A DNA stretch of 64,000 bases, from assembly GCA_007693435.1 (NCBI GenBank), contig REDO01000185.1:20175-84174 (forward strand), in the 5' to 3' direction. Source of the DNA: Salinarimonadaceae bacterium. Lineage in GTDB: Bacteria > Pseudomonadota > Alphaproteobacteria > Rhizobiales > Beijerinckiaceae. The translations under genes were made by a program, and so were the position numbers. Positions 1 through 64,000 of this stretch are shown piece after piece (within the stretch, counting starts at the first letter, position 1; each line of letters begins with the position of its first letter). The notes below the pieces were generated by a model that was not told where the DNA came from, searched no databases, and saw nothing but the letters and a program-made list of their open reading frames with translations.

Positions 1-389
1 GCGAGCTTGTCCTCAACGTTCGACAACTCGCTCTGAAGCGCGAGGAAGTTCTGGTTGGCCTTGAGATCGGGATAGGCCTCGGCCAACGCGAACATGCGCC
101 CGAGCGTCGCCGTCAGCATGTTCTCGGCCGCGGCCTGCTCGGCCGGTCCCTGCGCGGTCGTCGCGGCGTTACGCGCCTGTATCACGGCGTCGAGGGTCTC
201 GCGCTCGTGGGCGGCGTAGCCTTTCACCGTCTCGACGAGATTGGGGATCAGATCGTGGCGCTGGTGCAGCTGCACATCGATGTCGGCGAAGGCCTGCGTG
301 ACGCGTTGGCGCATCGCGACGAGCCCGTTGTAGATCACGATGACCCAGATCACGATAAGGGCTATCAGGCCCAAGAGCACCCATTCCAT
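1..389 (-). CDS. lemA: LemA family protein, 3' end cut by window edge
   Basis: The ORF track misses this gene because it runs off the window. Reading the minus strand from the ATG at 389 gives MEWVLLGLIALIVIWVIVIYN, one N-terminal membrane segment, then a helical region with RVTQAFADIDVQLHQRHDLIPNLV and ALAEAYPDLKANQNFL, which are family signatures of LemA. About 129 residues are present of a usual 180-200. LemA proteins are membrane-anchored four-helix bundles of poorly known role. It is divergent from pal, in the place where tolB would be expected in many alphaproteobacteria. Confidence 0.9.
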   Translation of the reverse strand, partial: MEWVLLGLIALIVIWVIVIYNGLVAMRQRVTQAFADIDVQLHQRHDLIPNLVETVKGYAAHERETLDAVIQARNAATTAQGPAEQAAAENMLTATLGRMFALAEAYPDLKANQNFLALQSELSNVEDKL

Positions 390-703
390 GCGGCATCCCC
401 CTGCTGGCGCGACCAAAAACGCGCGCGAGAGTGGCATGTCGGGGAACAGGCGGCAAGACGCGGCCCAAGGGCTCGCGCCGGCGTGAACGGGAAGCCGCGG
501 AATGCCTAGAAGTGCGCCCTTTTCCGCCGCGGTCTCGCCTGATTCGCAGCTGATTGGAGCCATGCGGCGCAGATCGTCGGCGAGATCGATTCGATTCTTT
601 CGGGAAAGGTTCGGTCAAGGTTGACGAAATCTTCACCGACGCACGTCATTTTCTTAGCGATGCCACGCCAGTCGGTATTCCCGCGTCCAGGAGTTTGTCC
701 GCC
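390..703. other. Intergenic region between lemA and pal
   Basis: This 314-base stretch separates divergent lemA and pal and must hold both promoters. I see no convincing gene; the track frames here (for example the 155-residue minus frame and the N-terminal extension of the pal frame) are arginine-rich or unlike any family. No clear -35/-10 pair or operator was recognised. Confidence 0.5.
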
Positions 704-1213
704 ATGTTCGCTTCGTTTCCCCTTTCGCGCGGCCTGCGTCTGGCTGCGATTCTCGCTGTGGGGCTCTCGCTCGCCGCGTGCGCGCGCGGCGCTGAGGACA
801 TCGCCGGCGCCGGCGGCCTCGGGGCTGGCGGAGCGGCGACGCCGGGCTCGACGCAGGACTTCACCGTGAATGTCGGAGACCGGGTGTTCTTCGACACCGA
901 TTCCTCGGATCTCAACGCCAGCGGCATCGCGACGCTCAACCAGCAGGCCCTCTGGCTGCAGCGCTATCCGCGCTACACTTTCCTCATCGAGGGTCACGCG
1001 GACGAGCGTGGCACGCGCGAGTACAATTTCGCGCTGGGAGCCCGCCGGGCCCAGGCGGTGCGCGATTATCTCGCCTCGCGCGGCGTCTCCGCCGACCGTA
1101 TGCGCGTCGTGTCCTACGGCAAGGAGCGCCCGGTCGTGGCCTGCGCCGAATCGCCCTGCTTCGCGCAGAACCGCCGCGCGGTCACCCTGCTTGACGGAGC
1201 GCCCGGCTCCTGA
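704..1213 (+). CDS. pal: Peptidoglycan-associated lipoprotein Pal
   Basis: Pal anchors the outer membrane to peptidoglycan as part of the Tol-Pal envelope constriction machine. From the ATG at 704 the protein is 169 residues: a short basic n-region, a hydrophobic stretch and a lipobox ending LSLAAC, an Ala/Gly-rich linker, then an OmpA-C domain with VFFDTDSSDL, IEGHADERGTREYN and the closing NRRAVTL. The track ORF starts at 554, but its first 50 residues do not resemble the family and the lipoprotein signal dictates 704. cpoB follows after 85 bases. tolQRAB are not immediately upstream; lemA lies there on the other strand. Confidence 0.95.
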   Translation: MFASFPLSRGLRLAAILAVGLSLAACARGAEDIAGAGGLGAGGAATPGSTQDFTVNVGDRVFFDTDSSDLNASGIATLNQQALWLQRYPRYTFLIEGHADERGTREYNFALGARRAQAVRDYLASRGVSADRMRVVSYGKERPVVACAESPCFAQNRRAVTLLDGAPGS

Positions 1214-1298
1214 ATGCGAGCCGCCATAATTTAGCCGCTCGGGCGCAATTGTGATAAGCGGTCACGCCTGATCACGATAACGCCGCAGGACCGAGCCC

Positions 1299-2324
1299 AT
1301 GATGGCATTCGCGCTGACTCTGCTTCGACCGCCGGCCATCTTCGCGGCCCGCGCGGTCGTGATTGCCGGCCTCGTCGCCGCCGTCTCGCTTTTTGCGCCG
1401 CCGCCGGCCGCCTCGCAGGACCTCTCCGAGATGGTCCTGCGTCTGAACCGGCTGGAAGGTCAGGTTCGCACGCTGTCCGGGCAGGTTGAGGAGCTGACCT
1501 TCGAGAACAACCGGCTGCGCCAGCAGCTGGAGCGTTTTCAGGAGGATGTCGAGTTCCGCTTCCAGGAGAGCGGCGGCGCTTCGCCGCCTCCCGAGCGCCG
1601 CTCGCAGACGCCCGCGGCTCCGGCTGCGCCGCTCTCGCCTCCGGCCGTGACCCCGCTTCCCGAGATCGCCGCCCCGGCGCCGATCGGGCGGGGCGACGCG
1701 TTCAATCCCGATCGCGATCCCGCCGCTCCCGGCGCGCCGCAGCCGTTGGGGACGACCACTCCCTCGGCCCCACTGACGCTTCCCGGCGCCCGGTTCTCCG
1801 AGGCCGCAGAGGGCGCGCAGGCCGCGGGCGGGGCGTCCTTCCCGACGGCGCAGGGCCCGATCTCCTTCGGCGACGGCGCTTCGGCGACCGCCGCCGCGCC
1901 CTCGCGCAGCGGACCGAGCATCGCCGCGACGGGCGACGCCGATCCGAGAATCGTCTATGACGACGCTTACGCTTTTCTCCTCGCCGCTCAGTATGAGCGG
2001 GCCGAGATGGGGTTCCGGCAGTTCCTGCAATCCCATCCTCGCGACGCGCTCGCCCCCGACGCCAGGTTCTGGCTCGGCGAGACCTACGCCCAGCGCGGAC
2101 GTCACCGCGAGGCGGCGGAGAACTTCCTGACCGTTTCGACGGAATTTCCCGAGTCACGCATGGCGCCGCGCGCCCTGTTGCGGCTCGGCGGCGCCCTGGC
2201 CGAGATCGGCGTGCCGGATCAGGCCTGTGCGACGCTCGCCGAGATTCCGCGCCAGTATCCGCAGGCTGCGGTCGATATGCGCGAGAGCATCGAGCGCGAG
2301 CGCGCCCGCGCCGGCTGCGCTTGA
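1299..2324 (+). CDS. cpoB: Cell division coordinator CpoB (YbgF-like TPR protein)
   Basis: This periplasmic protein links Tol-Pal activity to septal peptidoglycan synthesis in studied proteobacteria. The 341 residues begin with a signal peptide (hydrophobic to about residue 40, ending near PAAS), followed by a coiled coil (LRLNRLEGQVRTLSGQVEEL, about 45-90), a long Pro/Ala linker (about 90-210), and a TPR domain opening YDDAYAFLLAAQYERAEMGF with FWLGETYAQRGRH. That is the canonical CpoB architecture. Its TGA overlaps the TTG start of tilS in TTGA, so the two are likely co-translated. Confidence 0.93.
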   Translation: MMAFALTLLRPPAIFAARAVVIAGLVAAVSLFAPPPAASQDLSEMVLRLNRLEGQVRTLSGQVEELTFENNRLRQQLERFQEDVEFRFQESGGASPPPERRSQTPAAPAAPLSPPAVTPLPEIAAPAPIGRGDAFNPDRDPAAPGAPQPLGTTTPSAPLTLPGARFSEAAEGAQAAGGASFPTAQGPISFGDGASATAAAPSRSGPSIAATGDADPRIVYDDAYAFLLAAQYERAEMGFRQFLQSHPRDALAPDARFWLGETYAQRGRHREAAENFLTVSTEFPESRMAPRALLRLGGALAEIGVPDQACATLAEIPRQYPQAAVDMRESIERERARAGCA

Positions 2325-3391
2325 ACCTGGCCGATCCGCATTCTCCCCTGACCGCCGACGAGGCGGCTGCGCTGTTTCGCGCTGTTTCGCGCGACGGCGA
2401 GACGACCTGCCTGCTCGCCGTGTCCGGCGGCCCCGATTCCACCGCCCTGATGCGTCTCGCCGCCGATGCGGCGCCGCTTCTCGCGCCCCTTCGTTTCATC
2501 GTCGCGACCGTCGATCACGGCCTGCGCGAGGCGGCCCGCGCGGAGGCGGAGGGAGTGGTCGCGCAGGCGACGGCTCTGCGCATGGAGGCGCGGCTTCTGC
2601 GCTGGGAGGCCGCCGACAGGCCGGCGCGCGGCGTGCAGCAGGCTGCGCGGGAAGCGCGATACCGGCTGCTGATGAACTGCGCGCGCGAATGCGGCTCCGA
2701 CCTTCTCGCGACCGCGCACACGCTGGACGACCAGGCCGAGACGGTGCTGATGCGGCTTGCCGCCGGTTCGGGGCTCGACGGCCTCGCCGCGATGGCGCGG
2801 CGCTCGCCGGTCGGCGATATCGTCGTGGCGCGTCCCTTTCTCGCGATTCCCAAGAGCCGCCTCGTCGCGACCTGCCGCGCGCGCGGATGGGCCTATGTCG
2901 AAGACCCGTCGAATCAGGATCCGGCCTACACACGCCCGCGTCTGCGCGGGATCGCGGACGCGCTGGCCGCCGAAGGCCTTACGGCCGAGCGTCTCGCCCG
3001 ACTCGCGCGGCGCGCGGCTAGCGCCCGAGACGCGCTCGACGATTGCGCGCGGCGCTGCTTCGCCCGCGCCTCGCAGACGGGTGGCGGGGGCGCCGGCGTC
3101 ACGCTTGACGGGCGCGTTCTGGCCGGCGAGCCTTTCGAAATCGTGTTGCGCGTCCTCGGACTTGCGCTCGACGCCGTCGCGGATGGCGGCGAATCCGGCC
3201 GGGCCGCCGCATACGGGCCGCGTCTGCGCAAGCTGGAGACCCTTTGCGAAGCGTTGACGGCGGCGCTCGCGGCAGGCGCGCCGATGCCGGGACGAACGCT
3301 CGCCGGCGCGCGATTCGCCCTCGACGCGCAGGGGCGCGTGCGCGTCACGCGCGCGCCGGCGCGAAAGGGCGGCTCGCAGAGGGGCGGCTGA
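2321..3391 (+). CDS. tilS: tRNA(Ile)-lysidine synthase
   Basis: TilS converts C34 of the CAU-anticodon tRNA-Ile to lysidine using ATP, switching both decoding and charging to isoleucine; it is essential. The 356-residue protein has the PP-loop SGGPDSTALM at about 34-43, the TVDHGLR segment, and ATAHTLDDQAETVLMRLAAG, all typical of the N-terminal ATPase domain. The C-terminal part is short and divergent, as in other alphaproteobacteria. The start is TTG at 2321, overlapping the cpoB stop by four bases. ftsH follows after about 195 bases, the usual gene order. Confidence 0.93.
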   Translation: MNLADPHSPLTADEAAALFRAVSRDGETTCLLAVSGGPDSTALMRLAADAAPLLAPLRFIVATVDHGLREAARAEAEGVVAQATALRMEARLLRWEAADRPARGVQQAAREARYRLLMNCARECGSDLLATAHTLDDQAETVLMRLAAGSGLDGLAAMARRSPVGDIVVARPFLAIPKSRLVATCRARGWAYVEDPSNQDPAYTRPRLRGIADALAAEGLTAERLARLARRAASARDALDDCARRCFARASQTGGGGAGVTLDGRVLAGEPFEIVLRVLGLALDAVADGGESGRAAAYGPRLRKLETLCEALTAALAAGAPMPGRTLAGARFALDAQGRVRVTRAPARKGGSQRGG

Positions 3392-3585
3392 AGTCGGCCG
3401 TCGCCGCAGGCCCGCCGCATTCGAAGCGTTATTGTCGGTGCTATCGATGGCGCAATGACGCGCTGGCGCGTCCCATGGCGTCGCATCCCTTGGCAATGGG
3501 GGTCCGCGCGCCTAGATTACGGTGATCCGCGACGGCGCCCCGAAACGCGCGTCGCGGACTGGCCATCGGCGATGAACGGACCGAG

Positions 3586-5517
<1,932 letters not shown>

Positions 5518-5543
5518 TATTCCGCCTATCGCGCGTTCGGGAG

Positions 5544-5567
5544 ACGCCCGCCTTGCGCGGGCGTTTT
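5544..5567 (+). terminator. Rho-independent terminator after ftsH
   Basis: Inverted repeat ACGCCCGC / GCGGGCGT with a five-base loop, followed by TTTT, 27 bases after the ftsH stop. Confidence 0.7.
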
Positions 5568-5699
5568 CGCCTTTCGTTACAATCGCTAAAGGAAAGTGAT
5601 CTAGGCTCTCCGACGACCGCCTTGACGGGCTCGCGCCGGCGATCCTAGACATCCGGCGTGGCCGCGACGCGGCGGCGGGCGGCGTGGGAGTTCAGGACA

Positions 5700-7040
5700 T
5701 TGCGCAAGCATTTCGGCACCGACGGCATCCGGGGGCGCGCCAACGTCACCATCACACCGGAACTCGCGCTGCGGGTAGGGCAGGCGGCGGGTCTCGCCTT
5801 CCAGCGTGGCGACCATCGACACCGGGTCGTGATCGGCAAGGATACGCGCCTTTCCGGATACATGATCGAGAACGCGCTCGTCGCGGGATTCACATCGGTG
5901 GGAATGGATACGCTGCTGCTCGGCCCTATGCCGACGCCCGCCGTCGCCATGCTGACGCGATCGATGCGCGCCGATCTCGGCGTGATGATCTCGGCCTCCC
6001 ACAATCCCTTCGAGGATAACGGCATCAAGCTCTTCGGGCCCGACGGCTTCAAGCTGTCCGACGAAGTCGAGCGCCGCATCGAGAAGCTGATGGGCGTCGA
6101 TCTGACCAAGCGCCTCGCCGAGCCGGCCGCGCTCGGCCGCGCCAAGCGCGTCGAGGGCGTGCAGGCGCGCTATGTCGAATTCGCCAAGCGCACCCTGCCG
6201 CGCGGGCTCAATCTGGACGGCTTGCGCATCGTCGTCGATTGCGCCAACGGCGCCGCCTACAAGGTCGCGCCCGACGCCCTTTGGGAACTGGGGGCCGAAG
6301 TCTTCGCCATCGGCGACGCGCCCGACGGCATGAACATCAATCGCGAACTCGGCTCCACCGCGCCCGACGCGCTCATGGCGAAAGTGCGCGAGCTGCGCGG
6401 CGATATCGGCATCGCGCTGGATGGAGACGCCGACCGCGTCATTATCGTGGACGAGAAGGCCCAGCTCGTCGACGGGGACCAGCTCATGGCCGTGATCGCC
6501 AAAAGCTGGCGCGACGACGGCCGTCTGGCCCGTCCCGGCGTCGTCGCGACTGTCATGTCGAACCTGGGGCTGGAACGCTATCTCGGCGATCTCGGGCTCG
6601 AGCTCGTGCGCACCGCCGTCGGCGATCGCTATGTGCTCGAGCGCATGCGCGAGCATGGCTACAACCTCGGCGGCGAGCAGTCGGGTCACATCATCCTGTC
6701 GGATTACACGACGACCGGCGACGGGCTCGTCGCGGCGCTGCAATTGCTCGCCGTGGTCAAGACGTCCGGGCGGCCCGTCTCCGAGATCTGCCACAGTTTC
6801 GAACCGCTGCCGCAGATTCTGAAGAACGTCCGTTACGCTTCGGGCGAGCCGCTCGACGACGCAAGGGTCGTGACCGCGATCGAGGAGGGCCGCAAGACGC
6901 TTGGAACCGGCGGCCGTCTCGTCATCCGGCCTTCCGGAACGGAGCCCGTGATTCGCGTCATGGGCGAGGGCGACGACCGGGACCTTGTCTTGAAAGTCGT
7001 CGATTCCATCGTCGAGACCGTCGGCCGCGTCGCGGCCTGA
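5700..7040 (+). CDS. glmM: Phosphoglucosamine mutase
   Basis: GlmM interconverts glucosamine-6-phosphate and glucosamine-1-phosphate for UDP-GlcNAc synthesis. The chosen TTG start at 5700 gives [11 protein letters not shown] at the N-terminus, exactly where the family begins, and 446 residues, the normal length; the track start at 5658 adds residues with no family match. The phosphoserine loop [12 protein letters not shown] is near residues 97-108, the metal loop is ALDGDADR, the sugar loop is GGEQSGH and the phosphate loop [12 protein letters not shown]. Downstream is an AT-rich promoter region for the first outer membrane protein. Confidence 0.95.
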
Positions 7041-7110
7041 AACTGCGTCGCGAAGAGCGCCAGCAATAACATCTTTTAGTTGTAAAAATTATTATCCTTA
7101 ATTTTTAGGC

Positions 7111-7125
7111 TTAATCAGCCTTTAA
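7111..7125 (+). promoter_or_regulatory. CtrA-like box
   Basis: TTAATCAGCCTTTAA matches the full alphaproteobacterial CtrA site TTAA-N7-TTAA. It sits in an AT-rich island 82 bases before the start of the first outer membrane protein gene. Binding is inferred, not shown. Confidence 0.55.
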
Positions 7126-7206
7126 GAATTGCCTGCGAATCTGTCCCTACCGATCGACCGAGAGCCGTCGCGAGCCTTCGTGCGGCGCTCACGGAGGGAC
7201 AAGAAA

Positions 7207-8052
7207 ATGGAACGCATTCGCCTCGCCGCAATCGCTGCGGCGACGTTGCTCGCTGCTACGACCCCTTCTCTCGCTGCGGATATCGCGATCGCGGCGATAC
7301 ATGATGATCCGCCTGCCCCCCCCATTGCAATCGGCGGTGGCTGGTATCTGCGCGGCGATGTGGGCGTCACCAACCAGAAATTCCGCGTGCTGACCCATGC
7401 GGAACTCGATCTCTTTCCTTTCGAATGGCTCGACAAGGGCAAGTTCCGTCCGGCGACGACAATCGGCGCCGGTTTCGGATACCAGTTCAATTCGTGGTTC
7501 CGCGCCGACGTCACCGGCGAGTATCGTTCAAGCTCGAATTTCACGGCGCGAGACCGCTATCCCGATGCGGGCCTGCCGGGCGGGTTCGGCTACAATGACT
7601 TCAGCGCCACGAAGTCCGAACTGCTTACCCTCGTGAACGCCTATCTCGACCTTGGCACGTGGAGCGGGTTCACGCCTTATATCGGTGTCGGCGGCGGTTT
7701 CGCGCGGGTGGACATAAAGAATTTCCGCGACTGGAACGAGCTTCGCAACGTCGACGCCCGTGCGCCGAACGGCAGTCGCTGGAACTTCGCCTGGGCGCTG
7801 CATGCAGGCTTCGCATATGATCTCACCGACCAGCTCAAGCTCGACGTCGGCTACCGCTTCGTCTCGCTTGGCAAGGGCCGCACCGGCGGGCCGCCGCGCG
7901 CCATCGGGGCCGCCGGCGGCTTTACGACGCAGCCGTGGGTCTTCAACGACATCTACTCGCACGACATCCGGGCCGGTCTGCGTTGGACCTTCGGCGGGCC
8001 CACGGCGGTCGCCTCCCTCCCGTGGAACGATTCGCTCATCCGCAAATACTGA
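7207..8052 (+). CDS. Outer membrane beta-barrel protein, Omp25-like (1 of 3)
   Basis: From the ATG at 7207 (preceded by GGAGGG) the 281-residue protein has a signal peptide cleaved near LAAD, then the pattern GGWYLRGDVGVTN, GAGFGYQFNSWFRADVTGEY, LGTWSGFTPYIGVGGGFA and a final strand IRAGLRWTFGG. These alternating aromatic/small strands define the small Omp25/porin-like outer membrane family of Hyphomicrobiales. After the barrel end it carries an extra 17-residue tail finishing NDSLIRKY. It is a clear paralogue of the next gene, which shares GWYLRGDVG and RFNSWLRADV. Role: structural or surface protein, substrate unknown. Confidence 0.85.
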   Translation: MERIRLAAIAAATLLAATTPSLAADIAIAAIHDDPPAPPIAIGGGWYLRGDVGVTNQKFRVLTHAELDLFPFEWLDKGKFRPATTIGAGFGYQFNSWFRADVTGEYRSSSNFTARDRYPDAGLPGGFGYNDFSATKSELLTLVNAYLDLGTWSGFTPYIGVGGGFARVDIKNFRDWNELRNVDARAPNGSRWNFAWALHAGFAYDLTDQLKLDVGYRFVSLGKGRTGGPPRAIGAAGGFTTQPWVFNDIYSHDIRAGLRWTFGGPTAVASLPWNDSLIRKY

Positions 8053-8076
8053 TCGCGGCCGACCTGCGAAAAATCG

Positions 8077-8108
8077 CGATTACGGCGCCCGAAAGGGCGC
8101 CGTAATCG
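8077..8108 (+). terminator. Strong hairpin terminator after first outer membrane gene
   Basis: A perfect 14-bp stem, CGATTACGGCGCCC with loop GAAA, is followed by TTTGG. It lies 24 bases after the stop of the first barrel gene. The T run is short, so termination strength is inferred mainly from the stem. Confidence 0.7.
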
Positions 8109-8145
8109 TTTGGCGAAGACAAGCCTTCGAAAGCTCCGGTTAACC

Positions 8146-8160
8146 TTAATCGATGCTTAA
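8146..8160 (+). promoter_or_regulatory. CtrA-like box
   Basis: TTAATCGATGCTTAA, followed by C, is a full TTAA-N7-TTAAC match, preceded by another TTAA two bases upstream. It is 50 bases before the second outer membrane protein gene. Confidence 0.55.
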
Positions 8161-8209
8161 CGATCCCAAGCGATAGTCCGGCTAAAGAACATCAAGTCGG
8201 GGATAATCG

Positions 8210-8959
8210 ATGACGTTGCGCGCTCCTTCACTCTTCGCGGCGCTTTTCGGTGTGGCCGCCGCAGCTTCGCCTGCGCTCGCCGCCGATCTTCTGCCTCCAC
8301 TGCCCGATCTCGACACTCCGCTCATCACGCGCGACGATATCGGCGCGGGCTGGTACCTGCGCGGGGACGTCGGCGGGGCCAGATCGCGGATCGGGCGCAC
8401 GACGCTGTCGCCCAATCCCGGCTTCTCGGCTTTCCAGGGCGACAAGCTCGGCTCCGCCGTGACGATCGGGATCGGCGCCGGCTATCGCTTCAATTCGTGG
8501 CTACGCGCCGACGTCACAGTTGACCATCGCTTCGAGAGCAGGTTCACAGCCCGCAACGCGGCGCTCGCCGCGCCGGGCGTGGCGGTGCATCACGGGGCGA
8601 AAATCTCCGCGACGGTCGCGCTCGCCAACCTGTATTTCGACCTGGGAACCTGGAGCGGGCTCACGCCGTATGTCGGCGCGGGCGTCGGCGTCGCCGGCAA
8701 GACCGTCTCGCGCTACACGATCCAAGGGGCTGGCGCGCCGGCGAGCAACGTCGCCGGCCGCAACCGCTCGGATTTCGTCTGGGCGCTGATGGGCGGCGTC
8801 GCAATACAGGTGGGCTACGGCGCGAGCCTTGATCTCGGCTATCGCTACCTCGCGCTGGGCGGCGCCGAAACACGCGCGGCGCCGGCGACCGGCGCGACGC
8901 GCATTCGCAATCTCGAATCACACGAATTCCGGGCGGGCCTGCGCTGGTCCTTCCATTGA
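8210..8959 (+). CDS. Outer membrane beta-barrel protein, Omp25-like (2 of 3)
   Basis: The 249-residue protein has a signal peptide ending ALAAD and the same strand motifs as the preceding gene: GAGWYLRGDVGGARS, GIGAGYRFNSWLRADVTVDH, LYFDLGTWSGLTPYVGAGVG and a terminal strand EFRAGLRWSFH ending on the aromatic residue expected for BAM-assembled barrels. The pair looks like a tandem duplication that has diverged in loop regions. It has its own upstream CtrA-like box and a terminator before it, so it is probably transcribed separately from its paralogue. Confidence 0.85.
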   Translation: MTLRAPSLFAALFGVAAAASPALAADLLPPLPDLDTPLITRDDIGAGWYLRGDVGGARSRIGRTTLSPNPGFSAFQGDKLGSAVTIGIGAGYRFNSWLRADVTVDHRFESRFTARNAALAAPGVAVHHGAKISATVALANLYFDLGTWSGLTPYVGAGVGVAGKTVSRYTIQGAGAPASNVAGRNRSDFVWALMGGVAIQVGYGASLDLGYRYLALGGAETRAAPATGATRIRNLESHEFRAGLRWSFH

Positions 8960-9063
8960 GCGGGGTCGCGGTTGGAAACGGATCGTTAAGGTTAACCGAT
9001 CTAAAATTGCAGCATTCGGATCGGATCGAAGGGTCGAAGCCGGTCGTCAGCAGAGGATACGTC

Positions 9064-9897
9064 ATGCGCGCCAGCATCTTCGCCGGCATGGCCGTCGCCA
9101 CGCTCGCCGCCGCAATTCCGGCGCAGGCGGCCGACTTTTTCGGGGCACTGCGCGGAACTCAGAACACCCATCACGGCATGACTCCGGTCGAGACGTGGCA
9201 GGGCGGGTATTTCGGCGGCTTCGCCGGCGTCGTTTCGGGGCAGGCGAATCATGGCCGCTCGTTTCGGGACTTCCTGACCCACGAATTGCGCCTCAACCTC
9301 TTCGAGGATCGCAACGCCATCTCGAACTGGATCTCGCTGCCCGCAGGCAAGGCGCGGAACAAGAACTTCGGCGTGTTCGCGGGCTACAACTACCAGTACG
9401 ACGAAGTCGTGTTCGGCTTCGAGGCCGACTACACGCGCATGAACCTGCGGATGAACAGCACTGATTCGCTCACTCGCGCCATCGCCGATCTCACCGGAAT
9501 CGCCGGCCTCGAAGGGCAGGCGGGCGCCGTCACCATGACGGGGCGCTCGAAACTCGAGATCAAGGATCTGATCACCCTGCGCGCCCGCGCCGGCTATACG
9601 GTCGGCTCGTTCATGCCCTTCGTGACCGCAGGCGTCGCGCTCGCCAATTACGACATGATGCGAATGGCCCAGCGTGACGTGCTCGTCTTCGCCACCGGTC
9701 AGACGCTCACCGAGACGCACGGGCCGCAGCGCAAGTCCGGTTTCGCCTTCGGCTTCGCGGGCGGCGCGGGCGTCGACGTCGCCGTGGGCGCGAACGGCTT
9801 CCTGCGCGGCGAGTGGCAATACGCCCATTTCCGCGACATCGAGGGAATAAGGGCGAGCCTTCACAACCTCCGCGCCGCGACCGGCGTGCGCTTCTGA
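9064..9897 (+). CDS. Outer membrane protein, porin-family beta-barrel (3 of 3)
   Basis: The ATG at 9064 begins MRASIFAGMAVATLAAAIPAQAAD, a clean signal peptide; the track start at 8956 is too early. The 277-residue product contains GGYFGGFAGVVSGQ, GVFAGYNYQYDEVVFGFEAD, and a final strand ending ATGVRF. This matches the GGYFGG-type outer membrane proteins of Hyphomicrobiales, a different subfamily from the two upstream paralogues. Upstream the sequence GTTAAGGTTAACC echoes the TTAA-rich elements of its neighbours but lacks the exact N7 spacing. Confidence 0.82.
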   Translation: MRASIFAGMAVATLAAAIPAQAADFFGALRGTQNTHHGMTPVETWQGGYFGGFAGVVSGQANHGRSFRDFLTHELRLNLFEDRNAISNWISLPAGKARNKNFGVFAGYNYQYDEVVFGFEADYTRMNLRMNSTDSLTRAIADLTGIAGLEGQAGAVTMTGRSKLEIKDLITLRARAGYTVGSFMPFVTAGVALANYDMMRMAQRDVLVFATGQTLTETHGPQRKSGFAFGFAGGAGVDVAVGANGFLRGEWQYAHFRDIEGIRASLHNLRAATGVRF

Positions 9898-9922
9898 AAC
9901 GATCCGCTTCGGGCGGAGCAGG

Positions 9923-9953
9923 ACGGCGGGGCCTTCGCGGGCGCCGCCGTTTC
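9923..9953 (+). terminator. Possible terminator after third outer membrane gene
   Basis: Inverted repeat ACGGCGG / CCGCCGT with a 14-base GC-rich loop, followed by TTCG. The tract is weak; this is a modest call. Confidence 0.4.
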
Positions 9954-10010
9954 GCGTTGGCGGGCCGTCACCCCGCTTGACGGCGGTCGAACCTCTCGTC
10001 ATACCCGGTG

Positions 10011-10061
10011 GCGGGACACCTATCCCCAACGATAGGCGCCCATCTGAAAGGATGGACTGAC
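10011..10061 (+). ncRNA. serC-type leader element
   Basis: Two adjacent hairpins sit directly before serC: CCTATC/GATAGG with loop CCCAAC (10019-10036) and CCATC/GATGG with loop TGAAAG (10040-10055). The purine run AAAGGA of the second hairpin is the ribosome binding site. This position and shape match my recollection of the alphaproteobacterial serC RNA motif, a proposed translational regulator of serine synthesis. Assignment is by memory of the motif; a covariance search would decide. Confidence 0.6.
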
Positions 10062-11240
10062 ATGACCAATACGCCTCCCGCCGCGCGTCCGCGCGCGCCC
10101 TATTTCTCGTCCGGCCCCTGCGCCAAGCGCCCCGGATGGTCCCTTGAGGCCCTGAGCGACGCCTCGCTCGGCCGCTCCCACCGCGCCAAGATCGGCAAGG
10201 CCAAACTCGCGGAGGCGATCGACCTCACGCGCGAAGTGCTCGGCGTTCCCGCCGACTACCGCATCGGCATCGTTCCGGCCTCCGACACGGGCGCTGTCGA
10301 GATGGCGATGTGGACCATGCTCGGCGCCCGCGGCGTCGATCTCCTCGCCTGGGAGAGCTTCGGCGAGGGCTGGATCACGGACGCCGTGAAGCAGCTCAAG
10401 CTCGCGGACGCGCGCGTCATCAAGGCCGGTTACGGCGATCTGCCCGACCTCTCGCAGGTCGACGCGAAGAACCGCGACGTGGTCTTCACCTGGAACGGCA
10501 CCACGTCCGGCGTGCGCGTGCCGAACGCCGACTGGATTCCCGCCGAGCGCGACGGCGTCGTGATCTGTGACGCGACCTCCGCCGCCTTCGCGCAGCCGCT
10601 CGACTGGGCCAAGCTCGACGTCGTCACCTTCTCCTGGCAGAAGGTGCTGGGCGGCGAGGCGGCCCACGGCATGCTGATCCTCTCCCCGCGCGCGGTGGCG
10701 CGTCTCGAGAGCTACGTCCCCGACCGTCCCCTGCCGAAGATCTTCCGCCTGACTTCGGGCGGCAAGCTGATCGAGGGGATCTTCAAGGGCGAGACCATCA
10801 ACACGCCCTCCATGCTCGCGGTCGAGGATTACATCGACGCGCTGAAATGGGCCAAGGGCCTCGGCGGGCTCGACGCGCTGATCGCGCGCGCCGACGCGAA
10901 TGCCGGCGTGATCGCCGCCTGGGTCGCGAAGTCCTCCTGGGCCGAAAATCTCGCCAAGGTTCCAGCCACCGCCTCCAACACCAGCGTTTGCCTCACGATC
11001 GTCGATCCCGAGGTGACCGCCAAGGGGCCGGAAGCCGTGGCGCAGGTCGCCAAGGGCATGGCCTCGCGGCTGGAGAAGGAAGGCGTCGCCTTCGACATCG
11101 GCGCCTATCGCGACGCTCCTGCTGGCCTGCGCATCTGGTGCGGGGCGACCGTCGAGAAGGCCGATCTCGAAGCCCTGACGCCCTGGCTCGATTGGGCCTT
11201 CGCGGAAGAGAAGGCGAAGCTCGCGGAAGCGGCCGCCTGA
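10062..11240 (+). CDS. serC: Phosphoserine aminotransferase
   Basis: SerC transaminates 3-phosphohydroxypyruvate to phosphoserine with glutamate. The 392-residue protein starts at the ATG after the leader hairpin; the track start at 10008 would read through the leader. It shows the [14 protein letters not shown] opening of the alphaproteobacterial SerC branch, the substrate and PLP region [14 protein letters not shown], the aspartate of VICDATSA and the Schiff-base lysine in [15 protein letters not shown] (K194). It is immediately followed by serA, the preceding step in the pathway. Confidence 0.95.
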
Positions 11241-11281
11241 AACACGGCGCTCCTCCCCCAGGCGAACACCCCCACCCTTAA

Positions 11282-11301
11282 TCCCTCCCTCAGGGGAGGG
11301 A
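11282..11301. repeat. Perfect inverted repeat between serC and serA
   Basis: TCCCTCCC, loop TCAG, GGGAGGGA. It lies 41 bases after serC and 51 before serA. It has no T tract; it may be a partial attenuator or a dispersed intergenic palindrome of the CCCTCCC type, which is also seen at 45881. Confidence 0.6.
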
Positions 11302-11352
11302 GACCGGCCGAGGCCTTGGCCCGCCGGCTTCGATTTTCAGGAGACATCCGCC

Positions 11353-12945
11353 ATGACCGCTCCCCGCGTCCTCATTTCCGACGCCCTCTCCCCCGCCGCC
11401 GTCGAGATCTTCAAGACGCGCGGCGTCGAGGTCGATTTCCAGCCCGATCTCGGCAAGGACAGGGATCGTCTGGCCGAAATCATCGGCCAGTATGACGGCC
11501 TCGCCATCCGCTCCGCGACGAAAGTGACGCCCAAGATCCTCGAGCGCGCCGAGCGCCTGAAGGTCATCGGCCGCGCCGGCATCGGCGTCGACAACGTCGA
11601 CGTGCCCGCCGCCACCGCGCGCGGCGTGATCGTGATGAACACGCCCTTCGGCAATTCCATCACCACCGCCGAGCACGCCATCGCCATGATGTTCGCGCTC
11701 GCCCGCCAGATCCCCCAGGCCGACGTCTCGACCCAGGGCGGCAAGTGGGAAAAGAACCGCTTCATGGGCGTCGAGATCACCGCCAAGACGCTCGGCCTGA
11801 TCGGCTGCGGTAATATCGGCTCGATCGTCGCCGACCGCGCCATCGGCCTGCGCATGCATGTGATCGCCTATGATCCGTTCCTGAGCCCCGAGCGCGCGAG
11901 CGAGCTCGGCGTCGAGAAGGTCGATCTCGACGAGCTGCTCGCCCGCGCCGACGTCATCACGCTGCACACCCCGCTGACCGACAAGACGCGCAACATCCTC
12001 TCGGCCGACGCGATCGCCCGCACGAAGCCGGGCGTGCGCATCGTCAATTGCGCGCGCGGCGGCCTCGTCGACGAGGCCGCTTTGCGCGCCGCGCTCGACA
12101 GCGGCCATGTCGCCGGCGCCGCCTTCGACGTGTTCACGGACGAGCCCGCCAAGGAGAACCCGCTCTTCGGACATCCCAACGTCGTGTGCACCCCGCATCT
12201 CGGGGCGGCCACGACCGAGGCGCAGGAGAACGTCGCGCTCCAGGTCGCCGAGCAGATGTCGAATTATCTCATCTCCGGCGCCATCGAGAACGCGATCAAC
12301 TTCCCCTCGATCAGCGCCGAGGAGGCGCCGCGCCTGAAGCCGTTCGTCTCGCTCGCCGAAAAGCTGGGCTCCTTCCTCGGCCAGCTCACGGAGGCCCCGA
12401 TCAAGGGAATCCGCATCGAATACGAGGGCGATGTCGCGGCCATGAACACCCGCGCATTGACTTCGGCCGCAGTCACCGGCGCGCTGCGCCCGTTCCTGCC
12501 GGACGTCAACATGGTCTCTGCGCCGAGCGTCGCGCGCGAGCGCGGCATCATGGTCGAGGAGGTCAAGCGCGACGCGCCCTCGCGCGATTACGACAGCTTC
12601 ATCCGCATCGTGATCGACGCCGAGGACATGCCGCGCCACGCCGGCGGCACCGTCTTCCACGACGGCAAGCCGCGCGTCGTCGAGATCCGCGACATCGCGA
12701 TCGACGCGGAATTCGCGCCGCACATGATCTACGTGCGCAACGCCGACAAGCCGGGTTTCATCGGCGCCTTCGGCTCGCTGCTCGGCGATGGGGGCGTGAA
12801 CATCGCGACTTTCGCTCTGGGGCGCGACGCGCCCGGCGGCGACGCGATCTGCTTCGTTTCCGTCGACCAGCCGGTCGACAACGAACTGCTCGCGCGCATC
12901 GAGGCGCTGCCGCAGGTGAAGCGCGCGCGGGCGGTGAATTTCTGA
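11353..12945 (+). CDS. serA: D-3-phosphoglycerate dehydrogenase
   Basis: SerA oxidises 3-phosphoglycerate to 3-phosphohydroxypyruvate with NAD+, the first committed serine step. The 530-residue protein is the long form. It has the N-terminal half of the catalytic domain, the Rossmann motif LGLIGCGNIGSIVA near residue 150, the VNCARGGLVDE signature, the catalytic histidine in TPHLGAATTEAQ, the inserted ASB domain (about 320-450) and a C-terminal ACT domain from about 455, AEFAPHMIYVRNADKPGFIGAFG. The ACT domain suggests serine feedback. A strong terminator follows. Confidence 0.96.
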   Translation: MTAPRVLISDALSPAAVEIFKTRGVEVDFQPDLGKDRDRLAEIIGQYDGLAIRSATKVTPKILERAERLKVIGRAGIGVDNVDVPAATARGVIVMNTPFGNSITTAEHAIAMMFALARQIPQADVSTQGGKWEKNRFMGVEITAKTLGLIGCGNIGSIVADRAIGLRMHVIAYDPFLSPERASELGVEKVDLDELLARADVITLHTPLTDKTRNILSADAIARTKPGVRIVNCARGGLVDEAALRAALDSGHVAGAAFDVFTDEPAKENPLFGHPNVVCTPHLGAATTEAQENVALQVAEQMSNYLISGAIENAINFPSISAEEAPRLKPFVSLAEKLGSFLGQLTEAPIKGIRIEYEGDVAAMNTRALTSAAVTGALRPFLPDVNMVSAPSVARERGIMVEEVKRDAPSRDYDSFIRIVIDAEDMPRHAGGTVFHDGKPRVVEIRDIAIDAEFAPHMIYVRNADKPGFIGAFGSLLGDGGVNIATFALGRDAPGGDAICFVSVDQPVDNELLARIEALPQVKRARAVNF

Positions 12946-12968
12946 TCCGGCGGAGTCGGTTTCGTGAG

Positions 12969-13004
12969 AAGCGTCGCAGGGAGCCATCCCTGCGACGCTT
13001 TTTT
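12969..13004 (+). terminator. Rho-independent terminator after serA
   Basis: Perfect 14-bp stem AAGCGTCGCAGGGA / TCCCTGCGACGCTT with loop GCCA, followed by TTTT. Begins 23 bases after the serA stop. Confidence 0.9.
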
Positions 13005-13086
13005 GCGTGGATGCAATGAACTACCCCTGATATGACGCCGTTCGACGTCCTATCTCTTTCCTGAATGCAAGAAGGAGAGGTTCACG

Positions 13087-14070
13087 ATGGGAATGCTCGT
13101 CGAAGGCCAGTGGCGCGATCAATGGTACGACACGAAATCGACCGGTGGCCGTTTCAAGCGGCAGGAATCACGGTTTCGCAACTGGATCACCCCAGACGGC
13201 GAGCCGGGTCCGAGCGGGGAGGGCGGTTTCGCCGCCGAGCCGGGGCGTTACCACCTCTATGTCGGGCTCGCCTGTCCGTGGGCGCACCGGACCCTGATCT
13301 TCCGCAAGCTCAAGGGTCTCGAGGACGCGATCGGCGTCTCCGTCGTGCACTGGTTGATGGGCGAGGAGGGCTGGACCTTCGAGCCGGGTCCGGGCGTCGT
13401 CGCTGACGAAGTGAACGGCGCGCGCGTTCTGCATCAGGTCTATACGGCCGCCGATCCGGCTTATACGGGCCGCGTCACGGTGCCGATCCTCTGGGACAAG
13501 AAGCGCAAGACGATCGTCAACAACGAATCATCCGAGATCATCCGCATGCTCAACAGCGCCTTCGACGGCGTCGGAGCGAAGCCGGGGGATTATTATCCCG
13601 CGCCGCTGCGGGCCGAGATCGACGAGCTGAACGCGCTGATCTACGACGCGGTGAACAACGGCGTCTACAAATCCGGCTTCGCGACGACGCAGGACGCCTA
13701 CGAGGAGGCGGTGCGGCCGCTCTTCGAGGCGCTCGACGCGCTCGACGAGCGCCTTGCGAGCCGTCGCTATCTGACGGGCGACAGCGTGACGGAAGCGGAT
13801 TGGCGGCTGTTCACGACGCTCGTGCGCTTCGACGCGGTTTATGTCGGGCATTTCAAATGCAACCTGCGCCGGATCGCGGATTATCGCCATCTGAGCGGCT
13901 ATCTGCGCGAGCTCTATCAGTGGCCGGGCGTGCGCGAGACGGTCGATTTCGACCATATCAAGCGCCACTATTACGAGAGCCACGGGACCATCAACCCCAC
14001 GGCGATCACCCCGCTCGGCCCCGTTCTCGATCTCGACGCGCCGCACGGGCGCGAGGGCGTCGGCGGCTGA
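13087..14070 (+). CDS. yqjG: Glutathionyl-hydroquinone reductase (Xi-class GST, YqjG/ECM4 type)
   Basis: These enzymes reduce glutathionyl-hydroquinones with GSH via a nucleophilic cysteine. The 327-residue protein begins MGMLVEGQWRDQWYDTKSTGG, the family N-terminus, and has the catalytic site LACPWAHRTLIFRKLKGL around residue 62, the SAM-binding-like NNESSEIIRMLNSAFD and the C-terminal helical domain with YLTGDSVTEADWRLFTTL and DFDHIKRHYYESH. Length and motifs are complete. GGAGAGG precedes the ATG at 13087. It stands alone between the serA terminator and a convergent gene. Confidence 0.93.
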   Translation: MGMLVEGQWRDQWYDTKSTGGRFKRQESRFRNWITPDGEPGPSGEGGFAAEPGRYHLYVGLACPWAHRTLIFRKLKGLEDAIGVSVVHWLMGEEGWTFEPGPGVVADEVNGARVLHQVYTAADPAYTGRVTVPILWDKKRKTIVNNESSEIIRMLNSAFDGVGAKPGDYYPAPLRAEIDELNALIYDAVNNGVYKSGFATTQDAYEEAVRPLFEALDALDERLASRRYLTGDSVTEADWRLFTTLVRFDAVYVGHFKCNLRRIADYRHLSGYLRELYQWPGVRETVDFDHIKRHYYESHGTINPTAITPLGPVLDLDAPHGREGVGG

Positions 14071-14089
14071 CGCCAACGCTCGCGATCGA

Positions 14090-14491
14090 TCAGAGGCCGT
14101 CCATCAGGTCTTCGGCGACTGCGCGGCGGGCGGCTTCGTCCGCCGCGAGCCTGTGAAGATGGATCTCTTCGGCGCCGCGCGCGATCATCGCGGCGAGCCA
14201 TTCGGACCGATCGCGCCCGGCGCAGGATACGTCGACGACGCGCGCGAAGCCGGCCTGGTCACGCCGCACCGCGATCATCACGCCCCCGGCGAGGTCGTCC
14301 GCCTCGGTCTCGGCGGCGGCCATGATTCCCACCACGTAGCGACGCCCCGAGCGACCTCGCCATGACGACAGCGAAAGCGCGACGTCGAGCCCGGCGGTCG
14401 CCCTCAGCCGCTCCTCGCGCACACGCGCCCGCCCCGCGCGATCGTCGCGCGAAAGCCTGACGGGGAGCGAGAGGGCGGCGTGCATGTTCAT
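14090..14491 (-). CDS. Conserved hypothetical protein, possibly SOS-linked
   Basis: A 133-residue frame between plsC and the convergent glutathione enzyme. Its core LDVALSLSSWRGRSGRRYVVGIMAA followed by a Val/Asp-rich segment (RVVDVSCAGRDRSEWL) has a normal protein composition and codon use, unlike the arginine-rich shadow frames, so I consider it real. I do not recognise a function. Starts at 14491 or 14485 are possible, but a GTTC-N7-GTTC element overlaps this start region, so the true start may lie downstream, for example at a GTG near 14422. Confidence 0.6.
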   Translation of the reverse strand: MNMHAALSLPVRLSRDDRAGRARVREERLRATAGLDVALSLSSWRGRSGRRYVVGIMAAAETEADDLAGGVMIAVRRDQAGFARVVDVSCAGRDRSEWLAAMIARGAEEIHLHRLAADEAARRAVAEDLMDGL

Positions 14492-14500
14492 TAAATGTTC
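14486..14500. promoter_or_regulatory. LexA-like (SOS) direct repeat
   Basis: GTTCATTAAATGTTC fits the alphaproteobacterial LexA site GTTC-N7-GTTC with an AT-rich spacer. It overlaps the upstream start codon of the 14090-14491 frame. By chance about one or two exact matches would be expected in a window this size, so position matters more than the match. Confidence 0.4.
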
Positions 14501-14522
14501 TTATCATCGACGCGCCTTCGCG

Positions 14523-15329
14523 TCAATCGTCGCTGCGCGCGCGCAAACGGCCGGCATTGGCGTCCGATACGAACCGCCTCGCCTGCATCCACGCCTCGCG
14601 CGTCGCGTGTTTTCGGTCGCTCGCCGAATCGAAGGGGATCGGCTCCCCCCAATGCACCACCACGTCGAAGGGGCCGCCCGTGAGCACGCCGGCGAGATGG
14701 GGGACGAGGTCCATATCCCCGTACCAGCAAAGGTCGGGCCGCTCGGCTCGCGCCAGAGGCAGGCCGTTTCGGCGGATATAGGTGATGGCGAGAGGTTGGA
14801 GGGCGAGCTCGTCGAGCGCGTGCTCGTCGACCGCCATCCGCGCCGCCCCGACGAGCGAGGCGCGGAAGGGCAGGACGCGATTGCCGTCGCTTGTCGTGCC
14901 CTCGGCGAAGAGCACCACGAGTTCGCCTCGCGCCAGCCTGCGCGCGATCGTCGCCGACGCCTCGCCGGTGGCGCGCCGGCTGTTGCGGTCGATGAAGATC
15001 GAGCGCTGCATGCGCGCGAGGAAGCCGAAGACCGGCCAGCCCGCGACCTCCGATTTCGCGACGAAGGAGACCGGGGCGAGGGAGGCGAGGACGACGATGT
15101 CGATCCACGAGCAGTGATTCGAGAGCACCAGCGAGGGGTGACCCGCAGGCCGCGTCCCGCGCTCGACGATGCGCGCGCCGAGCACGCGGACGGCGACGCG
15201 ATGGAAGCGCATCGGCAGCCTGCGCGCGATCGGCCATTCGAAGCGCAGCGCCAGGGCGTGCAGCGGAAACAGCGCGAAAAACGTGACGACCAGCGCGAGG
15301 ATTTTGGCGACGATGACGAGAGCCTTCAT
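14523..15329 (-). CDS. plsC: 1-acyl-sn-glycerol-3-phosphate acyltransferase
   Basis: PlsC acylates lysophosphatidic acid to phosphatidic acid at the inner membrane. The 268-residue protein has an N-terminal membrane segment (ALVIVAKILALVVTFFALF), the catalytic box NHCSWID with H72 and D77, FVAKSEVAGWPVFGFLARM, the glycerol-phosphate site FIDRNSRRA and the FAEGTTSDGNRVLPF motif. All four acyltransferase blocks are present. It starts 11 bases after the rimI stop, so tsaB-rimI-plsC probably form one operon. Confidence 0.92.
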   Translation of the reverse strand: MKALVIVAKILALVVTFFALFPLHALALRFEWPIARRLPMRFHRVAVRVLGARIVERGTRPAGHPSLVLSNHCSWIDIVVLASLAPVSFVAKSEVAGWPVFGFLARMQRSIFIDRNSRRATGEASATIARRLARGELVVLFAEGTTSDGNRVLPFRASLVGAARMAVDEHALDELALQPLAITYIRRNGLPLARAERPDLCWYGDMDLVPHLAGVLTGGPFDVVVHWGEPIPFDSASDRKHATREAWMQARRFVSDANAGRLRARSDD

Positions 15330-15340
15330 CGCCGATAGCC

Positions 15341-15817
15341 TCAGAGTTCAGCCGACATGGTGAGCGCCGTGGCGCGCGACCCGTCCGCCTTGAGGAAATA
15401 GCCCTCGCGCCGTCCGACCTCGGCGAAGCCGAAGCGGCGGTATAGGGCGAGGGCGGGCGCGTTGCCCTCGTCGACCTCCAGATGCACGCGGGCCACGCCG
15501 CGCCGGGCGAGCGCGTCGAGATGGCGTTCAAGCAGGATGCGGGAATGGCCCTTGCCCCGCGCTGCGGGCGCGATGGCGATCGTCAGGATCTCGGCCTCGT
15601 CGGCGACAACTCGCGACAGGCTGAAGCCCTGCGCTTCCCGTCCGCCGAAGAAGAGGCCGTCGCCTATGACGGTGCGCTCGACAAGCAGGCGCTCGAAGTC
15701 GTGCGCGCGCCAGGGCCGCGCGAACGCCTCCGCGTGAATTTCGGCGAGGCGGCGGGAATGGGCGGTTTCGAGCGGGGCGACGGAGGGCGCCGCAGGGGCG
15801 CTGAACCAGGAGGCCAT
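15341..15817 (-). CDS. rimI: Ribosomal-protein-alanine N-acetyltransferase RimI-like
   Basis: A 158-residue GNAT acetyltransferase. The track merges it into a 391-residue frame; the true start is the ATG at 15817, overlapping the tsaB stop by one base (TGATG). Motifs: ILTIAIAPAARGKGHSRILLERHL (acetyl-CoA loop, variant of Q/RxxGxG/A), LEVDEGNAPALALYRRFGFAEVGRREGYF at the C-terminal half. Adjacency to tsaB is the classic arrangement and supports RimI, although the real substrate may differ in alphaproteobacteria. Confidence 0.88.
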   Translation of the reverse strand: MASWFSAPAAPSVAPLETAHSRRLAEIHAEAFARPWRAHDFERLLVERTVIGDGLFFGGREAQGFSLSRVVADEAEILTIAIAPAARGKGHSRILLERHLDALARRGVARVHLEVDEGNAPALALYRRFGFAEVGRREGYFLKADGSRATALTMSAEL

Positions 15818-16500
15818 CAGCGCCTCGCGATGCGCGCGGCGTCCTGCGGACGGGCGTCGGGGCCCCGCAGATAATAGGGCTTGGGCAGCGCGCTCGCCGG
15901 ATCGGCCGCCATGCCGAGACGGGCGACCCAGGCGATGTCGGGATGGTCCGCCGCCGCGCTCATGACGACGGAGACACCGGCCTGCGTCGCCTCCGCCGCA
16001 ACGATCGCGGCGGCCGATCCCGTCAGCACGACGGGGCCGGATCCGAGATAGCGCACGGCCTCGCGCACGCCCATGTGAGCCGGCGCGACGACCGAGCGCC
16101 CACCGGGCGCCACGGCCTGGAAATAGACCGCGCCGTGGCGGGCGTCGATGGCGGCTGCGAGCAATCTGCGCTCGCCGGAGGCGACGAGCGGGGCCAGCAG
16201 CGCCGACAGCGTCGTCACGCCCACCACCGGAACGCCGCAGGCGAGGGCGACAGCGCGCGCGGCCGAGATCCCGACCCGCAAACCTGTGAAGCTGCCCGGA
16301 CCGATGGTGACGGCCACGCGGTCGATGGATCTCAGCCCGCCTTCGATCCGCGCGCCCACCCGATCGAGGAGCGGCGTCAGCGCTTCGGCGTGGCCACGCT
16401 CCATGACGAGGCTCTCGCTCGCCGCCGGCTCGGCCGCGCCGGCCTCCAGGATACAGGCCGAACAGGCCCCGAGCGCCGTGTCGATCGCCAGAACGCGCAC
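15817..16500 (-). CDS. tsaB: tRNA threonylcarbamoyladenosine biosynthesis protein TsaB
   Basis: TsaB is the scaffold partner of TsaD in t6A37 synthesis on ANN-decoding tRNAs. I choose GTG at 16500, giving (M)RVLAIDTALGACSACI, the family N-terminus, with GGGAG nine bases upstream; the track's TTG at 16509 abuts that SD and is unlikely. The 227-residue product shows ERGHAEALTPLLD, VTIGPGSFTGLRVGISAARAV and LLAAAIDARHGAVYF, all characteristic. The stop overlaps the rimI start. Confidence 0.92.
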   Translation of the reverse strand: MRVLAIDTALGACSACILEAGAAEPAASESLVMERGHAEALTPLLDRVGARIEGGLRSIDRVAVTIGPGSFTGLRVGISAARAVALACGVPVVGVTTLSALLAPLVASGERRLLAAAIDARHGAVYFQAVAPGGRSVVAPAHMGVREAVRYLGSGPVVLTGSAAAIVAAEATQAGVSVVMSAAADHPDIAWVARLGMAADPASALPKPYYLRGPDARPQDAARIARR

Positions 16501-16527
16501 GCTTCCCAACTCCCAAAAAAACGCGGA

Positions 16528-17145
16528 TCAGGCGATCTCGCAGAAATCCTCGAACGCGAATCGCGGCAGCCTAGGACGCAGGTCGCTGCGATCACCATAA
16601 CCGAGATTGCACAGGAAATTCGCCTTGATTCTGCCGCCGGGGAAGAACGCCTCCTCGACGCCCTTCGCGTCGAAGCCGCCCATCGGTCCGCAATCGAGGC
16701 CGAGCGCCCGCGCCGCCATGATCAGATAGGCGCCCTGGAGCGACCCGTTCTGGAGCGCGGTGCGCGCGATGGCGTCGGGCTTGCCCTCGACCCAGGAGCG
16801 CGGGCCGGCCGGATCGTGGGGATGCAGGAAGTCGTATTTTTCGTAGAAGTCGAGGTCGTAGCCGATGATCGCGGTCGCCGGCGCGCTCATCGTCTGGCGC
16901 CGGTTGCCGCGCGAGAGATGCGGTTCGAGCCTGGCTTTCGCCTCGGGCGAAACGACGAAGACGATCCGCGCCGGCGAGCAATTGGCGCTCGTCGGGCCCA
17001 TCTTCGTCAGATCGGCGATTGCGCGCAGGATAGCCGGCGATACGGGCTGATCGCGCCAGCGGCGCAGGGTGCGCGCCTCGCGAAAGAGCTGGTCGAGGCT
17101 CGCGTCGGGCAGCGGCGTTCCTGCGGCGATGCGGGTGGCGTCCAT
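16528..17145 (-). CDS. RutE-like nitroreductase (malonic semialdehyde reductase family)
   Basis: A flavin-dependent nitroreductase of 205 residues from the ATG at 17145. It closely follows E. coli RutE in LFREARTLRRWRDQPVS, MGPTSANCSPARIVFV, LQGAYLIMAARALGLDCGPM and the final LPRFAFEDF. RutE reduces malonic semialdehyde to 3-hydroxypropionate in pyrimidine breakdown. There is no rut operon next to it, so the substrate is open; a RutF-like gene is 34 kb away in this window. A longer track start at 17262 adds unrelated sequence. Confidence 0.85.
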   Translation of the reverse strand: MDATRIAAGTPLPDASLDQLFREARTLRRWRDQPVSPAILRAIADLTKMGPTSANCSPARIVFVVSPEAKARLEPHLSRGNRRQTMSAPATAIIGYDLDFYEKYDFLHPHDPAGPRSWVEGKPDAIARTALQNGSLQGAYLIMAARALGLDCGPMGGFDAKGVEEAFFPGGRIKANFLCNLGYGDRSDLRPRLPRFAFEDFCEIA

Positions 17146-17307
17146 TCTGTCGTTCCTCTCTGTCGATTGGTCGGGCGAACGGCGATCATCAAATGCGCGG
17201 GTCCGGAAACGATACGGCCCGGCCTCGCCTTGCAAGAGGCGCGCCGGGCCGTGGAAAAACAACGCGGGCCGGATCGGCCCGTTCCTGCAAAGGAGGAAAC
17301 CCGGCGA

Positions 17308-17871
17308 TCAGATCGCTTCGACCTCGCGCACGTCCGGGATGAAATGGCGCATGAGGTTCTGGATGCCGTGCTTGAGCGTCGCGGTGGAGGAAGGGCAGCC
17401 TGCGCAGGCGCCCTTCATGGCGAGGTAGACGACGCCGTCGCGGTAGCCCCGGAAGGTGATGTCGCCGCCGTCGCCGGCGACTGCCGGGCGAACGCGGGTC
17501 TCGAGCAGTTCCTTGATCGTGGCGACGGTCGCCTCGTCGGCGGAATCGTAGAATTCCTCGTCGCTCGCCGCAGCCGCCTCGGCCGCGCCAGCTTCGAGGA
17601 TCGGCTGGCCCGACATGAAATGCTCCATGATCGCGCCGAGGATCGAGGGCTTGAGATGCTGCCACTCGCCGTCGTTCTTGGTGATGGTGATGAAGTCGTA
17701 GCCGAAGAACACGCCGGCGACGCCGGGAATCGCGAAGAGCCTGCGGGCCAGCGGCGAGGCGGCGCCTTCATCGGCGTCGCGCGCGTCGAAGGTGCCGGAC
17801 TCCATCACCACGGAGCCCGGAAGGAATTTCAGGGTCGCGGGATTCGGGGTCGCTTCGGTCTGGATGAACAT
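17308..17871 (-). CDS. NifU-like (Nfu) Fe-S cluster carrier protein
   Basis: Nfu proteins deliver [4Fe-4S] clusters to apoproteins. The 187-residue protein starts MFIQTEATPNPATLKFLPG, the standard Nfu N-domain opening; the track start 26 codons earlier is spurious. The N-domain covers about 1-90; the C-terminal NifU domain has the cluster-binding CAGC at C156 and C159 within YLAMKGACAGCPSSTATLKHG. This two-domain form is the usual alphaproteobacterial and mitochondrial type. Downstream of infC in the same direction but separated by 144 bases. Confidence 0.92.
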   Translation of the reverse strand: MFIQTEATPNPATLKFLPGSVVMESGTFDARDADEGAASPLARRLFAIPGVAGVFFGYDFITITKNDGEWQHLKPSILGAIMEHFMSGQPILEAGAAEAAAASDEEFYDSADEATVATIKELLETRVRPAVAGDGGDITFRGYRDGVVYLAMKGACAGCPSSTATLKHGIQNLMRHFIPDVREVEAI

Positions 17872-18015
17872 CGTCGTCACCTTAGCATGAGCGGCCGGCG
17901 GCGCGATCGGCCGCGGGGCCGAGGGCTCGCGCTCTCGGCGCATCTTCAATACGGATATGGCGACGTCGCCGCCAGGTTCAAGCGGGGGGCGACGGTCGCG
18001 TCGTCGCGCCGCGGT

Positions 18016-18558
18016 TCACCGCGGCGCGAGAATCATGATCATCTGTCGACCTTCGAGCTGCGGCTCCAGTTCGACCTTCGCGACGTCGTTGGTCTCGTCC
18101 TTGACGCGCAGCATCAGCCTGTAGCCGATATCCTGGTGCGCCATCTCGCGACCACGGAAACGCAAGGTGATCTTGACCTTGTCGCCCTCGTCGAAGAAGC
18201 GCCGGACGGCCTTCATCTTCGTCTCGTAATCGTGAGTGTCGATTCCGGGTCGGAGCTTGATCTCCTTGACCTCGACCGTCTTCTGCTTCTTGCGCGCCTC
18301 GGCGGCTTTCTTTTGCTGATCGAAGCGGAACTTGCCGTAGTCGAGCAGTTTGCAGACCGGTGGTTCGGAATTGGGGGCGATTTCGACGAGGTCGAGACCG
18401 GCCTCCTCAGCCATATTCAGGGCGTCGAGGAACTGGACGACGCCGCGATTTTGGCCTTCTTCGTCGATCAGTTGCACCTCGCGGACGCCGCGGATGTCAC
18501 GATTGGCGCGCGGCCCGTCTTTTTGCGGGACCGGCATGGCTCTCATTGGACGGCGAAT
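18016..18558 (-). CDS. infC: Translation initiation factor IF-3 (AUU start)
   Basis: IF-3 binds the 30S subunit and proofreads start codons. The frame encodes [64 protein letters not shown] and [19 protein letters not shown], unmistakable. The best start is ATT at 18558: it yields (M)[16 protein letters not shown], aligning with other alphaproteobacterial IF-3 termini, and AGGAGA lies nine bases upstream, whereas the first ATG (18546) is 21 bases from that SD. AUU starts allow IF-3 to repress its own translation. Product 180 residues. Confidence 0.93.
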
Positions 18559-18595
18559 GGCTGCTTTCTCCTCTGCATGGCTCCAACGCGAACGC

Positions 18596-18617
18596 CCTCC
18601 CGCATGTTTGCGGGAGG
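18596..18617 (-). promoter_or_regulatory. Leader hairpin upstream of infC
   Basis: Perfect 9-bp stem CCTCCCGCA / TGCGGGAGG with a four-base loop, about 40 bases before the AUU start of infC. No U tract follows, so it is more likely an mRNA-stabilising or translational element than a terminator. Confidence 0.4.
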
Positions 18618-18748
18618 TCAGCTGCGTCGGACCGTGATGGCACCGATACGCAACTCTTTGCGCAAAACCGCCCAAAGTCAAGGGATTCTCAAGGGATTCG
18701 GCCCCTGACGGCCGCCTCCCGCGCGTCGAGCCAGCGGCGGTCGCGGCT

Positions 18749-21043
18749 TCATTCCTTCGGCGTTTCCGCCCCGGCTGCGCCAGTCTCCTCGTGGGCGGTC
18801 TCCACCATCTGCCGATCGTCCGGCCGCGTTCCTTCGCTGGGCGGCAGCTGCGAGAACGGCGGCGCATTGTTCGCGCGGGCGTCTCCGGAATAATAGGTGA
18901 CGTGAGGGAAGGGGATCTCGATCCCGCGCTCGTCGAAGACCGCCTTGACGTATTCGTTGTAGGCCCGGCCCGTCCCCCATTGCTTGCCCGGCAACGTCTT
19001 GATGCGCCCGCGGACGACGATCGCGCTGTCGGCGAATTGCGTGACGCCATGCATTTCGTAGGGGCCGATGATGTTCGGAGCGTGATCGGGATCCGCTGCG
19101 AGCCTGTCGAACGCGTCGGCCATGGCCTGCTTCACGGACGGGATGTCGGACTTGTAGTCCACGCCTATCTCCGCGACGTGATAGGAGAAGTTGCGCATAC
19201 TGTTGGAGACCATGTCCACGCTGGAGAACGGGATGACGTGGTAGACGCCGCTCAGGTCGCGCATCGAGACGGAGCGGATCGTGAGACGCTCCACGACGCC
19301 GGAGACGCCGCCGGCGGTGACGACGTCGCCCTCGTTCATGGCGTTCTCGAGCTGGATGAAAACGCCCGTGATCACGTCCTGCACGAGCTTCTGCGCGCCG
19401 AAGCCGACGGCCAGGCCAACGACGCCCGCGCCGGCGAGCAGCGGAGCGATGTTCACTCCGATCTCCGAGAGCACCATGATGGCGACGACGACGCACAAGG
19501 TGACCGTGAAGGCGTTGCGGAACAGCGAGAGCAGCGTGCGCTCGCGCGCCGTGGCCGGCGTCCCGTAATCCGGATTCAGGCGATACTCCACCCACGAGGA
19601 CATGACGACATAGAGCACGAAGCCGCCGAGCAGTATCAGGCCGGCGGAGAGCAGCGACGTCGTGATCGCCAGCCCGACGCCGGATGTCGCCCAGGAGACG
19701 AAGTCGAAGACCTCCCAGGCGGCGGCGATCGCCATCACGACCGCTGCGACGACGACGACGCGGACGACGTGCAGGACTTTCGGAACGAAGGCGTTGAGCC
19801 GCGTCTCGAGAAGCGGAAGCCGTTTCCTGACGTCGTCGGACAGTCGCATGCCGCCGGAGATCACGCGCGAGACGAAACCGAAGATCAGGACGCCCACCGC
19901 GATCGCCACCACGCTCTTGAAGGTCGCCGCGGCCATGAACTCGATCGCGGTTCGCGGATCGGCGACCCAGACGAAGAAAGCGACGAGCAGGTAGCCGATT
20001 GCGAGGATGTGCCAGAGCTGGGCGAGCGCCTGCGACATCCGCCCCAGCGCGTCCTTCTGGCCGCGGGCGACGCGCCGCATCAGCAATTCGCGCACCAGAG
20101 CCTTGTTCTGGAGAACGAGCACGATGCCGATCATGCAGGCGGTGAACACGGCGAGCGCGCGGATCGCCTGACCGGACGCCGCGGTGAGGTTCCAGGTGAC
20201 GATCGGGGCGATGAAGAGGAATGCGTAGACGAGCAGGCTCACGACGCGCGAGAGCCAGAAATACCAGTAGTTCGCGGTCGTGTCCCCGATCGGCAGAAAG
20301 CGCAGCGCGCCGCAATGGGGCATGAACACCCCTCTGACCGCGACCTTGAGCCCCTCGGCGACGAGGAAGGCGTTCAGGAACAGGGCCGCGTTGAGGCCCA
20401 TGATTTCGTTGGTCGCGACATTGGCCGCGAGCACGAAGCCGATGATCCAGGCGACCAGAACGCTCGCCGCGTCGATCCCGATCGCCGCCGGCGCGAGCGC
20501 GAGTCGGCGCATCAGACCGCTCGCGCGCGCCTTGTCGGAAAACCCGCGTCGCATGCGGTCGGTCACGAGCCGAAGCGCGAAGAACACGGAAAGCGTCGCG
20601 GCCATGACGATCCCGAGCGTCCAGAGCACACGGGCGAGGAACGTCACATCGGCGCTCGAAGCGTCACGCCACAGGGTCGCGACCGCGCCGGCGAATTCGG
20701 CGGCGACGCCGAAGACCCCGGAAATGTTCTCCGCGACGTCGCGGGTCCGCTCCGCGATCAGCCGTGCGACGGAGACCGACTCAGCAGACTGCTCCGCGAC
20801 GCCGGGAGCGGCGGCCTCGCCGCGCAGGCGCTCGATCAGGCGTGCGCGGGCCGAATCATCCTCCAGAAGATCGATGAGCGCCTGGGTCTGCGCGTCAGCC
20901 GGCGCAGTCTCGCCGGAGGTCGCCGGTTCCGACGCCGCCGCCTGGGGTGGGAGCAGCTGCGCCGACGCCGAAGCGGGAACGGCGAGCCAGACGGCGAGTA
21001 GGACGACGAGCGGGAGAAAACGTGCGAACGTGAGGCGGCGCAT
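18749..21043 (-). CDS. Large MscS-family mechanosensitive ion channel
   Basis: A 764-residue inner membrane channel starting [20 protein letters not shown] (signal peptide, cleaved near SAQL), then a periplasmic region and many membrane segments up to about residue 520. The conserved pore and beta domain reads [34 protein letters not shown] and [15 protein letters not shown], diagnostic of the MscS superfamily; the C-terminal domain ends with [13 protein letters not shown]. It is longer than E. coli MscS (286) and resembles YbdG/YjeP-like or MscK-like large channels without a full MscK length. Probable role: osmotic-shock release. The track start at 21115 is too early. Confidence 0.88.
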
Positions 21044-21163
21044 GAAAGAAGCTTCGAATCTCTGGCTGGGCGATTGCGACAGAAGCCAAACTAGGCGTTC
21101 AGGCGGCGAATGCAAACCGGTCTCCGCCGAGCCTGACGCCTCTCGCGAGGGCTGGCGCGTCGT

Positions 21164-21473
21164 CAGAAAAACAAAGGAGCTGACAAAGATAGTTGAGAAA
21201 AGCTATTTTTGTCAGATAGTTAGAGAAACACGCCGGAGCAGGCTTCCGGCAAGCATCGAGATCGAACCTTTGAAGTATTTCTGTGCGGGCGCGACGGCGC
21301 GCTCCGCGGCCGAACTGACCGGGGTGAATCGCAACACGGCGATTCTGTTCATCATGGAGTGCGGATGGCGTTTCAATCGCCGGCCCGTTGGCGACCTCAT
21401 CAAGGCTCTGCAAAAATAGAGATTTTAGTAACGGCGGACGCCCAATCTATGTCAGCCTTTTCTAAAATTTTTC
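21164..21473. mobile_element. Internally deleted IS1595/ISXO2-like element (MITE-like relic)
   Basis: A short AT-rich block around a transposase remnant. Imperfect inverted ends are visible: GCTGACAAAGATAG at 21179-21192 against the complement of CAATCTATGTCAGC at 21443-21456 (12 of 14), each with a nearby CAGAAAAA in matching position. The left end also folds on itself: CTGACAAAGATAG / CTATTTTTGTCAG at 21180-21215. Exact borders and target duplications could not be fixed by eye. Confidence 0.55.
21219..21419 (+). pseudogene. IS1595-family transposase remnant with in-frame internal deletion
   Basis: The frame keeps the helix-turn-helix N-terminus (PLKYFCAGATARSAAELTG followed by VNRNTAILF) typical of ISXO2-like transposases and then jumps directly to their C-terminal end (MECGWRFNRRP, GDLIKALQK). 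The whole catalytic centre, about 150-200 residues in intact relatives, is missing, yet the frame stays open to TAG at 21419. No good start codon remains; GTT stands where a GTG or ATG would be expected. It cannot transpose itself. Confidence 0.7.
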
Positions 21474-21493
21474 TGGACCAACAGGAGCCCTCG

Positions 21494-21529
21494 ATGACCA
21501 CGACCACTGCCGAGAGCCATCCACCGTGA
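21494..21529 (+). CDS. Possible 11-residue leader peptide overlapping response regulator start
   Basis: ATG at 21494, preceded by CAGGAG, opens MTTTTAESHPP and stops at TGA 21527-21529, overlapping the GTG of the next gene as GTGA. It could couple translation of the regulator to the better ribosome site upstream, or be the stub of a deleted gene. Too short to judge by composition. Confidence 0.35.
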   Translation: MTTTTAESHPP

Positions 21530-21906
21530 TCGAGCGCGGGAGCGAACATATCCTGGTCGTCGAGGATGACGACTTGGTCCGTGCATATGTCGTCCAGCAG
21601 CTCGACTCACTCGGCTACCAAGTGTCGGAGGCGCCGGACGGTCCTACCGCCCTCGCGGTTATCCGCGAGCGCTCCGACATCGATCTGCTGTTTACCGATA
21701 TCGTCTTGCCGGGCGGCATGTCCGGGTACGATTTGGCCGAGGCGGCCGGGCGACTGCGGCCTGAACTGCGTGTTCTCTACACCTCAGGCTATTCCGAGGA
21801 GAGCATCGCCCGCTACGATCGGCCGGATCCGGGGGGTGAGCTGTTGAAGAAGCCTTATAGACGGCAGGAACTGGCGCGACGGCTGCGCAGTATCTTCGAG
21901 CCATGA
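21526..21906 (+). CDS. Single-domain response regulator (CheY-like receiver)
   Basis: A 126-residue stand-alone REC domain: acidic pocket VVEDDDLVR near 11-19, phosphoacceptor aspartate in LLFTDIVLPGGMSGYDLA, the threonine/serine of LYTSGYSEE and the lysine of LLKKPYRRQEL. No output domain. Such proteins usually serve hybrid or HWE histidine kinases in Hyphomicrobiales, but no kinase is adjacent, so the partner is unknown. The GTG start at 21526 overlaps a short upstream frame. It lies directly downstream of the transposon relic. Confidence 0.88.
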   Translation: MIERGSEHILVVEDDDLVRAYVVQQLDSLGYQVSEAPDGPTALAVIRERSDIDLLFTDIVLPGGMSGYDLAEAAGRLRPELRVLYTSGYSEESIARYDRPDPGGELLKKPYRRQELARRLRSIFEP

Positions 21907-22027
21907 CGTTGTTCGTCGTGCAGATCGCAGCATGGAACTTTTTTCGGAGCAGTGAATACGATTCCCATGATCGAGTGGGGCCGATTTGGATTGGTCACCG
22001 ATTCTTGCGCGAGAGAGAGAAAGGCAC

Positions 22028-22648
22028 ATGTCAGTCACGCATCAAAGCTTGCTCGACGCGATGGACGGGATCGCCATCGTTCTCGATGAAGAGCTACGGA
22101 TTTCCCAGATCGGCAAAACGAACTGGGAGAAATTCATCGACGATAATCCGCCGCCGCAGGATGCAGCGCCGCGAAATCTCACGAACGAGAGTGTGGTCGG
22201 CCTTCCCATAACGGACTTCTTCGCTGGCGACGCGGTGCGCGCGACCTTCGGTGACCTGTTCAAGAAAGTGCTTGGCGGGGCGCGACCAGCCGTTCAGATC
22301 GACTATCGCTGCGACGCGCCGGAGCTCCGACGTGACATGCGCCTTTCGGTCAGTCCGATCATAACTGGCGCCGACAAGCGCTACCTGCTTTATCAATCGG
22401 TGACGCTCGCGGTCCAGCAGCGTCCCAAATTGCCGCTATTCTGCGCGCCCGTAGCCGATCAGGAAGCAGAAGACATCCTCACATTATGCGCGATCTGCGC
22501 CCGTGTGGCCTGGCCGATCGGCGCGCCGACGGGCGCGCGCGAATGGATCGACTCCGCCGAGTATTACAGACGCGATGGTGAGGAGGTCGCCGTGATCTCC
22601 CATGGATTTTTCGAAGAATGCTTCGCCAGGCTTCAGGACGAGGATTAA
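22028..22648 (+). CDS. PAS-like sensor protein with C-terminal Cys motif
   Basis: From the ATG at 22028 the 206-residue protein opens with a PAS-type fold (LLDAMDGIAIVLDEELRIS, GLPITDFF, RPAVQIDYRCDAPELRRDMRLSV to about 140). The C-terminal part LCAICARVAWP ... EWIDSAEYY ... VISHGFFEECF resembles a common zinc-ribbon-like tail of sensor proteins, whose second half is normally SHGxCPxC; here one cysteine of that half is replaced by phenylalanine. No kinase or cyclase domain is present. Function unknown; likely a signalling adaptor possibly paired with the regulator upstream. Confidence 0.7.
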   Translation: MSVTHQSLLDAMDGIAIVLDEELRISQIGKTNWEKFIDDNPPPQDAAPRNLTNESVVGLPITDFFAGDAVRATFGDLFKKVLGGARPAVQIDYRCDAPELRRDMRLSVSPIITGADKRYLLYQSVTLAVQQRPKLPLFCAPVADQEAEDILTLCAICARVAWPIGAPTGAREWIDSAEYYRRDGEEVAVISHGFFEECFARLQDED

Positions 22649-22682
22649 AGTTCGGGGCTGACGCGCTATCTATATCGGCCCA

Positions 22683-22719
22683 AAAAAACAAAAAAACGCC
22701 CGGCGCAAGGCCGGGCGTT
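22683..22719 (-). terminator. Rho-independent terminator for the phasin gene
   Basis: On the minus strand the stem AACGCCCGGC / GCCGGGCGTT (five-base loop) is followed by a long T tract. It begins 39 bases after the phasin stop. Confidence 0.88.
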
Positions 22720-22757
22720 CATATATCCAGTCGGCGCGACCGCCGGGGAAAGGCGCC

Positions 22758-23093
22758 TTACTTGGCGACCGTCTTGGCGACGGCGACTTCGACCGGCTTG
22801 ACCATTTCCTTGGCGAGGTTCGCGTAGAGCTCACCGATCTTCGACGACTGTGCGACGAAAGCCTCGTAGCTGCTCTTGACGAAATCGGTCTGGATCTCGA
22901 TGGCCTTGTCGAGCGACTTGGCGCCGACCAGCTTCTCGAGAGCCGAAGCGCTGTGCTCGAAGGACTTCTTGGCGAAATCGGCGGTCTCGACCGCGATCGC
23001 CTGAGCGCCCATCGAGACGCTGCCGAAAGTCTTCACGGCGACGTCGACGTTCTCTTTGCCGAGCTTCTGGATGTCTTCGAACTGGTTCATCAT
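22758..23093 (-). CDS. Phasin family protein
   Basis: Phasins coat polyhydroxyalkanoate granules. The 111-residue protein MMNQFEDIQKLGKENVDVAV is almost entirely amphipathic helix, with the phasin-2 pattern VSMGAQAIAVETADFAKKSF, a central SLDKAIEIQTDFVKSSYEAF and an alanine/valine-rich tail ending VAKTVAK. Initiation could be at either of the two adjacent ATG codons. A sigma70-type promoter and a terminator frame it as a single-gene unit. No PHA synthase is in the window. The track start at 23432 is far too early. Confidence 0.9.
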   Translation of the reverse strand: MMNQFEDIQKLGKENVDVAVKTFGSVSMGAQAIAVETADFAKKSFEHSASALEKLVGAKSLDKAIEIQTDFVKSSYEAFVAQSSKIGELYANLAKEMVKPVEVAVAKTVAK

Positions 23094-23168
23094 TTTGTGT
23101 CCCGACGCGCGAGCGCCGCTCCTGTCTGCAAATACCTGAGACCGACCAAGCCGGTCAGCCCATGGACT

Positions 23169-23198
23169 CTTATATGTGCACCGCACAATGAAAGTCAA
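23169..23198 (-). promoter_or_regulatory. Sigma70-type promoter of the phasin gene
   Basis: Minus strand TTGACT, 18-base spacer, TATAAG, placed about 75 bases upstream of the phasin ATG. One of the few near-consensus promoters in the window, fitting an abundant granule protein. Confidence 0.65.
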
Positions 23199-23364
23199 GT
23201 AAAATGCTGCAACGCAATATCGGGCTCGGATTTCCGACAATCCATTAACCGCTCCGTAACCGCGTCCTGCGCAGCATGAGGATTGTGACGCGCTTGCAAC
23301 GTCGGGCTTTGGGGGGCCTCGCGCGTCGGTGACTTGGGAAGACCGGTTTACAGGGACGGTCCTA

Positions 23365-24891
23365 ATGGTTTTGCGTATCGCATCCTCGCTCGCCGCGCTG
23401 CCCTGCGGACGCGCGCTCGCTATCGTTCTCATCGCTTTCGTCGCGCTCGCGGCGAGCGCCTCGGGGCCAGGCGGCGGCGCCGCCGCCTACAATCCTCCTT
23501 ACGCCGCGCTGGTCGTCGATGTGAAGACCGGCCGCACGCTGCATGAGGAGAACGCCGACGCGACGCGCCATCCGGCGTCGCTCACGAAGGTGATGACGCT
23601 CTATCTGGTGTTCGAGCGTCTCGAACGCGGCGAGCTTCGTCTCAATTCGCCCTTGCGCGTTTCGTCGCGCGCCGCCGCCGAGCCGCCGTCCAAGCTCGGA
23701 TTGCGGGCCGGATCGACGATCACGCTCGAGAACGCGATACTCTCCCTCGTGACGCGCTCGGCGAACGACGCGGCGACGGTGATCGCGGAAAATCTCGGCG
23801 GCAGCGTCGAGGCCTTCGCCCGCGAGATGACGGAGACCGCCCGCGCGCTCGGCATGCGCCGCACGACGTTCCGCAACGCCCACGGCCTGCCGAATTCAGC
23901 GCAGGTGACGACGGCGCGCGACCTCTCGATCCTCGCCATCGCGGTGCAGGACCGTTTCCCGCAATACTATCACTATTTCAGCCGACGTTCGTTCCAGTTC
24001 GCTGGCCGCGCCCATCCTAATCACAACCGTCTGCTCGGCCGCGTCGAGGGCGTCGACGGCATCAAGACCGGATTCATCCGCGCCTCCGGTTTCAACCTGA
24101 TGACGAACGCGAAGTCGCGCGACCGGCACATCGTGACGATCGTCCTCGGCGGCCGCAGCGGCGCCCATCGCGACGGCATCGTAGAGCGACTGGTCACGCG
24201 GCACCTTCCGCGCGCCTATGCCGGCGCCCGCCAGACGCCGCTTGTCGGTCCGGGCCGCGCCGTGGCGCGCGCCTCGTCGGGGCTGCTGGCCGGAGTTCTG
24301 CCGCCGCGTCGCCCCAGCAATATCGGCGAGCCGGTCGCGGCTTTCGCCAGCGTGACCCCGCCTACGATCCCGCAGGGCGACGGCCGCGCGCCCCTCGACC
24401 TGAACGCCATGCGACCCGCGGTCGCCTCGGCCAGCGACGCGCCATCGACGACGACGCCGGGCTCGTCCCGCGCCATCGCCTTCGCCGGCGCGACGGGTTC
24501 GATTCCGCTGCCGCCGGCGCCGATCGCTGACGCGCGTCCCGCTCCAGAGGCGCCTTCCGCTCCGGCTCCGCGGCAGGTCGCGGCCCTCGCCGCGCCGACG
24601 CCGCCCGCCGCTACCGCGCCGCCCGCGCAAGCCGAGGCGCAGCGCTCGCCCTGGGTGATCCAGATCGCAGCCGTCGATTCGGAGACGGCGGCCATGTCCA
24701 TGCTCGAGCGAGCCCGTACTCGCATCGGCGGACCGCTCCGTAAGGCCTCGCCGTTCACCGAGCCCGTCGTGGCCAACGGCGTGACCCTCTACCGCGCCCG
24801 ATTCTCCGGCTTCGACGAGGCGGCGCAGGCCCGCGACGCCTGCCGGCAGCTCGAGCGCAACGGCTTCGCCTGCTTCGCTTCGCGAAGCTGA
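23365..24891 (+). CDS. D-alanyl-D-alanine carboxypeptidase with C-terminal SPOR domain
   Basis: A class A low-molecular-mass PBP trimming pentapeptides. From ATG 23365 (GGGACGG upstream) it is 508 residues: N-terminal hydrophobic signal to about 32, the S11 domain with S72-x-x-K75 in HPASLTKVMTLYLV, the SAN triad in TRSANDAATVIAENLGG and KTG in GIKTGFIRASGFN, then a 150-residue Pro/Ala linker, and a SPOR domain (about 430-508, WVIQIAAVDSETAAMSML) that binds denuded septal glycan. This fusion is common in alphaproteobacteria. GTG at 23329 is an alternative start. Confidence 0.92.
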   Translation: MVLRIASSLAALPCGRALAIVLIAFVALAASASGPGGGAAAYNPPYAALVVDVKTGRTLHEENADATRHPASLTKVMTLYLVFERLERGELRLNSPLRVSSRAAAEPPSKLGLRAGSTITLENAILSLVTRSANDAATVIAENLGGSVEAFAREMTETARALGMRRTTFRNAHGLPNSAQVTTARDLSILAIAVQDRFPQYYHYFSRRSFQFAGRAHPNHNRLLGRVEGVDGIKTGFIRASGFNLMTNAKSRDRHIVTIVLGGRSGAHRDGIVERLVTRHLPRAYAGARQTPLVGPGRAVARASSGLLAGVLPPRRPSNIGEPVAAFASVTPPTIPQGDGRAPLDLNAMRPAVASASDAPSTTTPGSSRAIAFAGATGSIPLPPAPIADARPAPEAPSAPAPRQVAALAAPTPPAATAPPAQAEAQRSPWVIQIAAVDSETAAMSMLERARTRIGGPLRKASPFTEPVVANGVTLYRARFSGFDEAAQARDACRQLERNGFACFASRS

Positions 24892-25005
24892 GCGCGGCTC
24901 GAATCCGATCGACGACCCGGACGCGCGGCCCGAGCCTCGCGCCCGGCTTTCCGACCAACTGAATGCGGTCCCGTATGGATCGTTCGTGCGTGCGTTTGTG
25001 GAGTA

Positions 25006-25743
25006 TCAGCGATGTCGGCTCAAGAGGATGTCTTTGGCCTGGTTGACCCGAGCCGCGAGCCAGGTCGATCCGCCCTGGTCGGGATGCAGTTTCAGCATCA
25101 GCGTGCGATGCGCCCGCTTGATCGAGTCGATATCGGCCCCCGGAGAAAGCCCCAGGATCTGATAGGCCTCCTCTTCCGACATCGCGCCCGTCTTGGCCTC
25201 GCCGCGCGGCCCCGCGTCTCTGTCAGTCTTAGCGTCTTCACGCCATCCGGGAAACCGGCGGTCGAAATAAGCCTCGAGCAACCGGGCGCCTTCGGGGTCT
25301 GAATTCGCGCATTCGGCGTAGAGCGCCATCAGCTCGCGCTCGGTCAGCGCCGCGAGCGCGCGGCCGGCGAAGCCCCCCGCAAGAACGCTTCCCTCCATCG
25401 CCCCCGAATCATGGTCGAGCGTCATCTCGATCATGGCGGAGCGCACCCGCGAGACGCGTCCGGTCGCGCTCGGTCCGGACGCCCCGCCGCCGGGAAAGCG
25501 GCCCGTGCCGGGAAGACGCGGGAAATTCGCGGTGAGGCCAAGAATCCAGGCGCCCAGGCCGGCGACGAGCATGGCGATTTCGATGCGACCGCGCGCCAGC
25601 ATCAGCGCAGCGAGTCCGAACAGAGCCACGCCGCCGAGGGTCTTCACGATCCGCGCGAGCATCGCCGGGTTCGTGCGCGCGAAGACGCGAGAGAGCCACC
25701 AGAAGGCGATCAGGGCCAGAGCCCCGTAGAGCAGCGTCATCAT
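25006..25743 (-). CDS. Membrane-anchored DnaJ-domain protein
   Basis: The 245-residue protein has an N-terminal membrane segment (LLYGALALIAFWWLSRVFA), a second hydrophobic pair (about 38-73), a cytoplasmic region with MIEMTLDHDSGAMEGSVL and a C-terminal J domain from about 190 (EEEAYQILGLSPGADIDSIK) with the HPD motif in LKLHPDQGGSTWLAARVNQAK. It thus resembles Pam18/TIM14- or DjlA-like co-chaperones that recruit DnaK to the membrane. It is followed upstream on the same strand by a VWA protein and a methyltransferase, a grouping of unclear meaning. Confidence 0.88.
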   Translation of the reverse strand: MMTLLYGALALIAFWWLSRVFARTNPAMLARIVKTLGGVALFGLAALMLARGRIEIAMLVAGLGAWILGLTANFPRLPGTGRFPGGGASGPSATGRVSRVRSAMIEMTLDHDSGAMEGSVLAGGFAGRALAALTERELMALYAECANSDPEGARLLEAYFDRRFPGWREDAKTDRDAGPRGEAKTGAMSEEEAYQILGLSPGADIDSIKRAHRTLMLKLHPDQGGSTWLAARVNQAKDILLSRHR

Positions 25744-25770
25744 GAGGGATCTGTGGTCATGATGATCGCC

Positions 25771-26487
25771 TCATGTGGAGGGCCTCATGGAGCCCAGAAG
25801 GCGGCGCGCGCCCGCATCCTTCGTCGCGAGCCGCTCCAGCGCCCGCGATCCGCCGCTGGCGTAGGCCGCGGCCGCGCGCAACAGCGCTGCGAGTGCGTCG
25901 GGCGCGGACCCGTCGAAACGCTCGAAAGCGCCGCCTGTGAGCCGCGCGATCTCGCGGAAGGTCGCTTCGGCCATCGGATCGCCGCCCTCCTGGAAGATGA
26001 AGCCCTTGACCCCGAGCGCGCCGAGTTCGCCCGCGATCGCGCATAGCGCGTCGGCGTCCTCCTCCATGGCGTCGCCCACATAGACGAAGGCGTCGATCCG
26101 CGTCTCGCGGACGCCCTTGCGGATATGGCTCAGGACGCGCTCGATCTGCGTCTGCCCGCCCCGGCAGGAGATGCGCGTCATGAGGTCGGTCAGGGCCGTG
26201 GGATCGGCGACCCAGCGCGAGGCGCGGCACTCTCGGAAACCGCGGAAAAAGATCAGTTGCACCGCCAGCCCGCCGATCGAAGCCGCCGTCTCGAACATGC
26301 CGCCCTGCACCCCGCAGGCGAGATCCCAGGTCGGCTGCCGGCTCATCGTCGCGTCGAGCGCGAAGACGAGTCTCCCTTTCGCCGCAGCGACGCGTTTGGG
26401 CGAAGGCGCGACGGCGTCCGCTTCGGCCAGAAAGGCCTCGACAGTCGCTTCGCCCTGGCGCTTCTCGATGTCCTTGCGATCCTTCAT
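25771..26487 (-). CDS. VWA-like domain protein
   Basis: The 238-residue product from ATG 26487 contains LVFALDATMSRQPTWDLA, where D-x-T-x-S stands for the MIDAS loop, then IDAFVYVGDAMEEDADALC and FIFQEGGDPMAEATFREIARL, a von Willebrand A fold. Its ATG overlaps the TGA of the upstream methyltransferase (ATGA), so the two are translationally coupled. The role is unknown; it may be a metal-dependent protein-binding module. The longer 397-residue track frame is an out-of-family extension over the methyltransferase. Confidence 0.82.
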   Translation of the reverse strand: MKDRKDIEKRQGEATVEAFLAEADAVAPSPKRVAAAKGRLVFALDATMSRQPTWDLACGVQGGMFETAASIGGLAVQLIFFRGFRECRASRWVADPTALTDLMTRISCRGGQTQIERVLSHIRKGVRETRIDAFVYVGDAMEEDADALCAIAGELGALGVKGFIFQEGGDPMAEATFREIARLTGGAFERFDGSAPDALAALLRAAAAYASGGSRALERLATKDAGARRLLGSMRPST

Positions 26488-27317
26488 CCGCTCCTCGGGG
26501 TCTCCTCGTCCCCTATAGATAGCGCCGGCGAGGCCCGGTTCCCAGCGCCTGCGCGCAGCCGCGTCCCGGGAACGAGAGGAGCGGGGGCGGCGGCCGGGGC
26601 GGGAGATGGAGAGAGGGCGGGGGCGAATGTCAGCCGGCGGCGGGCGACGCGCGCCGGGATCGGCCTGGGCGCCTGCTTCACCGCCTCGACGACGATGATC
26701 CCGGCGAAAGGCGCGGAAAGGCGCGTCCCGAAACGCTCCCAGGCCCCCGCCGTGCGCAGGAAGGCATCCGAAGCGATCGGCGGCACATAGAGCGCTTCGG
26801 TCCATTTCTCGGCCGCGAAGGAGTTGCGCGCAAGAAGGTCCGCGAGCTGCGAACGGGAATAGGGGCGTCCCTGCCCGAAGGGCGTCGCATCGACGCGCGC
26901 CCAGACGCCGCGCCGGTTGGGCGTCACGATGGCGACGCGCCCCCCGGGCGCGAGGGTCCGCCATAATTCGTGGAGCAATTCGTCAGGGTCTTCGGTCGTC
27001 TCCAGCAGATGCGCGACGATCGCGCGGTCGTAGGCGGCGTCGGGCAACGGCAGCATCAGGGGATCGGCGAGAAAGGCGAGGTTCGCGGTTTCGCTCGGCC
27101 AATGCCCCACTCCCTGCCGCGCCGGCATCAGCAGGTTCACGCGTTCCGCGCGGGCGAGGGCGGGGCGCAGGTAGGGCGGGCAATAGCCCAGCCCGAGCAC
27201 ACGGGCGTCCTTGACGCCGCGCAGGAAGTCGACCAGCGCGCGGCCGACGAAGCGCTGCGCGGTGCGGCCGAGCGGCGTCTCGTAGAACGACTGCAAGGCC
27301 AGAATGTCGACGATCAT
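26484..27317 (-). CDS. SAM-dependent methyltransferase (class I)
   Basis: A 277-residue methyltransferase-11 type protein: MIVDILALQSFYETPLGRTAQRF, the region VLGLGYCPPYLRPAL standing for motif I, AYDRAIVAHLLETTEDP and ELWRTLAPGGRVAIVTPNRRGVWAR (motifs II/III). The C-terminal 50 residues are low-complexity Pro/Ala-rich. Substrate not evident. In many Hyphomicrobiales this gene is divergent from gloB, as here, hinting at a methylglyoxal or metabolic-repair context, but that is inference. It couples by ATGA to the VWA gene. Confidence 0.85.
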   Translation of the reverse strand: MIVDILALQSFYETPLGRTAQRFVGRALVDFLRGVKDARVLGLGYCPPYLRPALARAERVNLLMPARQGVGHWPSETANLAFLADPLMLPLPDAAYDRAIVAHLLETTEDPDELLHELWRTLAPGGRVAIVTPNRRGVWARVDATPFGQGRPYSRSQLADLLARNSFAAEKWTEALYVPPIASDAFLRTAGAWERFGTRLSAPFAGIIVVEAVKQAPRPIPARVARRRLTFAPALSPSPAPAAAPAPLVPGTRLRAGAGNRASPALSIGDEETPRSG

Positions 27318-27410
27318 GCAACTCGGTCCGCTTCAGTGTCCGCCTCAAGGAATGGCCTCTCGCGCGCCGGCGCGCAACCCGAAACACCCCACTTCGGGAC
27401 TTCTCGCGCT

Positions 27411-27473
27411 GGACGCCAAGCCCGTCGCACCGGACGCCAAGCCCGTCGCACTGGACGTCAGGCCCGCCGATGG
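27411..27473. repeat. Tandem 21-bp repeat, three units
   Basis: GGACGCCAAGCCCGTCGCAC plus one base is repeated twice exactly apart from the last base; a third copy is degenerate (GGACGTCAGGCCCGCC). It lies in the divergent intergenic region, 40 bases before gloB. All three frames stay open across it because 21 is a multiple of three. Confidence 0.85.
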
Positions 27474-27512
27474 GCGACAAGCAGGTCGGGAACAACGCCG
27501 CGAGGAAAGCCC

Positions 27513-28280
27513 ATGAACGCAGAGCTCCATCTCTTCCGTTGTCTGAACGACAATGTCGGCGCGCTGATCCGTGATCCGGAGACGGGCGCTTGCGCCAGCA
27601 TCGACGCGCCCGAGGCGCCGGCCGTTGACGAGGCGCTGGCCCACACCGGCTGGCGGCTCACCGACATCCTCGTGACGCATGGCCATCAGGACCATGTGCA
27701 GGGCGTCGGCGCTCTCAAAGAGCGCCATGGCGCGCGCGTGGTCGCGCCGGCGGCATGCGAAACGCTCCCCGGCCTCGTCGATGTCGCGGTGCGCGAGGGG
27801 GACTCCGTGACCCTGGGCGGGCTCGCCGCGCAGGTCTGGGAGACGCCGGGCCATTGCGCGGACCATGTGGTTTTTCATTTCGCCGACGACAAGCTCCTCG
27901 TCGCCGGGGACGTCCTTTTCGTCATGGGCTGCGGGCGCGTCTTCGGCGGCGATTACGCGAGCCTTTTCACGGCTCTCGAGCGCGTGCGCGCGCTGCCCGA
28001 AGACACGCGGGCGATCGTCGGCCACGACTACACGCTCGCCAATGCGCGCTTCGCCCTCAAGGCCGATCCCGACAACGCGGCCCTGCGCGAACGCGCCGCG
28101 CGCGCCGAGACGGAGGCGGCTTCCGGCAGCTTGTGGGGCATGACGACGATCGGCGAGGAGAAGGCGACGAATCCGTTCCTGCGGGCGCAGGAGCCGGCGC
28201 TCGCCGCCTCGGTCGGCATGGCGGGGGCTGACCCGTCCGACGTGTTCCGCGCCCTGCGCGAATGGAAGAACAAGGGATAA
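27513..28280 (+). CDS. gloB: Hydroxyacylglutathione hydrolase (glyoxalase II)
   Basis: GloB hydrolyses S-lactoylglutathione to lactate and GSH. From ATG 27513 (GAGGAAAGC upstream) the 255-residue metallo-beta-lactamase protein has the binuclear metal site THGHQDH (H56, H58, D60, H61), the histidine of TPGHCADHVVF, the aspartate of LLVAGDVLFVMGCGRVF and the histidine of IVGHDYTLANARFAL; the C-terminal helical domain carries TTIGEEKATNPFLR. Complete. The 436-residue track frame includes the upstream repeat region. The next gene starts inside or just after its end. Confidence 0.94.
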   Translation: MNAELHLFRCLNDNVGALIRDPETGACASIDAPEAPAVDEALAHTGWRLTDILVTHGHQDHVQGVGALKERHGARVVAPAACETLPGLVDVAVREGDSVTLGGLAAQVWETPGHCADHVVFHFADDKLLVAGDVLFVMGCGRVFGGDYASLFTALERVRALPEDTRAIVGHDYTLANARFALKADPDNAALRERAARAETEAASGSLWGMTTIGEEKATNPFLRAQEPALAASVGMAGADPSDVFRALREWKNKG

Positions 28281-28285
28281 GCGCC

Positions 28286-28738
28286 GTGTCGCATGCGATC
28301 GAAGGACTGACCGCCGAGGAGGTGGTCCGCCGGCTGAACCTCGCCCCGCACCCGGAAGGCGGGTTCTACCGGGAGACTTACCGCGACGAGCGCGCGGACG
28401 CCTCCGGCCGCGCCGTCTCGACGGCGATCTATTATCTGCTCGGGCTCGGCGACGTGTCGGAATGGCACCGCGTGGACGCGGCCGAGGTCTGGCATTTCTA
28501 CGCCGGCGCGCCGCTCGTCATCACCGTCTCGCCGAACGGGCACGACGCGCAGGCGCGCCATCTCGGTCCCGATATCCTGCGGGGCCAGGAGCCCCAGATC
28601 GTCGTGCCGGCGGGATGGTGGCAGACCGCGACCTCCCTCGGCGCCTGGACGCTCGTCGGCTGCACGGTTGCGCCGGGCTTCGATTTCGCCGGTTTCGAGA
28701 TGGCTCCGCCCGGCTGGAGGCCGACGCCTCGGGCTTGA
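28286..28738 (+). CDS. DUF985 (cupin_5) family protein
   Basis: A 150-residue single-domain cupin: LNLAPHPEGGFYRETYRDE, TAIYYLLGLGDVSEWHRVDAAEVWHFYAG, and GWWQTATSLGAWTLVGCTVAPGFDF are the family blocks. Catalytic function unknown. I prefer the GTG at 28286, with AAGGGA about ten bases upstream, over the track's ATG at 28262, which would overlap gloB by 19 bases. Either way it is in the gloB operon. Confidence 0.85.
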   Translation: MSHAIEGLTAEEVVRRLNLAPHPEGGFYRETYRDERADASGRAVSTAIYYLLGLGDVSEWHRVDAAEVWHFYAGAPLVITVSPNGHDAQARHLGPDILRGQEPQIVVPAGWWQTATSLGAWTLVGCTVAPGFDFAGFEMAPPGWRPTPRA

Positions 28739-28747
28739 GCGCGCTCC

Positions 28748-29614
28748 TCAATCCTCGACGGGAATGTTGTCGATGAGCCGCGTCGCGCCCAGATGCGCCG
28801 CGACGAGGAGCCTTCTGCGCGCGTCGTCGTGAGGCTCGCCGAGCGTCTCGGCGTCGCGCAGCGCCAGATAGTCGATACGAAAACCGGCCTGCGCCACCTG
28901 CGCCCGCGCCGCGTCGAGCGCGCCTTGCGCGTCAACGCCTTTGCGCAACGCCGCCGCGCATTTGTCGAGCGCGGCGTGGAGCGTCGGCGCGATCGCGCGC
29001 TCCTGCGCCGTGAGGTAGCGGTTGCGCGAGGACAGGGCGAGCCCATCCGCCTCGCGGACCGTCGCGCCCGGCAGGATCGTCACGGGCAGGAACAAGTCGC
29101 GCGCCATGCGCGTCACGACCTTGAGCTGCTGGTAATCCTTCTCGCCGAACGTCGCGAAATCAGGCGCTGCGACGATCAGGAGCTTGGCCACGATCGTCGC
29201 GACGCCGCGAAAATGAGTCGGGCGAAACAGATCCTCGAGCCCGGCCCGCGCGGGGCCGTCGACCTCGATGAAGGTGCATTCGCCGGGCGCATACATGACC
29301 TGCGCGGCGGGCGCGAAGACGAGATCGGCGAGCCTGTCGAGCGCGGCGCAATCGGCGTCGAAGGTTCGCGGATACTTCTCCAGGTCTTCGGTCGGCGCGA
29401 ATTGCGTCGGGTTGACGAAGATCGAGACGATCACGCGCTCCGCGTTCGCGCGCGCGAGGCGCACGAGCGAGAGATGTCCCTCATGCAGCGCGCCCATGGT
29501 CGGCACCAGCGCCACGCGTTCGCCGGCCACGCGCCAGGAGGCGACCTGCGCGCGCAGGTCCGCGATCGTCTCCGCGACGTCGATGCCGCGCCGCGCATGC
29601 TGCAGTCCGTTCAT
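28748..29614 (-). CDS. panC: Pantothenate synthetase
   Basis: PanC condenses pantoate and beta-alanine with ATP. The 288-residue protein from ATG 29614 shows LVPTMGALHEGHLSLVRLA (HIGH-type nucleotide site, around 37-55), IFVNPTQFAPTEDLEKYPR, FRPTHFRGVATIVAKLL, ATFGEKDYQQL and the KMSKS-like LALSSRNRYL. All key residues are intact. panB and panD are not in the window. The track start at 29749 adds a non-homologous extension. Confidence 0.95.
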   Translation of the reverse strand: MNGLQHARRGIDVAETIADLRAQVASWRVAGERVALVPTMGALHEGHLSLVRLARANAERVIVSIFVNPTQFAPTEDLEKYPRTFDADCAALDRLADLVFAPAAQVMYAPGECTFIEVDGPARAGLEDLFRPTHFRGVATIVAKLLIVAAPDFATFGEKDYQQLKVVTRMARDLFLPVTILPGATVREADGLALSSRNRYLTAQERAIAPTLHAALDKCAAALRKGVDAQGALDAARAQVAQAGFRIDYLALRDAETLGEPHDDARRRLLVAAHLGATRLIDNIPVED

Positions 29615-29852
29615 AAAACCAGCAGATCCCCGCCACTCGACCGGCCTCCCCGCGAGACCCTCGCCGCGAGCGTTAGCAGAGACCCGGTTCGTCGCCAACA
29701 AGTGTGTCGCCGATAAGCAGGGCGCATCGCTCCGATGCGCGCAGGACATGCCCGCCCGGCGCCGCGCTTCGGGCCGCGACCTTGCCGCTGCGCGCCGCCC
29801 CTGCTAATCCACGCCCCGACAATCCTTTTCGCTCGCAAGCAGGACGGCGCTC

Positions 29853-31505
<1,653 letters not shown>

Positions 31506-31514
31506 GGCCCGACC

Positions 31515-31544
31515 GGGAGGCGTCGTCGCATCGCGACGCCTCCC
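31515..31544 (+). terminator. Hairpin after ettA
   Basis: Perfect 11-bp stem GGGAGGCGTCG / CGACGCCTCCC with an eight-base loop, ten bases after the ettA stop. There is no T tract, so it may act as a Rho-assisted or processing hairpin. Confidence 0.5.
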
Positions 31545-31607
31545 CCATGACAGCGCCGCCGGCGCTGATATAACCTCCCGAAAGTACATGACGGGAGGAC
31601 GCGCCAG

Positions 31608-32780
31608 ATGATTCCGAACGCCGCGCCGGAATTCAATTTTGATCTCGGCGACACCGCCGACGCCATCCGCGAAACGGTGCGCAGCTTCTCGCAGGAGAAG
31701 ATCGCGCCGCGCGCCGAGGAGATCGACCGCACCAATCAGTTTCCGCGCGATCTCTGGCCGTTGATGGGCGAGATGGGCCTGCACGGGATCACCATCGCGG
31801 AGGAGGACGGCGGCACGGGGCTCGGCTATCTGGAGCACGTCGTCGCCATGGAGGAGGTGTCGCGCGCCTCCGCCAGCGTCGGGCTCTCCTACGGCGCGCA
31901 TTCCAACCTCTGCATCAACCAGATCGGCCGCCACGGCACGAAGGCGCAGAAGGAGAAGTACCTGCCCGCGCTCATCAGCGGCGAGCATGTCGGCGCGCTC
32001 GCCATGTCCGAGCCGGGCTCGGGATCGGACGTCGTTTCGATGCGCACCCGCGCCGAAAAGAAGGGCGACCGCTACATCCTCACCGGCAACAAGATGTGGA
32101 TCACCAACGGCCCCGTCGCCGAAACCCTCGTCGTCTACGCCAAGACCGATCCGGAAGCCGGCGCGCGGGGGATGACCGCCTTCCTGATCGAAAAGGGCAT
32201 GAAGGGTTTCTCCACGCACCAGAAGCTCGACAAGCTCGGCATGCGCGGCTCCGACACCTGCGAGCTCGTCTTCGAGGATTGCGAGGTGCCGGAAGAAAAC
32301 GTGCTCGGCGCTGTGGGCAAGGGCGTCAACGTGCTGATGTCGGGGCTTGACTACGAACGCGCCGTGCTCGCCGCCGGTCCGCTCGGGATCATGCAGGCCT
32401 GCATGGACGTCGTGATGCCCTACGTTCACGAGCGCAAGCAGTTCGGCCAGCCGATCGGGACGTTCCAGCTCGTGCAGGGCAAGATCGCCGACATGTATGT
32501 CGGCATGAACGCCTGCAAGGCCTATGTCTATGCGGTCGCCAAGGCCTGCGACCGGGGCGCGACGACCCGCGAGGACGCAGCCGGCGCGATCCTCTACGCC
32601 GCCGAGAAGGCGACGCAGATGGCGCTCGACGCGATCCAGCTCCTGGGCGGCAACGGCTATATCAACGATTATCCGACGGGGCGCCTGCTGCGCGACGCCA
32701 AGCTCTACGAGATCGGCGCCGGCACCAGCGAAATCCGCCGCATGCTGATCGGGCGGGAATTGTTCGGCAAAAGCGCGTGA
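31608..32780 (+). CDS. ivd: Isovaleryl-CoA dehydrogenase
   Basis: Oxidises isovaleryl-CoA to 3-methylcrotonyl-CoA in leucine degradation, passing electrons to ETF. The 390-residue acyl-CoA dehydrogenase has [61 protein letters not shown], and the region [20 protein letters not shown] that carries the catalytic glutamate in the isovaleryl subfamily rather than the usual position near the C-terminus, where [13 protein letters not shown] is found. This supports the subfamily call. Methylcrotonyl-CoA carboxylase genes are not in view. Confidence 0.92.
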
Positions 32781-32856
32781 GCCTCCCCGTTCCCTCAGCG
32801 ACTGTCCGGGTTCAATGGAACGGCGGACCTGCCCCGAGCCCGGGGCGGGCCCGGCT

Positions 32857-33606
32857 TTACGCGTCGATCCGCCCGAAGCCCAGAAGCCGCTCCATCCGCC
32901 CCAGCACGTAGCGATAGCGCGACACGCGAGAGGGGTAGGGGCCGCGATTGCCCTCGATGGTGTGCAGAATGCCGTCGACGCAGCGCTCGACGAGGCCGAT
33001 ATGACCCTGCCATCCGCTCTGGGCTCCCCGCCACCAGACGACGATGTCGCCCGGGCGGGGATTCTGCGCCGCGCTCGCCGCATATGCCCAGCCCTTGGCT
33101 CGAAACTGGTTGCGGATGTCGCGCGCGCCGAGCGAATAGCGGAAGGGCATGTCGCGGCCAAGCCGCCTCGCGGCCTCCCGATGGCACCAGCTGACGAAGC
33201 CCGCGCACCATTCCGACCCTTCCGGCGCGCGGCCGTCGAGATAGACGCGGATATCGGGCCCGCGATTGTTTCCCCCCGCCTCGCCGGCGCCGCGCGCCGC
33301 TTCCTCGCGCGCGACCGCAAGCGCGGCCTCGCCGATCGGGCTCCCGGGCTCGCCTTCGGCCGCAACGGATTGCGGATCGCGCGCGCCGAGCGCCACGTCG
33401 ATCGCGAAACGCGTCAGCGGACCGACGACGCCATCGACGACCAGCGGCTCGCCGCGCGGATCGAGATTCTGGGTCTGGAAGGCGCGCACGGCGCGGTCGA
33501 GGCGCGTATCGAAAACCTCGGGGGCCGCCTCGATCAACCCCAGAGCGAGCAGGGCCTCGCCCAGTTCACCCACCGCCCGGCCCGTGGATCCCTTGCGCAA
33601 CAGCAT
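32857..33606 (-). CDS. Peptidoglycan-binding plus CHAP/NlpC-like amidase domain protein
   Basis: The 249-residue protein begins with a PG-binding-1 domain (LRKGSTGRAVGELGEALLAL, VDGVVGPLTRFAI, to about 75) and ends with a cysteine-peptidase-type domain: SEWCAGFVSWCHREAARRL contains the candidate nucleophile cysteine, PRPGDIVVWWRG and HIGLVERCVDGILHTIEGN the candidate histidine. No signal peptide is visible, so export, if any, must use another route (holin-like or lysis). Likely a peptidoglycan hydrolase; could be a phage-derived endolysin domesticated by the host. Confidence 0.82.
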   Translation of the reverse strand: MLLRKGSTGRAVGELGEALLALGLIEAAPEVFDTRLDRAVRAFQTQNLDPRGEPLVVDGVVGPLTRFAIDVALGARDPQSVAAEGEPGSPIGEAALAVAREEAARGAGEAGGNNRGPDIRVYLDGRAPEGSEWCAGFVSWCHREAARRLGRDMPFRYSLGARDIRNQFRAKGWAYAASAAQNPRPGDIVVWWRGAQSGWQGHIGLVERCVDGILHTIEGNRGPYPSRVSRYRYVLGRMERLLGFGRIDA

Positions 33607-33669
33607 ATTCCGACCTCCATCGTCATCAGGAGGAGAAAATATAGGAAATAAAACCTGTCAGACAAGAAT

Positions 33670-33960
33670 TCAGTCTGAATCTCTGCCGCCCTCCGGCCCC
33701 GCGCCGATCCGATAGACGCCCCGAAAGTCGTCGGGGTCGGCGGGTTTGCCCTTGCGCATGATGGTCACCTCGCCCGCTTTCGCGAGGCGCACGGCGGCTT
33801 GGCGCACGGGCTGCATCAGACGGCTCCAGAGCTTTTCGTCGGGGCCGGCCATGGCGCGCGCGACTTCGGAGGGGCAGATCGTCCTGGCCGGGCCTCGCGT
33901 CGCCACGAGTTCCCGCATGATGCGCGCGATTTCCGCTTCGTTGATCCTTGGCGCGTTCAT
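33670..33960 (-). CDS. DUF3253 domain protein
   Basis: A 96-residue protein, MNAPRINEAEIARIMRELVA then ARTICPSEVARAMAGPDEKLW and LMQPVRQAAVRLAKAGEVTI, with the final KGKPADPDDFRGVYRI. This is the DUF3253 pattern, a small winged-helix-like fold of unknown role. Its ATG overlaps the stop of the upstream DUF599 gene (ATGA), so the two are coupled. The track start at 34047 is out of family. Confidence 0.85.
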   Translation of the reverse strand: MNAPRINEAEIARIMRELVATRGPARTICPSEVARAMAGPDEKLWSRLMQPVRQAAVRLAKAGEVTIMRKGKPADPDDFRGVYRIGAGPEGGRDSD

Positions 33961-34676
33961 TCGTTCTCCTTGCCCAACGTTTCGGGCGCCTGCGCGTCGA
34001 GGGCGTCGAGGGCGTCGAGCGCGTCGGAGCCGAACTGGCGTCGCCACATCACGGCGAGCACGGCGGCGGTCGCCACGATCAGCACATAGGGGCTGATGAA
34101 CCAGCCGAGATAGCCCAGCGCGAAGAAGAAGGCGCGCTGTCCACGATTGAAATGCCGCCCCGCCACGATGCTCATGGCGGCGGCCCGCGCCGCGCCCTCG
34201 CGCGCCGCCTGGCTATTCCCGTCGACGTCGATCGCCCCGATCAGGATCGCGGCGTAGTTGAACAGCCGGTAGGACCAGGCGAACTTGAAAAAGGCGTAGA
34301 CGAAGATGATCCCCAGCCCGCCGACCTTGGCCTCGAAGGCCAGCCGTGTGGTGGCGACGCCGAAGGGCATATCGGCGAAGATCGAGAGCGCGGTGTCGGT
34401 GGCCTGCAGCAGCGTCAATACGCCGGCGATGGCGAAGAGGGAGGTCGAGGCGAAAAAGGCCGTGCCGTTCTGGAGGGAGGCGAGGATCGTCGAATCGACG
34501 ATGCGGTTCTCGCGGCGCATGAGCTGCGTCATCCAGGCGCGCCGGTAATGCGACATGCGCTCGTTGAGGCTGTTGCGTGAGGCCGAGAGTTTTTCGACCG
34601 CGATATGGTAGCCCGACCACGCGGCGACGAAGAACGCCACCGCGATGTAATCCGCCCATTCGAAACCCGGCGTCAC
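33957..34676 (-). CDS. DUF599 family membrane protein
   Basis: A 239-residue protein with about four membrane segments (YIAVAFFVAAWSGYHIAVE; TAFFASTSLFAIAGVLTLL; VGGLGIIFVYAFFKFAWSYR; YLGWFISPYVLIVATAAVLAVM) and the family core NERMSHYRRAWMTQLMRREN. I choose GTG at 34676 because GGAGGG lies five bases upstream and the product starts MTPGFEWADYIAV like relatives; the track's TTG at 34715 lacks such a site. The C-terminus carries a LDALDALDA repeat from a 9-bp tandem array. Confidence 0.85.
   Translation of the reverse strand: MTPGFEWADYIAVAFFVAAWSGYHIAVEKLSASRNSLNERMSHYRRAWMTQLMRRENRIVDSTILASLQNGTAFFASTSLFAIAGVLTLLQATDTALSIFADMPFGVATTRLAFEAKVGGLGIIFVYAFFKFAWSYRLFNYAAILIGAIDVDGNSQAAREGAARAAAMSIVAGRHFNRGQRAFFFALGYLGWFISPYVLIVATAAVLAVMWRRQFGSDALDALDALDAQAPETLGKENE
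33994..34026. repeat. 9-bp tandem repeat inside the DUF599 gene
   Basis: GCGTCGAGG repeated three times plus a partial copy, encoding LDA repeats near the C-terminus of the membrane protein. Unit length keeps frame, so copy number could vary harmlessly. Confidence 0.85.
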
Positions 34677-34778
34677 GCGTCCCTCCGCCGTCCAGGGGCT
34701 CGCCCCTGTTGCCAACGGCGCGAGCCTTCGTCACCCTTTGCGCGAAAGCAAGCTAAACCGCTCGACCGAGGACAGAAC

Positions 34779-35195
34779 ATGCCCCAGACCATAACGCGCG
34801 GATACAAGGTGTTGCTCGATGAGGCGAACGCCGCGATCGAAACTCTCGACGTCGCCGCCGCCCGCGCCCTGCACGGATCGGAGGAGGTCGTGTTCGTCGA
34901 TCTGCGCGACCCGCGCGAACTGCGCCGCGAGGGCGTGGTTCCCGGCGCCTTCCACTGCCCGCGCGGGATGCTCGAATTCTGGATCGACCCCGAGAGCCCG
35001 TATCACAAGCCCGTTTTCGCGCAGGACAGGCGCTTCGTCTTCTTCTGCGCCGCAGGTTGGCGCTCCGCGCTCGCAGCGAAAACGGCGCAGGATATGGGCC
35101 TGTCGCCTGTGGCGCATATCGCCGGAGGGTTTTCGGCCTGGCGCGAGGCGGGCGCGCCGGTTGAGCAGGTGGAGGACAAGGAGAGGCCGGCGTAA
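34779..35195 (+). CDS. Rhodanese-like domain protein
   Basis: A 138-residue single-domain sulfurtransferase-type protein. Features: ALHGSEEVVFVDLRDPRELR, GAFHCPRGMLEFWIDPESPY, and the active-site loop FVFFCAAGWRSALAAKTAQD with C90, followed by HIAGGFSAWREAGAPVE. The six-residue loop CAAGWR is compatible with sulfur substrates. The chosen ATG at 34779 gives the usual length; the track start at 34605 reads through upstream sequence. Confidence 0.92.
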   Translation: MPQTITRGYKVLLDEANAAIETLDVAAARALHGSEEVVFVDLRDPRELRREGVVPGAFHCPRGMLEFWIDPESPYHKPVFAQDRRFVFFCAAGWRSALAAKTAQDMGLSPVAHIAGGFSAWREAGAPVEQVEDKERPA

Positions 35196-35248
35196 GCGCG
35201 CCGGAACCATCGCCGCGATCGCCTCGCCCGAAAGTCCGCCCCGACGAA

Positions 35249-36472
35249 TCAGCCGCGCAACGCCTGCGCCACCGCTTCCGCATAGACCTGCGCGCCCAAA
35301 ACGATGTCCTCTTCCGCCGTGTCCTCGGTCCAGTGGTGGCTGATCCCGCCGATGGAGGGCGCGAAGAGCATGGCGGCGGGCATGATGCGGGCGAGGTACT
35401 GCGCATCGTGCCCCGCGCCGCTCGGCATGCGCAGGCTCTTGCCCGGCGCGTGGATTTCCGCGGCCTGCTCGATCGCAGCCTGAAGGCCCTCGTCCATCAG
35501 GGCCGGTCGGCTCTGGGCCATCACCTCGACGCTCGCGCGGCAGGGGCCCTGCATGTCGATCTCGGCGACGATGGCGCGCAGCTCCGCATCGAGTCGCTCC
35601 AGCGTCGCTTCGTCGGCGTCGCGGAACTGGAAGAGCGCTTCCGCGCGACCGGGAATGACGCTCGCCGCGCCGGGCTCCAGCGCGATGCGGCCGGCCGTCC
35701 AGACGGTGCGTTCGCCGCAGATCAGGGGGAAACGCTCGTCGATCCGCGCCAGCGCGCGCACGGCGGACAGGCCGGCGTCGCGGCGACGTTTCATGCTGGT
35801 TGTGCCCGCATGGTTCTGCTCGCCCTCGAAGACGAGCCGGTACTGCCAGATGGCGACGATCGCCGTCACCACGCCGATCTTCGCGCCGGAGCCGATCAGC
35901 GTGTCGCCTTGCTCGATATGCGCCTCGATAAAGCCCTTGTAACGCCCCTTCTCGCAGACGATGCGCGGCTCGCCGGCGAGACCCACATCGGCAAGGGCCG
36001 AGCGCAGGGAGCGCCCGTCATAGCGGTTGGCGGCGGTGTCGATCTCCGCCTCTTCCAGAACGCCGATGAAGGATTTCGAGCCGAGGAAGGAGCCGAAATG
36101 GCCCTCCTCGTCGGCGAGGGCCACGACGTCCACGGCGCAATCGGCGAAGGCCGGATCCTCGGCGATGGCGCGCGCGGCTTCGAGCCCGTAGATCACGCCG
36201 AGCGCGCCGTCGAGCCAGCCCGCATGGTTCTGGCTCTCCAGATGCGAACCCGTGAGCATCTTCGGCCCCGCAGCCTCGCGACGGCCGTAAACGGTGCCGA
36301 TCCCGTCGATGCGGGCGGAGAGGCCCGCCTCCTCCATGCGGCGCAAGAGCCAGCGCCGGGCCTCCATGTCGTGGGCCGAGAAGGTCGGGCGGTGGACGCC
36401 GGTCTTGTATGCGCCGATCGAGCGCAGATGGTTGAGGTCGCCCATCAGGCGCGCGGGGTCGATCGTCGGCAT
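35249..36472 (-). CDS. M20 family Zn-dependent amidohydrolase (N-carbamoyl-amino-acid hydrolase type)
   Basis: A 407-residue hydantoinase/carbamoylase-family enzyme. Metal ligands lie in LTGSHLESQNHAGWLDGALG (H and D) and ALADEEGHFGSFLGSKSF (tandem E), and the dimerisation domain has NHAGTTSMKRRRDAGLSAV; the last ligand is within GAGHDAQYLARIMPAAMLF. Relatives split N-carbamoyl-L-amino acids, ureidopropionate or allantoate. Which of these applies cannot be told from sequence alone. It is flanked by unrelated genes. Confidence 0.9.
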   Translation of the reverse strand: MPTIDPARLMGDLNHLRSIGAYKTGVHRPTFSAHDMEARRWLLRRMEEAGLSARIDGIGTVYGRREAAGPKMLTGSHLESQNHAGWLDGALGVIYGLEAARAIAEDPAFADCAVDVVALADEEGHFGSFLGSKSFIGVLEEAEIDTAANRYDGRSLRSALADVGLAGEPRIVCEKGRYKGFIEAHIEQGDTLIGSGAKIGVVTAIVAIWQYRLVFEGEQNHAGTTSMKRRRDAGLSAVRALARIDERFPLICGERTVWTAGRIALEPGAASVIPGRAEALFQFRDADEATLERLDAELRAIVAEIDMQGPCRASVEVMAQSRPALMDEGLQAAIEQAAEIHAPGKSLRMPSGAGHDAQYLARIMPAAMLFAPSIGGISHHWTEDTAEEDIVLGAQVYAEAVAQALRG

Positions 36473-36605
36473 GGCGGCGTTTTCCTTATTCCGGCGTCAG
36501 TCGATCTTGCGCTCGTCCGCGATCACCTTGCCGTCATTGGGCAGCGAGCCGGGCGCGCGCGCAAGCCGGAAAGAAGGCGAAGCCCGAGCGGACGGCGCGC
36601 GCGGA

Positions 36606-37298
36606 TCAGAACCGCAACACGCGCATGAGCCGCGCCACGTCGAGCAGCGAGACGAGCGCCGAGGCGACGTAGGTCATCGCGGCTGCGCGCAGGACCTTGC
36701 GGGCGGCGGGCAGGTCCTTTTCGCCGAGATAGCCGCCCTTCTCCAATATGGGCAGCGCCCGCCCGAAGCTCGCATCGAGCTCCACGGGTAGCGTGAGCAG
36801 ATGCACGAAGACGCGCGAGGCCAGCAGCGCCACGACGACGCCGATCTGCAACACGACGAGCACCGGCGATTTCACGGCGATCGCGACGACGGGCGCAGTC
36901 GCGAGGATGATCGCCGCGGCGATTTCGATACCCCGGATCGAGGAGGCCAGCTTGATGCGCGTGGTGAGCAGCTTGTCGCCGTCGGCGTGCTGCATGGCGT
37001 GGCTCGTCTCGTGGGCGGCGACCGCGACGGCGGTGATGGAGCGTCCGTCGTGATTGTCGGGGGAGAGGCGCACGACCTTCTCGATCGGGTCGTAATGATC
37101 GGCGCCGGGCGGCGCGATCTCGATGCGCACGTCCGGCAGCTTGGCGAGGTCGAGGAGATGGCGCGCCAGCTCGCCTCCGGTGCCCGGAATATCCTTGCGC
37201 TCTGCGGCGTGCCGGCGCATGGCCGCGCGCACCCACCATTGCGGCAGGAAGACAAGCGCGAGGAACAGGGCGCCAAGGACGGCGATGATGATCGGCAT
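36606..37298 (-). CDS. YugP-type membrane zinc metallopeptidase
   Basis: The 230-residue protein starts with a membrane helix (IIIAVLGALFLALVFL), then the zinc motif HETSH at 96-100 in VAVAAHETSHAMQH, followed by a membrane pair (IEIAAAIILATAPVVAIAV; VLVVLQIGVVVALLASRVFVHLLTLP) and VELDASFGRALPIL. This is the neutral zinc metallopeptidase family of B. subtilis YugP. Physiological substrate unknown. A near-complete C-terminal half agrees with the family length. Confidence 0.9.
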   Translation of the reverse strand: MPIIIAVLGALFLALVFLPQWWVRAAMRRHAAERKDIPGTGGELARHLLDLAKLPDVRIEIAPPGADHYDPIEKVVRLSPDNHDGRSITAVAVAAHETSHAMQHADGDKLLTTRIKLASSIRGIEIAAAIILATAPVVAIAVKSPVLVVLQIGVVVALLASRVFVHLLTLPVELDASFGRALPILEKGGYLGEKDLPAARKVLRAAAMTYVASALVSLLDVARLMRVLRF

Positions 37299-37360
37299 GA
37301 TCCGTCAGATAAGCGTTTCCCCGCGCTTTTGCAGGGGCGTGAGGGCGCAAGCGTGACGGA

Positions 37361-38497
37361 TCATCGCCCGGTGAGGTCGCGCGCGACGATGAGACGCATG
37401 ATTTCGTTCGTGCCCTCGAGAATCTGGTGGACGCGCAGATCGCGCACGATCTTCTCGATGCCGTATTCGGAGAGATAGCCGTAGCCGCCATGCAGCTGCA
37501 GCGCCTTGTTGGCGACGTCGAAGCCGGTGTCGGTGGCGAAGCGCTTGGCCATGGCGCAGAGCTTCGTCGCGTCGGGGCGCTTGGCGTCGAGCGCGGCGGC
37601 GGCGCGCCAGAGGAGCGTGCGCGCGGCCTCGAGTTCGGTCGCCATGTCGGCGAGGGTGAATTGCAGCGCCTGGAACTGCGTGAGCGCCTTCCCGAAAGCC
37701 TTGCGCTCGCCCATATAGGTCGTCGCCTTCTCAAGCGCGGCCTGCGCGCCGCCGAGCGAGCAGGCGCCGATATTGAGCCGCCCGCCGTCCAGCCCCGCCA
37801 TGGCGACGCGAAAGCCGATCCCCTCGTCGCCGAGGCGGTTGGCGAGCGGCACGCGCACATCCTCCATGATGACCTGCCGGGTCGGCTGCGCGTTCCAGCC
37901 CATCTTGCGCTCGTCAGCGCCGAAGGAGAGGCCGGGCGCGTCCTTCTCGATCACCAGCGTCGATATCCCGCCCGCGCCTTCGGCGCCGGTGCGCGCCATC
38001 ACGACGTAGACGTCGGCTACGCCCGCCCCGGAGATGAACTGCTTCACCCCGTTGACCACGTAGTCGTCGCCGTCGCGCACGGCCTTCGTCTTGAGGGCGG
38101 CGGCGTCGGAGCCGGCGCCGGGCTCGGTCAGGCAGTAGGAGGCGAGAAGCTCCATCGAGCACAGACCGGGCAGCCAGCGGGCGCGCTGCTCCTCGTCGCC
38201 ATAGGTGTCGATCATCCAGGCGCACATGTTGTGGATGGAGATATAAGCCGAGATCGTCGGGCAGCCGGTCGCCAGCGCCTCGAAGATCAGCGCCGCGTCG
38301 AACCGCGAGAGGCCCGAGCCGCCGACATCCTCGCGGATATAGACGCCGCCCATGCCGAGCGCCGCGGCCTCGCGCATCACGTCGACGGGGAAATGCTTCT
38401 CCTCGTCCCAGCGCAAAGCCTCGGGCGCGAGTTTCTCGGCGGCGAAGTCGCGGGCCATGTCGCGGATGGCGGTCTGGTCCTCGTTAAGCTCGAACAT
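37361..38497 (-). CDS. Isobutyryl-CoA dehydrogenase-like acyl-CoA dehydrogenase
   Basis: A 378-residue FAD enzyme, most like ACAD8/isobutyryl-CoA dehydrogenases of valine degradation: [77 protein letters not shown], and the catalytic glutamate in [19 protein letters not shown]. The ISIHNM segment and overall pattern distinguish it from short-chain butyryl enzymes. mmsB/mmsA partners are not adjacent. Confidence 0.88.
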
Positions 38498-38589
38498 GGT
38501 TCCTCTCGACGATCATCGGTCGCTCGTTCAGGTTGTGGCTGCGTATTCTGGACGGCGCGCGCGCAAAAGCAACCGCGAGGCGCCGCAAG

Positions 38590-39486
38590 TCACGCCTTCC
38601 GTGAGGCCGCGACGGCGACCCCGAGCGCCGCGAGCGCCATGCCGCCGATCTGCACGATGGTCAGCGTTTCGCCAAACAGCGCATAGGCCATCAGCGCCGA
38701 AACCGGCGGAACGAGATAGAGCAACGCCGCAACACCCGCCACCGCGCCCCGGCGGATCAGGGCGAGCAGCAGGAAGATGCCGCCGATCGAGATGCCGAAG
38801 ACGGACCAGGCAAGGCCGATGACCACGGGCGTGTTGAACTCGATCCGTCCGGTTTCAAGCAACATGGCCGCCGGCGCGGTGATCAGCGCGGCGCCGATGA
38901 AATGCACGACAGTGTTCGAGCGCGGGTCCTGAGTCCCGCCGGTGCGCTTCTGCCAGATCGTGCCCAACGTGATCGCGAGCATGGCGGCGAGGCAGATCGC
39001 GACTTGCATCGGCGGCGCGCCGGCGCCCTCGCCGATGCCCGGCGTTATCACGAGCGCCGCTCCGGCGAAGCCCGTCGCCACGCCCAGCCAGCGCCGCGCC
39101 GAGACGCGCTCGCCCAGAAGCCAGCCGACGAGCAGCGCGGTGGCGAGCGGCTGGAGCCCGATGATCAGCGCCGAAATCCCCGCCGACAAGCCGTTGCGCA
39201 CCGCCCAGAACACGCCGCCGAGATATAATCCGTGAAGCAGCATTCCGGCGATCAGCCCGTCGCGCCAGTCGCGCGCCGTCTTCGGCCATGCGGCGCCGGC
39301 ATGCAGAGCGATCGCGCCGAGAATGGCGATGGCGAGCACGTAGCGCAGCATCAGGAAGCTGAGCGGTTCGGCGTAGGGCGCCACGAGCCGCGCGGTGACG
39401 AAGCCCGTCGACCAGATCAGGACGAACAGCGCGGGGGCGATTCTCGCGATAGCGTTCCTGCTGGCTTCGGCGTCCTGGTTCGGCAT
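38590..39486 (-). CDS. EamA-family (DMT) transporter
   Basis: The 298-residue product from ATG 39486 has about ten membrane segments in two EamA repeats: IAPALFVLIWSTGFVTARLV opens the first, with ISALIIGLQPLATALLVGWL closing it, and AVAGVAALLYLVPPVSALMA with LTIVQIGGMALAALGVAVAA closing the second. It is a drug/metabolite exporter type protein; substrate unknown. The 640-residue track frame is an antisense extension over the neighbouring YihY gene. Confidence 0.9.
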   Translation of the reverse strand: MPNQDAEASRNAIARIAPALFVLIWSTGFVTARLVAPYAEPLSFLMLRYVLAIAILGAIALHAGAAWPKTARDWRDGLIAGMLLHGLYLGGVFWAVRNGLSAGISALIIGLQPLATALLVGWLLGERVSARRWLGVATGFAGAALVITPGIGEGAGAPPMQVAICLAAMLAITLGTIWQKRTGGTQDPRSNTVVHFIGAALITAPAAMLLETGRIEFNTPVVIGLAWSVFGISIGGIFLLLALIRRGAVAGVAALLYLVPPVSALMAYALFGETLTIVQIGGMALAALGVAVAASRKA

Positions 39487-39606
39487 AAGGGTTGGCGCCT
39501 TGTGACGGGAGCGGCCGATTGGCGGCTGCGGCCGGGGATCGCGCGATTTAGCGCCTTGCGTCGCGCGGCGCCATGGCCCATTTGGCGTAAGGGGAGTAGC
39601 GCCGCC

Positions 39607-40497
39607 TTGCAAGCCATCGGTCGAGTCTTCGCAGTCCTGTATCTGGCGTACAACCGCATGATCCTGCATGACGGCTGGGCGATCGCGAGCCATATCGCCT
39701 TGTCGGCGCTCTTCTCCTTCTTCCCCTTCCTGATCCTGCTGACCGCGCTCGCGAGCTTCTTCGGGGCGGGCGCGCTCGCGGACGATGCCGCCGGGCTCAT
39801 CCTCGACGTGCTCCCGCAGGAGGTCGGCATGCCGATCGCCGCCGAGGTGCGCACCGTGCTCACTGAATGGCGCGGCGATCTGCTCACCATCGGCGCGGCG
39901 CTGGCCCTCTACTTCTCCTCGAACGGCATCGAGGCGTTGCGGGTCGGTCTCAACCGCGCCTACGGCGTGCGCGAGAACCGCAGCTGGTATCTGACGCGCA
40001 TCGAATCGATCTTCTACGTCGTCATCGGCGCGGGCGTGATGCTCGTCTTCGCCTTCGGAGTCGTTCTGGGGCCGCTGATCTGGGGGACGCTCGTGAGCTA
40101 CTTTCCGCCGCTCGCCGAGTTCACGCGGGTGGTCGATGTCCTGCGACTGGGCGGTACGGCGTTCATCATCGTCGTGGCGCTGATCGTCACGCACAAGTAC
40201 CTCGCGGCCGGCGAACGCAGCTTCCTCTCGATCCTGCCGGGCGTCTTCGTGACTCTGTTTCTCTGGCTGCTCGGCGGGTTCGTCTTCGGCGCGTATCTCG
40301 CGCATTTTCCCCAAGCCTATGCGACGACCTATGGCGGCCTCGCCACGGCGATGATCGCGCTGATCTTCCTCTACACGCTCGCCGCGATCTACATCTACGG
40401 CGGCGAGATCAACGGCGCGATCGCGGCGATGCGGCGCGCGGCGGCGAAGCGTCTGCGCTCGAAGGCGACGCGCTATGAGGGCGGCTGGCACTGGTGA
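39607..40497 (+). CDS. YihY/UPF0761-family membrane protein
   Basis: The 296-residue inner membrane protein has six predicted membrane segments, including IASHIALSALFSFFPFLILL, GAALALYFSSNGIEALRVGLNRAY, IFYVVIGAGVMLVFAFGVVLG and MIALIFLYTLAAIYIYGGEING. These are YihY/BrkB family hallmarks. Role unknown despite old RNase BN labels. I choose TTG at 39607, ten bases after AAGGGGAG; the track start at 39232 is antisense to the transporter. Confidence 0.88.
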   Translation: MQAIGRVFAVLYLAYNRMILHDGWAIASHIALSALFSFFPFLILLTALASFFGAGALADDAAGLILDVLPQEVGMPIAAEVRTVLTEWRGDLLTIGAALALYFSSNGIEALRVGLNRAYGVRENRSWYLTRIESIFYVVIGAGVMLVFAFGVVLGPLIWGTLVSYFPPLAEFTRVVDVLRLGGTAFIIVVALIVTHKYLAAGERSFLSILPGVFVTLFLWLLGGFVFGAYLAHFPQAYATTYGGLATAMIALIFLYTLAAIYIYGGEINGAIAAMRRAAAKRLRSKATRYEGGWHW

Positions 40498-40637
40498 AAC
40501 GGCGCCCGGCACCGCGTTCGAGCAGGCTTCACCCCTTGCAGGCGACCAACGCGCTCGACGAGGCTGTGGATATCGGACAGGCGCACGAATTGGACAGCCG
40601 TCGTCGTCATCCGTAAATTCCCCTTGAGGGAGCTGTC

Positions 40638-41789
40638 ATGACGTCTTCGGAGACCAGACCAACGCGACGCGCCGTCTTGAGCGGAGCGCTGTCGTCTCTA
40701 TCGGCGATCTGCGTCGCCGGCGCGCCGATCATATCGAGCGGGCGCGCGCTCGCCGGCGCAAGCCAGCCCGTATGGAGCGCGTCGTCTTCGCATGTGATCG
40801 ATCCGAGGGACGGCATCTTGACCGCCCCCGGAATCGTGACCTTTCAACGCGGCGCCTTTCAAATGCAGGGGATCGCGCGTGGCGAATTCCAGCGCCGCGC
40901 CGCCTTTCTCGACGCCGTTTTCTCGCCTGACGGAACCCGCTTCGTGGCTTCCACAGGGATAGGCATCGCAAGAAAATGGCGTCTGCCTGGTCGAGACGCA
41001 GAGCGTTTCAGGGCTGAGGAAACAGATACATTCGGCTCCAGCGATGAGTCTGTCGGCGCGATCAATGCGATCAAATGGTCGAATGACGGCCGCCTGATCA
41101 TGTATGCCGAGGGATGGAATCTCGTCAGGTTCTTCGCCGCTGATGATCTTCATTACTTTGGAAGCGTATTCTATAGGGGTGTCGTGGGTTGTGATTTTTC
41201 AGATGATTCCCAGAATTACATGCTTTTTTCAAATCACAGCATTGATATTTTCGATCTGAACGACAGGAAAACTCATTCATTTCCAACTGCTCCAATTCGC
41301 AGCCCCGTCGTGAAGGCGGTGTTGGTTGGTGGCGTCTCGAAGGTCGCGACGCTTCACGACAACGGCGTAGTGGCGATCTGGGATGCGTCGTCCGGGTCGA
41401 TCCTGCAGCATTTCCGTGTGCGGGTGCAAAGAGGCGGCCAAGGTATTTCTGGCGCCATCGATGTGACGCGACAAGGAAAAGCTTTAGTCGCATCCATGGG
41501 ATCGGCCACCGCTGTGCTTTGGGATATTGAAAAAGAAGAAAAAATAATGGTTCTTGAAGGTCATGAGGATATAATTACGATGGCGAATTTTTCGCGTGAC
41601 GGACGTTTTATCGTAACGTCGTCGTTCGATAATTCGGCGAAGATTTGGGAAACCGACAGCGGGAATTTGGTGAGGAATCTGCCCGGCCATCGGGAATCGG
41701 TGCTTTCGGCCCGATTTTCTCACGATGGATGGCGAATCCTGACGACATCAAGGGATCGAACGGCGCGATTGTGGACGGCTTCCGGGTAG
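40638..41789 (+). CDS. WD40-repeat protein with Tat-like signal peptide
   Basis: The 383-residue protein begins with a twin-arginine-like leader TRRAVLSGALSSLSAICVAG, suggesting folded export. The body is a WD40/beta-propeller: FSPDGTRFVASTG, IKWSNDGRLIMYAEG, VVAIWDASSGSILQHF, FSRDGRFIVTSSFDNSAKIW, FSHDGWRILTTSRDRTARLW. About six or seven blades fit. DNA from about 41,100 to 41,700 is clearly AT-richer than the surroundings, with A/T third positions, so horizontal origin is likely. Function unknown; probably a scaffold in the periplasm. Confidence 0.8.
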   Translation: MTSSETRPTRRAVLSGALSSLSAICVAGAPIISSGRALAGASQPVWSASSSHVIDPRDGILTAPGIVTFQRGAFQMQGIARGEFQRRAAFLDAVFSPDGTRFVASTGIGIARKWRLPGRDAERFRAEETDTFGSSDESVGAINAIKWSNDGRLIMYAEGWNLVRFFAADDLHYFGSVFYRGVVGCDFSDDSQNYMLFSNHSIDIFDLNDRKTHSFPTAPIRSPVVKAVLVGGVSKVATLHDNGVVAIWDASSGSILQHFRVRVQRGGQGISGAIDVTRQGKALVASMGSATAVLWDIEKEEKIMVLEGHEDIITMANFSRDGRFIVTSSFDNSAKIWETDSGNLVRNLPGHRESVLSARFSHDGWRILTTSRDRTARLWTASG

Positions 41790-42001
41790 AGAGATCGGTT
41801 TCTCGTTTGATTTGACATGGAGATTTCCAGACCCGGCGCGAACGCCGCGCTTCGAGGGGCCAGACGCCGATCCGCGATCGCGTCCGCCACAGCCCTGAAC
41901 GCGGCCGAAAATTTCGATAGCGATTTCGAGTGAGTGGTTCGCCGCCGTATCGGCTTCGGCGGAAGGGCGGGCGCACGCCCCGCGCGTTCTTCAGCGTGCG
42001 G

Positions 42002-42634
42002 TCAGAGCGAGACGCCGTCGATCTCGCGCCGCAGTTTGTCGACGACCGGCCCGAGGCGCGGGAGCTGGGGATTGATCGCGAGCGCCCTTTCGTAGCTCGC
42101 GAGCGCTCCGAACTTGTCGCCCGATTCCTGCAGGAGATGGCCGAGCCCGGTCCATGCCCCGAAATGGCGCGGCTCCAGCGTGACCGCGCGGTGGATATCG
42201 GCGATGGCGGCGATGGGATCGCCGAGGCGCTGGAAGGCTGCGGCGCGCCTGTTCCAGGCCTCCGCCCAGTCCGGCTGGAGGGTCACCACGCGATCGAGGA
42301 GCTCCACTGCAAGCGCGGCGTCGCGTTCGCGCATGGCCTGCTGCGCGCGCGTCATGAGGAGATCGGCCGTGTCGGAGCCCGAGCGCATCCAGCGACGGTT
42401 GATCAGCAGCGAAACGCCCCGCGCCTCGCGCTCGTCGCTCGCCGCGGCGAGGCGTTCGAACAATTCGTCGAGCGCCGCGTCGGTGCGGGCGGGGCGTGGG
42501 GAGGAAGGTGTCGCCTCTTCGATCGCCGGCGCGTCATGCTGCGGCGCCTCGGCTCGCGCGCCGTGCCCCGCCATCGCCGCGACGGCGGCGAAGATTGCGA
42601 GGAAAGCGATTCGTGCCGGCACAAAAAAGCGCAT
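42002..42634 (-). CDS. Periplasmic TPR-repeat protein
   Basis: The 210-residue protein from ATG 42634 starts with a signal peptide (RFFVPARIAFLAIFAAVAAM, cleaved near ARA) and ends with three TPR units: DAALAVELLDRVVTLQPDWAEAW, RLGDPIAAIADIHRAVTLEP, SGDKFGALASYERALAINP. Such single TPR proteins are common in Hyphomicrobiales, often annotated only as tetratricopeptide proteins. The start codon lies inside the stem of the rpmJ terminator hairpin. A GTG at 42652 is another possible start. Confidence 0.85.
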   Translation of the reverse strand: MRFFVPARIAFLAIFAAVAAMAGHGARAEAPQHDAPAIEEATPSSPRPARTDAALDELFERLAAASDEREARGVSLLINRRWMRSGSDTADLLMTRAQQAMRERDAALAVELLDRVVTLQPDWAEAWNRRAAAFQRLGDPIAAIADIHRAVTLEPRHFGAWTGLGHLLQESGDKFGALASYERALAINPQLPRLGPVVDKLRREIDGVSL

Positions 42635-42662
42635 GCCGGATGATGTGGTCACCCGGCATGCG
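42623..42662 (-). terminator. Rho-independent terminator of rpmJ
   Basis: On the minus strand CGCATGCCGG and CCGGCATGCG form a perfect 10-bp stem with a 13-base loop, followed at once by CTTTTTTG. The downstream arm includes the ATG of the TPR gene and the T tract encodes its Phe-Phe. Confidence 0.8.
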
Positions 42663-42708
42663 TCGTCAATTCACAGGTAGGTGCGTCGAAACGTCTTCGA
42701 CGCGGTGA

Positions 42709-42834
42709 TCAGCCCTGACGCGCCTTGTAGCGCTTCTGGGTTTTGTTGATCACGTATACGCGGCCCTTGCGACGAACCACCTGGCAGTCGCGATGGCGCC
42801 CGCGCAGGCTCTTGAGCGAGTTGCGGATCTTCAT
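42709..42834 (-). CDS. rpmJ: 50S ribosomal protein L36
   Basis: A 41-residue protein, [20 protein letters not shown] then [21 protein letters not shown]. It has one cysteine and lacks the CxxC/C/H zinc ligands, so it is the zinc-independent (C-minus, YkgO-like) L36 usual in alphaproteobacteria. Missed as a short gene inside a longer track frame starting at 43071. It is a single-gene unit with its own terminator. Confidence 0.97.
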
Positions 42835-43029
42835 CGGTCCAGTTCTCCATTGGCGCGGTCGTCGTGGACCGGCGATCTTGAAAGAATACAAATTCCGGGG
42901 TGATGCGGAAGGCGCGTGAGCGACCTCGTATCGTCGGGAGCGCGGGATACCTGAAAAGCAGTGCCCGGTCAACACCGTCGCGACCGCGCCGGACGACGGT
43001 TCGCCCGAGACCGGCTTGCGCTCCGATGA

Positions 43030-43044
43030 GAACAAATATAGAAC
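43030..43044. promoter_or_regulatory. LexA-like (SOS) box upstream of ssb
   Basis: GAACAAATATAGAAC is the complement-strand form of GTTC-N7-GTTC, the alphaproteobacterial LexA site, with an AT-rich spacer. It is intergenic, 99 bases before the ssb ATG. ssb is a plausible damage-response target. Confidence 0.6.
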
Positions 43045-43142
43045 AATACCTGCTTCATTGGCTGGGGACACGGTCGTCCCGGGGGTTGTCGCGCCGGCGG
43101 CGAGGCCTCACAAAGACGCGGACGGATCGAAGGGAGGCTCGG

Positions 43143-43688
43143 ATGGCGGGCAGCGTGAACAAGGTCATTCTCATCGGCAATCTCGGGCGCGACCCCGAAG
43201 TGCGCCGCCTCGGCAGCGGCGATCCGGTGGTCAACCTGCGCATCGCCACTTCCGAAAACTGGCGGGACAAGCAATCGGGCGAGCGCCGCGAGCGCACCGA
43301 ATGGCACACCGTGGTGATCTTCAACGAGAACCTCGCCAAGGTCGCCGAGCAATATCTGAAGAAGGGCTCGAAGGTTTACATCGAGGGCCAGCTCCAGACC
43401 CGTAAATGGCAGGACCAGAGCGGCGCGGATCGCTATTCGACCGAAATCGTCCTCCAGCGCTATCGCGGCGAGCTGACGCTCCTCGACAGCCGCGGCGGCG
43501 GCGGCGGGGGCGGATCCGACGGCAGCGACGATTATGAGCGCGGCGGCGACGAGTTCGGCCGCTCCTCGCCGATGGAGAACCGCCCCGCCCGCAGCGGCGG
43601 GCAGGGCGGAGGCGCCGGCGGCGGGCAGGGTGGCGGGCAAGGCGGCGGATCGCGCTACGACAATCTCGACGACGATATTCCGTTCTGA
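43143..43688 (+). CDS. ssb: Single-stranded DNA-binding protein
   Basis: SSB coats ssDNA in replication and repair. From ATG 43143 the 181-residue protein opens [20 protein letters not shown], has the OB-fold blocks [40 protein letters not shown] and [15 protein letters not shown], a glycine-rich linker ([13 protein letters not shown], then GGG repeats) and the acidic tip NLDDDIPF that recruits partner proteins. The 262-residue track frame starts too early. A LexA-like box upstream suggests SOS control. Confidence 0.97.
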
Positions 43689-43716
43689 CCCTCGCCGTTC
43701 CGGTCGGCGTCCGCGC

Positions 43717-44223
43717 TCAGCCGGCGCGCCAGCGGCGCGCGATCAGCGCGTCGAGCGACAGCGCGCCCGGTCCCCGCGCCACGACCACGAGAAGCGCCAC
43801 GGCCCAGAGCCCGTGCGTGACCCAGGCTTCCGGGTAGACGAAGATCTGGATCGTCGCGGTCATGATGAGCAGGCCCAAAGCCGCGTAGCGCGTGGCGAGG
43901 CCGATGACGAGCAGGACCGGCAGCGCGTGCTCGGCGATCGTCGCCAGATAGGCCGCGAGCGCCGGATCGATCACTGGCAGCGCGTATTCGTATTCGAAGA
44001 GGAAGAAGGTCGAATCCTTCAGGGCGAAGCCGTCGACCTTGGTGCGTCCCGATTGCCAGAACACGGCGGCCGGAAAGATGCGCGCGGCGAAGGCGACGAG
44101 CCACCAGGGCGTGCGCTCCATCGTCGCGATGCTCCAGCGCACAAGGCGCTCGGCCGTCGAGCCCGTCGGTTTCGCTTCGCCGTCCGACCGCGTCGCGGTT
44201 TTCTCCGTGATAGTCTCGATCAT
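43717..44223 (-). CDS. DoxX family membrane protein of the bufferin operon
   Basis: The 168-residue protein from ATG 44223 has four membrane segments, opening at [20 protein letters not shown] and continuing through [40 protein letters not shown] and [20 protein letters not shown]. This is the DoxX pattern. It is the last gene of the bufA-bufB-bufC-doxX operon and starts 13 bases after the bufC stop; DoxX-like proteins are the usual fourth member (GigD-type in Caulobacter). It may feed electrons or handle thiol chemistry in the membrane; its role here is inferred from synteny. Confidence 0.85.
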
Positions 44224-44236
44224 GATTGTCTCCCCC

Positions 44237-44992
44237 TCAGTCAATGGAAATGACGAGGCCGCCGGCCACGGCGCGCGCGAGCGCCGCGCCGGGGTCGAAT
44301 GCGTCGTCGGTTGAAAAGGCCGCCTCGGCGGCTGACGCGAAGCCTGGATCGCGCGAAAGGGCGTCGATGAAGGCAACGTAGGCGGGTTCCGCCGCCTCCA
44401 CCCGCACAGCAAGGGCGGGACGCGAGACGATCGCGGTCTCGCCGCTCCATTGCGCGATCGGCTCCGGCGTCGCGCCGGGCTGGTTCATCCTCCAGATCGT
44501 CACGATCGGGTGCGGCGAGGCGACGATGCGAAGCGAGGGATGCAGCATGAGACGCAGGCTTTCCGGATCGCGCCCGGCCGCCGCCACGAGGGCCTCGATT
44601 GCGACAGGCGTGGCGTCGGCCGCGTGATAGGCCTCGCCCAGCGCGAATTCCAGGCGCGCGACGTCGGGCAGGTATGGCAGGCCGGCCGCCGGTTCGAAGC
44701 CGGCGAGAAAAGCCGGAAAATCTTCTCCGTAGCGCATCATCAGGCGCGAGCGCGGCGGATGTTTCTCCACGAAGAGGCGGGCGCAAGCGGTGAAGAACTC
44801 CTCGCCGACGAGCCGCTCCACGGCCGGAAACCGCGTCGCCAAAGCCTTGGCGAGCCCGACGACGACATTGTTGCGGTAGACCGCGAACCGCGCCTTCGCG
44901 ATCGCGGGATCGCGGATTGCGACATTCGCGGGAAGATCGCCGCCGAACAGGCCACGCGCAAAATCGCTCTGGCTGTCACGAAGCGCGGGCAT
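44237..44992 (-). CDS. bufC: Bufferin maturation partner BufC (DUF2063)
   Basis: A 251-residue DUF2063/HvfC-type protein: [53 protein letters not shown], and [19 protein letters not shown] define the N-terminal domain. The C-terminal part is a second winged fold. In characterised loci this protein binds the precursor peptide and presents it to the DUF692 oxidase. Its start overlaps the end of bufB by 17 bases, so the two are co-translated. ATG at 44992 is preferred over the track start at 45010. Confidence 0.88.
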
Positions 44993-45833
44993 AGGCCGCC
45001 TCCGGCGCAAGGATGCGCCTCGCCCGGTCGGCCTCGGCCGCGAGCGTGGCGAAATCGGGCACGTCGTTGTCCCATTCGATAAGGCTCGGCAGGGCGCCGG
45101 CGCGCGAGATGACGTGGGCGTAGAGCGACCAGACCGGATCGGCGACCGGAGTGCCGTGCGCGTCGATCAGGAGCGGGGATCCGTCGGGCAGCGTCTGCGC
45201 CTCGTGGCCGGCGAGATGGATCTCGCCCACATGCTCAAGCGGAAAGGCCGCGAGATATCCGAACGCGTCCGTCCCCTGATTGACCGCCGAGACGAAGACG
45301 TTGTTCACGTCGAGCAGCAACCCGCAGCCGGTGCGCTTCGCGATCGCGCGCAGGAATTCCGTCTCGGCCATCGTGGTGTCGGCGAAGGCGAGGTAATTGG
45401 AGGGATTCTCAAGCAGAATTCGTCGTCCGAGCGCGCCTTGCGTCTCGTCGATATGGTTGCAGACGAGCGCGAGCGTCTCGTCGTTATAGGGCAGTGGCAG
45501 CAGATCGTTGAGATAGGCGTCCTCGTGCGTCGACCAGGCGAGGTGCTCGGAGAAGCTCTCGGGCTCGTAGCGATCGCAGAGCGCCCGCAACCGCGCCAGA
45601 TGCTCGCGGTCGAGAGGGGCATGCCCGCCTATCGAGAGGGAGACGCCGTGCAAGGACAATGCGTAATCCGCCCGCAGGGCCGTGAGCCGCGCATGGGCCG
45701 GGCCGCCCTCTCCCATGTAGTTCTCCGCATGGACCTCGAAGAAGCCGAGATCGGGCTTCGTCTCGCGGATGGCCTCGAAATGCTCCGGCTTGAAGCTGAG
45801 GCCGGGCGCGGCGGGCAGGGTGGTCGGTCGCAT
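44976..45833 (-). CDS. bufB: Multinuclear non-heme iron oxidase BufB (DUF692)
   Basis: The 285-residue TIM-barrel protein belongs to the MNIO (DUF692) family, which modifies cysteines of RiPP precursors into thiooxazoles or related groups. Metal-ligand blocks: [77 protein letters not shown] and [10 protein letters not shown]. All expected His/Glu/Asp/Asn positions are intact. It follows the bufA precursor by about 94 bases that contain a perfect palindrome. Confidence 0.92.
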
Positions 45834-45880
45834 GACGGTCTCCGCTGTCTGATGATGCGGCGGCGTAGGCGCCGCCGTGA

Positions 45881-45906
45881 CCCCTCCCCGCTGCAGCGGG
45901 GAGGGG
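45881..45906. terminator. Perfect 26-bp palindrome between bufA and bufB
   Basis: CCCCTCCCCGCTG mirrored exactly around CTGCAG. On the bufA mRNA it forms a very stable hairpin 21 bases after the bufA stop. With no T tract it is best read as a partial attenuator or 3'-end protector giving more bufA than bufBC mRNA. Confidence 0.55.
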
Positions 45907-45927
45907 GGACTCGTTCTCGCCTGGAGG

Positions 45928-46212
45928 TCAGGTCGGGCGATCGATCTCGGAGAGCGAGCCCATGCCGTACGGCGTCTCCATGCTCTCGCAGGTGCCGGCG
46001 GGGACGAGCTTCCAGGCGTTGCCCTGGTAATCCACCGTCGAGGTGCCGGAGCAGGTCGTGCCCGGACCGGCGGCGCAGTCGTTCTGGCCGGCGAGCGCCA
46101 CGCCGTAGCACTTCTCCATTGTGGCGTCCTGCGCCTGACCCGGGGCGCTCATCAGCGCGAGGGCTGCGGCGACGGATCCGGCGAGGGCGAGCTGGCGGGT
46201 GGTGCTGTTCAT
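45928..46212 (-). CDS. bufA: Bufferin precursor peptide BufA (DUF2282)
   Basis: The 94-residue precursor from ATG 46212 (AGGGAG upstream) has a signal peptide ([20 protein letters not shown], cleaved near AQA/QD) and the DUF2282 core [20 protein letters not shown], then [20 protein letters not shown] and GTC. Cysteines are C35, C46, C54 and C75, the four-Cys bufferin-1 pattern. Family knowledge: two cysteines are converted by the DUF692 enzyme and the secreted peptide chelates copper. The last 19 residues form a polar tail ending SEIDRPT. Confidence 0.9.
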
Positions 46213-46285
46213 GATGAGGCTCCCTTGGTCGTTGAACGGGGTGTTGCGCGATTTTCGCGAGGACCCTTGATGGTTCCCGATGCCG

Positions 46286-46313
46286 AATTCGCCCGCTAGG
46301 ATGGATTCGTTAC
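46286..46313 (-). promoter_or_regulatory. SigF-type ECF promoter of the bufferin operon
   Basis: Minus strand GTAACG, 16-base spacer, CGAATT. This matches the GTAACC-N16-CGAA type motif known for SigF of Caulobacter. It would start a transcript about 65-70 bases before bufA. Confidence 0.75.
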
Positions 46314-46370
46314 GCCGATCACGCGGATGTGTTCGCGCCATCACGTCTCCGTGAAATCGTAACGAACGAC

Positions 46371-46396
46371 GTAACGAAAGGCGCCTGCCCGCCGAA
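46371..46396 (+). promoter_or_regulatory. SigF-type ECF promoter of the sigma factor gene
   Basis: GTAACG, 16-base spacer, CGAA, same motif and spacing as the divergent bufA promoter. The -10 element ends about 11 bases before the sigma ATG, so the leader would be only a few bases long. A second GTAACG copy lies 12 bases upstream without a matching -10. Confidence 0.7.
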
Positions 46397-46407
46397 CTGG
46401 AGTGCGA

Positions 46408-46953
46408 ATGAGTTCAGCCGACGAACGAAAGTGGGCCGACATGATGCGCGCCGCGCTTTCTGGAGACGAGAAACGCTATTGTGAGTTCCTGAACGAGGTC
46501 GCGCCCGTGTTGCGCCGGCTCGTCAGGGCGCGCGCCAGCGGACTCGACGCCGAATGCGAGGACATCCTGCAGGAGACGCTCCTCGCCATTCATCTCAAGC
46601 GCCATACTTGGCGTGAGGACGAACCTTTGCGCCCGTGGCTGTTCTCCATCGCGCGCTACAAGATCGTCGACGCTTACCGCTCCCGCGGGCGCCGCGTGGC
46701 GCTCGACATCGAGGATTTCGCCGAGACGCTTCCCGCGCCGGCGGAGGAGGACGCGACGCAGCGCGGCGACATGGAGCGCGTTCTGGCGGCGCTCGACGAC
46801 CGGTCGGCCGCCATCGTGCGCGCCATCGGCCTTGAGGGCGCAAGCGTGTCGGAAGTCGGCGCGCAGCTGTCGATGAGCGAGGGAGCGGTGCGGGTCGCGC
46901 TGCACCGTGGATTGAAGAAGCTCGCGGAGATGCGGGCGAGGATGCTGGAATGA
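46408..46953 (+). CDS. sigF: ECF sigma factor, SigF type
   Basis: The 181-residue sigma factor has region 2 ([40 protein letters not shown]) and region 4 ([39 protein letters not shown]). No other domains. It is coupled by ATGA to a NrsF-type anti-sigma gene, the arrangement of SigF-NrsF in Caulobacter and Bradyrhizobium, where oxidative or metal stress releases the sigma. ATG at 46408 is preferred; GTG 46402 is the track start. Matching promoters in front of itself and bufA imply autoregulation and control of the operon. Confidence 0.9.
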
Positions 46954-47579
46954 AGACGGATGACCTGATCAGAACGCTGGCCGCCGACGCCGCCGCCGCA
47001 CCGCCGGTGGAGAGCTATCTGCGCCCGGCGCTCGTAGCGGGCTTCGCGGCTTCCCTCGCCCTGTTTCTCGTGACGCTCGGCCTGCGGCCCGATCTGGCCC
47101 AGGCAGCCGAGACGCTTCGTTTCGTCGTCAAGCCGTTCTTCCCGCTGATCTTCGCGATCTGCGCGCTGATCGTGCTCGCGCGGCTCTGGCGCCCCGGCGC
47201 GCGCGTTCCCGGCGCGCTTCTCGTCCTCGCGCCGGCGCTGCTTGCGCTCGCCGTCGGGCTCGAACTCGCCGCCGAGCCGTCGGAGCGTTGGGGAGCGCTT
47301 CTCGTCGGCGACAACGCCCTAAAATGCCTCGTTTTCATTCCCTTGTTCTCCGCCGCGCCGCTGGCCGCGATCCTCTACGCCCTGCGCCACGGCGCGCCGA
47401 CGCGCCCGGCGCTGACAGGCGCCGTCGCGGGCCTCGTGGCCGCAGGGATCGGCGCGACGCTCTATGCGCTGCATTGCCCCGACGACAGCCCGCTCTTCGT
47501 CGCGGCGTGGTACGCCCTTGCGACCGCTCTGGTCTGCGGCGTAGGCGCCCTGCTCGGCGCGCGGTTCCTGCGCTGGTGA
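46950..47579 (+). CDS. nrsF: NrsF-type membrane anti-sigma factor (DUF1109)
   Basis: The 209-residue protein has six membrane segments (from LVAGFAASLALFLVTLGL to WYALATALVCGVGALLGARF) and a short cytosolic N-terminus [16 protein letters not shown] that would bind the sigma factor. Conserved cysteines are at C126 in DNALKCLVFIP and C176 in YALHCPDDSPLF; cysteines in these places are needed for signal response in Caulobacter NrsF. It starts within the sigma stop codon (ATGA), giving stoichiometric synthesis. Confidence 0.9.
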   Translation: MKTDDLIRTLAADAAAAPPVESYLRPALVAGFAASLALFLVTLGLRPDLAQAAETLRFVVKPFFPLIFAICALIVLARLWRPGARVPGALLVLAPALLALAVGLELAAEPSERWGALLVGDNALKCLVFIPLFSAAPLAAILYALRHGAPTRPALTGAVAGLVAAGIGATLYALHCPDDSPLFVAAWYALATALVCGVGALLGARFLRW

Positions 47580-47583
47580 GAGC

Positions 47584-48585
47584 TCAGGCCCGGCGGGCGA
47601 AGAGATCGCTCCAGGACGGTAGCGCGCCCGGAAAGGGCAGGGCGTGCGCCTCGTAGACTCCGCGCGCGATGGCGCGGGCGAGGACGTCGGCGGCGGCCGC
47701 GCAGATCAGCGTCAGATCGCCAATCGGATCATTCAGGGGCTTTGCGCCCGTCGCCGCCGCGAAGATCGTGTCGCCGTCCATGGGCGCATGCGTGACGCGG
47801 AGCGCCCGCGCGAGCCCGTCATTGGCGGCGATGGCCACGCGCTTGGCCTGCGCCTTGGTGAGCGCGGCATCGGTCGCGACGATCGCGATGGTCGTGCCGG
47901 GCTGCGGCCCGCCCTTCCAGCGCGGCGCCCGCGCCTGCGGCGGAACATGAGCCGGCCAGCCGAGCCCGCCGAATTCCGCTCCCTCCTCCAGCCAGCCCGC
48001 CCAGAAATGCGGCCCGCCGCCGATCACCGCAGAGCCGACCGCGTTGACGATCGCGAGCGCGCCGACGACGTGGCCTGAGGGCGTGACGGCGGAGGCGGAG
48101 CCCTGCCCGCCCTTCAGATCGACGGTCGTCGCGCCGTAACCCGCGCCGGCAGTGCCCAGCGGAACGGCGCGGTCGGCCCGCTCGCAGGCCGCGAAGGCGA
48201 GGTCGCGATAGGGGGGAAAGCGTCCCCAGTCCTTGGCCCCGCCATTGAGAAGGTCGAAGCAGATCGCCTGCGGAACGATTGGCACGACGACGTTCCCGAC
48301 GGGGAAGCCGCGACCGCGCTCGCGCAAGTAGGCCTGCGCGCCGCTCGCCGCGTCGAGCCCGAAACCTGAGCCGCCCGACAGAACGAGCGCGTCCACGCGC
48401 TCGACGCTCGCCTCCGGTTCGAGACAGCCCAGATCCCGCCCCGCCGGCGCCCCGCCGAGCACGGAAACGGAGGCCGTCGCCGGCTCGTCGAAAAGCGCCA
48501 CCGTGACGCCGGAAGCGAGTCGCTCGTCATGGGCGCAGCCGATCGCGAGCCCGGAGACGTCCGTGATCAGATTGAGAAGCGTCAT
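47584..48585 (-). CDS. P1 family (S58, DmpA-like) peptidase
   Basis: A 333-residue Ntn-hydrolase: LITDVSGLAIGCAHDERLASG, VDALVLSGGSGFGLDAASGA, ICFDLLNGGAKDWGRFPPY and the autocleavage region GTTIAIVATDAALTKAQAKR, where the Thr of TTI or nearby becomes the new N-terminal nucleophile. Relatives include beta-peptidyl aminopeptidases and nylon oligomer hydrolases; natural substrates vary. ATG 48585 with GAGGTG six bases upstream is preferred to the track GTG at 48594. Convergent with the anti-sigma gene, four bases apart. Confidence 0.88.
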   Translation of the reverse strand: MTLLNLITDVSGLAIGCAHDERLASGVTVALFDEPATASVSVLGGAPAGRDLGCLEPEASVERVDALVLSGGSGFGLDAASGAQAYLRERGRGFPVGNVVVPIVPQAICFDLLNGGAKDWGRFPPYRDLAFAACERADRAVPLGTAGAGYGATTVDLKGGQGSASAVTPSGHVVGALAIVNAVGSAVIGGGPHFWAGWLEEGAEFGGLGWPAHVPPQARAPRWKGGPQPGTTIAIVATDAALTKAQAKRVAIAANDGLARALRVTHAPMDGDTIFAAATGAKPLNDPIGDLTLICAAAADVLARAIARGVYEAHALPFPGALPSWSDLFARRA

Positions 48586-48687
48586 GGCCGTCACCTCGCG
48601 CGCTGCGTCAGGATGCGTCTATCACGAGCCTGCGATGGCCGCGAGAAGACCCTTCTCGACGGGCGCGCGCGGCGCTACAAGCGCGGC

Positions 48688-49416
48688 ATGATGGATTTCC
48701 CGATACTGGCCGCTCTCGCAGGCGGATTGATCAGCTTCCTGTCGCCCTGCGTGCTGCCGCTGGTGCCGCCCTACATGACCTATCTCGCCGGAGCCTCGCT
48801 CGACCAGATGCAGGAGGACGAGGACGGGGCCGTGCGCCGGCGCGCGCTCAGGACCGCCTTCGCCTTCGTGCTCGGCTTCTCGACGGTCTTCACGCTGCTC
48901 GGCGCCACCGCCTCCGCTCTCGGGCAGTTCGTGCGGCAATATCTCGACGTGCTCGGCACGGCGGCGGGGATCGTCATCATCGTGATGGGCCTGCATTTCC
49001 TCGGCGTCTTCCGCATCGGCTTCCTTTATCGCGAGGCGCGGTTCCAGGCGGGATCGAATGCGGGGCTCGGCGGCGCCTATGTGATGGGGCTGGCCTTCGC
49101 CTTCGGCTGGACGCCCTGCATCGGGCCGATCCTCGCCGCGATCCTCGCGGTCGCGGGCTCCGAGGCGAGCGTCTATCGCGGCGCCTTCCTGCTCGCCGTC
49201 TATTCGGCCGGTCTCGGCATACCCTTCATCCTCGCTGCTTTCGCGATGAAGCCTTTCGTGGCTTTCCTCAAGCGCATGAAGAGCCGTTTCGGCCTCGTCG
49301 AGAAGGCGATGGGCGGGCTGCTCGTGCTCACGGGAATAGCCTTCCTCACCGGCGGCATCGAGATCATGGCCTTCTGGATGCTGGAAACCTTTCCGGCGCT
49401 GGGGCGGCTCGGCTGA
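48688..49416 (+). CDS. ccdA: Cytochrome c biogenesis/thiol-transfer protein CcdA
   Basis: The 242-residue membrane protein has six segments and the two redox cysteines in GLISFLSPCVLPLVPPYMTY and AFGWTPCIGPILAAILA. It carries electrons from cytosolic thioredoxin to periplasmic acceptors for cytochrome c maturation. The rest (TAFAFVLGFSTVFTLLGATA; LVEKAMGGLLVLTGIAFLTG) fits the family. From ATG 48688; the track start at 48529 is antisense to the peptidase start. Confidence 0.93.
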   Translation: MMDFPILAALAGGLISFLSPCVLPLVPPYMTYLAGASLDQMQEDEDGAVRRRALRTAFAFVLGFSTVFTLLGATASALGQFVRQYLDVLGTAAGIVIIVMGLHFLGVFRIGFLYREARFQAGSNAGLGGAYVMGLAFAFGWTPCIGPILAAILAVAGSEASVYRGAFLLAVYSAGLGIPFILAAFAMKPFVAFLKRMKSRFGLVEKAMGGLLVLTGIAFLTGGIEIMAFWMLETFPALGRLG

Positions 49417-49423
49417 GCGCGCT

Positions 49424-50539
49424 TCAGCGCAGGATGAGATTGTCGCGGTAATCGACAAATCCGCTTTCCGCGCGTCGCCACGCGAACAGGCCGAATTCCG
49501 TGAAAGTCGCGTCGCCGCGCGCGTCGAAGCCGATGGGGCCGATCTCGGTTTCGACTCCGCCGCCCTCGCGCAGATAGCCGGCCACGAGCCGCATGTCGGT
49601 CGAGCCCAGCGTCGCGACGACTTCCTCGACGACGCGAAGCGCCACGAAGCTCGCCAGCGCAGTGCGCCCGCCCGTCAGGCCGATGGCGTCGCGCGCCTGC
49701 TGCAGATCGCGATCGAGCGCATCGCGCTCGATCGGCGCCGTCATCAGCGCGCCTTCGACCGCGTCCCCCGCGAGCGTGACGAATTCCGGCGAGAGCGCGC
49801 CGTCGCCCGTGACGAAGGCCGCATCGAGCCCCGCCTCGCGCATTTCCCGCAGGATGATCGCGGCCTCCTTGTGCAGGCCGCCGAAATAGACGACATCGAC
49901 GCGCGCGTCGCGCAGCCGGGCGACGAGCGGCGCGTAGCTCGTCTCTCCGATGTCGATGCCTGCGTAGAACACGTCGTTGAGCCCCGCTTCGTTGATGACG
50001 GCGCGGGTGCGGTCGACGAGGCCCTTCCCATAGGCGGATTTGTCGTGGACGAGCGCCACGCGGCCGTCGGCGAAGGCGTTGGCGATATGGCGGCCCGACA
50101 CGGCGGCCTGCCGGTCATCGCGCGCGGCGAGGCGGAAGACGTTCCAGCTCTCCGCGTCCGTCAGGGTCGGATCGCTCGCGGCAGGCGTGAGCATGATGAT
50201 CCCCGCGCGAGCGTAGACGGGCGCCGCCATGGCCGCGACCGCCGAGGTGAAATGCCCGACGACGACCCGCGCGCCGCCCTCGACGATCGTCTGCGCCACG
50301 CTTTCCGCCCGCGTAGGGTCGGAGTAATCGTCGACGACGAGAAGTTCGACGGTTTCGCCCCCCAGCCCGCCGCGCGCGTTGATCTGGTCGGCGGCCGCTC
50401 TCACGCCTTCCGCCATCTGCGCGCCATAGGGGCCGAGCGGGCCCGACATCGGCCCGGCGACCCCGACGACGAATTGCGCCTGCGCCGGCGCGGCGAGGAA
50501 AAGGAGGGCGAACAGGGCGGCGAGCGCCGGCTTCGACAT
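49424..50539 (-). CDS. Branched-chain amino acid-type ABC transporter substrate-binding protein
   Basis: The 371-residue periplasmic protein has a signal peptide (LAALFALLFLAAPAQA) and a type I periplasmic-binding fold: VVGVAGPMSGPLGPYGAQMA, AADQINARGGLGGETVELLV, VVGHFTSAVAAMAAPVYARA and DVVYFGGLHKEAAIILREM. It is the LivJ/LivK type. No permease or ATPase genes are adjacent, so it is an orphan receptor here. Convergent with ccdA, seven bases apart. Confidence 0.9.
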   Translation of the reverse strand: MSKPALAALFALLFLAAPAQAQFVVGVAGPMSGPLGPYGAQMAEGVRAAADQINARGGLGGETVELLVVDDYSDPTRAESVAQTIVEGGARVVVGHFTSAVAAMAAPVYARAGIIMLTPAASDPTLTDAESWNVFRLAARDDRQAAVSGRHIANAFADGRVALVHDKSAYGKGLVDRTRAVINEAGLNDVFYAGIDIGETSYAPLVARLRDARVDVVYFGGLHKEAAIILREMREAGLDAAFVTGDGALSPEFVTLAGDAVEGALMTAPIERDALDRDLQQARDAIGLTGGRTALASFVALRVVEEVVATLGSTDMRLVAGYLREGGGVETEIGPIGFDARGDATFTEFGLFAWRRAESGFVDYRDNLILR

Positions 50540-50747
50540 GGGATGCTCCGGTTGAACGCCTGCAGGTTAGGCGCTCGACGCCGCCGCGCCAAGGGTCGGG
50601 AAACGCGAGCATCCTGCGGCGAGGACGACGCGATGGCGGTGCAATCGCGCCAATTCTGCTATGGATGAGGCCATCCGCTCTTCTCCTCGGGCCGCTTCCG
50701 GGCCATATCGGCCAGGTTGACTCGGCGCGGGACGATGCGGGGGCGGT

Positions 50748-51284
50748 GTGAGAGGTTCGGACGAGAAAGTGAAGGACGCGTCAGCACAGGCGGAGGGGGC
50801 GGCCCCCGTGTCGCCGCAGACTTTCCGCGACGCCATGAGCCATGTCGCGGGCGCGGTTCACATCGTCGCGACGGCGCGCGACGGCGCTCCCGCGGGCTTC
50901 ACGGCGACCGCCGTGGCCGCCGTCTCCGACCAGCCGCCCATGATGCTCGTTTGCGCCAACGCCGACAGCGAGACCACCGCCACGATTCTCGAGACCGGGA
51001 ATTTCAGCATCAATACGCTCGCCTTCGAGGACGCCGCGCTCGCCGAAATCTTCGCCGGGCGGACGGGCGTTCGTGGCGCGGCCCGGTTCGAGGCGGAGCG
51101 GTGGGGCGTTCTCGCCACGGGGGCGCCGGCGCTCGAGCGCGCGCTGGTCACCTTCGATTGCCGAGTCGTCAGCGCCGGGGTCGCCGCGACGCACCGGCTC
51201 ATCGTCGGCGAAGTGGTGGCCGTGCGCGAGGGCCTGCGCCGTCGCGCTCTCGTCTATCGCGAGCGCGCCTTCCAGGGAACATGA
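50748..51284 (+). CDS. RutF-like flavin reductase
   Basis: The protein has 178 residues from GTG 50748, or 158 from GTG 50808, where it begins SPQTFRDAMSHVAGAVHIVA, parallel to the E. coli RutF opening. Further blocks: GFTATAVAAVSDQPPMMLVC, NTLAFEDAALAEIFAGRTG, RWGVLATGAPALERALVTFD and THRLIVGEVVAVREG. It should bind FMN and supply reduced flavin to a monooxygenase. No rutA oxygenase is nearby. Convergent with an enol-lactonase-like hydrolase. Confidence 0.87.
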   Translation: MRGSDEKVKDASAQAEGAAPVSPQTFRDAMSHVAGAVHIVATARDGAPAGFTATAVAAVSDQPPMMLVCANADSETTATILETGNFSINTLAFEDAALAEIFAGRTGVRGAARFEAERWGVLATGAPALERALVTFDCRVVSAGVAATHRLIVGEVVAVREGLRRRALVYRERAFQGT

Positions 51285-51308
51285 CCCGCCTCGACACGCC
51301 TTCATCGA

Positions 51309-52085
51309 TCACCGCAGAAAATCGAGAACCGCCTCGTTGAAGGCTTCCGGCTTTTCGATGTTGGAAAGATGCGCCGCGTCGAGCGAGACGATGCTCGATC
51401 CCCGGATCGCGGCGTGAATCGCCTCGCCCGCGACCGGCGTCGTCGCCGGATCGTGCGCGCCCAGGATCACGAGGACCGGCGCGTCGATGGCGCGGATCGC
51501 GTGACGCTGGTCCATGTCCCTGATCGCGCCGCAGCAGGCGGCGTAGCCGGCGACGGGCGTGGCGAGGATCATCGCGCGCACGCGCTCCACCCTGTCCGGC
51601 GCGCGCTCCCGGAAGGACTGCGTGAACCAGCGCGCGACGGTGGCGTCGGCGACAGCCTCCATCCCTCCCTTCCGCGCCGCGGCGATGCGCGCGTTCCACA
51701 GATCCGGCGGCCCCATATGCGCGGCGGTGTTGGCGAGAACCGTCCGGTCGATCCGCGAGCGATGATGCGTCAGGAGGCGCATGCCCGTCATCCCGCCCAT
51801 CGATATCCCGCAGAAATGCGCCCTCGCGATCCCGAGCGCGTCGAGGATCTCGACCGCGTCCTGCGCCAGCCGCGCGATCGAATACGGTCCCTCCGGCGCG
51901 GCGGTCCGCCCGTGGCCGCGCTGGTCGTAGCGCACCACGCGAAAGCGCTGCGCGAAGGCGCTCGCCTGCGCGTCCCACATGTGGAGATTGGAGGAGAGTG
52001 AATTGGAAAGGAGCAGGGCCGGCGCGTTCGGCGGCCCCTCCACGACGACCTCGAAGTCGATCCCGTCGATTTTTATCGTGGCCAT
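51309..52085 (-). CDS. Alpha/beta hydrolase, 3-oxoadipate enol-lactonase-like
   Basis: A 258-residue hydrolase of the PcaD/RutD branch: LLLSNSLSSNLHMWDAQASA (oxyanion region), VRYDQRGHGRTAAPEGPYSI, nucleophile elbow HFCGISMGGMTGMRLL, the acid in LVILGAHDPATTPVAG and the histidine of LDAAHLSNIEKPEAFN. The catalytic triad is intact. PcaD opens the enol-lactone ring in protocatechuate degradation; other pca genes are not in the window, so the substrate is uncertain. Confidence 0.87.
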   Translation of the reverse strand: MATIKIDGIDFEVVVEGPPNAPALLLSNSLSSNLHMWDAQASAFAQRFRVVRYDQRGHGRTAAPEGPYSIARLAQDAVEILDALGIARAHFCGISMGGMTGMRLLTHHRSRIDRTVLANTAAHMGPPDLWNARIAAARKGGMEAVADATVARWFTQSFRERAPDRVERVRAMILATPVAGYAACCGAIRDMDQRHAIRAIDAPVLVILGAHDPATTPVAGEAIHAAIRGSSIVSLDAAHLSNIEKPEAFNEAVLDFLR

Positions 52086-52664
52086 GGCGGCGCGCCCCCT
52101 CTTGCACGGCGTATCTGCTACGCCGCGATCATAGCGGGACGTCGCGCCGCGTGAAGCCGCGCGCGTCCCGATCCCGTCGGGCGACGGCGCCCGACACGCT
52201 CGATCTTCACGATTTCGTCATCGCCTTGGCGCGGCGTGGCGCGGGAGACGCCCGCGCGGGGCTTTCCGCGCTGTTCGAGGAGACCCGCGCGGCCGTCCCC
52301 CATGGCCTCCCTCGCGAGCGTCGGCGGCATTGAATCCTATTGGCGGAAATGGGTTTTCTCGGTCTGCGGGCGCGCCGGCCTCGTGGCGGTTCCGGAGACC
52401 TTATGACCCGCGCCCGCTACATGACCGCGCATTCGCTGGCGCCGCTCCGGCTTGAGAAACGCCCGATTTCGCTGCGCGACGCGCCCAACAGCCGCCTTTC
52501 GTCTTAGCAGGAGGGCGCTTGACCGCCGTTTTGGACCGGTTCACATTCAATTTCGACGATTTTCAAACTGGACGCGCGTCTCTGCGCGCACCATCGTCCA
52601 AAAAAGAAGAACAGCGCCGCGCGGCTATCCCGCCCCGGCGGTCTCAACGAGGAGGAACCGAGTG
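52086..52664. other. Gene-poor 0.58-kb region, possible decayed reading frames
   Basis: Three short plus-strand frames follow each other: one ending DLHDFVIALARRGAGDARAG ... RERRRH near 52333, then ATG 52302 (34 residues, MASLASVGGIESYWRKWVFS), then ATG 52403 (34 residues, [20 protein letters not shown]), the last two overlapping as ATGA. They may be pieces of one frameshifted gene or unrelated noise. The last 150 bases must contain the cox promoter, but I see no clear one. Confidence 0.35.
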
Positions 52665-53159
52665 ATGGCCAGCGTCACCATGACGGTCAACGGCAAGAGC
52701 GTCAGCGCCGACGTCGATCCGCGCACGCTTCTGGTGCAATTTCTGCGCGAGCATCTGCGGCTCACCGGCACCCATGTCGGCTGCGACACGAGCCAGTGCG
52801 GCGCCTGCGTGGTGCATGTCGACGGCAAGGCGGTGAAAGCCTGCACGACGCTCGCCGTCCAGGCGGAAGGCTGCGACATCCTCACCATCGAGGGGCTCGC
52901 CAACGGCTCCGAGCTGCATCCGATGCAGGCCGCCTTCCGCGAGCATCACGGGCTTCAGTGCGGCTATTGCACGCCGGGCATGATCATGACCGCCGTCGAT
53001 ATGGTGAACCGCCTCGGCCACGATATCGACGAGGCGACGATCCGCCACGAGCTCGAGGGCAACATCTGCCGCTGCACCGGCTACCACAACATCGTGCTCG
53101 CCGTCGAAGCCGGCGCGAAGGCGATGGGCGGCGCCGGAATGCGCGAGGCGGCCGAGTAG
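52665..53159 (+). CDS. coxS: Molybdenum hydroxylase small [2Fe-2S] subunit (CoxS-like)
   Basis: The 164-residue protein passes electrons between Mo centre and FAD. Plant-type cluster ligands C40, C45, C48 and C60 lie in [20 protein letters not shown] followed by KAC; the C-terminal cluster uses C99, C102, C135 and C137 in [10 protein letters not shown] and [11 protein letters not shown]. All eight are present. ATG 52665 follows GAGGAGG; the track start at 52452 is spurious. First gene of the S-L-M cluster. Confidence 0.94.
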
Positions 53160-53275
53160 GCCCGCGAACCGCATGATCCTTCGACCTCGCCGCGTCGATA
53201 CTGCGCGGGAGGCTTTCCCATCGACCCAGTGATGAGAAGCGCCCGGACAAGAGGCGTATCGAGGAGGAACTGCTC

Positions 53276-55639
53276 ATGACCGCGACCGGAATCGGCGCTC
53301 CCGTGCGTCGCAAGGAAGACCAGCGTTTCATCACCGGCAAGGGCCGGTATACGGACGATCTCGTGCGGCCCGGACAGGCCCACGCCTATTTCCTGCGCTC
53401 GCCGCACGCGCATGCCGAGATCGTCAGGATCGACCCCGCCGCCGCGCTGGCGATGCCCGGCGTTCTCGCGGTCCTCACGGGCGACGATCTCGCCGCCGAC
53501 GGCGTCGGCGGGCTGATCTGCGGCTGGATGATCCATTCGAAAGACGGCTCGCCGATGAAGGCCGGGCCGCATCCCGCGCTCGCCCAGGGCAAGGTGCGCT
53601 ATGTCGGCGATCACGTCGCGGTGGTCATCGCCGAGACGCTGGCGCAGGCCCGCGACGCGGCCGAGAAGGTCGCCGTCGAGTACAGGGAGCTTCCCGCCGT
53701 CGTCGATACGGGCTCGGCCCGCAAGAGCGCGACCGCCGTCCACGACGTCGCGCCCGACAACACGGTTTTCGAGTGGCATCTGGGCGACAAGGCGGCGACC
53801 GACGCCGCCTTCGCGAAGGCGAAGCATGTCACCAGACTCGACATCACCAACAACCGCCTCGTGCCCAACGCGATCGAGACGCGCGCGGCGATCGGCGAAT
53901 TCGACGAGAGCGCGGACAGCTACACGCTCTACACCACGAGCCAGAATCCGCACGTCGCCCGCCTCGTGCTATCGGCCTTCATCGGCATCGCGCCCGAGAA
54001 CAAGCTGCGGGTGATCGCTCCGGACGTGGGCGGCGGGTTCGGCTCCAAGATCTTCATCTACGCCGAGGAGACGGTCTGCGTCTGGGCCTCGAAGAAGGTC
54101 GGACGCCCGGTGAAGTGGAATTCCGACCGCACCGAGGCGTTCCTGTCCGACGCGCATGGCCGCGACCATGTCACCCACGCCGAACTGGCGCTCGACGAGA
54201 ACGCCAGGATCCTCGGCCTGCGGGTCAAGACGACGGCGAATCTCGGCGCCTATCTCTCGACCTTCTCCTCGTCCGTGCCCACCTACCTCTACGCGCCGCT
54301 GCTTTCGGGCCAGTACGACATCCCTGCGATCTACGCCGAAGTGGACGGGGTCTACACCAACACCACTCCCGTCGACGCCTATCGCGGCGCTGGCCGTCCG
54401 GAGGCGACCTTCGTGGTCGAGCGCCTCGTCGAGGTCGCGGCGCGCGAGATCGGCATGGACCCGGCGAATTTCCGCCGGAAGAACTACATCAAGCGCTTCC
54501 CGCACCAGACGCCGGTGATCATGGCCTATGACGTGGGCGATTACGCCGCCTCACTCGACAAGGCGCTGGAGATCGCGGACTACAAGGGTTTCTCCAAGCG
54601 CAAGCGCGAGAGCGCCAAGAAGGGCAAGCTGCGCGGCATCGGCTTCTCGAGCTATATCGAGGCCTGCGGCATCGCGCCCTCGCAGGCGGTGGGTTCGCTC
54701 GGCGCCGGCGTCGGCCTGTGGGAATCGGCGGAGGTCCGGGTGAACCCGACGGGCTCCGTCGAGGTGCTCACCGGTTCGCACAGCCACGGCCAAGGCCACG
54801 AGACGACCTTCGCCCAGCTCGTATGCGACCGTCTCGGCGTCGGCATCGACCAGGTGAACATCGTCCACGGCGACACCGACAAGGTGCAGTTCGGCATGGG
54901 CACCTACGGCTCGCGCTCAGGCGCGGTCGGCATGTCGGCCATCACGAAGGCGATCGACAAGGTCATCGAGAAGGGCAAGAAGGTCGCCGCCTACGCGATG
55001 GAGGCCTCCGACAAGGACATCGAGTTCAAGGACGGGCGCTTCTCGGTCGCCGGCACCGACAAGTCGATGGCCTTCGGCGAGGTCGCGCTTCAGGCCTATG
55101 TCGCGCACAAGTTCTCGGGCCAGGATCTCGAGCCGGGGCTGAAGGAGGGGGCGTTCTACGATCCCACCAATTTCACCTTCCCGGCGGGCGTCCATATCTG
55201 CGAGGTCGAGATCGACCCGGATACCGGCGTGACCAAGATCGAGCGCTTCACGGCGGTCGACGATTTCGGCGTCGTCATCAATCCGATGATCGTCGAGGGT
55301 CAGGTGCATGGCGGCATCGCGCAGGGCGTCGGACAGGCGCTGCTCGAAAACGCCGTCTATGACGAATCCGGCCAGCTCGTGACCGCGAGCTACATGGATT
55401 ACACCATGCCCCGCGCCGGCGACCTGCCGTCGTTCTCGGTCGGCATGACGACGACGCCCTGCCCGTCGAACCCGCTCGGGATCAAGGGCTGCGGCGAGGC
55501 CGGCGCCATCGCCGCGCCGCCGGCCGTCATCAACGCGATCACCGACGCCATCGGCCACGAGGGCATCGCCATGCCGGCGACCCCGCAGGCCGTATGGCGC
55601 GCGATCCACAGGACTCGCCCGGCGATGGCCGCCGAATAA
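53276..55639 (+). CDS. coxL: Form II CO dehydrogenase-like large subunit (CoxL)
   Basis: The 787-residue molybdopterin subunit starts [20 protein letters not shown]. The diagnostic active-site motif is AYRGAGR at 368-374, as in form II enzymes, not AYRCSFR of true form I CO dehydrogenases, so the Cu-binding cysteine is absent. Other blocks: [30 protein letters not shown] and the catalytic glutamate in [21 protein letters not shown] oxidation is doubtful; another aldehyde- or heterocycle-type substrate is more likely. Starts 117 bases after coxS. Confidence 0.92.
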
Positions 55640-55708
55640 GATCACGACGAGCCGGTAGGGCGGGGGCTCCCCGTCGCCCGGCCGACCCCAATCGCGGAGA
55701 CACACGCC

Positions 55709-56512
55709 ATGTACGCTTTCGATTATCACCGGCCGACGAGCCTCAGGCAGGCGGCCGCCATGCTCCAGAAGACCGAGGATGCCATGATCGTCGCCGGCGG
55801 CCATACGCTGCTGCCGACGATGAAGCAGCGCCTCGCGCAGCCCTCGGCTCTGATCGATCTGGGCGGGCTCTCCGAGCTGCGCGGGATCGAGAAGAAAGGG
55901 CGCGCCGTCGTCATCGGCGCGATGGCGACGCATGCGGACGTCGCCGCCTCGGACGTCGTCCGGGAAGCCATCCCCGCGCTCGCCGAGCTCGCCGTCACGA
56001 TCGGCGATCCGGCCGTGCGCCATCGCGGCACCATCGGCGGTTCGGTCGCGAACAACGATCCTGCCGCCGATTACCCGGCCGCCTGCCTCGGCCTCGGAGC
56101 CACGATCATCACCAACCGCCGCAAGATCGTGGCGGAAGAATTTTTCCAGGGCATGTTCGACACGGCGCTCGATGAAGGCGAGATCATCACCAAGGTCTCG
56201 TTCCCGATCCCGGCCAAGGCCGCCTACGCCAAGTTCCGCAACCCGGCCTCGCGCTACGCCCTCGTGGGCGTCTTCGTGATGAAGCGCGGTTCGGAGATCC
56301 GCGTCGCCGTGATAGGGGCGGGATCGAGCGGCGTGTACCGCTGGAGCGAGGCCGAGGCCGCGCTTGCGAAGCGCTTCTCGCCGAAATCGCTCGACGGCAT
56401 GAGCGCGTCGGCGGACGACATGAACAGCGACATCCACGCGGATTCCGAATACCGCGCGCATCTCGTCGGCGTGATGGCGCGCCGCGCCGTGCAGGCAGCC
56501 GTCGCCCGCTGA
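55709..56512 (+). CDS. coxM: Molybdenum hydroxylase FAD-binding subunit (CoxM-like)
   Basis: The 267-residue subunit delivers electrons from FAD to quinone or another acceptor. FAD-binding blocks are IVAGGHTLLPTMKQRLAQPS near 30 and TIGGSVANNDPAADYPAACL near 110; the C-terminal CO_deh_flav_C domain includes KFRNPASRYALVGVFV and AVIGAGSSGVYRW. Gene order S-L-M agrees with form II clusters (form I is M-S-L). Confidence 0.93.
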   Translation: MYAFDYHRPTSLRQAAAMLQKTEDAMIVAGGHTLLPTMKQRLAQPSALIDLGGLSELRGIEKKGRAVVIGAMATHADVAASDVVREAIPALAELAVTIGDPAVRHRGTIGGSVANNDPAADYPAACLGLGATIITNRRKIVAEEFFQGMFDTALDEGEIITKVSFPIPAKAAYAKFRNPASRYALVGVFVMKRGSEIRVAVIGAGSSGVYRWSEAEAALAKRFSPKSLDGMSASADDMNSDIHADSEYRAHLVGVMARRAVQAAVAR

Positions 56513-56547
56513 TCCCTCTTGCGGCTCCGGGCGCGTTCCGGAGCCGC

Positions 56548-57492
<945 letters not shown>

Positions 57493-57499
57493 GGGCGCC

Positions 57500-58723
57500 A
57501 TGAGCGAGGAAACCTCCGAAGCCGATACGGGAAAGCTCGCCGACAACATCGCCTATTTCGCGCGCGCCCTGCGCGCGGCGGGTCTCCCCGTGGGGCCTGC
57601 GGCCATCGTCGACGCCGTCGAGGCTGTCGAGGCGGCGCGGATCGGGACGCGCGAGGATTTCTACTGGACGCTGCATGCCGTCTTCGTGAAGCGGCGCGAG
57701 CATCGCGCCGTCTTCGATCAGGCCTTCCGGCTGTTCTGGCGACGCCGGGCGCTGATCGAGAAGCTGATCGCGCAGATGTCGCCGACCGCCCCCGGCAAGG
57801 GGAAGGACGAGGACAAGCCGGAGGCGGGCGCCTCGCGCGTCGCCGAGGCTCTGCGTCCGCCCGGCGAGAAGCCGCCGCCGGACGAGCTGGAGGAGATCTT
57901 CTCCGCCAGGCTCACCATGTCCGACCGCGAGGTGCTTCGCGCGCGCGATTTCGCGCAGATGTCGGCGGCCGAGATCGCCCGCGCCAAGCGGCTGATCGCG
58001 GAGCTGCGCCTGCCGGCCGAGGAGGTCGCGACGCGGCGGTTCCGGCCCGATCCGTGCGGGGCGCGCATCGATTTGCGCCGCACCTTCCGGCGCTCGATCA
58101 GGATGGGCGGCGGGGCGATCGACCTCACCTTCGCGTCGCGCGTGACCCGCCATCCGCCCATCGTCGCGCTCGTCGACATTTCGGGCTCGATGGCCGAATA
58201 TTCGCGGCTGTTCCTGCATTTCCTGCACGCGATCGCCGAGAAGCGCCGGCGGGTCCACTCCTTCGTCTTCGCGACGCGCCTGACGAACGTCACGCGCGAA
58301 CTCACCAGGCGCGATCCCGACGAGGCGCTGGCGCTGGCGGGAAAGCGCGTCATGGACTGGGAGGGCGGCACGCGCATCGCGACCGCGCTTCGCGACTTCA
58401 ACCGCCTCTGGTCGCGGCGGGTGCTCTCGCAAGGGGCGGTGGTGCTGCTCTTCACCGACGGGCTGGAGCGCGATCTCGGCGCCGATCTCGCCTTTGAGAT
58501 GGACCGGCTCAAGCGCTCCTGCCGTCGCCTCGTCTGGCTCAATCCGCTCCTGCGATTCGACGCCTTCGAGCCCCGCGCCTCGGGCATTCGCGCGATGCTG
58601 CCGCATGTCCACGAATTCCGGGCGATCCACAACCTGCGCGCCATGGAGGAGCTGTGCGCCGCGCTCTCCGCCGAGCGCTCGGTCGAGGCCGATCCGCGCC
58701 GCTGGTTGAGGAACGCCGCCTGA
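57500..58723 (+). CDS. coxE: VWA domain protein CoxE
   Basis: The 407-residue protein pairs with CoxD in cofactor assembly. The N-terminal half is helical (LADNIAYFARALRAAGLPVG), the C-terminal half a VWA fold with MIDAS D-x-S-x-S in IVALVDISGSMAEYSRLFL, then FVFATRLTNVTRELTRRDPD and VVLLFTDGLERDLGADLAFE and the conserved RLVWLNPLLRFDAFEP. Length and motifs match the CoxE family. Tight spacing indicates co-translation with coxD. Confidence 0.9.
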   Translation: MSEETSEADTGKLADNIAYFARALRAAGLPVGPAAIVDAVEAVEAARIGTREDFYWTLHAVFVKRREHRAVFDQAFRLFWRRRALIEKLIAQMSPTAPGKGKDEDKPEAGASRVAEALRPPGEKPPPDELEEIFSARLTMSDREVLRARDFAQMSAAEIARAKRLIAELRLPAEEVATRRFRPDPCGARIDLRRTFRRSIRMGGGAIDLTFASRVTRHPPIVALVDISGSMAEYSRLFLHFLHAIAEKRRRVHSFVFATRLTNVTRELTRRDPDEALALAGKRVMDWEGGTRIATALRDFNRLWSRRVLSQGAVVLLFTDGLERDLGADLAFEMDRLKRSCRRLVWLNPLLRFDAFEPRASGIRAMLPHVHEFRAIHNLRAMEELCAALSAERSVEADPRRWLRNAA

Positions 58724-58762
58724 CGCGCCATTTCAGATGCAGGACATACCGGGAGGTCCGCC

Positions 58763-59089
58763 ATGATCGCCAATGACGACGACATTCTCAGGCAGGCCGA
58801 GGCGTGGACGCGCGCCGGGCGCGGCGTCGCGCTGGCGACCGTCGTCGAGACCTGGGGCTCGGCGCCGCGTCCGGTCGGCTCGCATCTCGTCATCGACGGG
58901 GAGGGCGATTTTCTCGGCTCCGTCTCCGGCGGCTGCGTCGAGGGCGCGGTGATATCGGAGGCGCTCGACGTCATCGCGGGCGGGGAGCCGAAGATGCTGG
59001 AATTCGGCGTCGCCGACGATACGGCATGGCGCGTCGGCCTCTCCTGCGGCGGTCGCATCAAGGTCTATGTCGAGCGTATCGACGCGTGA
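58763..59089 (+). CDS. XdhC/CoxF N-terminal domain protein
   Basis: A 108-residue protein equal to the XdhC_CoxI domain: ATVVETWGSAPRPVGSHLVI, FLGSVSGGCVEGAVISEAL, and GLSCGGRIKVYVERIDA. In full-length XdhC this domain binds and sulfurates the Mo cofactor, and the cysteines in SGGCVEG and LSCGG are the conserved pair. Here it ends before the Rossmann domain, which is encoded by the next gene. The separation is intact-looking, not a frameshift. Confidence 0.9.
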   Translation: MIANDDDILRQAEAWTRAGRGVALATVVETWGSAPRPVGSHLVIDGEGDFLGSVSGGCVEGAVISEALDVIAGGEPKMLEFGVADDTAWRVGLSCGGRIKVYVERIDA

Positions 59090-59124
59090 GGCGATAGCCA
59101 CCTCCAGACAAAGAGGCCCGGCCC

Positions 59125-59817
59125 GTGAAGCTCGAACATCTCGCCATCCTCAACGAAGAACGCGCCGCCCGCCGCGCCGTGGTGCTGGTCACCGATCTGG
59201 AGACCGGCGCGCAGCGCGTCGTGCGCGAGGCGCAGGCAGATTCCGATCCGGCGGCGGAGCTCATCGAGGCGCGGTTGCGCTCGGGCAAATCCGGACCGGC
59301 CGAGATCGAGGGGCGCGCGCATTTCCTCACGGTGCAGACGCCGCCGGTGAAGATCGTCGTCGTCGGCGCGGTGCATATCAGCCAGGCTTTCGCGCCGATG
59401 GCGAAGCTCGCGGGCTTCGATTGCGTCATCGTCGATCCGCGCACGGCCTTCGCCTCGCCGGAGCGCTTTCCGGGTGTGCCGGTCTTCGCCGAATGGCCCG
59501 ACGAGGCGCTGCCGCGCATCGGGCTCGACGGCTACACGGCCTTCGTCGCGCTGACCCACGATCCCAAGATCGACGACCCGGCGCTCGACGCGGCGCTTCG
59601 CGCGGGCTGTTTCTATATCGGCGCGCTCGGCTCGAAGAAGACGCATGCGCGGCGCGTGGAGCGGCTGACGGATGCGGGCTTCACGGAGGCCGACATCGCG
59701 CGCATCCATGCGCCGGTCGGGCTCGATATCGGCGCGGTGAGCCCGGCGGAGATCGGCGTGGCGATCCTGGCTGAAATCATCGGCGTTCTGCGCCGGGAGA
59801 GGCGGCGACGCGCATGA
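59125..59817 (+). CDS. XdhC/CoxF Rossmann domain protein
   Basis: The 230-residue companion of the preceding gene: a short N-terminal part (KLEHLAILNEERAARRAVVL), then the XdhC_C Rossmann fold with VKIVVVGAVHISQAFAPMAK, DCVIVDPRTAFASPERFPGV, FVALTHDPKIDDPALDAAL and FYIGALGSKKTHARRVERL, ending in SPAEIGVAILAEIIGVLR. Likely inserts molybdenum cofactor into CoxL. GTG/ATG overlap ATGA with the next frame. Confidence 0.9.
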   Translation: MKLEHLAILNEERAARRAVVLVTDLETGAQRVVREAQADSDPAAELIEARLRSGKSGPAEIEGRAHFLTVQTPPVKIVVVGAVHISQAFAPMAKLAGFDCVIVDPRTAFASPERFPGVPVFAEWPDEALPRIGLDGYTAFVALTHDPKIDDPALDAALRAGCFYIGALGSKKTHARRVERLTDAGFTEADIARIHAPVGLDIGAVSPAEIGVAILAEIIGVLRRERRRRA

Positions 59818-60845
59818 AGTTCGGCCCGCTCCCGCCGCAGGACGCGATCGGCGCCATGGCCGCGCACAGCCTGCGCGCGCCGGGCCTGTCGATCCGCAAG
59901 GGCGAGACGATCACGGAGGATCACGCGCGCCTGCTGCGCGAGGCGGGGATCGCAGAGATCGTCGCGGTGCGGCTCGAGGCCGGCGACGTGCCCGAGAACG
60001 AGGCCGCCTCGCTGCTGGCGCAGGCGAGCGCCGGGGAGGGCGTGCGCGTCGAGCCGCCGTTCACGGGGCGCGCCAACCTCTTCGCAGAACGCCCCGGTGT
60101 GCTGATCGTCGAAAAATCGGCGATCGACCGCGTGAACATGGTCGACGAGGCGATCACCTTCGCGACGCTGGCGCGATTCAAGCCGGTGGTCGCCGGCGAG
60201 ATGGTCGCGACCGTCAAGATCATCACCTACGCCATCGGCGAGGGGCGCCTCGCGCAGGCGATTGAGGTGGCGCGCGCAGCGTCGGGCGCGGTGCGCGTCG
60301 CGCCCTACAGGCTCGCGCGCGTCGGAATCGCCTCGACGCTCACGCCGGCGCTCAAGCCCTCAATCGTCGAGAAGACGCTGCGCATCCTCGGCGAACGGCT
60401 CGCGCCCACGGGCGCGCGGGTCGTCGCGGAGACGCGGACGCCGCACGAGGCGCAAGCGCTCGCCGCCGAGATCGAGCGGCTCGCCGCCGGCGAGGCCGAG
60501 ATCATTCTCGTCTTCGGCGCCTCCGCCGTCAGCGACCGGCGCGACGTCATTCCCGCCGCGATCGAGGCCGTGGGCGGCGAGGTCGAGCATCTGGGCATGC
60601 CCGTCGATCCCGGCAACCTGCTGCTGATCGGACGCATCGCCGGAAAGCCCGTGATCGGCGCGCCGGGCTGCGCCCGCAGCCCCCGCGAGAACGGCTTCGA
60701 CTGGATCCTCCACCGCATGCTCGCCGGGCTCCCGGTGACCCGCGCCGATATTATGGGCATGGGCGTCGGCGGCCTCCTCATGGAGATCGTCTCGCGGCCC
60801 CAGCCGCGCTCCGGCGAGCCGAGCGGCGAGGAGCCGGGGCCTTGA
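59814..60845 (+). CDS. MoeA/MoaB-like molybdopterin-binding protein
   Basis: The 343-residue protein has an N-terminal domain beginning FGPLPPQDAIGAMAAHSLRA with GETITEDHARLLREAGIAEI and a C-terminal MoCF-biosynth/MoaB fold with AEIILVFGASAVSDRRDVIP, VEHLGMPVDPGNLLLIGRIA and GKPVIGAPGCARSPRENGFD. Such proteins accompany form II hydroxylases and may prepare or cytidylate the cofactor with the following MocA-like enzyme. Starts inside the previous stop (ATGA); its stop overlaps the next TTG. Confidence 0.88.
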   Translation: MKFGPLPPQDAIGAMAAHSLRAPGLSIRKGETITEDHARLLREAGIAEIVAVRLEAGDVPENEAASLLAQASAGEGVRVEPPFTGRANLFAERPGVLIVEKSAIDRVNMVDEAITFATLARFKPVVAGEMVATVKIITYAIGEGRLAQAIEVARAASGAVRVAPYRLARVGIASTLTPALKPSIVEKTLRILGERLAPTGARVVAETRTPHEAQALAAEIERLAAGEAEIILVFGASAVSDRRDVIPAAIEAVGGEVEHLGMPVDPGNLLLIGRIAGKPVIGAPGCARSPRENGFDWILHRMLAGLPVTRADIMGMGVGGLLMEIVSRPQPRSGEPSGEEPGP

Positions 60846-61435
60846 GGACGGACGTCAACGTCGCCGCGATCGTGCTCGCGGCCGGGCTCGGCTCGCGCTT
60901 CGGCGACGCGCTGAAGCCGCTGGCGCCGTTTCGCGGCGAGGCGATGGTGCGCCATGTCTGCCGCGCCGCGCTCGCCTCGAAGGCGCGGCCCGTGCTGGTC
61001 GTTATCGGCCATCGCGGCGCCGAGGTGGCGGGCGCGCTCGAAGGACTCGACGTCCGGCTCGTCGAGAGCCCCGACTACGCCCAAGGCCTCTCGCGCTCGC
61101 TCCAGGCGGGCTTCGCCGCGCTCCCGGCCGACGCAAGCGGCGCCCTCATCCTCCTCGCCGACATGCCGCTCGTGGAGGCGACCACCCTCGACGCCCTGAT
61201 CGCCGCCTTCGCCCGCGCGCCGGTGGCTCCGGCGGTCGTTCCCGTCCACGAGGGACGACGCGGCAACCCGGCGCTCCTGTCGCGCGCGCTGACGCCGGAG
61301 ATCATGCGGCTCACGGGCGACCACGGGGCGGGGGGGCTGCTGCGCGGACGGGCGGGCGTGGTGGAGGTTGAGGCGGGGAGCGGGGGGATTTTTGTGGATG
61401 CGGATACGCCGGGGGATTTGGCGGGGTTGGGGTGA
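60842..61435 (+). CDS. MocA-like molybdenum cofactor nucleotidyltransferase
   Basis: The 197-residue NTP-transferase begins at TTG 60842, overlapping the upstream stop as TTGA. Motifs: AAIVLAAGLGSRFGDALKPL (nucleotide binding, signature GGxSxRxG-like), VVIGHRGAEVAGALEGLDVR, ALILLADMPLVEATTLDALI, RRGNPALLSRALTPEIMRL and the final FVDADTPGDLAGL. MocA makes molybdopterin cytosine dinucleotide, the form used by CO dehydrogenase-type enzymes. In some bacteria this domain is fused to the MoeA-like partner; here they are coupled genes. Confidence 0.9.
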   Translation: MRTDVNVAAIVLAAGLGSRFGDALKPLAPFRGEAMVRHVCRAALASKARPVLVVIGHRGAEVAGALEGLDVRLVESPDYAQGLSRSLQAGFAALPADASGALILLADMPLVEATTLDALIAAFARAPVAPAVVPVHEGRRGNPALLSRALTPEIMRLTGDHGAGGLLRGRAGVVEVEAGSGGIFVDADTPGDLAGLG

Positions 61436-61592
61436 GGATCAGTCAGTTTAGCGTTCCAAAAATTGCTTAACCAGATAAATAGCAATCAAAAATAGCTTTT
61501 CTTTCGTTGCGCCGCTTGAGATATCCGGCAAGAAGACCTAGCTTTCTAGAGGTCGGCTTGGGCAGCTGACGGGACGAACGGAGGCCGTCATC

Positions 61593-61820
61593 GTGATCAT
61601 GCAGTTTCTCCAGCGCGACCCCAGCGGCGCGTTGCCCGAGACCGAGGCCGAGAAGCTGGCGCGTGTCGCGTATGAGCGCGCGCTGATCGAAGAGGCTCGC
61701 GCCGATCTTGACGCCGGTCGCGTCGTCCGCGGCGACGAGGCTGAGGCGGCCTTGGAAGCTTTCGTCAGGGGCGAACCCCTGCAGATTCCGGACGCCAAGG
61801 CGTCGCCGCGCCCCCGCTGA
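61593..61820 (+). CDS. ParD-like antitoxin
   Basis: A 75-residue protein, with ETEAEKLARVAYERALIEEA and RADLDAGRVVRGDEAEAALE, the helical pattern of small antitoxins of the ParD/RHH-partner class. It is followed after two bases by a ParE-like toxin frame, the normal order. GTG at 61593 sits eight bases after GGAGG; ATG 61599 is the alternative. Upstream 150 bases are AT-rich and probably hold the autoregulated operator. Confidence 0.72.
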   Translation: MIMQFLQRDPSGALPETEAEKLARVAYERALIEEARADLDAGRVVRGDEAEAALEAFVRGEPLQIPDAKASPRPR

Positions 61821-61822
61821 CG

Positions 61823-62143
61823 ATGCCGAAACCCATATTTACCCACTCAGCGCTGCGCGATCTCGACGCGGTGCGGAGATGGCTGACGCAAATCGGCGCC
61901 GGAGACCGGGCCGCGAAGAAGCGTCGCGACATCGCTTCCGCGATTCGCGAGATCGGCGAAGCGCCGCACCGATGGCCGGACAGCCGCGATCACCCGGGCG
62001 TCAAGGAACGGCATGAATCACCGGGCACATGTCGTCATCTTCTCAGTGATTTTTTCAATCCGTTCTCGAATTCGTCGCAAATATTCTGCGAAAGATATCG
62101 TATAATCTGTCAATCGACCGCGCTTTCCTGCTTTTATCATTAA
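61823..62143 (+). pseudogene. ParE/RelE-type toxin with disrupted C-terminus
   Basis: The first 65 residues match ParE-family toxins: KPIFTHSALRDLDAVRRWLT, AIREIGEAPHRWPDSRDHPG and VKERHE. After that the family expects a GHxVIFxV strand. That strand is only found in other frames (ITGH, then HVVIFSV around 62,020-62,050), so at least two small indels have broken it, and the frame then runs into AT-rich DNA ending STALSCFYH. Probably inactive; toxin loss would leave a solitary antitoxin. Confidence 0.6.
62018..62140 (-). CDS. Short 40-residue frame coupled to the 533-residue gene
   Basis: The ATG at 62140 overlaps the TAA of the upstream large gene as TAATG, a typical operon junction. The product MIKAGKRGRLTDYTISFAEY then LRRIRERIEKITEKMTTCAR is basic and helical and ends at the boundary with the toxin remnant. 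It may be a true small partner or the N-terminal stub of a longer gene lost at the junction. The track frame from 62200 is in the same phase but overlaps the neighbour. Confidence 0.4.
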   Translation of the reverse strand: MIKAGKRGRLTDYTISFAEYLRRIRERIEKITEKMTTCAR

Positions 62144-63929
62144 AAATTCAAGTGTTTTCCACAATGCCCTATCACAATTAATTTTTCGCTCGGCAGCCAC
62201 TCAAAGTGAATCCGAAGTGTCTCGGCATAGCTATCTTTTACGCCAAGTTTTAAGTGTTTTTCCATAAGAATATCGACATCTTTATAGCGGAAGGTTCGTC
62301 TTTTTCTCCCTTCGGCGCTGATTGTCTCTGATTCTTTCGCTGCGAATACATTTCTGCCGAATCGGCCCTTGGCCTGTTGATCGCCTTTACCTGCGACGAT
62401 ATCCAACCAATATTCTTCCGCAAGTGATTTCAAAATCTGCAGGGCTTTTGCTCCGTGTTGGAATCCTCCACGATCACTCTCTTTTGCTGACGAGTAGGCT
62501 GTATCGAGTACCGCAACGCGATCAGAGTACAAAGCATCGATGATGAATAGAGCTTGCTCGAGGGACGGATTTCCCTTCAGTAGTTCACGAAATGCCTGAG
62601 CGAAGTGCGTCGATAGTCTGTCTCCCGATGCCTCATTAATAGGCTTCGATTGAGCAGAACTGAGGTTGTATTTGAGGGATTCGTTCTCAGCTGAAATGCG
62701 ATCCAGATTGGCATCCCTAGCCTCAATATCAGACCGTGCGTTTTCAAGTTCACGGTCCTTCGCCACCAACTGATCAGAGGCTTCTTGTAGGAGTTCCTCG
62801 TACACTGCTGTATCCACAGTACCGCTCGCGGCAGAGACTGCTTTTTGAAGCCTCTCGCGAAGAATCGCCTCGCGCACAATCTCGTTGGAAATGTGTCGCC
62901 AAGAGTGGGGTAGATTGGTGTGGTGCGTGACGATGGCTAATATCTCGGACTCGATCGCCACGCCTGCTTCGACAAGCTCGGCCAACCGATCAGGAGTGAA
63001 AAGAGTGGTCTTACAAAATCCTCCACTTTCAGTCATTCGATATGGAGAAATGATGTTGATTGCGCCACCGTAGGCGGAATATCTGCGGCCAAGAATGTGC
63101 TCTAGCCGATAAGTATCAACATGTTTTGGGATCTCGATAACTTGAGCTAAGCCGACTAAAACCGACCTAAGCCGTTCGGGTGCGACGGGAAAACTGCCTT
63201 CTCGATCACAGCTGATTTCAACAATTGGATGATGGCGGTCTATGCGCTCGATCTCGTATTCGAATGCCTTTGCGTTTTCCTCAGTCAATTGAATGATGGA
63301 AAGCCCCGGGGTATGCCTTGATGGCCCGCATCGACCGATAATGTTTTCGACAATACGAGGCCTTGTCACTTGTATCGGGTCTGTGACCTTTGCGCTTATT
63401 TCATCTGTTCGGAGCAGAACAGAACAGAAAATTTCCTGATCGGGCGCTGCTTGCTTCAGCCCGATCTCTGTCACCCATCTACGCCCCGGAACCCCAGGCT
63501 GACCATGGGCTAATCTGGCATTAAAGTGGTAAGGAAAAATTGGGTGTCCGTGATCATCAACGGTCGCCAATGAGCTTAGAGATGCACCGTCAGTAAAGCG
63601 TAAATCCTTAATCCCGACTTCTAGCCGCGCTGGATCCACGTAAAATTTTCGAGGAGCCCCAACCCATGATGCAATTTGAGCAATAACATCAGAAAATCCT
63701 GAAGACGGTTTCAGTAAAAAGCTGTTTGCGTATACGAGCATATAAATCTCTTAGTTTTTTCTCTCAACTTCCTATGCTCTGAAATCAAGCAATGCGAAAA
63801 ACCATACAAATAATCGAAAGGGTCTACCGAGTTGTTCGCATTCTGGGCGGCGGCACGAAATCATGGTAGCCCCGAATCGATCGATTATATGAGTCGTAAA
63901 TATACTGTACATGCCTTTTGTAATGGCAT
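62040..63929. other. AT-rich segment, probable horizontally acquired insert
   Basis: Base composition drops well below the surrounding high-GC DNA, with long A/T runs between and within genes and A/T third positions. It begins inside the ParE-like frame and ends just before the GC-rich 3' end of the next gene near 63,930. No integrase, transposase, tRNA or flanking direct repeat was recognised. The last 188 bases (63742-63929) hold no gene that I can see and should contain the promoter of the 533-residue gene. Confidence 0.6.
62140..63741 (-). CDS. Unrecognised 533-residue coiled-coil protein, possibly defence-related
   Basis: I cannot assign a family with confidence. Residues 1-280 form a globular part (LVYANSFLLKPSSGFSDVIA, FPYHFNARLAHGQPGVPGRR, DPIQVTRPRIVENIIGRCG, RRYSAYGGAINIISPYRMTE). 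About 290-370 is a coiled coil (YEELLQEASDQLVAKDRELE; DANLDRISAENESLKYNLSS). The C-terminal 150 residues end RIHFEWLPSEKLIVIGHCGK HL-type, a compact beta-rich end. No membrane segment or signal. It sits in AT-rich DNA beside toxin-antitoxin remnants and is coupled to a short second frame. Codon use differs strongly from the neighbours. Confidence 0.8.
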   Translation of the reverse strand: MLVYANSFLLKPSSGFSDVIAQIASWVGAPRKFYVDPARLEVGIKDLRFTDGASLSSLATVDDHGHPIFPYHFNARLAHGQPGVPGRRWVTEIGLKQAAPDQEIFCSVLLRTDEISAKVTDPIQVTRPRIVENIIGRCGPSRHTPGLSIIQLTEENAKAFEYEIERIDRHHPIVEISCDREGSFPVAPERLRSVLVGLAQVIEIPKHVDTYRLEHILGRRYSAYGGAINIISPYRMTESGGFCKTTLFTPDRLAELVEAGVAIESEILAIVTHHTNLPHSWRHISNEIVREAILRERLQKAVSAASGTVDTAVYEELLQEASDQLVAKDRELENARSDIEARDANLDRISAENESLKYNLSSAQSKPINEASGDRLSTHFAQAFRELLKGNPSLEQALFIIDALYSDRVAVLDTAYSSAKESDRGGFQHGAKALQILKSLAEEYWLDIVAGKGDQQAKGRFGRNVFAAKESETISAEGRKRRTFRYKDVDILMEKHLKLGVKDSYAETLRIHFEWLPSEKLIVIGHCGKHLNF

Positions 63930-64000
63930 CTAGATTCCCGCCAGCTCCACCGGCGCGAATTGCGTCGTTTCCGTCGTGAACGACACCTCCTCCACCGCCA
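63930..64000 (-). CDS. 3' end of an unidentified minus-strand gene
   Basis: Reading from the window edge on the minus strand gives AVEEVSFTTETTQFAPVELAGI and a TAG at 63930-63932. Composition returns to high GC, so this is probably the resident chromosome beyond the insert. Too short to identify. Confidence 0.5.
   Translation of the reverse strand, partial: AVEEVSFTTETTQFAPVELAGI

Follow-up and report, generated by a model that had tools for sequence, protein, structure and literature searches.

Several described systems come close to the gene reported here. HEC-07 (Hma-embedded candidate, PADLOC PDLC04158-04161) is a named but uncharacterised candidate family; some HECs have been validated (HEC-06 is named in PMC12988326; see also PMC12409356), and our literature search found no antiviral or phage-resistance data for HEC-07 or for the subfamily described below. 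Menshen is a three-gene system with an OLD-type nuclease among its own components (PMC10952713). PARIS and the "backup" effectors of BREX are small modules that occur within BREX loci as well as in the hotspots of P4 satellites, likewise the setting of the present family, and for them, too, an RNA-targeting growth arrest has been proposed (PMC9122126, PMC12839542). The main text of the BREX survey names HEPN, PIN and Schlafen RNases and no RelE-like one (PMC12839542). As for the RelE toxin fold, it is usually discussed in connection with antitoxins and persistence.

The window analysed here, a stretch of 64,000 nucleotides from a Salinarimonadaceae bacterium, carries near its right end a real, mobile, defence-associated single gene which, judged by its profile matches, is a divergent member of HEC-07 (Table 1). 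The original prediction was unable to place its product in any defence family that it knew; the PADLOC HEC-07 models match residues 74-531 with E=1e-30 and also match all 26 of the 26 aligned relatives. The score of 105 bits, set against 421-690 for core members, places the protein in a separate HEC-07 subfamily. It is like HEC-07 in length, order, single-gene organisation and defence association, whereas its first ~74 residues are unmatched, the window's subfamily possesses an MLVY start and an HLKIG/GHCGKHL motif, and the contexts seen here are type I BREX and satellite hotspots as against Hma. In addition, the last ~150 residues match Menshen NsnC models (3.6e-9). This C-terminal part is common to the two, whereas the N-terminal part of NsnC is unrelated by these models, NsnA/NsnB-type partners went unrecognised in the inspected loci of the 533-aa family, and both the window and the annotated relatives have a single gene in place of a three-gene nsnABC operon. 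PARIS differs as well, being a two-gene OLD-ATPase/TOPRIM system, whereas the present family consists of one gene. On balance, we lean towards reading the gene as a mobile, stand-alone anti-phage gene of a divergent HEC-07 subfamily, in which a sensor head would release a RelE-like RNase and thereby bring about abortive infection.

Table 1. Features at the right end of the window (positions within the window)
Feature	Position	Strand	Basis or remark
ParD-like antitoxin frame, 75 aa	61593..61820	+	identity by reading; no significant family match
Truncated ParE-like toxin gene	61823..62035	+	Pfam ParE_toxin residues 5-67; GC step
40-residue basic frame, TAATG-coupled	62018..62140	-	judged a chance ORF spanning the insert junction
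HEC-07-like protein gene, 533 aa	62140..63741	-	intact ORF; PADLOC HEC-07 1e-30; candidate single-gene defence system
C-terminal domain, residues 378-533	62143..62610	-	alignment of 50 sequences, model and Foldseek; predicted RelE/HigB/YoeB/ParE-like fold
Coiled coil, residues 312-364	62650..62808	-	AlphaFold2 secondary structure
N-terminal globular head, residues 1-~300	62842..63741	-	AlphaFold2 pLDDT mostly >90; putative sensor
Sigma-70-like site upstream of the 533-aa gene	63884..63911	-	10/12 consensus matches; consensus only, no more than chance
ispH 3' end, last 22 codons and stop	63930..64000	-	right edge of insert; contig terminates here

An intact frame of 533 codons coding for a head, a coiled coil and a compact C-terminal domain had been foreseen, and both the ORF call and a confident AlphaFold2 model (27 related sequences, mean pLDDT 85.8) bear this out. 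In the model, the head, which reaches to about residue 300, combines sheet and helix, a single long helix spans residues 312-364, and the compact C-terminal domain begins with helices and continues as an antiparallel sheet. Searches of Pfam, NCBIfam and PHROGs with the protein returned zero matches, and the PDB sequence search with full-length and C-terminal profiles returned coiled-coil or chance matches only. The Foldseek comparison suggested along with the original prediction was fruitful in one part: the C-terminal domain ranks RelE-type toxins first, if at weak E values, while the whole protein and the head gave no significant fold match in PDB and BFVD, the START/PR-10 and thioredoxin-like rows of the full-length search falling below significance.

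Modelled alone, the C-terminal domain reached a pLDDT of 91.5, and in the PDB search with Foldseek RelE, HigB, YoeB, ParE and PfiT made up most of the top 40 rows. The best of these rows had E 0.038, probability 0.87 and target TM 0.55, and none lay below E 0.001. Pfam gave no match for the RelE/HigB/ParE superfamily in this domain, and hhalign against the ParE and Gp49/HigB alignments was not significant (p 0.065-0.7), the non-significant HigB alignment nonetheless showing the expected register. Since no row falls below E 0.001 and the profiles do not confirm the match, membership of the superfamily is not established, and what the model supports is that the domain likely resembles the RelE-superfamily fold. 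A RelE-like register had in fact been proposed from the pattern HLKIG...RIHFEW...IVIGHCGKHL before the fold search. Across 50 sequences H496, G525, C527, G528, H530 and L531 are invariant and E470, R482, Y486, M493, K498, R510 and F513 nearly so, with Gly at the K498 position in the E. coli copy. In RelE, the residues that matter most for mRNA cleavage are R61, R81 and Y87, with K52 and K54 nearby (PMC2807027). Aligned by motif, K52-x-K54 would correspond to H496-x-K498 and R61 to R510, while R81/Y87 would lie near H530. Compared with RelE, HigB, YoeB and ParE, the domain probably has a similar fold, by its model, and by motif H496/K498, R510 and H530 fall on the expected strands, whereas significant sequence similarity is lacking, His residues (placed by motif) appear in relation to K52/R81/Y87, and the domain is fused to a large head with no antitoxin gene.

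The C-terminal domain behaves as a module that can be carried from one protein to another. In picocyanobacteria it follows HIRAN domains (L098, L101-L104, L106 and L107, the HIRAN domain being confirmed in L098), and in one further protein (L092) it follows DUF429 plus a confirmed HIRAN domain; these picocyanobacterial fusions may constitute a HIRAN-linked defence family of their own. At least two copies occur in Vulcanococcus limneticus. On a 371 kb viral contig, which may belong to a jumbo phage, the domain is fused to a tyrosine-integrase-like N-terminal region (L120:7314-8732). P. aeruginosa megaplasmids (L191:3910-6846 and more than 100 Pseudomonas plasmids) encode, two genes from umuC, a 978-aa protein that ends in a distant copy of the domain (26% identity).

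A RelE-like fold also serves without RNase activity, as ParE inhibits gyrase. It is conceivable, in our estimation unlikely though not far-fetched, that the domain is no RNase at all and binds nucleic acids or partners (BREX or restriction-modification (R-M) complexes, DNA ends, gyrase), the head being the effector. Such a role would accord with the fusion partners HIRAN, DUF429 and integrase-like domains, all of them DNA-related, with the occurrence of the domain in three-gene Menshen (NsnC), which brings its own OLD-type nuclease (PMC10952713), and with the conserved G525, C527, G528 and L531, which could be structural. Against it, the conserved basic/acidic set of E470, R482, H496, R510 and H530 resembles an active site, and no enzymatic fold or motif could be recognised in the head.

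In the reading that we prefer, that of a sensor-controlled RelE-like RNase, the activity of the enzyme, its trigger, its autoinhibition by oligomerisation and the abortive outcome are all things that we infer. The head (residues 1-300) would sense that infection is under way, probably because restriction or BREX has been damaged or inhibited, or else through a phage product. The coiled coil would keep the protein as an inactive oligomer until sensing frees the C-terminal RelE-superfamily domain (378-533), which would then cleave RNA, either mRNA at the ribosomal A site or tRNA/rRNA, so that growth stops before the phage matures.

The genomic company of the relatives gives this reading its biological setting. 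A single-sequence query of the viral and genome collections found no relatives; an alignment-based query did find them, at 28-57% identity, in Proteobacteria, Chlorobi, Chloroflexi, Planctomycetes-type, Nitrospinae, Bacteroidetes and Acidobacteria-type genomes, many of them MAGs. INPHARED phages yielded no match to the 533-aa family. Among relatives with long flanks, the closest two (L063, 57%; L068, 51%) both lie inside type I BREX operons, on the same strand between pglX, present as two halves, and pglZ, with gaps of 4-22 nt, and in L068 brxL comes after pglZ. Three others adjoin type I R-M genes (L076, L085, L087), one a type III methylase (L071) and one a DrmMI/IIG-like methylase (L067). 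Relatives are also borne by Pseudomonas megaplasmids, by IMG/VR phage contigs and by a Klebsiella SSU5-like phage-plasmid, and a near-identical Klebsiella phage lacks the gene at that place. As a raw share, about half of the full-length loci have defence or mobile surroundings, and many of the others are on short contigs. For the first 254 residues, the closest relative (68%) is on a viral contig (L119:8001-8762), where its reading ends beside a transposase-like frame.

With BREX I, R-M genes, a P4 satellite hotspot, a phage-plasmid, megaplasmids and phage contigs among its surroundings, the association of the family with defence is well supported, and the expectation that relatives would lie near defence or mobile genes was borne out; nor did homology to a housekeeping family come to light. 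A housekeeping role was rejected on these same two grounds. The gene within BREX fits, in our analysis, the "backup effector" idea of PMC12839542, and its place between pglX and pglZ points to a possible guard function, by which BREX-disabling phages would be punished. The plasmids, phage-plasmids and phage contigs could also be taken to mean that the gene is cargo of mobile elements with some other role, such as superinfection exclusion between elements, plasmid competition or plasmid maintenance. We regard this as improbable: such a role would hardly explain why the gene lies between pglX and pglZ or next to R-M genes, and exclusion would itself count as phage defence.

At the locus itself, the gene lies in an AT-rich stretch of ~1.9 kb (~62.03 to 63.93 kb) that is bounded by a truncated parE on the left and by the end of ispH on the right. 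The AT-rich surroundings expected from the original prediction are real: GC content is 48.3% in the gene and 47.1% in the insert, against ~66-70% in the flanking DNA, and the GC step puts the left edge of the insert near 62010-62045. The adjoining toxin-antitoxin genes are there in part, as a ParD-like frame and a ParE-like gene. The ParE-like match (Pfam ParE_toxin, 18.5 bits, below the cut-off) halts at residue 67, after which the frame enters AT-rich DNA, and from its sequence the gene is a truncated remnant. The pair at 61593-62035 appears to have been broken by insertion. The local context of a defence island, by comparison, was not found, as the left-hand flank consists, by reading, of xanthine/CO-dehydrogenase-type genes and the right-hand one of the ispH 3' end. 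This last piece is 75-80% identical at the DNA level to the ispH ends of genomes of the same genus and family, and with host-type ispH beyond the insert the locus amounts to one gene inserted among housekeeping genes. Neither direct nor inverted repeats were found flanking it, and no empty site could be shown in congeners, the left flank and ispH being apart from each other in congener G003. The 198 other genomes of the order, three congeners included, contained no full-length relative. Among the weak matches inspected in same-family genomes, three (L049, L051, L052) were spurious and carboxy-terminal protease-like.

The GC step, together with flanks that are joined in no congener and a contig that stops 0.26 kb past the gene in a draft genome of 206 contigs, might lead one to suspect an assembly chimera, with foreign AT-rich DNA misjoined at the contig end. 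Host-type DNA on the far side, up to 80% identical to that of the same family, makes this very improbable, and because the family is real and widespread a chimera would alter our picture of the locus and not of the protein.

The original prediction further proposed a two-component operon, in which the second gene was the short basic frame coupled to the 533-aa gene. Both the TAATG overlap and the frame exist; as a gene, the frame fared poorly. It has zero family matches in the searched libraries, its end overlaps the parE remnant, and no counterpart was found downstream of about 28 relatives. Among random sequences of matched composition, ~16% have a coupled start near the stop that opens 40 codons or more, and ~1% have the exact TAATG. 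With a second gene conserved in no relative, we judge the frame to be a product of chance that arose at the insert junction. That it should be the second component of a toxin-antitoxin or sensor-effector operon is hardly credible: the exact overlap and the basic product speak for it, whereas the missing counterparts in the relatives and in every library, the end within the parE remnant, the E. coli satellite copies that do without a partner gene, and the frequency with which chance gives so long a coupled frame (up to 16%) all speak against it. The search for a second gene at homologous loci accordingly ended with single genes, as in the E. coli satellites, where the psu-int slot holds this gene and no other. 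No cognate antitoxin gene was found as a conserved neighbour at the relatives' loci either, and on that ground we rejected the interpretation of the 533-aa gene as part of a toxin-antitoxin pair.

In a broader and more tentative view, which we entertain seriously but would not yet back, the family may represent an undescribed class of one-protein effectors, in which interchangeable sensors, acting through a coiled coil, restrain an antitoxin-free RelE-superfamily RNase. HEC-07, NsnC and the picocyanobacterial HIRAN proteins would thereby be unified, one subfamily acting as a backup to type I BREX and restriction systems and as a weapon of satellites. If true, the RelE fold would also serve as a directly sensor-controlled antiviral effector without an antitoxin, common to HEC-07, Menshen NsnC and the HIRAN fusions. 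The novelty lies in the two contexts, BREX and satellite, and in the C-terminal domain with its RelE-like character and its module swapping.

As one compact copy resides in a P4-like satellite of E. coli, our reading can be put to the test in a laboratory strain. The psu-int slot of P4-like satellites is a hotspot of validated anti-phage systems (PMC9122126). A chromosomal homologue was present in 10 of 5,426 complete E. coli genomes. Three of these were inspected, and in each of them a P4-like satellite at ssrA has no gene other than this one between psu and its integrase. The E. coli protein is 32% identical to the 533-aa protein of the window; WP_047657979.1 is an example of a satellite copy. 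Raoultella has the same order of psu, gene and int (Psu 2.4e-86), and in Dickeya the gene stands between primase and int, beside smpB. Most of the E. coli homologues share ~73.6-73.7% DNA identity with the Klebsiella copy; this suggests that one satellite lineage spread recently in E. coli (L187 and L188 being among the carriers). In E. coli N51 the satellite homologue is annotated as two overlapping frames (L189:7995-9577), probably a natural frameshift, and the copies in L187 and L188 are intact.
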